Shown: positions 1 to 35,238 of the stretch, in pieces
How the letters are laid out: every line of letters starts with the position of its first letter
Numbering within the stretch: position 1 is the first letter of the stretch
Assembly (NCBI GenBank): GCA_947589215.1
Contig: CANQCL010000019.1
Span: 1 to 35,238 of the forward strand
Origin: an uncultured Clostridia bacterium
Lineage (GTDB): Bacteria; Bacillota; Clostridia; Oscillospirales; Ruminococcaceae
DNA length: 35,238 nucleotides
Direction of reading: 5' to 3'
Program-made: the position numbers and the translations under genes
The notes under the pieces: generated by a model
Seen by the model: the letters and a program-made list of their open reading frames with translations, nothing else
Database searches by the model: none
What the model was told of the DNA's origin: nothing

Positions 1-26
1 CCTGCTCTTTCTGATTTTTTGTTCAA

Positions 27-182
27 TTATGAGGCTTCGTTTTTTATTTGACCTCCCAAATTCAATGGCTGCACATCCCAGCGTATTAGTGTCTTTGGAA
101 AGAATACATACAAGGTCATTATTATGCTGTAACCTATTAATACGACTAAACCTACCATCGCGATTGCTATCTTTGTTTCCAT
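27..182 (-). CDS. Small single-pass membrane protein (51 aa)
   Basis: This short gene starts METKIAIAMV and ends KNEAS. Residues 5-29 are a continuous hydrophobic stretch that would span the membrane once, followed by FFPKTLIRW and a polar tail. An AAGGAG ribosome binding site lies about 7 nt before the ATG. It is the third gene of the leftward early operon, 12 nt beyond the stop of the gene at 195-470. I do not recognise the family. Small membrane peptides in prophage early operons include superinfection-exclusion proteins, but nothing in the sequence shows that role here. Confidence 0.6.
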   Translation of the reverse strand: METKIAIAMVGLVVLIGYSIIMTLYVFFPKTLIRWDVQPLNLGGQIKNEAS

Positions 183-194
183 TTTTTCAACTCC

Positions 195-470
195 TTAACT
201 TGTCTTTCTACGTGGTACACTGAAATACTTAATAACTGCACTTATCTCAGCCATTTTCTCTTTGCCAAAATCACAGCTAGGGAAGTCTGGTCTGTTATAT
301 AGATTCTGAACAGTGTTAAGACTCCAGCCTGTTAATTCTGCCATTTCACGTATGCTGATAAACCTAAGAACCTTAGTGTTCTCAGAGAGTTGCTTTTGCA
401 AGGTCAATAGTTCTTTAAACTTTTCAAGCTCTTTGTCTAGATCGTAATCTGGCTCAAATCCTATTCTCAT
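195..470 (-). CDS. Small HTH DNA-binding protein, excisionase-like
   Basis: A protein of 91 residues. The N-terminal half (about residues 10-40) is charged and probably coiled-coil (DLDKELEKFKELLTLQKQ). The C-terminal half contains a probable helix-turn-helix, with SIREMAELTGWSLNTVQNLY as the turn and recognition helix, followed by FPSCDFGKEKMAE. That layout resembles excisionase or MerR-like winged-helix proteins of phages, where a residue pattern for substrate choice (RPDFP) follows the helix. The ATG at 470 is preferred over the GTG three codons upstream, because GGGAGGTG lies 7 nt before it and the GTG overlaps that site. It is the second gene of the leftward operon beginning at 716. The DNA-binding role is fairly clear; excisionase versus early regulator is not settled. 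Confidence 0.7.
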   Translation of the reverse strand: MRIGFEPDYDLDKELEKFKELLTLQKQLSENTKVLRFISIREMAELTGWSLNTVQNLYNRPDFPSCDFGKEKMAEISAVIKYFSVPRRKTS

Positions 471-506
471 TTTTTTCACCTCCCCTACTCTCTCTTTCCC
501 TCTGCT

Positions 507-716
507 TTATGAGGCTTCTGTGATTCCATATAATTCATTTGGTGTTGCCTTTAATGCTTTTGCGATTTTCAGAACATCATCAGTCTCAATATTCTTTCTA
601 CCACACAAAATATTACTAAATTGCTGTTCAGTATATCCTGCCCTTTTCGCTACAACTTTTTGTTTCAAACCTTGCTCATTTAAAATCTTACGAATGTTTT
701 GGGCAACTATACACAT
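507..716 (-). CDS. Cro-like helix-turn-helix regulator
   Basis: A 69-residue protein that is almost entirely one HTH_3 (lambda repressor/Cro type) domain: NIRKILNEQGLKQKVVAKRA, then GYTEQQFSNILCGRKNIETD, then KIAKALKATPNELYG. Position and size fit a Cro-type antirepressor that drives early lytic genes leftward. The start at 716 is chosen because AAAGGAGGTG sits just upstream of the ATG; a longer reading would begin inside the leader. It is the first gene downstream of the promoter with TTGACA at 786-791, whose spacer is a perfect operator palindrome. It is divergent from the CI-like gene at 875. Family and role are well supported by sequence and context. Confidence 0.82.
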   Translation of the reverse strand: MCIVAQNIRKILNEQGLKQKVVAKRAGYTEQQFSNILCGRKNIETDDVLKIAKALKATPNELYGITEAS

Positions 717-761
717 ATCACCACCTCCTTTTATCTGTCTCAAGTTTCTTGGCTGTGTTTA

Positions 762-852
762 TATAATATCACAAGTAATTTGTGATGTCAATACTTTTTT
801 TCAAAAAATTTGAGATTTTTTTATTGACATTCTAATATATCTGTGATAATAT
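762..852. promoter_or_regulatory. Divergent promoters and operators of the prophage A switch
   Basis: Rightward promoter: TTGACA at 824-829, a 17-bp spacer, TAATAT at 847-852, firing the CI-like gene. Leftward promoter on the minus strand: TTGACA (plus 786-791), a 17-bp spacer, TATTAT (plus 763-768), firing the Cro-like operon. The leftward spacer is exactly the palindrome TCACAA-GTAAT-TTGTGA (769-785), so a repressor bound there would block RNA polymerase. The rightward promoter carries one matching half-site, TGTGATA, just at its -10. A looser palindrome, TCAAA-AAA-TTTGA, lies between them at 801-813. Operator assignment is inference from symmetry and placement. Confidence 0.8.
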
Positions 853-874
853 GTTTTAAAAGGTCGGTGAAAAT

Positions 875-1576
875 ATGAGTATTGGAAGTAGAATAAAGGA
901 ACGAAGAGAAGAGTTAGGATACACACAACCCCAACTTGCACAACTAGTAGGTGTTTCAAAAGGAACTATTGGTAATTATGAAAGCAATATAAGTTCACCT
1001 AACGAAAACATACTCTTTAAGCTGTTTGATGTTTTGAAGTGTGATGCTAATTTTCTATATCAAGATGATATTGATTTAGAACATTTTGATAAATTTTCAT
1101 CTTCTGAAAGACAAATAATAAAAAAATACCGCACTCTTGATGAGCACGGTAAAAAAATTGTTAATTTTACTTTAAATGAAGAATACGAGCGTTGTATATA
1201 TATTGAAAAACCACCGGTAATAGAATTACCATTTTCTCTTTTAAAGGCTTCAGCTGGTTCAGGAGATTGGCTTGATGATGAACAATTTGATACTATTTCG
1301 GTACAAGATAAACCAGAGGCTAGAAAAGCCGATATTGTCATTGAAGTCGACGGAGATAGTATGTTACCTGAATATGCAAATGGTGATAAGGTTTTTGTAA
1401 GACTTCAGCCAAGCATATTTGAAAACGAAATAGGTATATTCATTGTCAATGGTTCAGGCTTTATTAAGAAAATGGGTAAGGGTGAATTAATCTCCACAAA
1501 TCCTGAATTTGATAATATACCTATATACGATTATACCGAGTTAAGATGTGTGGGCAAGGTTATTGGAAAGGTATAA
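875..1576 (+). CDS. CI/LexA-like phage repressor with S24 autopeptidase
   Basis: A protein of 233 residues. An N-terminal HTH_3 DNA-binding domain covers about residues 5-60 (GYTQPQLAQLVGVSKGTIGN), followed by a linker and a C-terminal S24 peptidase domain. The probable autocleavage bond is Ala127-Gly128 in KASAGSGDW. The catalytic serine is Ser162 in DGDSMLPEY, and the lysine is Lys198 in GSGFIKKMG. In this family, RecA filaments formed during DNA damage trigger self-cleavage and prophage induction. All catalytic elements are present, so the repressor should be SOS-cleavable. It is transcribed from the promoter at 824-852, and the ribosome site (AGGTCGGTG) is weak, as is usual for repressor genes. 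A LexA-type host regulator is unlikely given the prophage context. Confidence 0.9.
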   Translation: MSIGSRIKERREELGYTQPQLAQLVGVSKGTIGNYESNISSPNENILFKLFDVLKCDANFLYQDDIDLEHFDKFSSSERQIIKKYRTLDEHGKKIVNFTLNEEYERCIYIEKPPVIELPFSLLKASAGSGDWLDDEQFDTISVQDKPEARKADIVIEVDGDSMLPEYANGDKVFVRLQPSIFENEIGIFIVNGSGFIKKMGKGELISTNPEFDNIPIYDYTELRCVGKVIGKV

Positions 1577-1583
1577 ATAAAAA

Positions 1584-1618
1584 TATCCCCATCAGTACCG
1601 TAAATACTGATAGGGATA
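1584..1618. terminator. Long hairpin after the repressor gene
   Basis: TATCCCcATCAGTA pairs with TACTGATaGGGATA around the loop CCGTAAA, giving a 13-14 bp stem beginning 7 nt after the repressor stop. On the plus strand no T-run follows, so it is a poor intrinsic terminator for the repressor. On the minus strand it is followed by TTTTTATTT and would terminate leftward transcription. It may act as a barrier or an RNA-stabilising hairpin between the repressor and the cargo genes. Confidence 0.55.
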
Positions 1619-1702
1619 CAGGCAAAATATAGATATTTCTTCTATACTTCGACAAAAATATTATACGACATTTTCAAGATAATGTCAATAGGAGGTAAAA
1701 TT

Positions 1703-1963
1703 ATGGTTTGTCCAAAATGTGGAAGTGAAAATATTCAAGTCGTTTCACAGCAAAAAGTTACTGGTAAGGTAACAGATACTAGGAAAAATAAAGGATTTGG
1801 TTGGTGTAAAGGTTGTATTATGACTTGCGTAATTGGACCATTTGGCTGGCTTTGTGGACTTTGCGGAATGGGAAAAACCAAAGGAAAGTTTGAAGATAAC
1901 CGAACAACAACTAACGAAATCTTATACTGCTGCATGAATTGCGGTAATCAGTTTAAAAAATGA
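1703..1963 (+). CDS. Small zinc-ribbon protein
   Basis: An 86-residue protein that starts MVCPKCGSENIQVV and ends CCMNCGNQFKK. The first CxxC pair (CPKC, residues 3-6) and the last (CMNC) form a classic four-cysteine zinc ribbon. The middle holds further cysteines in WCKGCIMTC and a hydrophobic Gly-rich stretch (IGPFGWLCGLCGMG) that could lie in or on a membrane. The ATG at 1703 is preferred to one at 1682, since AGGAGGT lies between them 7 nt before 1703. It overlaps the next gene (ATGA), so the two are translationally coupled. Lying between repressor and integrase, it is probably carried cargo expressed in the lysogen. Function unknown. Confidence 0.7.
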   Translation: MVCPKCGSENIQVVSQQKVTGKVTDTRKNKGFGWCKGCIMTCVIGPFGWLCGLCGMGKTKGKFEDNRTTTNEILYCCMNCGNQFKK

Positions 1964-2337
1964 AAAAGAACAAGTATTACTATCTAAGACTTATTTGGAT
2001 TAAATCTATGCATATCGGAGAACAACTTGGATGTCATCAATTACCTGAACGCAGTTTCTTTTTTAGACAATACCAATTTCCTGTTTGTGCAAGATGTTGC
2101 GGTGTTCTAATTGGTGAAATATCTGCTATCATTATGCTTATATTAGGATTTAAAACACCAATATACATAGATATAATTTTTATGTCACTTATGTTTATTG
2201 ATTGGTTTATTCAATTTATTGGATTGATTGAATCAAATAATGTTCGTCGACTGCTTACAGGAATATTAGGTGGATATGGATGTTGGTCTATCTTCTTTAA
2301 AGTGATTATATTTATTATTAACACTAAACTTAACTAA
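1960..2337 (+). CDS. DUF2085-family membrane protein
   Basis: A 125-residue protein. The segment CHQLPERSFF, a spacer, then PVCARCCGVLIGE matches the signature I associate with DUF2085 (a conserved C-H-PERSF followed by a CARC cluster leading into a membrane helix). Three hydrophobic segments follow at about residues 48-66, 67-90 and 95-120. The cysteines could bind a metal or form disulfides; the biochemical role of the family is unknown to me. The ATG overlaps the stop of the zinc-ribbon gene as ATGA and has no good ribosome site of its own, so translation should depend on the upstream gene. The pair looks like lysogenic-conversion cargo. Confidence 0.72.
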   Translation: MKKNKYYYLRLIWIKSMHIGEQLGCHQLPERSFFFRQYQFPVCARCCGVLIGEISAIIMLILGFKTPIYIDIIFMSLMFIDWFIQFIGLIESNNVRRLLTGILGGYGCWSIFFKVIIFIINTKLN

Positions 2338-2341
2338 ATAA

Positions 2342-2427
2342 AAACGCCCCTGCTGAGTTGCAGCTCAACAGAGGCTAACGAATTAATCCCGATCGCTAAA
2401 AAGGGCTAATTCTGCCCTTTTATTTTA
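2342..2427. terminator. Terminator region between cargo genes and integrase
   Basis: Two hairpins are visible. The first (about 2350-2372) pairs CTGCTGAG with CTCAACAG with one mismatch. The second is a stronger intrinsic terminator, AAAAGGGC (2399-2406), loop TAATTCT, GCCCTTTT (2414-2421), followed by ATTTTA. The second is symmetric in its A/T flanks and should work in both directions. It separates transcription of the repressor-side cargo from the integrase gene. Confidence 0.8.
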
Positions 2428-2466
2428 GCATAACATTTTTTGTATGTCAAGATAGGAGGAAAAATA

Positions 2467-3627
2467 ATGGGAAGAACTAAAAGCAGGGCTAATGGAGACG
2501 GCACTTTCTTTTATAATGAAACTAAAAAACTTTGGGTAGGACAGATAACTTTAGGCGTTCAGGATAACGGCAAGCCAAAGAGAGTAACTAAGTATGGAAA
2601 AACAAGAAAAGAAGTGAAAGCCAAGATTGAGGAATACAAGTCAGAGCTTGGCGGTAGGGAAGTACCGAACAAGAACAGCATTACACTAGTTGAGTTAATG
2701 GAGCAGCTTGCCCAACAGAGCTATGATTTAAACGAAATAACAGAATCAACATATTACCGAAAGAAAGAGACGATTAAAATATATAAAAAGCATAACATTT
2801 CAAATATACCTATTCAACATATTACTGAACAAGATGTGCTTGAGTTTTATAAATCAATTACAAACTATTCAAATTCAGTAATAGGGAAGCTATGCGGTAT
2901 TTTGAAGTCTACACTAAAAGAGGCTATACGATTGCGAATTATCAACGTAAATGTTGCAGAATATGTAAAGCTGCCTAAGTCAGATAAACCTGACAAAAAG
3001 GTAGAAGCATTTACAATAGAGGAGCAGAAAGAACTGATCAAGGCATTAAATAAAGGAAATGTTTTATACAAAAATCAGTTGTTACTCAGTATGTACACAG
3101 GAATGAGAATGGGCGAGATAAATGCCTTAACCATTGATTGTATTGATTTAGATAACAACAAAATAGAAGTTAAGCGCACCATAGCGCGAGGTGAGAAAGG
3201 AAAGCCAATGCTAGGTAAGACGGCTAAGACCAAAGCCGGACAAAGAACAATAATGCTAAATGACATAGCTAAAAGAATTATAAAAGCGGCTCTATCTGAA
3301 GCAAAAGACAATGAAAATCACTTGATTTTTTTAGATAAACGTGGTAAACTAATAGCAACATCACAAGTAAATAGTGAATTGAAAAGACTTTGTCAAAAAC
3401 ATAATATCGGTAAGGGTTGGAACGTCAATCAACATATGTTAAGGCACACTTATGCAACTAGGTGTATAGAAAGCGGAATGCCTGCAACTGTGTTGCAAAA
3501 GATACTAGGACACACCGATATAAGTACCACATTAAACACTTATTGCGATGTGTTTGCAGAGTATGAAAGACAGAATGTAGATCAGAGTTATGACTACTTT
3601 GTAAAGTCTGGTCTTGTGTTGCAGTAG
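2467..3627 (+). CDS. int: Tyrosine-family phage integrase
   Basis: A site-specific recombinase of 386 residues. The N-terminal part (residues 1-60) is a basic arm-binding domain (AP2-like, with GDGTFFYNETKKLWVGQI). A SAM-like core-binding domain follows to about residue 170, then the catalytic domain. Visible catalytic residues are Arg214 in YTGMRMGEINAL, His323-x-x-Arg326 in HMLRHTYAT, His349 in LGHTD and the nucleophile Tyr359 in TTLNTYCD. The start at 2467 is chosen for AGGAGG 6-7 nt upstream; an ATG at 2440 lies before that site. The gene reads toward the tRNA 3'-end remnant at 3761-3771, its likely attachment site, 134 nt beyond the stop. The product should catalyse insertion and, with the small HTH protein as a possible helper, excision. 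All key residues are intact. Confidence 0.95.
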   Translation: MGRTKSRANGDGTFFYNETKKLWVGQITLGVQDNGKPKRVTKYGKTRKEVKAKIEEYKSELGGREVPNKNSITLVELMEQLAQQSYDLNEITESTYYRKKETIKIYKKHNISNIPIQHITEQDVLEFYKSITNYSNSVIGKLCGILKSTLKEAIRLRIINVNVAEYVKLPKSDKPDKKVEAFTIEEQKELIKALNKGNVLYKNQLLLSMYTGMRMGEINALTIDCIDLDNNKIEVKRTIARGEKGKPMLGKTAKTKAGQRTIMLNDIAKRIIKAALSEAKDNENHLIFLDKRGKLIATSQVNSELKRLCQKHNIGKGWNVNQHMLRHTYATRCIESGMPATVLQKILGHTDISTTLNTYCDVFAEYERQNVDQSYDYFVKSGLVLQ

Positions 3628-3760
3628 GTACTGCAATTATGATTATTTTTCTTAAAGTTTGTGCATTTTTTAAATTATTTTGAACTTAAAATTTACGGTT
3701 TTACCGAGTGTAAACGTCCATATGTCCTATCACCTTGAACTAAAATATTGTATTTTCTTT

Positions 3761-3771
3761 TCTCTCCGCCA
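3761..3771 (+). other. Attachment-site remnant: tRNA-Ser-like 3' end
   Basis: TCTCTCCGCCA reads as the last acceptor-stem strand (TCTCTCC), a G discriminator base and CCA, as expected for a serine tRNA beginning GGAGAGA. No T-arm or other tRNA part precedes it, so this is the short copy left when an element integrates into a tRNA 3' end. The intact gene should lie at the other end of prophage A, left of the window. A strong terminator follows 20 nt downstream. The match is short, so assignment rests on composition and position beside the integrase. Confidence 0.6.
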
Positions 3772-3791
3772 ACGGCGAGTCGCCACAGACG

Positions 3792-3823
3792 GTTCACGTA
3801 CTAATTTGTACGTGAACTTTTTT
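3792..3823 (+). terminator. Intrinsic terminator downstream of the tRNA remnant
   Basis: GTTCACGTAC, loop TAATTT, GTACGTGAAC, then TTTTTTATT: a perfect 10-bp stem with a T-run. It probably belonged to the tRNA gene before prophage A inserted. The surrounding stretch 3628-3978 contains no gene I can support; it holds the integrase-side attachment region, this terminator and the terminator at 3937-3966. Confidence 0.88.
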
Positions 3824-3936
3824 ATTTGCACTTACATTTAATTTTATACTCCTATACGATTATGTTGTACACGACTACCGTTTTGCTTTTGCAGAACGTG
3901 GTTTTTGTTTAATGTATAATTATTACTGAAAAAATA

Positions 3937-3966
3937 AAAACCGCCCTAGCTAGGACGGTTTTTTTA
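3937..3966. terminator. Bidirectional terminator
   Basis: AAAACCG-C-CCTAG pairs with CTAGG-A-CGGTTTT. The stem is flanked by A-run and T-run (TTTTTTT on plus, TTTTTATTTTTT on minus), so it can stop transcription both ways. On the minus strand it directly follows the stop of the Asn/Gln-rich gene at 3979. Confidence 0.85.
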
Positions 3967-3978
3967 GCGAGGATAAGA

Positions 3979-4143
3979 TTAATTGCATCCTGGGCCGTTT
4001 TGTCTTTTGCTGTTGTCAGAATTATTATTCTGGTTTGAGTTAGACCACTGATTATTTTCAGAATTTCTATTTTTGTTTTGATTTTGGTTTTTGTTCTGAC
4101 TCTGATTTTGGTTTTTGTTTTGATTTTGATTTTTTTCAGACAT
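3979..4143 (-). CDS. Small Asn/Gln/Lys-rich low-complexity protein (54 aa)
   Basis: After MSEK the sequence is built from NQNK and NQSQ repeats up to about residue 27, then an Asn/Ser-rich stretch (NNQWSNSNQNNNSDNSK), and ends NGPGCN with a single cysteine. It is strongly hydrophilic, with no domain, no signal peptide and no membrane segment. The start at 4143 is fixed by AAAGGAGGG 6 nt upstream. A good ribosome site and a matching terminator argue that it is expressed. I do not recognise a family. Low-complexity Q/N proteins of this size in Firmicutes include spore-associated proteins, but no sporulation signature is evident. Confidence 0.65.
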   Translation of the reverse strand: MSEKNQNQNKNQNQSQNKNQNQNKNRNSENNQWSNSNQNNNSDNSKRQNGPGCN

Positions 4144-4294
4144 TTTTATCCCTCCTTTGCTGTTACTAGTTTTTGCAATAACAAAAAAAATATTCATAAA
4201 ATTTTCAGCTGTTAAGAACAGCAAAAGAATATTTATCATACGATAAAAGGGAAGTTAAAATCAAAATCGCATTTTAAAAGGTGAAAGGAGGATT

Positions 4295-4309
4295 GCTCTA
4301 AGACAGAGC
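4295..4309 (+). promoter_or_regulatory. Hairpin between ribosome binding site and start codon of the CHAP gene
   Basis: AAAGGAGG (4284-4291) is 27 nt before the only ATG (4319), too far for normal use. Between them GCTCT (4295-4299) and AGAGC (4305-4309) can pair around AAGAC. Folding would remove 15 nt and bring the effective spacing to about 12 nt. No other start codon (ATG, GTG or TTG) in the reading frame lies at a better distance. That the hairpin sets translation efficiency is inference. Confidence 0.45.
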
Positions 4310-4318
4310 AAACTGCTA

Positions 4319-4984
4319 ATGGGAATAAAGTACAACAAATCTTTAGGTAAAAGGCTAGCCGATTTCAGCAGCAAATACTATAATCCGCCGTTAAATACAG
4401 CGTCCAAAGGTCAGTGCGTATGGTATACTCAGGGGCGTGCAAATGAAAAAATTGGTGTATATGTAGGTGCAAGGGGAAACGGCAGAGATGTTTATGAGAG
4501 CTGTAAAAAAGACGGCTTTCAGGTATCAAAGTATCCTAAGACAAATTCAATAGCCTGCTATAACGGCGGCACATACGGTCACGTAAGATATGTTGAGTAT
4601 GTAATAGCCGACAATGTATATTATACAGAATCAAATGAAAATTCTGACAATGTTCTTAATGCAAGCGACGGAATACTAAAGAAGATGTCTCTTACAAACT
4701 GGATGAACCAGCCTAATCTTCAGGGACACGTAGTTTTGAAGAAAGAGAAGCTGATAAACTTCAAGATAACGACAGCAAGTAAGAAGATAGGGTTATATAA
4801 GTCGAGCAATACCAAAAAGAAGAGCAGAGTTAAATTAGTTAAAACAGGAACGGTAAAGGTAGTAGCTGGAAGCGGAAGGATAAAAAACGGCAGGGATATA
4901 GTAAAGGTATTATACGACAACCGCTATTACTGGGCGATAAGAACGACAAAAGCAAAGATAAAGCAATTAAAAAGAGTGAAATAG
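4319..4984 (+). CDS. CHAP-domain peptidoglycan hydrolase with SH3-like C-terminus
   Basis: A protein of 221 residues. The N-terminal CHAP amidase/endopeptidase domain covers about residues 20-140. Its cysteine is Cys33 in SKGQCVWYTQGRA, its histidine is His88 in YGHVRYVEYV, and an acidic/amide partner lies in YYTESNENS just after. CHAP enzymes cut peptidoglycan amide bonds. Residues 147-221 are very Lys-rich and beta-like (KKIGLYKSS, IVKVLYDNRYYWAI), consistent with an SH3-type wall-binding domain. There is no signal peptide, as in phage endolysins that need a holin. Neither prophage shows another lysin here, yet this gene lies in the chromosomal interval beside prophage A. It may be a stranded endolysin or a host or bacteriocin-type lysin. 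A strong terminator follows. Confidence 0.82.
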   Translation: MGIKYNKSLGKRLADFSSKYYNPPLNTASKGQCVWYTQGRANEKIGVYVGARGNGRDVYESCKKDGFQVSKYPKTNSIACYNGGTYGHVRYVEYVIADNVYYTESNENSDNVLNASDGILKKMSLTNWMNQPNLQGHVVLKKEKLINFKITTASKKIGLYKSSNTKKKSRVKLVKTGTVKVVAGSGRIKNGRDIVKVLYDNRYYWAIRTTKAKIKQLKRVK

Positions 4985-4999
4985 ACTTGATAATTCAAC

Positions 5000-5031
5000 A
5001 CCGCAGATAATTTTTCTGCGGTAATTTTTTT
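5000..5031 (+). terminator. Intrinsic terminator after the CHAP gene
   Basis: ACCGCAGA, loop TAATTTT, TCTGCGGT, then AATTTTTTTG: an 8-bp GC-rich stem with a T-run, 16 nt after the stop codon at 4982-4984. Confidence 0.88.
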
Positions 5032-5046
5032 GTTATAAAATTTCTC

Positions 5047-5103
5047 TTGACAAAAGCTTTATTATAGTGTAATATAACAATTGATATATAACAAATGTTA
5101 TAT
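5047..5103 (+). promoter_or_regulatory. Promoter and TetR-type operator of the exporter operon
   Basis: TTGACA (5047-5052), a 17-bp spacer and TAATAT (5070-5075) form a strong promoter. Just downstream is a perfect 18-bp palindrome, ATATAACA-AA-TGTTATAT (5086-5103). A second copy of the half-site ATATAACA lies at 5072-5079 over the -10, followed by an imperfect partner. This suggests one full and one degenerate operator for the TetR protein encoded next, giving autoregulation. Repressor binding is inferred from symmetry and placement. Confidence 0.78.
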
Positions 5104-5117
5104 AAAGAGGTGATAAA

Positions 5118-5690
5118 ATGCCGCCTAAGGTCAAGGTTACTAAAGAGGATATTATTTCGGCGTCTGTTGATATTATACGGAAGTACGGAGCAGAAGGACT
5201 GAATGCAAGGTCTATAGCAGATAAACTGGGTTGTTCCACCCAGCCGATTTACAGTAATTATTCCACTATGGAAAAGTTGAAAGCAGATGTTATAAAATAT
5301 GCAGGTGTGATTTATCAAGAGTACAATAAACGTGCAGTAAAAGACGCTGATTATCCTGCTTATAAAGCAATAGGAATGTATTATATCCGCTTTGCAAAAG
5401 AGGAGAGGGAATTGTTTAAACTTCTTTTTATGCGTGATCGTTCAAAGGAAAAAATGCAAAATGATAAAGAGGAGTTTGCAGATATAATTGATCTTGTATC
5501 TCAAAGCATAGGGATAAGCAAGGACGAGGCTTATCTTTTTCATACAGAGATGTGGATATACGTTCACGGAATAGCAGTAATGATTGTAACTTCATATTTA
5601 GATTGGGATACTGAAACTATAAGTCAAATGCTAACAGATATATATCAAGGATTGAAAATAACATATCAGAATAGGAGGACGAATAAATGA
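5118..5690 (+). CDS. TetR-family transcriptional regulator
   Basis: A protein of 190 residues. Residues 8-55 form the TetR DNA-binding domain (KEDIISASVDIIRKYGAEGL, ARSIADKLGCSTQPIYSNYS). The remainder is all-helical with hydrophobic patches (YLFHTEMWIYVHGIAVMIVT), matching the ligand-binding and dimerisation part. Such proteins repress exporter genes until a small molecule binds. It is the first gene of a three-gene operon; its TGA overlaps the ATG of the ABC ATPase (ATGA). It probably binds the palindrome at 5086-5103. The inducer is unknown. A GAGGTG ribosome site precedes the ATG. Confidence 0.9.
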   Translation: MPPKVKVTKEDIISASVDIIRKYGAEGLNARSIADKLGCSTQPIYSNYSTMEKLKADVIKYAGVIYQEYNKRAVKDADYPAYKAIGMYYIRFAKEERELFKLLFMRDRSKEKMQNDKEEFADIIDLVSQSIGISKDEAYLFHTEMWIYVHGIAVMIVTSYLDWDTETISQMLTDIYQGLKITYQNRRTNK

Positions 5691-6616
5691 ACGTTATTGA
5701 AATAAATGGGTTGACCAAAAAATTCAAAGACGTTACAGCGGTCAAGGATTTGAGTTTCAAAGTTAAAGAGGGGGAACTTTTTGCGTTTTTGGGATTAAAC
5801 GGAGCAGGCAAGAGTACGACTATCTCAATAATGTGCGGTCAGCTTGAAAAGGATAAGGGCAAGGTTATTATCGACGGAGCTGACCTTGACAGCAACGTTG
5901 ACAGGATTAAAAGTGAGTTGGGAGTTGTTTTTCAGAACTCGGTTTTGGATAAGGCTTTGACGGTAAAAGATAATTTGCAGAGCCGTGCGGCTCTTTACGG
6001 AATAACTGGTAAAAGGTTTAAGCAAAAACTAAGAGAGCTTTCTGAACTTTTGGAATTTGAGGACTTGCTCAAACGTACAGTCAGCAAGCTGTCGGGCGGT
6101 CAGCGGAGGAGGATTGATATAGCAAGGGCATTGCTTCACAGCCCGAAAATTCTTATTCTTGACGAGCCTACCACAGGTCTTGATCCGCAGACGAGAAAAA
6201 CCCTTTGGAATGTTGTTTCACAGCTTAGAAAAGAAAATCAAATGACAGTATTTCTTACAACCCATTATATGGAGGAGGCTTCCGACGCAGATTACGTTGT
6301 GATTTTAGACAACGGAGTAATTGCCGCAGAGGGTACGCCTTTGCAGTTAAAGAATACATATACGGGAGATTTTATCACGCTTTATAATTTAACAAAAGAG
6401 CAGGCGGATATGTTAGGAATGAAATATGAAACGATTCGTGACGGCTTTCGCATAGCTGTGCCGAATACAGAGGCGGCTACTGAATTGATAGTCAAATATC
6501 CTAAGGTATTTAAAGACTATGAAATATTAAAGGGTAAAATGGACGATGTGTTCCTTGCTGTAACGGGCAAAAAACTAACAGAAGCGGAAAACACTTCAAA
6601 GGAGGAATATAAATGA
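5687..6616 (+). CDS. ABC transporter ATP-binding protein (ABC-2/DrrA type)
   Basis: A cytoplasmic ATPase of 309 residues. Walker A is GLNGAGKST at residues 36-44 (Lys42). The signature is LSGGQRRRIDIARAL, Walker B with catalytic Glu is ILILDEPTTGLD, and the switch histidine is in TTHYMEEA. The C-terminal 90 residues form the extension usual in DrrA-like exporters (MDDVFLAVTGKKL). It energises the permease encoded next, with overlapping ATGA junctions on both sides, so the operon is tightly coupled. Likely substrates for this class are drugs, antimicrobial peptides or polyketide-like compounds; the sequence does not choose among them. All nucleotide-binding motifs are intact. Confidence 0.95.
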   Translation: MNVIEINGLTKKFKDVTAVKDLSFKVKEGELFAFLGLNGAGKSTTISIMCGQLEKDKGKVIIDGADLDSNVDRIKSELGVVFQNSVLDKALTVKDNLQSRAALYGITGKRFKQKLRELSELLEFEDLLKRTVSKLSGGQRRRIDIARALLHSPKILILDEPTTGLDPQTRKTLWNVVSQLRKENQMTVFLTTHYMEEASDADYVVILDNGVIAAEGTPLQLKNTYTGDFITLYNLTKEQADMLGMKYETIRDGFRIAVPNTEAATELIVKYPKVFKDYEILKGKMDDVFLAVTGKKLTEAENTSKEEYK

Positions 6617-7506
6617 AATCGCTTATTATGCTAGTTAGGCGGAATACCAAGCTGTTTTTCAAGGACAAAGGAATGTTTTTCACTTCTCTGATAACGCCGA
6701 TCATATTACTTGTACTTTATGTTACCTTCTTAGGCAATGTTTTTCGTGATACCTTTTCTATGTCATTGCCGAAGGATTTTAATGCACCCGAAAAGCTGAT
6801 AAACGGTTGTGTAGGTGGTCAGCTTTTTTCATCACTTCTTGCTGTTTGCTGTATAACGGTTGCGTTTTGTTCTAATATGCTGATGGTTCAGGATAAGGTG
6901 ACCGGTGCCAGATGCGATTTGACCATTACACCTGTTAAAAAATTTACTTTGGCTTTCGGCTATTATATTTCGACTGCTTTGACTACTTTAATTATTTGCT
7001 TGATTGCTGCAGCAGCATCATTTATTTACCTTGCAAATGTCGGATGGTATATGTCGGCGGCAGATATTATGCTGATTATATTAGACGTTTTTCTGCTTGT
7101 AATGTTTGGTACTGCACTGTCGTCTATAATTAATTTCTTTCTCACATCACAGGGACAGATGTCTGCCGTTGGAACTATCATAAGTGCAGGCTATGGCTTT
7201 ATCTGCGGTGCTTATATGCCGATTTCTCAGTTCGGCGGAGGTCTTCAAAAGGTGTTGTCTTTTCTGCCCGGTACTTACGGTACGTCTCTAATCCGCAATC
7301 ACGCTATGAGGGGCGTGTTTAATGAAATGGTCTCACAGCATTTTCCGTCTCAAGTTATTGAGGGCATTAAAGATTCTATTGACTCCAATCTGTACTTTTT
7401 CGGAGATAGGGTAAGTATAGGCGCAATGTATGCTATTTTAGCGGGAGCTGTTGCTGTTTTGATATTGGTATATATTTTAATAACTGCTCTGAAAATCAGG
7501 AAATAG
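6613..7506 (+). CDS. ABC-2 type transporter permease
   Basis: A protein of 297 residues with six predicted membrane segments: about residues 23-43 (after KDKGMFFTSLITPIILLVLY), 70-95, 110-140, 145-170, 180-205 and 270-292. Between segments 5 and 6 lies a long outside or linker region (YMPISQFGGGLQKVLSFLPG), the conserved ABC-2 permease signature where the GxxxPxxxxP-type motif is expected. It forms the membrane channel with the ATPase at 5687-6616, with which it overlaps by 4 nt (ATGA). An AAAGGAGG site lies within the end of the upstream gene. It is the last gene of the TetR-controlled operon. The substrate is unknown. Confidence 0.93.
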   Translation: MKSLIMLVRRNTKLFFKDKGMFFTSLITPIILLVLYVTFLGNVFRDTFSMSLPKDFNAPEKLINGCVGGQLFSSLLAVCCITVAFCSNMLMVQDKVTGARCDLTITPVKKFTLAFGYYISTALTTLIICLIAAAASFIYLANVGWYMSAADIMLIILDVFLLVMFGTALSSIINFFLTSQGQMSAVGTIISAGYGFICGAYMPISQFGGGLQKVLSFLPGTYGTSLIRNHAMRGVFNEMVSQHFPSQVIEGIKDSIDSNLYFFGDRVSIGAMYAILAGAVAVLILVYILITALKIRK

Positions 7507-7546
7507 GAATGAGATAATACTGAACAATATTAGTTAAAAATAATAC

Positions 7547-7584
7547 TTGACAGTCTTGACATTTTCGCATAATAATTGTAAAAT
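7547..7584 (+). promoter_or_regulatory. Two overlapping promoters before the cyclophilin gene
   Basis: TTGACA at 7547-7552 with a 17-bp spacer to TAATAA (7570-7575), and a second TTGACA at 7556-7561 with a 17-bp spacer to TAAAAT (7579-7584). Both spacings are optimal, so RNA polymerase could start from either, 9 bp apart. Confidence 0.75.
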
Positions 7585-7616
7585 AAATTATCGCAATAAA
7601 AATAGGAGATGTTAAT

Positions 7617-8249
7617 TTGAAACGTATTAAATTTATTTTATCAGCAGTTTTAATGCTGACAATGTGTTTTGGCTTTGCAGGATGTAGTGGTAAAGAGAGC
7701 AGTTCTGAATCTTCTGAAAAAGAAATGCAGACGGAAAGCTTTGTTATTCAGCTTTTCCCTGAGTATGCTCCGAAAACTGTCGAGAACTTTAAAAATCTTG
7801 TTGAATCAGGCTTTTATGACGGTCTTACTTTCCACAGAGTAATCGACGGCTTTATGGCTCAGGGCGGAGACCCTAACGGCGATGGTTCAGGTGGTTCTGA
7901 CCAAAACATTGAAGGTGAGTTTGCCGAGAATGGATTTGAACAAAACACGCTATCCCACACAAGAGGAGTTGTATCAATGGCAAGAAGTGCAGATTATAAT
8001 ACTGCATCAAGTCAATTCTTTATTTGCTATGGCGACTGTACATTTCTTGACGGAAGCTATGCGGCATTCGGAAAGGTAAACGACGAGGGTATGAAGGTTG
8101 TCGATAAGTTCCTTACAGTTGAGAGAAAAACCAATGCCGGCGGTGAGGAAAATGCACAGCCTGTTACTCCTATCACAATAAAATCGGCTCAAATGATAAA
8201 CGAAACATCAGATGGTCACGAGCAGATTGAGTTTACAGTAGAATTTTAA
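7617..8249 (+). CDS. Cyclophilin-type peptidyl-prolyl isomerase lipoprotein
   Basis: A protein of 210 residues. The N-terminus is a lipoprotein signal (positive KRIK, a hydrophobic core, lipobox FAGC with the lipidated cysteine at residue 23), followed by a Ser/Glu linker. The cyclophilin domain spans about residues 40-195, with FHRVIDGFMAQGGDPNGDGS, the active-site region around FHR and the conserved SQFFI and AAFGKV blocks. It should catalyse prolyl isomerisation during folding of secreted proteins on the outer membrane face. Translation starts at TTG (7617), supported by AGGAGAT 6 nt upstream and by the signal peptide beginning there. It has its own tandem promoters and a convergent terminator, so it is monocistronic. 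The family is certain; client proteins are unknown. Confidence 0.93.
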   Translation: MKRIKFILSAVLMLTMCFGFAGCSGKESSSESSEKEMQTESFVIQLFPEYAPKTVENFKNLVESGFYDGLTFHRVIDGFMAQGGDPNGDGSGGSDQNIEGEFAENGFEQNTLSHTRGVVSMARSADYNTASSQFFICYGDCTFLDGSYAAFGKVNDEGMKVVDKFLTVERKTNAGGEENAQPVTPITIKSAQMINETSDGHEQIEFTVEF

Positions 8250-8261
8250 TTTTAGGGCTTA

Positions 8262-8290
8262 GCCAGCAGGGGTGACGTTGTATCCAGTTC
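8262..8290 (+). repeat. Copy 1 of a 29-bp imperfect repeat
   Basis: GCCAGCA-GG-GGTGACGTTG-T-ATCCAG-T-TC matches 25 of 29 positions of the minus-strand sequence at 11126-11154, which directly follows a tRNA 3'-end remnant. Nearby, TTAGGGCTT occurs twice (8252-8260 and 8316-8324). No gene fits in 8250-8360, so this may be a degraded intergenic repeat. Confidence 0.5.
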
Positions 8291-8360
8291 GCCTATAAAA
8301 AAAGCTTGAAAATTATTAGGGCTTGTACATCGGCGGATCGTATATAGCTGTTAAAACAAG

Positions 8361-8388
8361 AGCGTTCGGAAAAATTCCGAACGCTTTT
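8361..8388. terminator. Convergent bidirectional terminator
   Basis: AGCGTTCGGAA, loop AAA, TTCCGAACGCT: a perfect 11-bp stem followed by TTTTG on plus and CTTGTTTT on minus. It lies between the cyclophilin gene (plus) and the YD-repeat gene (minus) and should end both transcripts. Confidence 0.88.
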
Positions 8389-8392
8389 GTTA

Positions 8393-9682
8393 TCACTTTG
8401 TCTTTATCTTAACAACCTTGCTCCACTTACCGTAATATGTATTGCCGTTTACAGTCTTATATGCTCTTACCTTAACAAAATACTTTTTCTTTGATTTCAA
8501 CCTTTTAAGAGTTATCTTGTTTTTCTTTACCTTAACCGTTTTCTTGCCTTTGAATTTATTATTTTTAGCATACATTACCTCATAGCCTATTGCTCCGCTT
8601 ACCTTTTTCCATTTTACATTCAGTTTCTTTTTCTTTGCGGTCAGCTTAACTGATTTTACTTTGGCGGGTTTGGGAACGGTAACTTTTGTTGTGCTTGGGG
8701 TTGTTTTTTTGTTATTTATTGGAGTGATGGTTGGTGTGGTTGTTTTATTTGGTTTGTTTGAGTTGTTGTTTGGGTTGTTGCTTTGATTATTGTTTGTATT
8801 ATCACTTGGTTTTTCAGGTAACCCCATTGACGCATTACTGCCTATTTTGGCATAGGTTGCTTTTGCCCAATCACCGTCATTGTCTTCATAATATGTCATA
8901 TTTCCATTTGAATCATAGGTATACTTTCTCCAATAACCATCACTGTCTTTTTCTAGTTCAGTTTGAACCTTTCCATTGCTGTAATATGTATATGTTGTAG
9001 TACATGACTCGCCGTAACTGTTTTCATAAGATATTTCATTTCCATTTAAATCATAGGTATACTTGTCCCAATTACCGTTAATGTCTTCACGATATGTCAT
9101 ATTTCCATTTGAATCATAAGTATACTTTATCCAATAACCGCTACTGTCTTCCACGTATATTTCATTTCCATTTGAATCATAGGTATGCTTTACCCAACCA
9201 CTCATCATATTACCGCCATATTCAAGATATATACAATTTCCGTTTGAATCATAAGTATACTTTTCCCAATAACCGTCATCATTTTCAAGATATGTCATAT
9301 TTCCATTTAAATCATAGGTATACTTTTCCCAATCACCGTAACTGTCTTCATAATATGTTTCATTGCCGTTTATATCATATTCATATTTTTCCCAAGAACC
9401 ATTACTATCGCAATTTTCATACTTCGTTTTTACTTTCCCGTTATTATAATAAGTATATGTATAAGTATATAACATATCATCATCGTACAATCGAGAAACT
9501 ATATTTCCGTTTTTATCATATGTATCCTTATACTGCGTACCTTCGCTGTTTTCAAAATACGTGCAAACATAACCTTCTATCGGCTCACCTACACTCGCAC
9601 TCGCCGTTACCGCCGGCAATACACCTGCCAAACTAACTGCCATAACCAATGCTGTCAATAGATTTAAAATTCTTTTTGTCAT
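8393..9682 (-). CDS. Secreted YD-repeat protein with C-terminal FnIII-like domain
   Basis: A protein of 429 residues. A signal peptide covers residues 1-29 (MTKRILNLL..., cleavage after TASA). Residues 35-280 hold eight to nine copies of a roughly 21-residue YD (RHS-type) repeat, consensus WxKYTYDxNGNxxYxED. A low-complexity linker (about 280-340) rich in Asn, Thr, Pro and Ser follows, then a Lys-rich domain of about 90 residues (VKWKKVSGAIGYEVMYA, KKYFVKVRAYK) that looks like a fibronectin type III fold. There is no LPxTG anchor and no toxin tip, unlike large RHS polymorphic toxins. A surface or secreted adhesion or binding role is inferred. The start at 9682 is set by AGGAGAG 7 nt upstream. 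Repeats are also similar at DNA level (63-bp units), so copy number may vary. Confidence 0.85.
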   Translation of the reverse strand: MTKRILNLLTALVMAVSLAGVLPAVTASASVGEPIEGYVCTYFENSEGTQYKDTYDKNGNIVSRLYDDDMLYTYTYTYYNNGKVKTKYENCDSNGSWEKYEYDINGNETYYEDSYGDWEKYTYDLNGNMTYLENDDGYWEKYTYDSNGNCIYLEYGGNMMSGWVKHTYDSNGNEIYVEDSSGYWIKYTYDSNGNMTYREDINGNWDKYTYDLNGNEISYENSYGESCTTTYTYYSNGKVQTELEKDSDGYWRKYTYDSNGNMTYYEDNDGDWAKATYAKIGSNASMGLPEKPSDNTNNNQSNNPNNNSNKPNKTTTPTITPINNKKTTPSTTKVTVPKPAKVKSVKLTAKKKKLNVKWKKVSGAIGYEVMYAKNNKFKGKKTVKVKKNKITLKRLKSKKKYFVKVRAYKTVNGNTYYGKWSKVVKIKTK

Positions 9683-9735
9683 AATAACTCTCCTATTCAT
9701 TGATAATTATTTTTTGTATAACTTAAAATCAAATA

Positions 9736-10299
9736 CTACTCTGACAATTCTCTTATGCGCTTTTCTTTTTCTTCGTTAGTTATCAGTCCCATTTCTGCTT
9801 GTTGCTCAATTTTGCGTATCTCTATGTAATTGTCAACTTTCTTCTTTGCGACGGCAAGTTTCACGTTATAATCTTCCTGCGAAATAATGTCCATCGCAAG
9901 TGCCTTATCCAACTTTTCTTTTTCAGCAAGAAACTCCTCTTCTGCCCTTTGTTTCTCACGCAGAACATTTTTTTCTTTGATTTCTTTTTCAAGCCGGATA
10001 ATTTCCTTTTCCAATTCCTGCTTTCTTTCCATTTTTGGATCTATAAGCTTTAAAGTATCTGAAACGTCAATACCAGGCATTTCTCCTGTTTCAAGAACAT
10101 AATCGACAAACTTTCTTCCAATCTGCACATATGACGAATCAAGTTCCTGATTGATTACATTTATCTGCGCCTTTAATGACACAAGTTCTGTTTGTTCCTG
10201 AGCGGTTACCGACACATTGGAACCTACCTTTACCGCTGAATTTTTTACACTGTTTCCAATATTAGAAGCTGTTTTTGTTACCTTGTCAAATAAACTCAT
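9736..10299 (-). CDS. Coiled-coil protein with C-terminal SHOCT-like motifs
   Basis: A protein of 187 residues starting MSLFDKVTKTASNIGNS, an amphipathic N-terminus. Residues 35-140 are strongly charged helix, probably coiled-coil (KMERKQELEKEIIRLEKEIK). The C-terminus contains LDKALAMDIISQEDYNVKLA and, after a short gap, IEQQAEMGLITNEEKEKRI, two copies of the SHOCT pattern (short helix, hydrophobic-Ile-Thr/Ser turn, helix) usually found at protein ends as an oligomerisation module. There is no signal peptide. The ATG is preceded by GGAGGAAT. The YD-repeat gene follows after 53 nt with no obvious terminator, so co-transcription is possible. Function unknown. Confidence 0.75.
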   Translation of the reverse strand: MSLFDKVTKTASNIGNSVKNSAVKVGSNVSVTAQEQTELVSLKAQINVINQELDSSYVQIGRKFVDYVLETGEMPGIDVSDTLKLIDPKMERKQELEKEIIRLEKEIKEKNVLREKQRAEEEFLAEKEKLDKALAMDIISQEDYNVKLAVAKKKVDNYIEIRKIEQQAEMGLITNEEKEKRIRELSE

Positions 10300-10367
10300 T
10301 TTTAATTCCTCCGAATAATATTTAAAATTAGATATTTATTTTTACTAAACCAACAAATTTTACATCA

Positions 10368-10670
10368 TTAAGACTCCTTTACAAATTCTTTAATTTTACC
10401 GCTAACCCATCTTTCTGTATAGGAATACTTCTTAGCTAATTGCTTAATATTTGTTCCGTCATATTCCTCAATTACCTTGCGTTCGACATAAACCCTTGAA
10501 TACAGACGCTTAGGGAACGATAGCTGTTGACCGTTATAATGGCTGTAAACCTTTAATGTGTTTTCAAGACCGATAAGTTCCATTAAATCTCTGTATACTT
10601 CATTGTACATATCTATATCGGCACACATCTCACAGTTACACTCCATTTCCTTAAAATTCAACATTTTCAT
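10368..10670 (-). CDS. Mor-family-like transcriptional regulator
   Basis: A protein of 100 residues. The first 20 contain three cysteines (ECNCEMCADID). The C-terminal half, LYSRVYVERKVIEEYDG, then NIKQLAKKYSYTERWVSGKI, matches the Mor/C activator arrangement, in which a dimerisation part is followed by a helix-turn-helix (LAKKYSYTERWV as turn and recognition helix). Mor activates middle genes in phage Mu, and small relatives are common in mobile elements of Clostridia. A TATAAT at 10673-10678 lies only a few bases before the first ATG, so translation may begin at Met9 (10646), where AAGGAA precedes ATG. The gene lies just outside prophage B and may be a leftover of another element. Target genes unknown. 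Confidence 0.7.
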   Translation of the reverse strand: MKMLNFKEMECNCEMCADIDMYNEVYRDLMELIGLENTLKVYSHYNGQQLSFPKRLYSRVYVERKVIEEYDGTNIKQLAKKYSYTERWVSGKIKEFVKES

Positions 10671-10747
10671 TATATTTTAGCTAATTTGAAAATACAAATG
10701 AAAAATTCCTTGTAAATTTCCAAATAGAGCCAAACCTCCTTTTTTAC

Positions 10748-10939
10748 TTAATTTTCAAGTAAATACTTGTCAACATCTAAATATTTTTCAAAAAGATGTT
10801 CCTTGCCAATTATAACAATCCCATATCCGTCAGAAAAAATAAAACAGCTTTCAAGATAACTTATATCCTGAAAGCCGTCATTGATATGTATTCTTTTTAT
10901 ATATTCTGGTATGTAAAGTGAATGATTATTATTTAAAAT
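10748..10939 (-). pseudogene. Decayed gene fragment beside the Mor-like gene
   Basis: Minus strand reads about 60 codons without a stop: NNNHSLYIPEYIKRIHIND, GFQDISYLESCFIFSDGYGI, VIIGKEHLFEKYLDVDKYLL. No ATG, GTG or TTG start exists in this frame. An upstream stretch in another frame (KGDVIEVIYFK) ends at a stop exactly where this one opens, as if one base had been gained or lost. The sequence composition looks like real protein, not chance. I do not recognise the family. The rest of 10671-11388 holds terminators, repeats and the attachment remnant, with no intact gene. Confidence 0.4.
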
Positions 10940-11017
10940 AAATCACTTCTATTACATCGCCTTTTCGTCGCCTTTTTAGTATTTATGTCATATTTTATTT
11001 ACGTTTTTATGACACAG

Positions 11018-11052
11018 AAAAACCTCGCAAACGCGTTTGTTTACGAGGTTTT
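11018..11052. terminator. Bidirectional terminator left of the attachment remnant
   Basis: AAAAACCTCG pairs with CGAGGTTTTA around an AAACGCGTTTG-containing loop. TTTTATT follows on plus and TTTTTCTGTG on minus. Confidence 0.8.
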
Positions 11053-11100
11053 ATTGAAATAATTGGTATATAGATTTTGTTTTAATCACGAGCATAAAAG

Positions 11101-11126
11101 AAAAACCACGCACTAACTAATGCGTG
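11101..11126 (-). terminator. tRNA-type terminator on the minus strand
   Basis: On the minus strand CACGCA, TTAGTTAG, TGCGTG is followed by GTTTTTCTTTT. It lies just downstream of the tRNA 3'-end remnant and hence was probably the terminator of that tRNA gene. Confidence 0.75.
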
Positions 11127-11154
11127 ATCTGGATGCAACGTCACCGTTGCTGGC
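11126..11154 (-). repeat. Copy 2 of the 29-bp imperfect repeat
   Basis: Read on minus: GCCAGCA-AC-GGTGACGTTG-C-ATCCAG-A-TC, 25 of 29 identical to 8262-8290. Here GCAACG-GTGA-CGTTGC forms a perfect 6-bp hairpin with a GNRA-type loop immediately after the tRNA CCA. In the other copy the stem is broken. Confidence 0.5.
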
Positions 11155-11173
11155 GGAGATGGAGGGATTCGAA
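11151..11173 (-). other. Prophage B attachment remnant: tRNA-Ser-like 3' end
   Basis: Minus strand reads TTCGAATCCC, then TCCATCTCCGCCA: the T-loop, the 3' T-stem strand, an acceptor strand (CATCTCC), a G discriminator and CCA, as expected for a serine tRNA starting GGAGATG. The 5' remainder of a tRNA is absent upstream (11174-11260 cannot form one). This marks the far end of an element inserted in the tRNA 3' end, with the complete gene expected beyond position 35238. TTCGAAT is repeated once more 10 nt upstream. A tRNA terminator follows. Confidence 0.7.
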
Positions 11174-11255
11174 AATTCGAATAATAAGCTTCCAATCCCA
11201 ATTATACAATACCTTTATAAATTCGTGTCATATTTTGTGTCATATATAAGTAAAA

Positions 11256-11293
11256 AAGTCCTCCAAGTCGGATGTATTATATTTAGAGGACTT
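11256..11293 (-). terminator. Second terminator downstream of the toxin-antitoxin pair
   Basis: On minus AAGTCCTC pairs with GAGGACTT across a 22-nt loop and is followed by TTTTTAC. It backs up the terminator at 11323-11348. Confidence 0.7.
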
Positions 11294-11322
11294 AGTTATG
11301 TCTTACAATATTCTACAACAAA

Positions 11323-11348
11323 AAAGACACCTCAGATGAGATGTCTTT
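11323..11348 (-). terminator. Intrinsic terminator of the toxin-antitoxin operon
   Basis: AAAGACA-T-CTC... on minus pairs through AAAGACAtCTC, loop ATCT, GAGgTGTCTTT, followed by TTTTTGTTG. It lies 40 nt beyond the candidate toxin stop. Confidence 0.8.
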
Positions 11349-11388
11349 ACATTAATCTTAAATGTTTAAAAAATATATTTTATACAAA

Positions 11389-11850
11389 TCATGCCCCATG
11401 ATTATACGCACTATAATTAAAATCAAATCCTATAATGTTATATGTAGAGCAACCATTTTCCTTAACCCCAATAATACGATAATCTTTTTTACAATTAATA
11501 GCTTTAAATCTAAAAACATATACTTTTTCTTCTGGGGAAAAGGTGTACTCATTAGGACTAAAATTTAATACTGCACTGTCTAATGTCTCTGCTCCAATCT
11601 CCTTTGGCATATTCAATAAATCTCTCCATTGTTTGCATGTAATTTCTTGTATTCGATCTAATACCGCTATTTTAGTGTTTTTACATTGTTGTTTTTCTTT
11701 GCCAAAAAATTCAAAATTATAATCTTTGTTTTTAGTTAAATACTCAAAAGAAATACTAGGACATTTAGACTTGCAACAAATGGATTGACTATATTCAGAG
11801 CTAATCTTCGTATTTATATTTGGTTGCTTTAATTTTTTTGATTTACTCAT
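11389..11850 (-). CDS. Candidate toxin paired with a Panacea-domain antitoxin
   Basis: A protein of 153 residues from the ATG at 11850 (a TTG at 11859 would add three residues). A Lys-rich start is followed by a cysteine cluster (SICCKSKCPSISFEYL), a mixed alpha/beta middle (ITCKQWRDLLNMPKEIGAET) and a conserved-looking end, VYVFRFKAINCKKDYRIIGV, then FDFNYSAYNHG. The closing Tyr-Arg and Tyr-x-His pattern faintly recalls RelE-like ribonucleases, but this is weak. It begins 1 nt after the antitoxin stop, so the two are coupled, and it shares the promoter at 12353-12381. Panacea antitoxins are known to sit upstream of varied toxins, so toxin is the best guess from position. I do not recognise the exact family. 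Confidence 0.6.
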   Translation of the reverse strand: MSKSKKLKQPNINTKISSEYSQSICCKSKCPSISFEYLTKNKDYNFEFFGKEKQQCKNTKIAVLDRIQEITCKQWRDLLNMPKEIGAETLDSAVLNFSPNEYTFSPEEKVYVFRFKAINCKKDYRIIGVKENGCSTYNIIGFDFNYSAYNHGA

Positions 11851-11851
11851 T

Positions 11852-12298
11852 TTATTCAATATAATTTTCCTTAAAAAATAATTTTATTAAATCTTTGTCA
11901 ATCACACGTCCTTGAACTGTATTTTTCCAAGGTGTTTCTTCATGTGTCATATTTCTTAATTTCCATGCCGAAAACTGACCAAATGTTTGATATACACTCT
12001 CTAAAATATCAGATATCTTTGTACAAATAGACTTGAAATCAAAAGGTTCATTAAATTCAATACCGTTACTACCAAAAGACTTATAATTATGATACACTGA
12101 TTCAACAACTGGTCCATGTTTCCACGCATAAATATCATCATTAAATAGAGGTTCGTCAGTAATTGCCAATGTACAACCTTGTGCATAATATAAAAGTTTT
12201 TGAAGTTTCAAATTTGAGATCATATCAGCTCCTTCACTTTCTTCTTCTTTGTTTCTTGCAAGAAACCAGTTTGCTATTACTGATGCAGTATAAGCCAT
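11852..12298 (-). CDS. Panacea-domain (DUF4065/SocA-like) antitoxin
   Basis: A protein of 148 residues. It opens MAYTASVIANWFLARN and carries the family core ISNLKLQKLLYYAQGCTLAI, then DEPLFNDDIYAWKHGPVVES and VYHNYKSFG. LQKLLYYAQG and the AWKHGPVV block are the hallmark of the Panacea/DUF4065 domain found in SocA, GepA and PanA antitoxins, which neutralise diverse toxins by direct binding. The start at 12298 is chosen for GGGGGAT about 8 nt upstream; a longer reading to 12442 would run through the promoter. It lies at the very end of prophage B next to the attachment site, downstream of the late-gene terminator, with its own promoter. That is typical of a maintenance or anti-phage cargo gene. 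Domain assignment is firm; the role is inferred. Confidence 0.85.
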   Translation of the reverse strand: MAYTASVIANWFLARNKEEESEGADMISNLKLQKLLYYAQGCTLAITDEPLFNDDIYAWKHGPVVESVYHNYKSFGSNGIEFNEPFDFKSICTKISDILESVYQTFGQFSAWKLRNMTHEETPWKNTVQGRVIDKDLIKLFFKENYIE

Positions 12299-12352
12299 TT
12301 TCTGATCCCCCTTTTTTATATATTTATTTTTTTTATATACATTCGCAATTAT

Positions 12353-12395
12353 ATAATACCACATATGTTTAATCTTTTCAATAAATTTTTGAAAA
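12353..12395 (-). promoter_or_regulatory. Promoter and inverted repeat of the toxin-antitoxin operon
   Basis: On minus, TTGAAA (plus 12376-12381), a 17-bp spacer and TATTAT (plus 12353-12358) form a good promoter 55-80 nt before the antitoxin start. The perfect inverted repeat TTTTCAA-TAAATTT-TTGAAAA (12375-12395) covers the -35, a natural place for an autoregulator to bind. The rest of 12299-12634 holds the late terminator and A/T-rich sequence without a gene. Confidence 0.7.
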
Positions 12396-12550
12396 ATTTT
12401 TTTATTATTTGAATATATAATCATTATTTTGTTATTTTTCACAAATAAATGAACACCCCTTTTTAAAATATATTAACAAGTTATTTTATTATATGTTAAA
12501 ATCACTTTTTAATGTGAAACACCCTCATTAACACCTCAAAACAGCACCAA

Positions 12551-12614
12551 AGTTGCACGTTTTAATGCAACTAAATAAAAAATCCCCCAGTCAGACAAAA
12601 TCCAACTGGAGGAT
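12551..12614 (-). terminator. Terminator of the prophage B late operon
   Basis: On minus ATCC-T-CCAGT pairs with ACTGG-G-GGAT (12582-12614) and is followed by TTTTTTATTTAG. A second hairpin, AGTTGCA/TGCAACT (12551-12572), lies just beyond. It begins 20 nt after the stop of the 2320-residue gene and insulates the toxin-antitoxin pair from late transcription. Confidence 0.85.
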
Positions 12615-12634
12615 CAATTAATATTTACTGCTAA

Positions 12635-15600
12635 TTAAAAATAAATCCTTTTCCCTTCTAATGTCATATCATCATAAAATGATAACCACAGTGCCTCTTT
12701 TTCGCTTTTGCTGATATTCATACGCTTTATTCTGTTATATATCTTTTCATTAGTTCCCTCTCCGCTTATTCCGCTTAATTGCTCACGAGAGATTATGAAA
12801 TCAGCATAACTCATTCCCTTTTCGTTAGCTTGAATTGCACTCCTAATCCAACCATCTGGCTCATAATCACTTACTCCTTGCTTAGCTATTGCATTTGAAA
12901 GCTCATATGATTTAGTAATTAAGGTTGCCTTGTCACTACTGTCAGCAGACGTAAATTCAGAATTTTTTGAAAAATCACTCAAAATACTATGTGCAATTTG
13001 TCCTCTTACTGTAGCATAAGTAGTATAATCATCAGAATTTAAATTAATTGTCTTTCCTCCTAAGCTAAAATACTTTTTGGATTTAGTCGGAAGGACCGCA
13101 GGATCTCCACTGTTCTTATATGTGTCGTCAAGCATTTTCTCAGCTTCATCAACCTCAATTTTTGAAACATAACCTGGAGAAATAAAGTTTTCAAAAATTC
13201 TCATTCCTATATTATTTTCCTTTTCCTGTTCTCCCCACTCATTCACATAAGGCTCTAATAAATATGTTGCACCGGGTATTTTCTTAATGATTCTATTTAC
13301 AAATTGTTGCTGTGAACTTGTAAGTAATTTTGATATGAAAGTATCTTTTGACTTATCAATATAAGAGTTTCTCCTTGTTCCGTCAACAGTGCTTGCTATC
13401 TTTCCGCCAATAGTAGGTACAGCCTGTCCTAAATATGAAGATACTATATTCGACATGCCAGCTATTATGGGGCTTTCACTATACTTGATATTGTTAATTA
13501 AATTTTCAATTCCACTAAGTACAGACATTTCAAACATAGGATCAAACATTGTACCTGCTAAATTCAGATAATCTGAAATTGCTAAACCATTGTTATCTCC
13601 TTCTAGTATTTCATGTGTCTTTGCCCCTGCAAATAAAGGTATAGCAGCAGGACACGCCCAATCAAAAGTATAAGAATATCCGAATATTTCAACAGAAAGT
13701 TCCTGGTGTCCTTTTAACTTTTCAAAATCCTTTTCTTTTTTATCATCACCTAAACCTACTTTTAACAGTCCAAGCGAACCTAACCAAAGTCCTAAAGTGT
13801 ATATTCCTGCTCCTGTTAATCCTGCTGAAATCCTGTCTATATATTCACTGGCAGTGATTTTTCCAGTTTTCAAATTATAAATGTCTTTAGTTACATTTTT
13901 TATAAGTCCAAGCGGACTATATTCAAATGCACGCTTTGCTATGTTGACTGGTGTCTTTTTAAATGGAATAATACCCTCCATCACTATTTCGGTTGCCCAA
14001 TTAGATTTTGCAATTCGGCTCAAAGCATCTGCAATCTTAGATGCGTCTCTGTATGTAGCCTTTTGTGCTTCTGTAATTGCTCTTACTCTGCCTCTATCAA
14101 TAGCTGCTTGTCGCTCATTTTCAGCTTTTGTATCTGATAATTCATTAAGTGAGATGTTATTTGCCTGCAAATACATACCTAATGCACGTTCGTAATGATG
14201 TTTTAAAAATATTCCGTCCTCTGCTTCTAATAGATTAATATTTAAATTTCTTAATCCCTCAAATTTTTTGTTATTAAAAATAACCTTATTTGCCTTTATT
14301 GCATCGGTAGACTCATATTTTCCGTTGCCTGTTAATTCAGCCTTAACATAGTCGAAATCTTGTTTTGCAAATTCTTTATAAGCAGCTTTAACCTTTAAAG
14401 CCTTTGACTTTTCTATGTCACCCTTTAGAAATGCTTTCTCTAAACCATAAGCAATCCCATTTTTCATACTAACAGCAGGCATAAATATCGTGTTTCCTAC
14501 CACATTTCTGATATGCGTGGTTGAATTAAACAGCATAGACATATATCGCCAAGCATTCCATTTGTCAATCCAAGTAGCAGGTACTTGCTTACCTATATCC
14601 TTGTTCAACTCAATTTCCGCTTCTTCAATTTCTGTTTGTGTTTTTGCTTGCGCTAATTTTAATGCCAAATCCTCGTCTATTTTAATTTGCGGAATTTCCT
14701 TGCCCTTTGCTAATTTGTTTGAATACTTTGCTTGATAATCGGCATTCATTCTCCGTACGGTTTGTTCAATATAATATAACTTTCCTATACCAGAGGATTT
14801 CTTTAACAACCTCATAGCTTGTACTGTCTGTCCTGCTGTGGTTGCCATTTCAGCAAGTTCACCTGTAAGCTGTATAACTTTCTTGGTCTCATTGTTTTGT
14901 GCGGCATACCGTAACAAAAGCTCACCTTTAGCAACGTCTATAGCAGACACCTTATGATTTCTGTTTTTCATAATTTCCCAGTCGTTCCATTGCTTCTCGG
15001 TAACGCCCTTACCCTTATTATCAAGCCACTCTTTAGCTATTGTAAGAGCTTTTTCATTGCTCAAAGGCATATAAGACGCAGCGCCTTTGACTATTTGCTT
15101 ATCGACTTCATTAACCATTTCATCAGTCAGCACACCGCTTTCCAAAATGGTCTTTACAAATTCTCTTACACGCTTGTCTTTGCTTGACCTTTCAGGTACA
15201 TCAATATCCCTTACAGGATTTTCACCTTTTTTCTTTGTGCCGTATTGCTCGTTAAGAGTTTTCATTTGGCTTTCTACATCAGGGTCTAATGAGTATTGTG
15301 TATCATTCTTAGACTTTTTTCGTATATTACTATTGACAATATCATCATTTTGTGATATATTGTTATTGGCAGATAAAGTTATTGACTTGAACGCACTTCG
15401 GTCCGTTCTCGAAACTTTATCTGCTATTTTAATTTTATGAATATAAAATCTATTACCTTGACGTACTTTTTTAATGTCCATATTCACAATATATTTTTTT
15501 CCATCTATTGTGATTGGAGAAGTTAAATATGCATATGTAGATTGACTATTTGGATTATAATTATTAGGTTGTTCTTTTGCTCTGACCTCACCGTATTTAA

Positions 15601-18600
15601 TTAATTTCGCAAGGTTAGTCATAGTTGCTAATTTTGCTTTTTTCATATTCGAGGGAATATTCCTATACGCTGAATGATTTCCAAAGGTCTCGTAAATACC
15701 ACTTTTCCATATTTCAATTTTCATTCCTGTGTCAATATTAATTATTGGTTTAGATTGAGCTTCAGTTGATACATAATTATTTAAAAGTTTATTATATACT
15801 TTTTCTTGCACTTCACTTAAATCATTAATATTTTTAATATCAAATTTATCGGCAATACCTTCAGTTGTAACCCTAACATCAGGATTATAACCGCCTAGCT
15901 TTTTGCTGTATTTGACTTCATTTGAATATGTTCCGTTTTTCCTAACATCATTAAATGCCTTTGTATAAAGCTCCTTAATGTGTATAAGGTCTTTCTGTGC
16001 CGCTGTAATCTCCGTAGAATTTCTAACAAATCTTTTGAGATTATCAATCATTTTGTGAATAAAATCTACTACCTTTGCAAACAGCTTTTTGTCCTTATAC
16101 GCAAGTTCCCTTATACATTCTTCATTGGTTAGTAATTCATCTGCAATAAAGTCAGCTATAAGCTCTCGCTCCGCTTCCTCTTTTGTCAACTCCTTGCCGT
16201 TCTTTTCATATAATTCCTGACGTTTTGATATTTCTGCCTTGTGTGTTGTATCATTAGAAGTAAGATAATCGTCATAAACTCGGCTGTTCAGTATAAATGT
16301 TTTAAGCTGGTCATAGTAATTCGATTGCTCAAGGGTATGCGTAAGCTCATGCGCAAGAATAAAATTGAACTCAGAAGCGCTGTTTGCTTTGCTATTCACA
16401 TAACTCTCATTAATAAATACTTCGCCGTTTTGTTCATATCCTCTTACAGACGTATCACTGTTATAAACATTGATTTTTACACCCAGAGCAGTTGACAGGC
16501 TCTTAGCTGACTGCCTTATATTAATTCTACTAGTTTCACTTTTAGCATTAATATTAACTTTTTTATTCTGTGAAGTACGTTGATTACTAACATCAGTTTT
16601 TCTAACACCGCTTGTAACTTTATTTTTGTTGTCTACAAAAGTTCCGTTAGCAGTATTACGCCCTGCATTTATAGCGGCATTAAATGTTTTTTCTCCCAGT
16701 ATGGCTCTAGCTCCTCTAGTTTGTGAAGCTATTGTATCCATACTCAAACCTTTTTCAGCCATTCTATAAACTGAATTAAAAGCAACAGAATAATTTTCCG
16801 CTGTATTTTTACTGCTATCATAATTTAATATGAATGTATTAGCGGTACTGCTATTATACTTTCCTGCATTTGATAAAATGATTTCAGCATTTTTATTATC
16901 AGAAAAGTCAATAGTATCAGCAGGCACAACTTCGCCATTTGTCATCAACAATTGAGCAACGCCATTTTCAACAGACTCTACCTTTCTTATATTGGTTGAG
17001 CCTGTTTTTTCGCTTGAAATACCAAGCTTTATAATTTTATTTGAATTGTTCACGACCCTCTTGAATGTACTTTTAAAGTTATCTAAAACATTGTCACTAT
17101 ATGTATTGTTATTTGGATCTTCTGTTTCATCATCTGCTGTTAAATTTTCGGGTATAGCTTCGCTGACCTCATCTATTTGTGAAGTCATATTAGGCTCTGT
17201 AGCGTTCTGTAATGCCATTTGATTAGTATTAGTCAAATTACCCTCATCAGCATTTAAAACCTCATCTGAGCCATTCTCGTTTGAATTTTCGACTAAATTC
17301 TGATTGCTTTGCATATTACTTCTTATATTATTCAGAATTGTAGCTGTATCAATATTCTTTTTTCCGTTCTGAGCTTGATTTATTACTTCCCGAACAGTTT
17401 CGTTATCAAAATCAGAAGTTATCTTTCCTTCCTTTAAGCCTGCCATTTGACCAAGCATATCAGCAGCGGTCTTATTGTACTTTAGTTCAACGATCTCACT
17501 ATCTGCGATTTTTTCGCCTCTATCAATTTTATTGATAGTTTTCGTTAGTCTTTTTGCTTTTTCTTGACTAGCTTCTGTTTCAGAAAAAACGGCTTCAACG
17601 GTTGGAGGTTCAATATTATCTGTTTGATTTTCATTTTGCTTTTCGGCAAGTAATTGTTCTTGATATGCGTTATATATATTTTTAGCTTTTGAAAGTTTTT
17701 TATCTGAAATTTTGTTGGCGACAGCATTTACTGTTCCTGTTGCTACAGCACCTGCTGTATTAGTCATTCCTGCTGAAGCTAAACCTAAAAGACCAGAATA
17801 CAAAGCGTCCTCCACATTTTGGAGCGTTTGCTTATTATTTTCGCCAAAAGTAACATTTCGAATATAAGGCTCTAATAACTGTTGAATTGCCTCTTCATTA
17901 AATTCTCCTGCACTATTAATTAAGATATTTCCTGCTTGGTATGCATATGTTCTAAAGGTTTCATTTTTAACAAGTCTTGGCATAACGTTGTTAAGAGCTT
18001 TTGTTCCGAACTTTTCTAAAGCTCCGTTCATTCCAAATTGTCCGCCAAGTATTTTTTGCGTTGCAAACTCCATAAGACCTTGAATACCGCCATATGTAAG
18101 CGCTTCCGAATTATTTTTACCCTCTAATAATGCCTGATTATATGCTTGTCCAGCTGCACTGACACTTTGTGAGATCATTCCTAATCCCGGCATTCCAGTA
18201 GCAAATGATATACCTATACTTGGTAGCATATTAGCCGTTGTATTAACAGCATTAAGAGCAAAACGCTTTACAACTCCTGATTGGTTTGCATCAGATTGAA
18301 AAGCTACTTCAGATGCAGAAGCAATTTTGTCATAATCAGACGGTTTTACACTGTTGCTACCTACACCCCCAAACCAACCATTTATAGCTTGCAATGCGCC
18401 TTTCCCTGCACCGATTAATCCACTTTTTCCAGCATTAATAAATTCCTCTAATGTGCCATTTTCCTGCGCCTCTTTTAAGCCATCAATTGTATTTTGTTGC
18501 TGAACAGCATAAAGTACATATTTACTAGCTTCTTCCTTACCATACTTACCGCGTAAGTAATAATATCTTATTTTGTCATCCTCACTCGTTAAACGTGAAA

Positions 18601-19597
18601 AGTCTTCATCGTTTTCTTTAGTATCGTATGCGCCTAATTTTATGGCATTAATACTATCTTGGCTATTGTTAATACCTTCAGATGCTAATTTCATTCCTTC
18701 TTTTAATTTTCTTTGAAATAAGGTTCCATTATCATTATCCTTTGAAAGTAAAAGTGCTTCCTTGTCTGTTTCTGATTTTTCATCTAAAGTCTTTAGCCAT
18801 TCTTCGTAGTCATGAGCAGCTAAATGTTCTTTATCATTTTCCTCATATTTTTTTATAATTTTATCTACTTTTGTATCTACACTATTTTTTTCATCGTTTT
18901 CTAGTTTTTTCATTAACGCTTCTCTCTGTTGCATTAATTGAGGATTTTTCTCAACTTCTGCTTTAAGCAGCCTAATATCTTGTCCAGAAACATATTTTTT
19001 TATATTTTCATCAATTATTCCATTATTTGCATAAACCGAATTTAATGACTCATTAAATAAATCATCCTGATAATTATTGGTGATATATTTAATTTTCTTA
19101 TCAATATCATCTATTTGAGAGTTTAAAGCTTTATTCTTAGAATAATTTCCATTAGTTAGTGTGACTAATCCAAGTTTATTTTTTAAAACCTCTTTGCGCT
19201 TTTTGAGAGAACTAATCGTATCATTATACTCATCCTCTTTTGCTTGCTTATATGACTTCAAATATATATCATTAACTATACTATCAGATTTTGCCTGATT
19301 ACGTTCTTTTGTGAAAATTTTAATATTTTCATCGTTTCTATTGCGTTGTGATACATAATTATCTGCTGCATTTTTTATAGTGTTGTAATTATTCAAGGCA
19401 TTATCTGCAATAGAAATATTAGAATTTGTCCTTTTTTGAGTTTCTTTTTTTAAATTAGCTTTAATATACTCGTTTTTCTCCCTCTGTTGTATTTTATAAA
19501 AATTCTCATCAGCTTGTTGCTGAAGTTTTCTATAATTCTCGGTTCTTTTAGCGTTAGTCTTCTCTATATGCTTTAAACGTTTTTCAAGCTCTGTCAT
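12635..19597 (-). CDS. Giant phage polyvalent protein with metalloprotease motif (2320 aa)
   Basis: Visible parts in order: a highly charged coiled-coil region (residues 1-380); a Gly/Ala-rich hydrophobic zone with possible membrane-inserting helices (about 385-640, e.g. MLPSIGISFATGMPGLGMIS); an Asn-rich linker; a zincin-type site HELTH at 1083-1087 (FILAHELTHTLEQS), then KEEAERELIADFIADELL, which supplies a likely third ligand; a mixed domain near 1236-1395 resembling LPD3-like parts of phage polyvalent proteins; long helical regions; hydrophobic helices near 1920-1950; and a C-terminal helical tail. Such proteins travel in podovirus virions and enter the cell with the DNA, where the segments act on the wall, membrane or host. 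It is the last late gene, 14 nt after an internal virion protein. No frameshift is visible over 7 kb. Confidence 0.78.
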   Translation of the reverse strand: MTELEKRLKHIEKTNAKRTENYRKLQQQADENFYKIQQREKNEYIKANLKKETQKRTNSNISIADNALNNYNTIKNAADNYVSQRNRNDENIKIFTKERNQAKSDSIVNDIYLKSYKQAKEDEYNDTISSLKKRKEVLKNKLGLVTLTNGNYSKNKALNSQIDDIDKKIKYITNNYQDDLFNESLNSVYANNGIIDENIKKYVSGQDIRLLKAEVEKNPQLMQQREALMKKLENDEKNSVDTKVDKIIKKYEENDKEHLAAHDYEEWLKTLDEKSETDKEALLLSKDNDNGTLFQRKLKEGMKLASEGINNSQDSINAIKLGAYDTKENDEDFSRLTSEDDKIRYYYLRGKYGKEEASKYVLYAVQQQNTIDGLKEAQENGTLEEFINAGKSGLIGAGKGALQAINGWFGGVGSNSVKPSDYDKIASASEVAFQSDANQSGVVKRFALNAVNTTANMLPSIGISFATGMPGLGMISQSVSAAGQAYNQALLEGKNNSEALTYGGIQGLMEFATQKILGGQFGMNGALEKFGTKALNNVMPRLVKNETFRTYAYQAGNILINSAGEFNEEAIQQLLEPYIRNVTFGENNKQTLQNVEDALYSGLLGLASAGMTNTAGAVATGTVNAVANKISDKKLSKAKNIYNAYQEQLLAEKQNENQTDNIEPPTVEAVFSETEASQEKAKRLTKTINKIDRGEKIADSEIVELKYNKTAADMLGQMAGLKEGKITSDFDNETVREVINQAQNGKKNIDTATILNNIRSNMQSNQNLVENSNENGSDEVLNADEGNLTNTNQMALQNATEPNMTSQIDEVSEAIPENLTADDETEDPNNNTYSDNVLDNFKSTFKRVVNNSNKIIKLGISSEKTGSTNIRKVESVENGVAQLLMTNGEVVPADTIDFSDNKNAEIILSNAGKYNSSTANTFILNYDSSKNTAENYSVAFNSVYRMAEKGLSMDTIASQTRGARAILGEKTFNAAINAGRNTANGTFVDNKNKVTSGVRKTDVSNQRTSQNKKVNINAKSETSRINIRQSAKSLSTALGVKINVYNSDTSVRGYEQNGEVFINESYVNSKANSASEFNFILAHELTHTLEQSNYYDQLKTFILNSRVYDDYLTSNDTTHKAEISKRQELYEKNGKELTKEEAERELIADFIADELLTNEECIRELAYKDKKLFAKVVDFIHKMIDNLKRFVRNSTEITAAQKDLIHIKELYTKAFNDVRKNGTYSNEVKYSKKLGGYNPDVRVTTEGIADKFDIKNINDLSEVQEKVYNKLLNNYVSTEAQSKPIINIDTGMKIEIWKSGIYETFGNHSAYRNIPSNMKKAKLATMTNLAKLIKYGEVRAKEQPNNYNPNSQSTYAYLTSPITIDGKKYIVNMDIKKVRQGNRFYIHKIKIADKVSRTDRSAFKSITLSANNNISQNDDIVNSNIRKKSKNDTQYSLDPDVESQMKTLNEQYGTKKKGENPVRDIDVPERSSKDKRVREFVKTILESGVLTDEMVNEVDKQIVKGAASYMPLSNEKALTIAKEWLDNKGKGVTEKQWNDWEIMKNRNHKVSAIDVAKGELLLRYAAQNNETKKVIQLTGELAEMATTAGQTVQAMRLLKKSSGIGKLYYIEQTVRRMNADYQAKYSNKLAKGKEIPQIKIDEDLALKLAQAKTQTEIEEAEIELNKDIGKQVPATWIDKWNAWRYMSMLFNSTTHIRNVVGNTIFMPAVSMKNGIAYGLEKAFLKGDIEKSKALKVKAAYKEFAKQDFDYVKAELTGNGKYESTDAIKANKVIFNNKKFEGLRNLNINLLEAEDGIFLKHHYERALGMYLQANNISLNELSDTKAENERQAAIDRGRVRAITEAQKATYRDASKIADALSRIAKSNWATEIVMEGIIPFKKTPVNIAKRAFEYSPLGLIKNVTKDIYNLKTGKITASEYIDRISAGLTGAGIYTLGLWLGSLGLLKVGLGDDKKEKDFEKLKGHQELSVEIFGYSYTFDWACPAAIPLFAGAKTHEILEGDNNGLAISDYLNLAGTMFDPMFEMSVLSGIENLINNIKYSESPIIAGMSNIVSSYLGQAVPTIGGKIASTVDGTRRNSYIDKSKDTFISKLLTSSQQQFVNRIIKKIPGATYLLEPYVNEWGEQEKENNIGMRIFENFISPGYVSKIEVDEAEKMLDDTYKNSGDPAVLPTKSKKYFSLGGKTINLNSDDYTTYATVRGQIAHSILSDFSKNSEFTSADSSDKATLITKSYELSNAIAKQGVSDYEPDGWIRSAIQANEKGMSYADFIISREQLSGISGEGTNEKIYNRIKRMNISKSEKEALWLSFYDDMTLEGKRIYF

Positions 19598-19611
19598 AAA
19601 AATACCTCACT

Positions 19612-20934
19612 TTACATATTGCTATCTATATATTTTATTAAGCGATTATACTCGCTTTTAGTGATTTTACCTTGCAAATATCGGGTTTCTATTTCATTGA
19701 CCGCATACTGTCTTCCATTTCCCCCACTAAAACCAAATTGTCCACCGATTTGATGTAGATAAACTGCCTTCTTGGAAATCAAGTCATCAACATAAGCTTT
19801 TGCGTCTTTGTATCCTGGCGTTAAATTATTACTAGATTTTTTTTTTGATGTATTACTACTCGACCTATTTTTCAATGCAATAGCTTGATTTAAACTGCTT
19901 AACAAGCCTTTTTTCTCAGATGCTGTAATTTTACCGTTCTTATATGCTTTATTGACCTTAGATTTAAAATCATCAATTTTTCCGTTACCAACAGAAGAAG
20001 TAATTTTAGAAGCCAATTCTAAATATCTAGCTGACGCCTTTTTGCCTGATGAATTATTACTAGAAGAATTGCTGTTCCTTGATGATGAACTGCTTGAAGT
20101 GCTTCTTGATGACGAGCTTCTTGTTGAACCGCCTGTATTATTAAGAGAAGCATATATTGCTGCGGTTTCGGCTTTTGTATTAGCTGTATTTGCTTTTATA
20201 TTAGCTGTGCTAGCCTTTGTGTTAGCAACACCAGCGTCGCTTTCTGCCTTTTTTAATGCGTATTCCATTCCAAACTGTTTGGCGTCCTGATCCATTTGTG
20301 CCTGGAATTGTTCAAGTGACATTACATTTGAGAAATTAGTGTTTGCTTGTGTCAAGAGATTGTATAACTTTTCTTGTTCAAGCTGATACATAGTAACATC
20401 ATTGTTATATGACCACTGGAACATATCTTTATAATAATCCCTGTTATCTGCATATTTGTTGTAATCTGATGCATCAAGGTCACGCAATGCAGTAAGGTAG
20501 TTGTACTGATTTTGCTGCCATCTGTCAGCAAGCTCTGGAACCTTGTCATTTAAAGCCTGCATATAATTGTAATATGCCTGTGCCGCTTGTCTGCGCCCCA
20601 TAGAGCTGTCAGCACCGCCGTTAAGTGAAGCTACCTGTCCGATAATATCACGAGAAGCGTTTAATCCCTCTCTTGTATACTGCTCCTTATACTGCTGATA
20701 TAGCTTGTCCGAGTTCATATCATAACCTTTTTCAATATTAGACAGCGTATTGTCGATTTTATTGCTGTATTTAGATTGATATTCTCCTAAAGCATTTAAG
20801 CGGCTTTTATAATTGTTGGTGTCTCCTGAAACTGTGAACTGTGAATTATTATAGCTGTTAGCTGCCTGATTTACCTTTTTTTGAGCGCTTTTAATTTGCG
20901 CATCTTGAAGTATTGACTTTGAATTTGTACCCAT
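19612..20934 (-). CDS. Internal virion/ejection-like structural protein
   Basis: A protein of 440 residues, nearly all helical and Gln/Asn/Tyr-rich (LYQQYKEQYTREGLNASRDI, AAQAYYNYMQALNDKVPELA). Residues 240-265 carry three heptads of the type ANTKAST, ANIKANT, ANTKAET, followed by a Ser-rich stretch (SSSRSTSSSSSSRNSNSSS) and a C-terminal helical region with KITASEKKGLLSSLNQAI and GKITKSEYNRLIKYI. The arrangement fits proteins stored inside podovirus capsids that help form an ejection conduit. The start at 20934 is preferred because AAAGGAAGG precedes that ATG; longer readings overlap the gene upstream. It lies between the lectin-like gene and the giant polyvalent gene. Role inferred from context and composition. 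Confidence 0.65.
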   Translation of the reverse strand: MGTNSKSILQDAQIKSAQKKVNQAANSYNNSQFTVSGDTNNYKSRLNALGEYQSKYSNKIDNTLSNIEKGYDMNSDKLYQQYKEQYTREGLNASRDIIGQVASLNGGADSSMGRRQAAQAYYNYMQALNDKVPELADRWQQNQYNYLTALRDLDASDYNKYADNRDYYKDMFQWSYNNDVTMYQLEQEKLYNLLTQANTNFSNVMSLEQFQAQMDQDAKQFGMEYALKKAESDAGVANTKASTANIKANTANTKAETAAIYASLNNTGGSTRSSSSRSTSSSSSSRNSNSSSNNSSGKKASARYLELASKITSSVGNGKIDDFKSKVNKAYKNGKITASEKKGLLSSLNQAIALKNRSSSNTSKKKSSNNLTPGYKDAKAYVDDLISKKAVYLHQIGGQFGFSGGNGRQYAVNEIETRYLQGKITKSEYNRLIKYIDSNM

Positions 20935-20951
20935 AATGACCTTCCTTTCTC

Positions 20952-21410
20952 TTATATACCTATTGCTATCCATGAAACAGTTGTAGGCGTAGTGTCGTTT
21001 CTGCAAAAGACTAATTTAAACTCATTTGCTTTTCTCTCTGTATAACTGCAAAAAACATTTTGCGGAACTAATGTATAAGGTGTAACCAATATAGACGGAG
21101 GATTATTAAAAGACTTATTAAAAACTATTGTTTTTGAAACTGAAACGCCTGCACTTGTCGGAGTTAAAAGTACATCGCCCCATTGAATTTTAAGATTGCT
21201 ACTAAGTTCAACAAGATTATTTGTTCCTGTCTTGACCTCACCTTTCAGCGAACTGATAGCTGTTGAACTAAAATTCTTTAAAGTCAGATTTCCTAACAAA
21301 TATACAAGTTCGTCTGTAAAAAGCTGAAGAAACGACTCTATTGATGAAACTCTAACATCAAGCGGCGAGTTTTTATTTGTATTATTAAATCTTTGTAATA
21401 ACTGTGCCAT
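20952..21410 (-). CDS. Small fibre protein with lectin-like tip domain
   Basis: A protein of 152 residues. The first 45 residues are helical (SSIESFLQLFTDELVYLLGN) and could trimerise or attach it to the tail. The C-terminal 90 residues show the pattern of H-type-lectin-like phage fibre tips: LKIQWGDVLLT, VFNKSFNNPPSILVTPYT, and the closing VSWIAIGI (beta-sandwich with a WxAIG end). Such tips bind sugars or receptors. The ATG shares one base with the stop of the 878-residue gene (TAATG), so they are coupled. Likely part of the adsorption apparatus. Confidence 0.68.
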   Translation of the reverse strand: MAQLLQRFNNTNKNSPLDVRVSSIESFLQLFTDELVYLLGNLTLKNFSSTAISSLKGEVKTGTNNLVELSSNLKIQWGDVLLTPTSAGVSVSKTIVFNKSFNNPPSILVTPYTLVPQNVFCSYTERKANEFKLVFCRNDTTPTTVSWIAIGI

Positions 21411-24046
21411 TATATCTCACTTGCCTCCTCAATTGTTTCTGTTATTGAAAATATTTTCGCATTGCCCTTTCCGTAAAATCTTAAAGCCAAATGGTCACAC
21501 CGTCTCGGAATAATAGGGAAAACAACACTAGCTTTGTCTGTTGCTGTAATATCATCTCCGACCTTTTCCCATTCATCGTTATCGTATTTAATATCAATGC
21601 CTAACTTTGAATTTTTATCTACCCAAAGCCTTAATTGAAGTTTTGTAAAATACTTATTATCTGACAAATCAGTAAGAAGATCGCCTGTTGTTGCACTCCA
21701 TAAAAAATCATTTTCTTCACGGTTTTTATCTAATACACACCCTGCAATACTTATTGTCTTTATAAAATCTATATCTCCGTTTTTCTCCGCCTCAAGTGCT
21801 ACTATGCCTTTTGCCGTTGAATACATTGATATAAATTCTTTATCGGAATTATTTTCTTCTATGTGCCAAAGCCCTTTTCCTATGTCGTAAACATACATTG
21901 TATAAACAGTTTCATCATTTTTTGTTGTTTTGCAAAAAGCATAATACTTCTCTTTAAAACCAGCGGCAAAACAACATTCAAAAGAAGACATATCAAGCGT
22001 GCTGCCAAGTTTTTCACTTATATTTTTAGTATAAGAACCGTCATACATATAAAAGGCGTCTGTTCCTTTATATATGATATAATTGTCATATGTAACGATT
22101 GAGTTTTCAGCACCTTCCTGAACACCGTTTATATGATACTCAACTAACTGCCAATCTTCCGAGTATGTACCGTATAGCTTATGTACGCATTTTTCTTTAA
22201 AGAAATATACATTGTGATTAAAAGAAACAATACCCGTAAAATTCCCCTCAGATAGAACACCTATATCATCAGCGGACATTGTTCCGTTTTCTTCATTCAC
22301 AAAATCATGTATACGACCAATAGCAGAAATAAAAACTCTGTCGCCTTCCTGATTGCAGGCAAATAATCTGTTGTCGCTTGCACAAGCAAATTTTATATTA
22401 AAGGGAAGCTCGTCCATCTCAGCGTCAACAACATAGCCTATAGTAGAATCATATGATGGAGTATATCCTAGAAAGCTTTCTGAAACAGTGCGTACTGTAG
22501 TTTCTGTTTGCTCATTTGACCCAATAATTTCGGTTCCCTCGACTTCCGTATCTAAGTATGAAGATTGAGTAAAATATTGACGCAGGTTATAATCAAATTC
22601 GTCTACATAATCCATTGGTTTTTCAGGTAATACACTAATATAGTCAAAAATTCCTAAATGCATTTCAAAAGTTATTTTATTGGCAGCTATCTCAGTTATA
22701 TTAATATCGGCGTACTTTCCAAGCCGCCCAGCATCCCAATAGTGATATTTATAAGGAAGTGGTTCTACACCATTAGAAGTATAAAAAAATATAAATGGAC
22801 CATAAATATACTCGTTTAACTCGTAACCTTTTTTTATGGTCTTACCAGTCTTTTTATCAACAATGGTACGCTTCCAGAAGTTTGCTGATTTTGCTGTATT
22901 TACAGTAAATCTCCAAGTCACTGCGCCATCATCTTCGACTATACGCATTATTCTAATATTATTTGAATTACCATTATCAAGGCAAAATTCCGCCTTATCA
23001 GACATTCGTTCTTCTGTTAAATACTTGGTATCATAAGTGTACATTGACGGAATAGATATGATTTTATTACCTCCGACTATTAAATCCGTATCTCCGTCAC
23101 ACTCTTCGGTTAAAGTTCCGATTACAGCATTGCTTATCTGATTATTTGTTTCGATAGATAAAGTATATTCATGTCCCATAAATAAGTATTGAAACAAAAA
23201 AACAATTTCACCTTCTAAAACATCAATACATTCAACTATCCTGTTTCCATCAACCGTAAATTTAAGTTTTTCTCCTGCATTCTCGCACGCATCAAATAAA
23301 TTTTTAATTTTGTCTGAATAAACAATATCTATTTTTAAACGTGAAATTCCTGATCTCGGATCATGAAAAGTACAGACAGCTTTAATATTGCTTAAATACA
23401 GGCTATAGTTTATGCATCCATCCTTTAGCCAGTAAAAGCAATTATTAACATATGTAACTCTTGTAGCACTGGTCTGCATTCCAGCCTCGTCGATGTAAGG
23501 AATGAGCAAATAGTTCTCATTATCGTCTTTTATATATAAGTTATATATTTTTTTAAGCGGATTATTTTCAAAATACGAAACAGCATCCTTATTATCAAAC
23601 TGTATGACCACAATTCCGGTTGAGTCTCCGTAATTAGCGGCCGTCAAATCCATTTTATTAATTAAATAATAATTGTCTCCCAGTTTTATATACTTCTTTC
23701 TGTAATTTGTAATAACAAATTGAATTGTATTGTTATCCATACAGATATCGTTTATAACCTTTGTGTAACAAACTACCGTCATATTATTGGATGAGTCTAC
23801 ATCAAAGCAAGATAAGTAAAGATCGGTTTTTAAATCCTCTACTTCTGAAATGTTATGAATCGAATACCAGTTAAAATCGCTCTCATATCTCTTTTTTCTC
23901 GGAGCAATGCAAGGATAACTGTCACTTGACATATTCATCATATCTATAAATTCATTACCTTGACAATCTTCTTTCTTATTTACGCCGCCAAAAGTATTTA
24001 TTGTCGCTCTCGACTGTGCTATATTTGAAAGTTCAGGAAGATACAT
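21410..24046 (-). CDS. Large tail/hub structural protein (878 aa)
   Basis: An all-beta-looking protein of 878 residues. The start (ATINTFGGVNKKEDCQGNEF, then NMSSDSYPCIAPRKKR) is a pattern I associate with podovirus tail or stabilisation proteins, where the first strands contact the connector. The middle has many short strands separated by turns (e.g. GIVSFNHNVYFFKEKCVHKL, NYIIYKGTDAFYMYDGSYTK), which suggests a beta-propeller, and the end forms a jelly-roll-like segment (KLQLRLWVDKNSKLGIDIKY, HLALRFYGKGNAKIFSITET). No catalytic motif is seen. GAGGAGG lies before the ATG. It follows the connector gene by 18 nt. Tail role is inferred from position and fold. Confidence 0.65.
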   Translation of the reverse strand: MYLPELSNIAQSRATINTFGGVNKKEDCQGNEFIDMMNMSSDSYPCIAPRKKRYESDFNWYSIHNISEVEDLKTDLYLSCFDVDSSNNMTVVCYTKVINDICMDNNTIQFVITNYRKKYIKLGDNYYLINKMDLTAANYGDSTGIVVIQFDNKDAVSYFENNPLKKIYNLYIKDDNENYLLIPYIDEAGMQTSATRVTYVNNCFYWLKDGCINYSLYLSNIKAVCTFHDPRSGISRLKIDIVYSDKIKNLFDACENAGEKLKFTVDGNRIVECIDVLEGEIVFLFQYLFMGHEYTLSIETNNQISNAVIGTLTEECDGDTDLIVGGNKIISIPSMYTYDTKYLTEERMSDKAEFCLDNGNSNNIRIMRIVEDDGAVTWRFTVNTAKSANFWKRTIVDKKTGKTIKKGYELNEYIYGPFIFFYTSNGVEPLPYKYHYWDAGRLGKYADINITEIAANKITFEMHLGIFDYISVLPEKPMDYVDEFDYNLRQYFTQSSYLDTEVEGTEIIGSNEQTETTVRTVSESFLGYTPSYDSTIGYVVDAEMDELPFNIKFACASDNRLFACNQEGDRVFISAIGRIHDFVNEENGTMSADDIGVLSEGNFTGIVSFNHNVYFFKEKCVHKLYGTYSEDWQLVEYHINGVQEGAENSIVTYDNYIIYKGTDAFYMYDGSYTKNISEKLGSTLDMSSFECCFAAGFKEKYYAFCKTTKNDETVYTMYVYDIGKGLWHIEENNSDKEFISMYSTAKGIVALEAEKNGDIDFIKTISIAGCVLDKNREENDFLWSATTGDLLTDLSDNKYFTKLQLRLWVDKNSKLGIDIKYDNDEWEKVGDDITATDKASVVFPIIPRRCDHLALRFYGKGNAKIFSITETIEEASEI

Positions 24047-24064
24047 TTTAAGCCTCCTCTTTTT

Positions 24065-24436
24065 TTAATAATTATTGATAATGATTTTAGAAATTGGCTT
24101 ATGCTTGCGATTATACCACGCCTCAAACTCTGCTAATGCATTGTTGAACATTACCATTGCATTAGAGTACCTAGCCATTTCATTATTGTTGTAATATATT
24201 TGTGCAGATAGATAATGTTCATAAACTTCTGTATAAGGCTCTGGGATTAAAAGCTCTCTTGACATATCGTCTCTTGTATATTTTTCAAAGCTTTTTAATT
24301 CATTATCCTCATGCGTTAAATATACATTCTCAAACACTTTGCCATCTATATCGGACAGCCACCTTATTTTTTGCGGAGTTTTATATTGGTTAGGTCTGAG
24401 TTTATCTAATTTTTCAATCGCTTCGTTTACTGTCAT
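24065..24436 (-). CDS. Probable head-tail connector/adaptor protein
   Basis: A protein of 123 residues, mostly helical: MTVNEAIEKLDKLRPNQY, then WLSDIDGKVFENVYLTHED, EPYTEVYEHYLSAQIYYNNN and MARYSNAMVMFNNALAEFEA. The two-helix repeat with a DIDG turn is like small adaptor proteins that bridge portal and tail in podoviruses. The ATG at 24436 is supported by AAGGAG 7 nt upstream; a TTG seven codons further lacks one. It lies between the capsid block and the hub protein, the usual location for adaptors. Confidence 0.65.
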   Translation of the reverse strand: MTVNEAIEKLDKLRPNQYKTPQKIRWLSDIDGKVFENVYLTHEDNELKSFEKYTRDDMSRELLIPEPYTEVYEHYLSAQIYYNNNEMARYSNAMVMFNNALAEFEAWYNRKHKPISKIIINNY

Positions 24437-24494
24437 ACCTTTTCTCCTTATAAACAAAAAGGGATAGGGATTTAACCCTACCCCCTAAATGGGT

Positions 24495-24788
24495 TTATTG
24501 ATTTGCTAACTCTTTTGAATTTGCTTCAGAAGTAAGCTGTTTTACAGCTTCGTCAGCCTCATTAGCCGTTTTTTGACTTCTTTGAATGACCTCTGCAAAC
24601 TTTTTGTGAACTGAAACATATTCGCCCTTCTTTATCCTGCAATTTTCACCGTTCACCGCAACATAAAGATAATCGTCATTCTTATTCAAAGGGTCTTTAG
24701 GAATGAATACTGTTACCTTATCATCATTAGGTTTTGCTTTTGTTGGATCAGCAATATTTCCTTCTGGCTTTGCTTTTGTACTTGCCAT
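24495..24788 (-). CDS. Small head-associated protein downstream of capsid
   Basis: A protein of 97 residues. The N-terminal 25 residues are a Lys/Pro linker containing the repeated TKAKP (STKAKPEGN, PTKAKPNDD). The core KVTVFIPKDPLNKNDDYLYV, then AVNGENCRIKKGEYVSV is a small beta domain, followed by a C-terminal helix (AEVIQRSQKTANEADEAVK). Proteins of this size and pattern commonly follow the capsid gene in Firmicutes prophages. Decoration or neck function is possible but not shown. AGGAGG precedes the ATG. Confidence 0.6.
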   Translation of the reverse strand: MASTKAKPEGNIADPTKAKPNDDKVTVFIPKDPLNKNDDYLYVAVNGENCRIKKGEYVSVHKKFAEVIQRSQKTANEADEAVKQLTSEANSKELANQ

Positions 24789-24863
24789 ATATATGTCCTC
24801 CTCTTTTAATGAGATTTACTTCGCTCTTGTCAACGAGCAGCAAGAGCGAATACTCATTTATTC

Positions 24864-25856
24864 CTAGTTAGCTTTTGCGATGTTTGAATTGGTTGACTTT
24901 GAATATATGTCTAAAATATACTCAGGCGAAAGAACTATACCTGTCTTTGCACCCTTCCAACCAATTGTACCTCTCTGATTTAACGGGTCTGCCGTACCGC
25001 CTGAACCAAGTGCTTTGATTATTGTCTGCAATCCCATACCCTCAAGGTCGATTGTTCCATATGCATTTGCACCTAGTAAGAGTGTTCCGTATACGCCGCC
25101 ATCGAAAATTTTCGCCATAGTGCTTTCTACGAAACGAACTCTTCCTATTTTTCCGATTTCTCCTTCAAAAATCTGCTGTGAACCTGCATACAGCGAAGCC
25201 TCAATCCATTCCTTATCACTCATAATGTCATAAGCAATATCCGGGTGAATAATGCATACAAAATACTTATCCACAGGCTTTGCATTCATTCTTGTAAGAA
25301 TATTTACTCCCCTCTTAATCAGGTCAACTGTTACCTTACAAGTATCATCAAGTTCCTCTTTGCTTGTTACCTCTGTTCCGTCTGACTTCGGAGCATAAAG
25401 CACATTGGTTGTTGAATGCATAATATCACGGTCAACAATATCCATTGTTTGTCCGCCTTGAGTTGCCAATAACTCTTGCATTTCCAAAATTGTATTATCA
25501 ACTGTAGTTGTTGAAATAATATCCGAATACTCTGCAAATGCGCCATATTGTTCAATGGTTGCAGTTTTATTCGTTACTTTGATTTTCTGTCCCTTAGGAG
25601 TTACGCCTTCTTCTAATGGCGTTTTGATAGGCGGCAGGCTTTCAAATTTTCTAAAATCCACCGTTTTGCCTCCGTGTTTTGGAAGCGGTCTCTTTTGTGC
25701 GAACTGACTATGTACTAACTGAGGTTTAAATTCCTTGATTAAGTTCTTATTGTAAAACTTAATCATCTCAGGTGACATTCCCTCATCAGATGTTCTGTTA
25801 GTGTCGTTTTCAGCAAACATTCTCAAATTTAATTTGCTTAGAATTGCTTTTGTCAT
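24864..25856 (-). CDS. Major capsid protein, N4-gp56-like, with Prp-type leader
   Basis: A protein of 330 residues. The body (LVHSQFAQKRPLPKHGGKTV, then TTVDNTILEMQELLATQGGQ and RVRFVESTMAKIF) matches the N4-gp56 family of HK97-fold major capsid proteins that form the shell. The first 14 residues, MTKAILSKLNLRMF, followed by AEND, closely resemble the L27 leader LNLQFF-A that the Prp protease removes; cutting after Phe14 would leave Ala15 as the new N-terminus. The start at 25856 is chosen because GAAGGAGAG lies just before that ATG and within an upstream reading. It follows the scaffold gene by 29 nt. Capsid identity is well supported; cleavage is predicted. Confidence 0.85.
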   Translation of the reverse strand: MTKAILSKLNLRMFAENDTNRTSDEGMSPEMIKFYNKNLIKEFKPQLVHSQFAQKRPLPKHGGKTVDFRKFESLPPIKTPLEEGVTPKGQKIKVTNKTATIEQYGAFAEYSDIISTTTVDNTILEMQELLATQGGQTMDIVDRDIMHSTTNVLYAPKSDGTEVTSKEELDDTCKVTVDLIKRGVNILTRMNAKPVDKYFVCIIHPDIAYDIMSDKEWIEASLYAGSQQIFEGEIGKIGRVRFVESTMAKIFDGGVYGTLLLGANAYGTIDLEGMGLQTIIKALGSGGTADPLNQRGTIGWKGAKTGIVLSPEYILDIYSKSTNSNIAKAN

Positions 25857-25885
25857 TTTAAATCTCTCCTTCATTTCTTGAAGAG

Positions 25886-26824
25886 TTAAAACTTTATCTT
25901 ATCTCCGTTTCTAACTCTTCGCTTAATTTCTTCGAAATCCTTGTCATCAAGTTTATCGACGCTGTTTTTGATGTTTGCAGGAGAATTGCTTGTGATGCCA
26001 TTTTCATTAGGTCTAAGTCCTTTAGCTCTTATCGACTGAACTGTCTTTGCTTTAGCTTGTTCAACTGCTTTTGGAACTACCTTGTTGATAATATCCTTTG
26101 CATGAACAGCTTCGTAAGCGTCTTTCAGCGACCAACCATATGTTATGAGACTGTTAAACTTCTCATTTTGAAGTTCCTCATCAAAGTCGAAGTCAGGAAT
26201 TTGTTGTTTAAGCTCGTTAGCTTCTTTTTCCCATTGATTTATGTATTCCTGCTGCTGCTTTTCAGCTTTCAAATCTTCAAGCTCTTTAACGACCTTATTC
26301 ATTTTCTCTTCCTGTCTAAGGTGTTCACGATAATCATTAACTGACATACCGCTTTCAAAGGCTCTCTGCTCATAAAAGCTGTCATCATCTTGGATAGCGC
26401 TCATCAGTTTGTCAAAGTCATCGGCTTTTAGACCATACTTTGCTGATATCACTTCTGCCATTTGCTTATAATTTTCAAGTTGAGCTTCGATTTGTTTGGT
26501 TTCCTTAAACCGTTCATTAATTATGCCTTGTACTTTGGAATGAAACTCAGACTTATACTTATCTTTAATAAGCTCATCAAATGACGTCTCCTGCTTGTTA
26601 TCGTCTGTTTCAGGGATTTCAGACGTGTTTTCTGCTGTTGTATCATCGTCTTGTATTCCGTATACAACCTCTTGTGATGATTGGGTGCTATCATCTGTGC
26701 CGGTGGTTTCGCCCGTAAGTGCAGCTTCGCTATTCCCTGCGACGTCTCCGTTTGACGTGTCAGCTGATTCATCGCCAAAAACAGTCAAGTCGATAGCCAC
26801 TGCTCGATCAATAATTGCTTTCAT
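25886..26824 (-). CDS. Capsid scaffold protein
   Basis: A protein of 312 residues. The N-terminus, MKAIIDRAVAIDLTVF followed by GDES, has the same hydrophobic-Phe pattern as the capsid leader (D-L-T-V-F then small residue), a likely Prp cut after Phe16. Residues 20-90 are acidic and Thr/Asn-rich, residues 90-260 are coiled-coil helix (KMNKVVKELEDLKAEKQQQE), and the C-terminus is basic (KDFEEIKRRVRNGDKIKF), the usual capsid-binding hook. Scaffolds line the procapsid and are removed during maturation. AAAAGGAG precedes the ATG, and a 28-bp repeat lies upstream. Confidence 0.82.
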   Translation of the reverse strand: MKAIIDRAVAIDLTVFGDESADTSNGDVAGNSEAALTGETTGTDDSTQSSQEVVYGIQDDDTTAENTSEIPETDDNKQETSFDELIKDKYKSEFHSKVQGIINERFKETKQIEAQLENYKQMAEVISAKYGLKADDFDKLMSAIQDDDSFYEQRAFESGMSVNDYREHLRQEEKMNKVVKELEDLKAEKQQQEYINQWEKEANELKQQIPDFDFDEELQNEKFNSLITYGWSLKDAYEAVHAKDIINKVVPKAVEQAKAKTVQSIRAKGLRPNENGITSNSPANIKNSVDKLDDKDFEEIKRRVRNGDKIKF

Positions 26825-26917
26825 TAGGTTTGCTCCTTTTCTTAATCCTCGTCTTTCCGATGTGTCAGCTCATATCCGAGCCTGTAATTTAAGTATATAA
26901 ATATAAATTATATTTTT

Positions 26918-26945
26918 CTAGGTGGACAATTTGACAATAATTTTT
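26918..26945. promoter_or_regulatory. 28-bp late-operon box, copy 1
   Basis: CTAGGTGGACAATTTG followed by ACAATAATTTTT is identical over all 28 bases to 34450-34477. It contains GACAATTTGACAAT, two direct GACAAT half-sites 8 bp apart. On the minus strand TTGTCA (plus 26932-26937) lies 19 bp before TATAAT (plus 26907-26912), so it may be a weak promoter needing an activator, in front of the scaffold gene. Confidence 0.6.
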
Positions 26946-26961
26946 ATAAGCAGAATTATCC

Positions 26962-27348
26962 CTATTCTTTTATTACTGAATAAAAATTATTTTGCTTTTT
27001 ATTTATGCAAACATTATCTATACTGTCTATTCCCATTACCTGAACATTCTTGGGATATTTGCATTCAAGCATTTCATAGCCTTTTATAATACCCCTTAGT
27101 ACATTAAGAGATGTATTAACGTCAATAAATTCAGCTTCTATGTTCATATATCCCTCAGATTTTGAAGATTTGACGTTCTTTAAAAGATTTTCTTCTTCAA
27201 AATCGGCTATCGCCTGCCAAGCAGTAAAGGTAAGCATACTACACGCTGAACAAACTATATCATTTTCTTTGTTATACCCTGCATGACCGTATACCCTTAA
27301 TATAAATTGTTTTGTTTTTTCGTTATAAAAACATTCAACTGTTGTCAT
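26962..27348 (-). CDS. Prp-family cysteine protease (phage copy)
   Basis: A protein of 128 residues. YGHAGYNKENDIVCSACSML holds the Prp catalytic pair: His22 in GHAG and Cys33 in DIVC, in the same order and spacing as in the bacterial ribosomal-processing protease Prp (YsxB family; His22 and Cys34 in the S. aureus enzyme). Host Prp removes the N-terminal leader of ribosomal protein L27 at an LNLQFF-A-like site. Here the gene lies between portal and scaffold, where phages usually keep a prohead protease, and scaffold and capsid both have matching leaders. A phage-specific maturation protease is therefore likely. There is no other protease in the head module. AGAGGGA precedes the ATG. Family is clear; substrates are inferred. 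Confidence 0.83.
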   Translation of the reverse strand: MTTVECFYNEKTKQFILRVYGHAGYNKENDIVCSACSMLTFTAWQAIADFEEENLLKNVKSSKSEGYMNIEAEFIDVNTSLNVLRGIIKGYEMLECKYPKNVQVMGIDSIDNVCINKKQNNFYSVIKE

Positions 27349-27357
27349 AATTCCCTC

Positions 27358-29226
27358 TTAATCCACTCTTGTAGTGTTTTGAACTTTATTTTTTGCATTT
27401 TCCTGCGCCGTTTGAGCTTTTGGATTACGCGATGCCAAAGAATTAGATTGCAGCTTAGTCAGTTCCCCTTCGTTCATATTGCCTGTTGGGTTTTCCTGTT
27501 CATTAATTTGCGTCCCTTGAACTGTCTGCTCTCCAATGTTCCCACCTGTCTGAGCATCCAACATTGCCGAAACTTGTGCAAGCTGTTGCTGCATTTGTAA
27601 TATTTGTTGGTACATAGTGGCGTTTTTACCTATTTTAGCCTTAATGGTGTTTTTATTCTCAAAGTCCATACCTTCAATAAGAACTAAAGCTTGATCTGCC
27701 ATTTGCGGATTGAAAACACCTAGTTGATAAAGCTGTATCATCAACTCATTTTGTGAGAGCTTGTTAAATGGATTTGACTTTTGTGCTGTTACTTTTATAT
27801 CAAATATAGGCAATCTCTCGCCCATATCAAAACCAAATTCGTCACCTTGCTGTTGAGGTTTAATATTAGAATTATCAAGGGTTCTGAACTCTTCGTCTCC
27901 ATGTTCCCCGATAATTCTAAAACATCTCGGTTCATCATAGAACTGTCTGATATTTTCAATAACAAAATTGCAGATTTTCACAAATGCTCTATAGCTTGCC
28001 TTTATCTGGTCTCTTGAAAGTTTACTGCCTGCTTCCATCAACGAAGCTATTGCTGTACCTGATGTAACGCCGCTTGAAGTAGAACCTTGAGAAAAATCTC
28101 TGTTTCCTGATGTTTCTTTAAGTTCTTCTACTTTATTGTTAAGCAAAGTCACATATATTGACGGTAACGGATTAACATTGAGTTGCCTTACACTGTCCTC
28201 TCCTATATCAGTTCCTGATACGTCAATAAAGTCGTTATCCCAATTTGCAAACTGCTCTTTATTTATTTTTGCACCGTATTTTATAAAAAATCTAGGCTTA
28301 CACGCAAGTTTTGCATTTTTTAATACAACATCATTAAGCTCGTCTATGTATGCCTGAGGCGATTTCATAATATCAACAAATCCAAAACCGGTAGGAGAAC
28401 CTTCGTCTTGAAACATCACATCAAACACAAACGGATATTCACCGTGATCATATAAGCCTTTTTCCTTATACTGTTCATCATTTTCGGTAGCGTATAAAAC
28501 TGTTGAATTTACAAACTTGACATAGTGAAGTTTGTTATCTTTTTTATAATACCAGTCAATTACGGCGGATTTATTCGTTGTATCTATATTATCATCATAG
28601 GCATACTTCGCAATTTCAAAAGTGTTGCCTCCGAGTGTTCCTTTAAGTTCCTCATATTGATTTTCAAGAACATCATTATCAATAAGCATTACATAAAATA
28701 CGTTTTTGCTTTCTTGAATGTTAGTTATGCCGGGTTCCCAAAAGAGATTTAATAAATCAACCTTTTTTATTTCTATATCTCCTAGACCGTTATTTGCATT
28801 AGAGTTCCAAAAAACTCCCGTTACTGAAGTTCCAACCTTTAGCTTGTACCACCATGTATCTGAATACGTTTGCTCATAGTTGTTTTGCTCAAAGACAACC
28901 GGAAGAACCTCCGAAAGCACCTTAGCTGTATCCTTATCGCTTTCTTCTCTGGGCAAAACATTAGGCTCTGGATAATTATCCATTGCGTCTGCGTGCTTAT
29001 TGAGAAGAGAATTAAACAACCAAGCAGATGTAGCAGGCGTATGCGGACCGCTAGGCTTTGAATGCATTACCTCCCAATGCCTCAACTTAAACCATTTATT
29101 GTTTTCTATTATTCTTCTTTCAAGGTCAGATTTGCTTTCTTTGTATTTTTCTAAAATCGACCTTGCCTTTAAAACTTCATTTTCACCTATAGCAGATTTG
29201 TTCTTTGTTTTCTTCTTACCAAACAT
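27358..29226 (-). CDS. Portal protein
   Basis: A protein of 622 residues forming the ring through which DNA enters and leaves the head. The helical N-terminus (SILEKYKESKSDLERRIIEN), the wing region (ATSAWLFNSLLNKHADAMDN), the segment SSGVTSGTAIASLMEAGSKL followed by SRDQIKASYRAFVKI, and a Gln-rich C-terminal helix (MYQQILQMQQQLAQV) fit the P22-like portal family of podoviruses. It lies 16 nt after the large terminase, the canonical order. The long C-terminus suggests a barrel extension, common in this class. No truncation is seen. Confidence 0.85.
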   Translation of the reverse strand: MFGKKKTKNKSAIGENEVLKARSILEKYKESKSDLERRIIENNKWFKLRHWEVMHSKPSGPHTPATSAWLFNSLLNKHADAMDNYPEPNVLPREESDKDTAKVLSEVLPVVFEQNNYEQTYSDTWWYKLKVGTSVTGVFWNSNANNGLGDIEIKKVDLLNLFWEPGITNIQESKNVFYVMLIDNDVLENQYEELKGTLGGNTFEIAKYAYDDNIDTTNKSAVIDWYYKKDNKLHYVKFVNSTVLYATENDEQYKEKGLYDHGEYPFVFDVMFQDEGSPTGFGFVDIMKSPQAYIDELNDVVLKNAKLACKPRFFIKYGAKINKEQFANWDNDFIDVSGTDIGEDSVRQLNVNPLPSIYVTLLNNKVEELKETSGNRDFSQGSTSSGVTSGTAIASLMEAGSKLSRDQIKASYRAFVKICNFVIENIRQFYDEPRCFRIIGEHGDEEFRTLDNSNIKPQQQGDEFGFDMGERLPIFDIKVTAQKSNPFNKLSQNELMIQLYQLGVFNPQMADQALVLIEGMDFENKNTIKAKIGKNATMYQQILQMQQQLAQVSAMLDAQTGGNIGEQTVQGTQINEQENPTGNMNEGELTKLQSNSLASRNPKAQTAQENAKNKVQNTTRVD

Positions 29227-29242
29227 TTTTGCACTTCCTTTA

Positions 29243-30667
29243 TCAAACTTTGCTGTTTAACTGATTTAAAGGATCGCCCGGCATAATTCTGCAAGGCTTC
29301 ATCAAATTCTGTCTTGGACTAATAGGATTAGTCATTAGGACATAGCGGCATTCGTCATATATATGGTCTTCCATTTCTGTATCAATGTCCTCAACTTTAT
29401 GCTCGTCGTATATAAGAAGGGGTATTGTCCTGATAAAATGCTTGCAAGTATTAAATACCTGAAACATAGGCTCGCCATCACTATCAAATGCAAACCTATA
29501 ATGAAACTGCATCTTTCCGGCAATTCTTGTATTATCTCCCTTGCTCCACGTAACATAATAAGGGTGGCTTGCCATCATATCGGCAACGCTTTCACCTCTG
29601 CTTCTGTCAAAAATAGATGGGTCTGCAACGCCGATTATATTCTTTCCTTTCAGATTTTCGTCTGTATCTTCAATCTCTTTAATATTTTTAGCTATTTCCT
29701 GAGGAGTGATTTTAAGACCCTCATTAGCATTACTTGTACAACCGTAATACTCACGAATACGATAAATCTTTCCCTCTGTATCGACCGCATACCAGCCAAC
29801 AGAAAACGGTTTTGCATATCCAAAATCAAAGCCCCTGTAAATAAGCCAATGCGGCGGCACTTTAAACGGTTCGATAACATGAGTATATTTACCGTCTTTA
29901 TAGTGCTTTGGATCGTTTGTCCACTCAGTAAACACCTGACCGTCAAAGCTATCCCAGTCTCCATACAGCAACGCATTACGTTCTTTTTCCGGCAGCATAG
30001 CAAGACGAGCCAAATATGTAGGATCATTTTTCAGAAGTTCTTTATTATCAAACACGTTAGACGGAATGAATATCCGGCTAGTTGTCATCGTTATCAATTC
30101 GCCCTTATCATCAACGACAGAAACATTTTCAGTTATACGAGTCATTGGCGGTGCAGGAGTTAAAAATCTTTGTTTTACCCATCCATGTCCTATTCCGCCT
30201 GGATTGGCAGTTGCTCTCACATAACATCTAGTATTCGGTCCGTTAGGACGATTACGTGAAAGCATATAAATATATTGCTCTTCTAAAAACTGAGTTAATT
30301 CATCAAATGCAATATATTCATAATCCTGACCTTGATAATTATATTTATCACTTTCTCTGTTCATATTTGCAAGATAAATTTTAGCTCCAGACGGAAACAC
30401 CCAAGTATGAGTGCCGGAGTTATACTTTGCTTGTGGGAATGCCCTTGTATAAATCTGATAACTTCTATCTATCAGCTTTTTTAACTGCGGATATGTCCGT
30501 CTGAAAATAATCCCACGATAAGTGGGAATATTCACTTGTCTTGTGGCTTCTGCAAGTAAAGCGTCGCTTTTACCTCCTCCTGCACTTCCTCCGTACAGAC
30601 ATTCATTTTCACTCCTGCTCATAAATAGAGCCTGCTTTGGCTGAGGTTTCCATACAGCATTATTCAT
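29243..30667 (-). CDS. terL: Large terminase subunit
   Basis: The DNA-packaging motor and headful or end-cutting nuclease, 474 residues. The ATPase part has Walker A GGSAGGGKS (residues 26-34, Lys33), the arginine-rich stretch IIFRRTYPQLKKL, and Walker B YIAFDELTQF with Asp122-Glu123. The C-terminal RNase-H-like nuclease shows GFDFGYAKPFSVGW (first aspartate) and GVADPSIFDRSRG (second), with late acidic residues near DIDTEMEDHIYDE. All motifs are intact. It overlaps the small subunit gene by 8 nt, so the two are coupled. TerL pairs with the portal encoded next. Confidence 0.95.
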   Translation of the reverse strand: MNNAVWKPQPKQALFMSRSENECLYGGSAGGGKSDALLAEATRQVNIPTYRGIIFRRTYPQLKKLIDRSYQIYTRAFPQAKYNSGTHTWVFPSGAKIYLANMNRESDKYNYQGQDYEYIAFDELTQFLEEQYIYMLSRNRPNGPNTRCYVRATANPGGIGHGWVKQRFLTPAPPMTRITENVSVVDDKGELITMTTSRIFIPSNVFDNKELLKNDPTYLARLAMLPEKERNALLYGDWDSFDGQVFTEWTNDPKHYKDGKYTHVIEPFKVPPHWLIYRGFDFGYAKPFSVGWYAVDTEGKIYRIREYYGCTSNANEGLKITPQEIAKNIKEIEDTDENLKGKNIIGVADPSIFDRSRGESVADMMASHPYYVTWSKGDNTRIAGKMQFHYRFAFDSDGEPMFQVFNTCKHFIRTIPLLIYDEHKVEDIDTEMEDHIYDECRYVLMTNPISPRQNLMKPCRIMPGDPLNQLNSKV

Positions 30668-31175
30668 CAGATGTCACCTCTGGAAGAACAATAACTCCTG
30701 TATTGAGACTGTCATTTTCGTTTATATTTGCCTTATCATCGAAAAGATCACGCAAGGCGGAGGTGAGATTTTTAATGATCTTTGAATTTAATTCCCCTTT
30801 AATCACTGTTTTCTCTTGAAGTTTTGACTTTGTTTTATTTCCGTCATTGTCTGTACTTATCAACTCTTTTTCTATATCTACCTTTTGATTTTCCAAACCG
30901 TCAATTGCTTTATCAATTTTCAAAAGCAGCTTTTGCCGTACCTGCATTAACTTTTCTTGATAATCCATTTGCAGATTAATAGATTGTTCCGACAAACGCT
31001 CCTGTGCTTTTTTTATGTACTTAGCGCGCTTACCTACCCAATTTTCTTTTTTTGCTCGTTTACTTAATGTGCCTCTGCTTACATTGTATTTTTTAGCAAG
31101 TCTTTCATATGATGTGGGTGTATTTATATATTCGTTACGTATTTTAACCCAGTCTATATTTCCTCTGTTTGCCAA
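30660..31175 (-). CDS. terS: Small terminase subunit
   Basis: A protein of 171 residues. The N-terminus is a helix-turn-helix (IDWVKIRNEYINTPTSYERL, AKKYNVSRGTLSKRAKKEN) that would recognise the packaging start site. The middle is coiled-coil (QEKLMQVRQKLLLKIDKAID) for ring assembly, and the acidic C-terminus (DDKANINENDSLNTG) would contact TerL. It sits directly upstream of terL with an 8-nt overlap. Assignment follows from domain layout and position. Confidence 0.85.
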   Translation of the reverse strand: MANRGNIDWVKIRNEYINTPTSYERLAKKYNVSRGTLSKRAKKENWVGKRAKYIKKAQERLSEQSINLQMDYQEKLMQVRQKLLLKIDKAIDGLENQKVDIEKELISTDNDGNKTKSKLQEKTVIKGELNSKIIKNLTSALRDLFDDKANINENDSLNTGVIVLPEVTSDE

Positions 31176-31199
31176 AACTGCACATTCCTTTATTATGTA

Positions 31200-31424
31200 T
31201 TACAACATCTTATCCGCTTTAATAGCCTTATCGGTAAAGCTGTTGTTTTTCCACCACGCGATAAGCGACGCTATAACCGTCCATGCTGTTGATATAAGAT
31301 TTGTTACAGTGTCATCATCTATCGGTATAGGTGATTTTCCGAATACTGCAAGTATTTGATTTGCAAGTGCAAAAACAAGTAATATTGTTCTTACAAACGT
31401 TCCTTTTGTTATTTTCTTTTTCAT
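31200..31424 (-). CDS. SPP1-type phage holin
   Basis: A protein of 74 residues. One membrane span lies near residues 10-28 (RTILLVFALANQILAVFG) and a second near 42-60 (NLISTAWTVIASLIAWWKNN), with the conserved KSPIPIDDDTV turn between them. The closing WWKNNSFTDKAI pattern is typical of the SPP1-type holin family, which forms lesions that release the endolysin. No endolysin gene is next to it within the window. AAGGAG precedes the ATG. It is encoded between the fibre genes and the small terminase. Confidence 0.9.
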   Translation of the reverse strand: MKKKITKGTFVRTILLVFALANQILAVFGKSPIPIDDDTVTNLISTAWTVIASLIAWWKNNSFTDKAIKADKML

Positions 31425-31501
31425 AATATTTACTCCTTATTTTATTTATAAATTTCTATACTTTTTATGTTACCGCCCGACAACACTGCCGAGCGGGTTA
31501 A

Positions 31502-32179
31502 TTAAGTAGTCTCCTTATATCCCATAATTTCATATATGTAATAACCAATGTTACCCATTGGTTGCCAGTAATAAGTTTTACCTTTAGATATTTGAGCTAT
31601 AGAACCATTCACCAGCTTATTTCCTCTCCAAGTAGTAGTTGCATTCGTGTAACTAGAGCTATTGTATGAAGCTGGAGGGGTAAGAATTGTACACAATTGA
31701 GGGGTTGCACCAGAGCCGGAAGCCGAACTTGTACCTGTATAATAAACTTTTATTATACTAGGAACAAAATTAATAACTCGATATGAATTTTCTGTATCAT
31801 AGCCTCCGTCAGAAGTAAAATGCAATTTACCGTAAGCGTATTGAGTAATGGTTGATTTACCCGCTGCCACTGCATTATCCGCTGCCGTTTTTGCCGCATC
31901 TGCAATTGCCTTTACACTTTTAACTGCCGCCGGTGTAGCGGCAACGCCACTTGATACTCCGCTTGTGCTTGTTGTACTGTCAGACAATTTTAAATGTCCA
32001 TAATTAGAACTGTTGCCTACACCATAAGTAGCACTTGGAGACGCATGACTTGTCGGCGTCATGCTTGTAGGAAAATTATCCTTTTTAAAAAATTGTCCAT
32101 CTGCTTCTTCTTTAGTTAAAAATTTTGCTAGGATTTTTTCAACAAAACGCTGTAATCCTGATGTTTTTAAACTTGCCAT
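31502..32179 (-). CDS. Tail-fibre protein
   Basis: A protein of 225 residues. Residues 8-30 look like a short attachment helix (GLQRFVEKILAKFLTKEEAD). The middle contains YGHLKLSDSTTSTSGVSSGV and AATPAAVKSVKAIADAAKTA, the collagen-free fibre pattern (GHLKLSD ... A.TP.AVK) seen in many phage fibres. The C-terminal 100 residues are beta-rich with Tyr/Trp (VINFVPSIIKVYYTG, GKTYYWQPMGNIGYYIYEIM), a likely receptor-binding tip. It follows the preceding fibre gene by 6 nt. Confidence 0.78.
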   Translation of the reverse strand: MASLKTSGLQRFVEKILAKFLTKEEADGQFFKKDNFPTSMTPTSHASPSATYGVGNSSNYGHLKLSDSTTSTSGVSSGVAATPAAVKSVKAIADAAKTAADNAVAAGKSTITQYAYGKLHFTSDGGYDTENSYRVINFVPSIIKVYYTGTSSASGSGATPQLCTILTPPASYNSSSYTNATTTWRGNKLVNGSIAQISKGKTYYWQPMGNIGYYIYEIMGYKETT

Positions 32180-32185
32180 TATTAT

Positions 32186-32749
32186 TTACCCCCACACTTC
32201 ATTACATATTCTTTCTACTTCTTCTGCGGTAATTTCTTCTTCCTCAAATTCAAAACTACCGCCTAAATCATCCCAGTCTGAGCCTGTCCACGCATAGTTT
32301 TTACCCGTATCCTCTACATTGTAAACATCTCCGCTGTTTAAGTCTTCGCCAGGCAAATTATTATATGTATCAACACTGCCCTTATAACGATACACATTCA
32401 CGATATCAGACTTTTTAGCATACACATCGGGAAGCTCATTTATTGCTTTCTTGTCGGCGGCACTCATCAGTCCTTTTGCGGAAGCTGTTGCCTCTGACGA
32501 TGGAAGAGTATATTTCGTGATCTTCCCTCCTGTTACGTGTCCGTTTGTGTCTTTAGTCACTTCTGAATACGCCGTTACCTGACCGCCCCAGCTTAATGTT
32601 AAGTCGTTGCTTGTTGGAGAGCTTGTCTCTACACTCGGATGTGCTGTCAAATAATTGCTGTGCGTATGATCCTTATCTGCTTTTCCTGTGAGCTTATTAC
32701 CGATAATTTGTAATATTGCTTTTAATCCTATCGGTCCTAGTTTCGCCAT
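32186..32749 (-). CDS. Tail-fibre/baseplate accessory protein
   Basis: A protein of 187 residues. It begins MAKLGPIGLKAILQIIGNKL, then KADKDHTHSNYL, a shaft pattern. Residues 60-100 contain TNGHVTGGKITKYTLPSSEA and SAKGLMSAADKKAINEL. The domain YRYKGSVDTYNNLPGEDLNS, then GDVYNVEDTGKNYAWTGSDW is a recurrent phage fibre domain. The C-terminus is acidic (EEEEITAEEVERICNE), like that of the next protein, perhaps for pairing. Its neighbours on both sides are fibre genes, separated by 6 nt each. Confidence 0.75.
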   Translation of the reverse strand: MAKLGPIGLKAILQIIGNKLTGKADKDHTHSNYLTAHPSVETSSPTSNDLTLSWGGQVTAYSEVTKDTNGHVTGGKITKYTLPSSEATASAKGLMSAADKKAINELPDVYAKKSDIVNVYRYKGSVDTYNNLPGEDLNSGDVYNVEDTGKNYAWTGSDWDDLGGSFEFEEEEITAEEVERICNEVWG

Positions 32750-32755
32750 TGTAAT

Positions 32756-34027
32756 CTACTCCCTTTCTGTTTCATCTTTTAATCCGTCAATCTCTGATAC
32801 CATTTGTTCAATTTCAGAGACTGAAATTTCTTCTTCGTCAACAGTGCCGCTAATTTCTGATTTCAAGACAACAAAAGTGATAACATCGTTAATCGAACCA
32901 AGTTCAAAATTGGTAAGCTGAACATTATCATTTTCAATAATATAATCTTCATTCTCAACAGCAAGTAATCCGTTAATATAGACGTATACAGCCGTACTGT
33001 CATAATTCTGTATAATTGTTCTAGGTATTAATGGAATATTAGCGCGACTAAACTTATTTGCTTCTGTTTCATACACTTCAAATACGATATCCTTGATATC
33101 ATTCCCATCAGCTGTTTTATGTGCAACAAAAGCTACCTCATCATTACCTGACATAAATTCAGAATTTACTATTTGAATACCGGTGTTGTCATTGACAATT
33201 GAGTAATCCTTTTCTTTTTCAGCATATACACCATTAACAAATACCTGAAATGTTTTATCATCATAAGAAAACGGTAAAAGTGAATAACCATCTTGATTTG
33301 TTGTTGTTTCATATATTTCCGATGAAATGTTTATAGGTTTGCTTCTACCTGTTTTACCATCAATAACAGATTTATAAATGACAAAAGTAACTATATCATT
33401 ACCTGATATAAATTCTGAGCTTGTTAATTCTATACGGTTATCAGCAAATTTATAATCCTTTCCCTCAACTGCAAAAAGCCCATTAATAAACACATAATTT
33501 GCTTGTTTATCTTCCAATTCAACAGGCAAATCAGCTTGCCCTGTTTCATCAGTTGTCACTTCATATGTTCCTATTGTCATATATGAGCTTGTAGATACAT
33601 ATAAACTGGCCAACCAATCTACTAAATCATTGAACTCAAATTCTAATCCTTCTATTTCACTGTTTACATATTCCTTTATTGCCTCGCCTGACATAGGCTT
33701 ATCAGCGTCAAGCTGAGTACCAAAATCAAGGTTAATAGTAGGAACTCCGTCAATGTTTTCCACTTTCAAAGCAGGTTTAAAGCTAACTTCAATTACATCA
33801 TTACCTGTTTCTGCTGCTTTTTTGAATACTCCATTAGTGCTCTTTATAAGCAACTTGCTAAAAGCATTATGTTCTATTGGAATTAAACTTAAAACGCCTT
33901 CTTCATCAATGTCTAAGCCTTCTCCAACTTTTATAACACCAAGTCTTTTCTTTGTAGCTATCGGTAAGGTATAGCCGTCTCCGACTAATCTGCCGTTTAA
34001 TTCTACAATCACTTTATTATCAGCCAT
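32756..34027 (-). CDS. Phage tail protein with three tandem beta-repeats
   Basis: A protein of 423 residues. The start (VIVELNGRLVGDGYTLPIAT, then KKRLGVIKVGEGLDID) is a fibre N-terminus. Residues 155-400 hold three diverged repeats of about 80 residues, each with an F/YxNG(L/V)xAxExxDY core: YVFINGLFAVEGKDY, FQVFVNGVYAEKEKDY and VYVYINGLLAVENEDY. Each then runs on through a strand to a GND-x-V-x-FV-x-xK edge. The C-terminus is acidic and helical (SVSEIEQMVSEIDGLKDETE). Repeated small beta domains suit an extended fibre or carbohydrate-binding stalk. GGGGGTG precedes the ATG. Confidence 0.75.
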   Translation of the reverse strand: MADNKVIVELNGRLVGDGYTLPIATKKRLGVIKVGEGLDIDEEGVLSLIPIEHNAFSKLLIKSTNGVFKKAAETGNDVIEVSFKPALKVENIDGVPTINLDFGTQLDADKPMSGEAIKEYVNSEIEGLEFEFNDLVDWLASLYVSTSSYMTIGTYEVTTDETGQADLPVELEDKQANYVFINGLFAVEGKDYKFADNRIELTSSEFISGNDIVTFVIYKSVIDGKTGRSKPINISSEIYETTTNQDGYSLLPFSYDDKTFQVFVNGVYAEKEKDYSIVNDNTGIQIVNSEFMSGNDEVAFVAHKTADGNDIKDIVFEVYETEANKFSRANIPLIPRTIIQNYDSTAVYVYINGLLAVENEDYIIENDNVQLTNFELGSINDVITFVVLKSEISGTVDEEEISVSEIEQMVSEIDGLKDETERE

Positions 34028-34082
34028 TTTAACACCCCCATTCCGTACTCATTACATCACCAAAATGTATAATTTAAAACCA

Positions 34083-34403
34083 TTATGTTATGACCAGTTT
34101 TCCGCTTATAACAGTATGTATTAAAGTATCACGAATTAAATCTACTTCATAATGATAGTGATCTCTTGCGATATTAGTGTCATTGGCTGTAAGTATAAAC
34201 TCTTGACAAGTATCTTTTGCGACTAAATCCGCAGATTTTGTAATTATATCTTTCGCACTGTTTTTGGTACTTTTAAGCCTGAAAGTCATTTTATCTCCAG
34301 CCTCAAAAATATAATCTGCACCGTTACTATAGCTAATCTTAAAACGAAGTGTTATTGTATTATGTTTAGGGCAATATACGTCCGAACCTTTAATCTCAAT
34401 CAC
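34083..34403 (-). CDS. Small phage structural protein, BppU-like N-domain
   Basis: A protein of 106 residues. Short strands (NTITLRFKISYSNGADYIF, EAGDKMTFRLK) end in the sequence TANDTNIARDHYHYEVDLIR and TLIHTVISGKLVIT. The pattern polar-DT ... Y.Y.V.L .... T...G.L.V is recurrent in small baseplate or fibre-base proteins of Gram-positive phages. It starts at GTG (34403), with AAGGATG about 9 nt upstream. It is the first gene after the 28-bp box copy 2 and probably begins the fibre operon. Confidence 0.65.
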   Translation of the reverse strand: MIEIKGSDVYCPKHNTITLRFKISYSNGADYIFEAGDKMTFRLKSTKNSAKDIITKSADLVAKDTCQEFILTANDTNIARDHYHYEVDLIRDTLIHTVISGKLVIT

Positions 34404-34449
34404 AATATCACATCCTTGTAAAAATTATATCAACTAGCTATTTTAAAAA

Positions 34450-34477
34450 CTAGGTGGACAATTTGACAATAATTTTT
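34450..34477. promoter_or_regulatory. 28-bp late-operon box, copy 2
   Basis: Identical in all 28 bases and in orientation to 26918-26945. It lies 47 nt before the gene at 34083-34403. On minus, TTGTCA (plus 34464-34469) is 18 bp before TAAAAT (plus 34440-34445). Two unlinked copies, each upstream of a block of late genes, suggest a shared activator site or late promoter. Confidence 0.6.
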
Positions 34478-34510
34478 TAGGCAGCAAGATTTTTAAAATC
34501 CTACTGCCTA
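34478..34510. terminator. Strong hairpin beside the 28-bp box
   Basis: TAGGCAGCAAGATTTT pairs with AAAATCCTACTGCCTA, 14 of 16 pairs around one base. On minus it is followed by AAAAAATT, not T, so it is not a standard leftward terminator. It could be an RNA-processing or stabilising stem just before the box. Confidence 0.5.
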
Positions 34511-34551
34511 CTTACATAATATATCCGTAATTTTAAAGCCAACGAGCATTT

Positions 34552-34884
34552 TTATATTATCCAATTATGCATACATTGCTTATAATTAAAACTCTCACAA
34601 AAGCAATTCCTGTGTTTATCTTTAAGCTCTTTACTTTTGAATTTATGTACAGCACATTTTTCATTTACATTTACACTTTCACAAGTAATCTGCATAGCAG
34701 TTTCATTGATAAAATATGGGCAAATAATATCATTTGAACTTTTACTTTGATTTTTCCCACGCCAGTCTCTCTTGTACTGTTTGCGTTGTTCTTTATGTTC
34801 CTGCTCCCACTTTTTATGATACTGCTTTTGTTGCTCTCTATGATCCTGCATCCATTTCTTATGATAATCACTGGAATTGCTCAT
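34552..34884 (-). CDS. Small phage protein with HKKW repeats and cysteine-rich C-terminus
   Basis: A protein of 110 residues. The first 45 residues repeat a unit of about 15 residues (YHKKWMQDHREQQKQ, YHKKWEQEHKEQRKQ, YKRDWRGKN), strongly basic and likely nucleic-acid-facing. The rest contains CPYFINETAMQITCE, a middle Cys, then FCESFNYKQC, a set of cysteines able to bind zinc. Proteins with the CPYF ... C-E core occur before terminase modules of Firmicute prophages; their role is not known to me. AAGGGAG lies before the ATG. Confidence 0.65.
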   Translation of the reverse strand: MSNSSDYHKKWMQDHREQQKQYHKKWEQEHKEQRKQYKRDWRGKNQSKSSNDIICPYFINETAMQITCESVNVNEKCAVHKFKSKELKDKHRNCFCESFNYKQCMHNWII

Positions 34885-34917
34885 TTTGTTTCTCCCTTCT
34901 CGTAATTAAATTTCCTG

Positions 34918-35127
34918 CTATCTCAAGTCAGACAAGCGACCGAAATATCTTATTTCGTCCCAGTTAATGAATGAACTTCCGTCATTTTTAATAACTTTCA
35001 AAGCAATTTGGTGTTGAAAATGTTCTAAACCTTTTGTACGGTATGTAGAGTGGTAACAACACTTTACATCCTTAACAATCAACTCCGAGCCGTCCTTAAA
35101 GACAACCAATAAATCATAAGTATCCAT
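34918..35127 (-). CDS. Small phage protein of unknown function (69 aa)
   Basis: A soluble mixed alpha/beta protein: MDTYDLLVVFKDGSELIVKD, then CCYHSTYRTKGLEHFQHQIA and WDEIRYFGRLSDLR. It opens as a beta meander and has two adjacent cysteines. No family is recognised. GGAGATT lies before the ATG, within the end of the tiny gene at 35130-35192, so the two are translated together. It is part of the leftward small-gene cluster before the structural genes. Confidence 0.6.
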   Translation of the reverse strand: MDTYDLLVVFKDGSELIVKDVKCCYHSTYRTKGLEHFQHQIALKVIKNDGSSFINWDEIRYFGRLSDLR

Positions 35128-35129
35128 AA

Positions 35130-35192
35130 CTAATCTCCATTCTCTTTCTCATTCTCTAAAGCCTTTAAAACCTCAATAAACGCTTGGAACAT
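35130..35192 (-). CDS. Tiny helical peptide (20 aa)
   Basis: The ATG (35192) follows a near-perfect GGAGGTGA by 5 nt, and the peptide MFQAFIEVLKALENEKENGD is one amphipathic helix. The strong ribosome site and tight spacing to both neighbours suggest real translation, or translational coupling for the next gene. Function unknown. Confidence 0.45.
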   Translation of the reverse strand: MFQAFIEVLKALENEKENGD

Positions 35193-35237
35193 TTAGGTCA
35201 CCTCCGCAACAGTTCGTTTTTTACAGCCAGCAAACAT
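35193..35237 (-). CDS. End of an upstream phage gene or tiny peptide
   Basis: Reading ends MFAGCKKRTVAEVT at TAA, directly abutting the next ATG. It touches the window edge, so it may be the 3' end of a longer gene. Its GGAGGTGA codons double as the ribosome site of the following peptide. Confidence 0.3.
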   Translation of the reverse strand: MFAGCKKRTVAEVT

Positions 35238-35238
35238 T

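Follow-up and report, generated by a model that had tools for sequence, protein, structure and literature searches.

A Prp-family protease gene among the head genes of a gut Clostridia prophage, and its probable role in trimming the phage's own capsid and scaffold leaders

The window analysed here, a stretch of 35,238 nucleotides that forms an entire contig (C19) of the 1.98-Mb genome of an uncultured Clostridia bacterium, carries a temperate phage, with repressor-like and integrase genes at the left end. This phage very probably encodes its own prohead protease, a member of the Prp family (MEROPS C108) that, judged by sequence, would trim the leaders of the phage's own capsid and scaffold proteins. 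The protease gene sits between the portal and scaffold genes, within the head module (Table 1), which is the place of a phage prohead protease. Such a placing of a phage-borne Prp had been proposed in the preliminary description of this DNA, and it was supported by the conserved gene position and by the matching and co-varying leaders of related loci. The coordinates of the three genes concerned, all on the minus strand, were also verified. The product encoded between Prp and capsid was named scaffold because of its location and its relatives.

According to the proposed mechanism, Prp would be expressed as part of the head module, alongside portal and scaffold, and would cut the capsid leader after Phe14 and the scaffold leader after Phe16 by means of a His22/Cys33 dyad. 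In both proteins the predicted cut (marked by an arrow throughout) falls at the N-terminus, after the Phe of a site that approximates x-L/I-N/D-L-x-x-F↓A/G/D, and it would probably be timed to procapsid assembly. In the window host, the cutting would fall to the phage enzyme and not to the cellular Prp, a phage Prp lineage with its own diverging specificity replacing the host Prp that Staphylococcus aureus phage 80alpha borrows. The scaffold leader may be needed for assembly and its removal may be dispensable, as excerpts of PMC5744158 describe for 80alpha; since 80alpha with uncleavable capsid or scaffold is still viable according to the same excerpts, trimming need not be essential.

Table 1. 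Head-module features of the window and predicted leader sites.
Feature	Position	Strand	Basis
Terminase large subunit	29243..30667	-	Pfam PF03237, 52.2 bits
Portal protein, P22-like	27358..29226	-	Pfam PF16510, 117.8 bits
Prp-family cysteine protease, 128 aa	26962..27348	-	Pfam PF04327, 47.7 bits; PHROG 4478
His22 codon, catalytic dyad (aligns with His22 of the S. aureus enzyme)	27283..27285	-	ORF translation
Cys33 codon, catalytic dyad (S. aureus Prp: Cys34)	27250..27252	-	ORF translation
Scaffold protein, 312 aa	25886..26824	-	phrog_13908, 212 bits (functionless entry); location between Prp and capsid
Scaffold leader (residues 1-16), putative cleavage behind Phe16 (AIDLTVF↓GD)	26777..26824	-	10.1 bits, scaffold matrix
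Major capsid protein, longest ORF 336 aa	24864..25874	-	phrog_1357 major head protein, 244 bits
Capsid leader (residues 1-14, numbered from the ATG at 25856), putative cleavage behind Phe14 (KLNLRMF↓AE)	25815..25856	-	23.2 bits

The 128-residue protein with the motifs GHAG (His22) and DIVC (Cys33) was present in the ORF translation as originally described, and it also carries Asp30. Its match to the Pfam Peptidase_Prp model was well above the cut-off of 27 bits, and the matching PHROG entry is labelled 'peptidase'. As a single query the protein matched the solved Prps weakly (Thermotoga maritima 1s12, E 6.4e-4; S. aureus 4peo, E 0.035), and a profile built from 48 phage Prps matched S. aureus Prp (4peo/7kld) at 5e-14. 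By these sequence matches it belongs to the Prp cysteine protease family (PF04327/C108). It does not behave as a cellular orthologue: its gene does not lie between those of L21 and L27, and it does not group with cellular Prps in the tree. The NCBIfam equivalog models had no discriminating power here, as the phage protein scored 35.9 bits against a cut-off of 171 and the host's own Prp was likewise below (54 vs 133). This host Prp is encoded between L21 and L27, the latter bearing a leader (MIRISMQFF↓AHKKG), and direct sequence comparison of the phage and host enzymes gave an E of 0.008.

With regard to the window leaders, the longest capsid ORF begins 6 codons ahead of the start implied by the numbering of the preliminary description. 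Since the sequence AAGGAG lies between the two ATGs, ahead of the ATG at 25856, this inner start is the likelier one, with a predicted cut after Phe14. The capsid leader was found as described and had the best-scoring site of the 53 window ORFs of at least 80 aa, using a matrix whose training set includes this site itself. The scaffold leader was likewise present, and its site ranked 4th among the 53 ORFs (8.1 bits), outscored among others by those of an ORF resembling a tail-fibre gene (11.1 bits) and of one that is probably non-coding (10.6 bits). Its score was reached by 6% of scaffold shuffles with the capsid-trained matrix and by 0.5% with the scaffold-trained matrix, in whose training the window scaffold is included. 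Thus, the predicted scaffold site is statistically marginal by itself, and it is made convincing by the related loci rather than by the window alone. The tail-fibre-like ORF (20952-21410, minus strand) encodes a gp53-like protein with ESFLQLF↓TD near its N-terminus, possibly a further substrate or a chance occurrence. Elsewhere in the window, a 2320-aa ORF (12635-19597, minus strand) takes up one fifth of its length and had no PHROG match at E 0.001, and an ABC-transporter ATPase and an ABC-2-type membrane protein are carried by the phage at 5687-7506 (plus strand).

No relative was found when the window Prp or capsid was used as a single query against IMG/VR, or by tblastn of the window Prp against phage records; a capsid profile did recover relatives. 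The best 80 loci from bacterial genomes and the best 80 from viral contigs were taken from the capsid profile search. Among annotated phages, relatives of the capsid occur in gut phages bearing Prp, and also in Bacillus and Paenibacillus phages in which neither Prp nor leader was seen. A total of 174 listed loci were scanned with a Prp profile built in this analysis, which matched 140 ORFs. L017 and L018-L043 were left out of the analysis, and L011, L012, L016 and L162 were removed before the motif and portal counts, resulting in 170 loci, of which 129, one per capsid cluster, formed the non-redundant set. The dropped L162 lacked both Prp and scaffold, and portal-like sequence forms the beginning of its capsid ORF. 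The portal gene was found upstream of the capsid gene in 143 of the 170 loci, and Prp was present in 138 of those (106 of 110 in the non-redundant set); Prp beside the portal is the usual arrangement in the related loci examined. Moreover, the distance from the portal end to the start of the Prp domain had a median of 27.5 bases, with 105 of 106 falling within -60 to +700 bases, and the His and Cys of the dyad were kept in all 106 non-redundant phage Prps (Asp30 in 86 and Gly21 in 99).

Five of the 143 portal-bearing loci (L010, L047, L091, L097 and L111) lacked Prp and kept the capsid leader, and therefore phages of this kind can do without Prp. A second Prp in the genome of L047 is part of another prophage, and one in that of L097 lies beside L21. 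Eight further candidates for Prp-less loci (L059, L061, L062, L065, L067, L087, L092 and L116) were rejected, as portal followed by Prp was found elsewhere in the genome in all of them. One of these, L092 of Massiliimalia timonensis (G178:C1:735000-770000; L240, L241), departs from the usual adjacent order of portal, Prp, scaffold and capsid: here portal and Prp stand ~17 kb upstream, on the strand shared with scaffold and capsid.

The motif search, which was seeded with the window capsid site, gave the capsid leader consensus K-L-N-L-Q-L-F↓A, and the scaffold consensus was almost identical. In the non-redundant set, 122 of 129 capsids had a site above the 99th percentile of shuffles, as did 103 of 122 scaffolds (92 of 122 with the capsid-trained matrix); the remaining 19 scaffolds fell below the threshold, so that a site is recognisable in most scaffolds but not in all. 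Furthermore, the two leaders resembled each other within loci, with a mean identity over six positions of 0.657 compared to 0.453 when permuted (5000 permutations, z 14.7, n=99), as illustrated by KKLHTQMF↓D and KKLHTHMF↓D in L005, PNFYTF↓D and PNFYSF↓D in L172, and LNLRLF↓D twice in L073. Part of this likeness comes from common descent. Allowing for capsid-body distance in a partial Mantel analysis (n=88), capsid and scaffold leaders were correlated with r 0.51 and either leader with Prp with r 0.28, values reached by none of 2000 permutations. The residue after the cut was acidic in the capsids of 21 of 88 Prp-bearing loci, and the scaffold was likewise acidic in all 21, an acidic residue in the scaffold alone appearing in 10 more. 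A stricter test, on pairs independent of one another in the tree, comprised only 5 pairs, with a mean of 2.1 concordant and 0 opposite, too few for significance. The 99 natural pairs of capsid and scaffold leaders provide material for learning the specificity of Prp.

Prp and scaffold formed a single open frame in 16 of the 170 listed loci (9 non-redundant), five of them from Faecalibacterium. A predicted cleavage site was found between the two parts in all 16 fusions, with scores of 13.1-26.5 bits where shuffles set the threshold at 9.3. In L133 and L140, the stretch scanned around the junction site contains no start codon, and therefore the leader-bearing scaffold should derive from the fused chain; an internal start for the scaffold is possible in the other fusions. 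Serine proteases are linked to the scaffold in other phages, and the Prp-scaffold fusions parallel this arrangement using a different enzyme.

The hosts bear directly on the role of the phage enzyme. Genomes were queried for 43 hand-picked loci out of the 80 from genome contigs, 6 of which yielded no L27, and L27 was located in a total of 38 genomes (37 of these 43 and the window host). It had a leader in 25 genomes, every one with Prp beside L27, and was leaderless (MAHKKG or MASKKG) in 13, none of which had Prp beside it. In 12 of the latter L21 directly adjoins L27; in the thirteenth, a Muribaculaceae bin (G188), the stretch showed no L21, and the bin may contain a misassigned contig. All 17 Prp copies of the leaderless-L27 genomes lie in phage head modules, as matched by contig coordinates, including two identical copies 40,160 bases apart in G167 and one in G154 that belongs to a prophage of another kind (ORFs read by eye). 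For Faecalibacterium sp. I4-1-79, a complete chromosome by its title with a leaderless L27, the sole Prp match was the fused Prp of the phage; the remaining genomes are drafts, in which a host Prp may have been missed. As L27 is leaderless and Prp occurs solely in phage modules, these phages can rely on neither a host Prp nor an L27 substrate. Of all the evidence, these 13 hosts speak most strongly for an action on the capsid and against one on L27. In Faecalibacterium, which lacks a cellular Prp, capsid trimming would need the phage enzyme, so its role is directly testable there, and the name 'ribosomal-processing protease' would mislead for the phage copies. As a separate observation, in the other prophage of G154 (L252, contig C31) a thioredoxin-like ORF adjoins Prp, and a KLQLF↓A leader was seen by eye on scaffold-like, capsid-like and tail-like proteins.

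The preliminary description had also proposed that capsid maturation would not depend on the host copy. This is supported by the relatives in hosts without Prp beside L27; the window host has a cellular Prp, and therefore independence is extended to it from these relatives. It is improbable that the phage leaders are cut by the host Prp, as with 80alpha, leaving the phage copy superfluous or acting on a different substrate. Such a reading would fit the Prp and the L27 leader of the window host, as well as the Prp-less L047, L097 and L111, each in a host genome with Prp beside L27, and the QxF↓A capsid leaders of the Prp-less phages (4 of 4 vs 66 of 99 Prp-bearing ones, non-redundant), a difference that was not significant (p 0.30). 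However, it does not fit the 13 leaderless-L27 hosts, where the phages retain their leaders and all Prp copies lie in phage modules, nor the many phage leaders (F↓D, KLHTHMF) that differ from the L27 sites seen. Alternatively, the leaders might be an assembly signal that is not cleaved, Prp being their neighbour by chance, and for 80alpha the excerpts of PMC5744158 do describe assembly as needing the intact scaffold leader, not its cleavage. This would leave unexplained the intact dyad of the Prps found beside leaders (106/106) and the sites at the fusion junctions (16/16), and a signal role is compatible with cleavage, all of which makes it very unlikely. Finally, an action of the phage Prp on host L27 that alters ribosome assembly, suggested earlier and compatible with its family membership shared with the L27 protease, is hardly credible and found no support, given that 13 of 38 hosts have no L27 leader, that a correct cut would yield normal L27, and that the window-host L27 site (RISMQFF↓A) departs from the phage sites at several positions.

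Regarding the origin of the phage protease, one branch (SH-aLRT 97) of a 134-row tree splits 106 phage Prps from 27 L21-linked Prps, in a tree of 111 columns that is unrooted and has many unresolved forks. The Prp of Brochothrix phage BL3 groups with the host Prps. Prp matches in Enterococcus and Listeria 'phage' records lie beside L21 and were set aside, as they look bacterial. The tree argues against repeated recent capture from hosts, and it does not give the direction of transfer. A speculative and rather unlikely scenario is that the cellular L27-trimming Prp is the domesticated prohead protease of a large and old phage group, acquired by bacteria together with a leader on L27, and that Prp still occurs in phages alone or as a self-releasing Prp-scaffold chain. 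The single branch between phages and hosts, the more varied phage side in the sampled set and the existence of hosts lacking both cellular Prp and L27 leader are compatible with domestication. A transfer from host to phage fits equally well because the tree is unrooted and short.

A different arrangement of head genes was observed in one gut Clostridia genus, where all six genomes examined (G161, G162, G164, G189, G165 and G193) carry the capsid gene at 86-100% identity. In G161, G162 and G164, scaffold-capsid, portal-Prp and the large terminase gene (TerL) are on three separate contigs, while in G189 one contig holds portal-Prp and TerL at a distance of ~44 kb and a second one holds the capsid. 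The loci concerned are L285, L062, L283 and L284 (scaffold-capsid), L235, L236, L292 and L242 (portal-Prp), and L286, L289, L287 and L288 (TerL). Genes resembling hisS/aspS (named by eye) adjoin scaffold-capsid in G161, G162 and G164; portal-Prp has two neighbour genes that are shared among G161, G164 and G189, and TerL likewise has two that are shared among G161, G162, G164 and G189. The dN/dS values were 0.045 and 0.090 for the capsid and 0.061 for the portal, with dS high or saturated, and 0.40 for Prp in the sole computable pair. These split head genes may represent a gene-transfer-agent-like element; against this, TerL adjoins scaffold-capsid in G165, and the bins are drafts. A literature search on gene transfer agents with rumen Clostridia gave no paper on the subject, as judged by title and abstract.

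Prp has so far been studied as an L27 protease and antibiotic target, and the loci described here suggest a gut phage group with its own Prp lineage, likely a capsid-maturation enzyme, even in bacteria without an L27 leader or Prp beside L27. Among the literature surveyed, mostly titles and abstract openings, no description was recognised of a phage whose own Prp is paired with L27-type leaders on its capsid and scaffold, nor of a Prp-scaffold fusion, a family-wide arrangement, co-varying leaders or hosts without Prp, which is weak evidence of novelty. Phage-encoded C108 proteases as such are already known from Streptococcus phage Cp-1 (excerpts of PMC12445089), BL3 gp6 and PHROG 4478. In Cp-1, as in the present proposal, a phage-encoded C108 protease trims the major head protein at its N-terminus according to these excerpts; in contrast, 48 residues are removed there, and the site (INH↓A by our own count) is not of the L27 type. 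The gene is likely Cp-1 orf13, annotated as hypothetical, a weak Prp match (22.8 bits with the profile built here; 18.5 with Pfam, below its cut-off of 27). Phage 80alpha resembles the window phage in its use of a Prp-family enzyme and in the L27-like leaders of scaffold and capsid, cut after Phe (excerpts of PMC5744158 and PMC9405229). However, 80alpha borrows the host Prp, whereas the window phage has its own, and many sites of the window-phage relatives differ from those of L27 (e.g. F↓D, F↓E). A short unannotated Prp-like ORF of Dorea phage DO134P1 (L263:5073-5261; 20.3 bits) adjoins a scaffold-like protein (ANLQLF↓AEG) and a capsid-like protein (KLGLQVF↓T). Brochothrix phage BL3 has a head-module Prp as in the window phage (gp6, annotated 'peptidase'; Pfam 73.7 bits), together with leaders on its scaffold (KMNLQLF↓AEP) and capsid (RMNLQKF↓AAG), but its capsid and portal are outside the window family as far as seen, and its major tail protein is likewise leader-bearing (KMDLQKF↓AGE). 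Finally, HK97, T4 and lambda have serine prohead proteases that are encoded beside portal and scaffold, and are sometimes joined to the scaffold; these enzymes have other folds and serine chemistry, whereas Prp relies on a catalytic cysteine and makes a single cut that removes a short leader.
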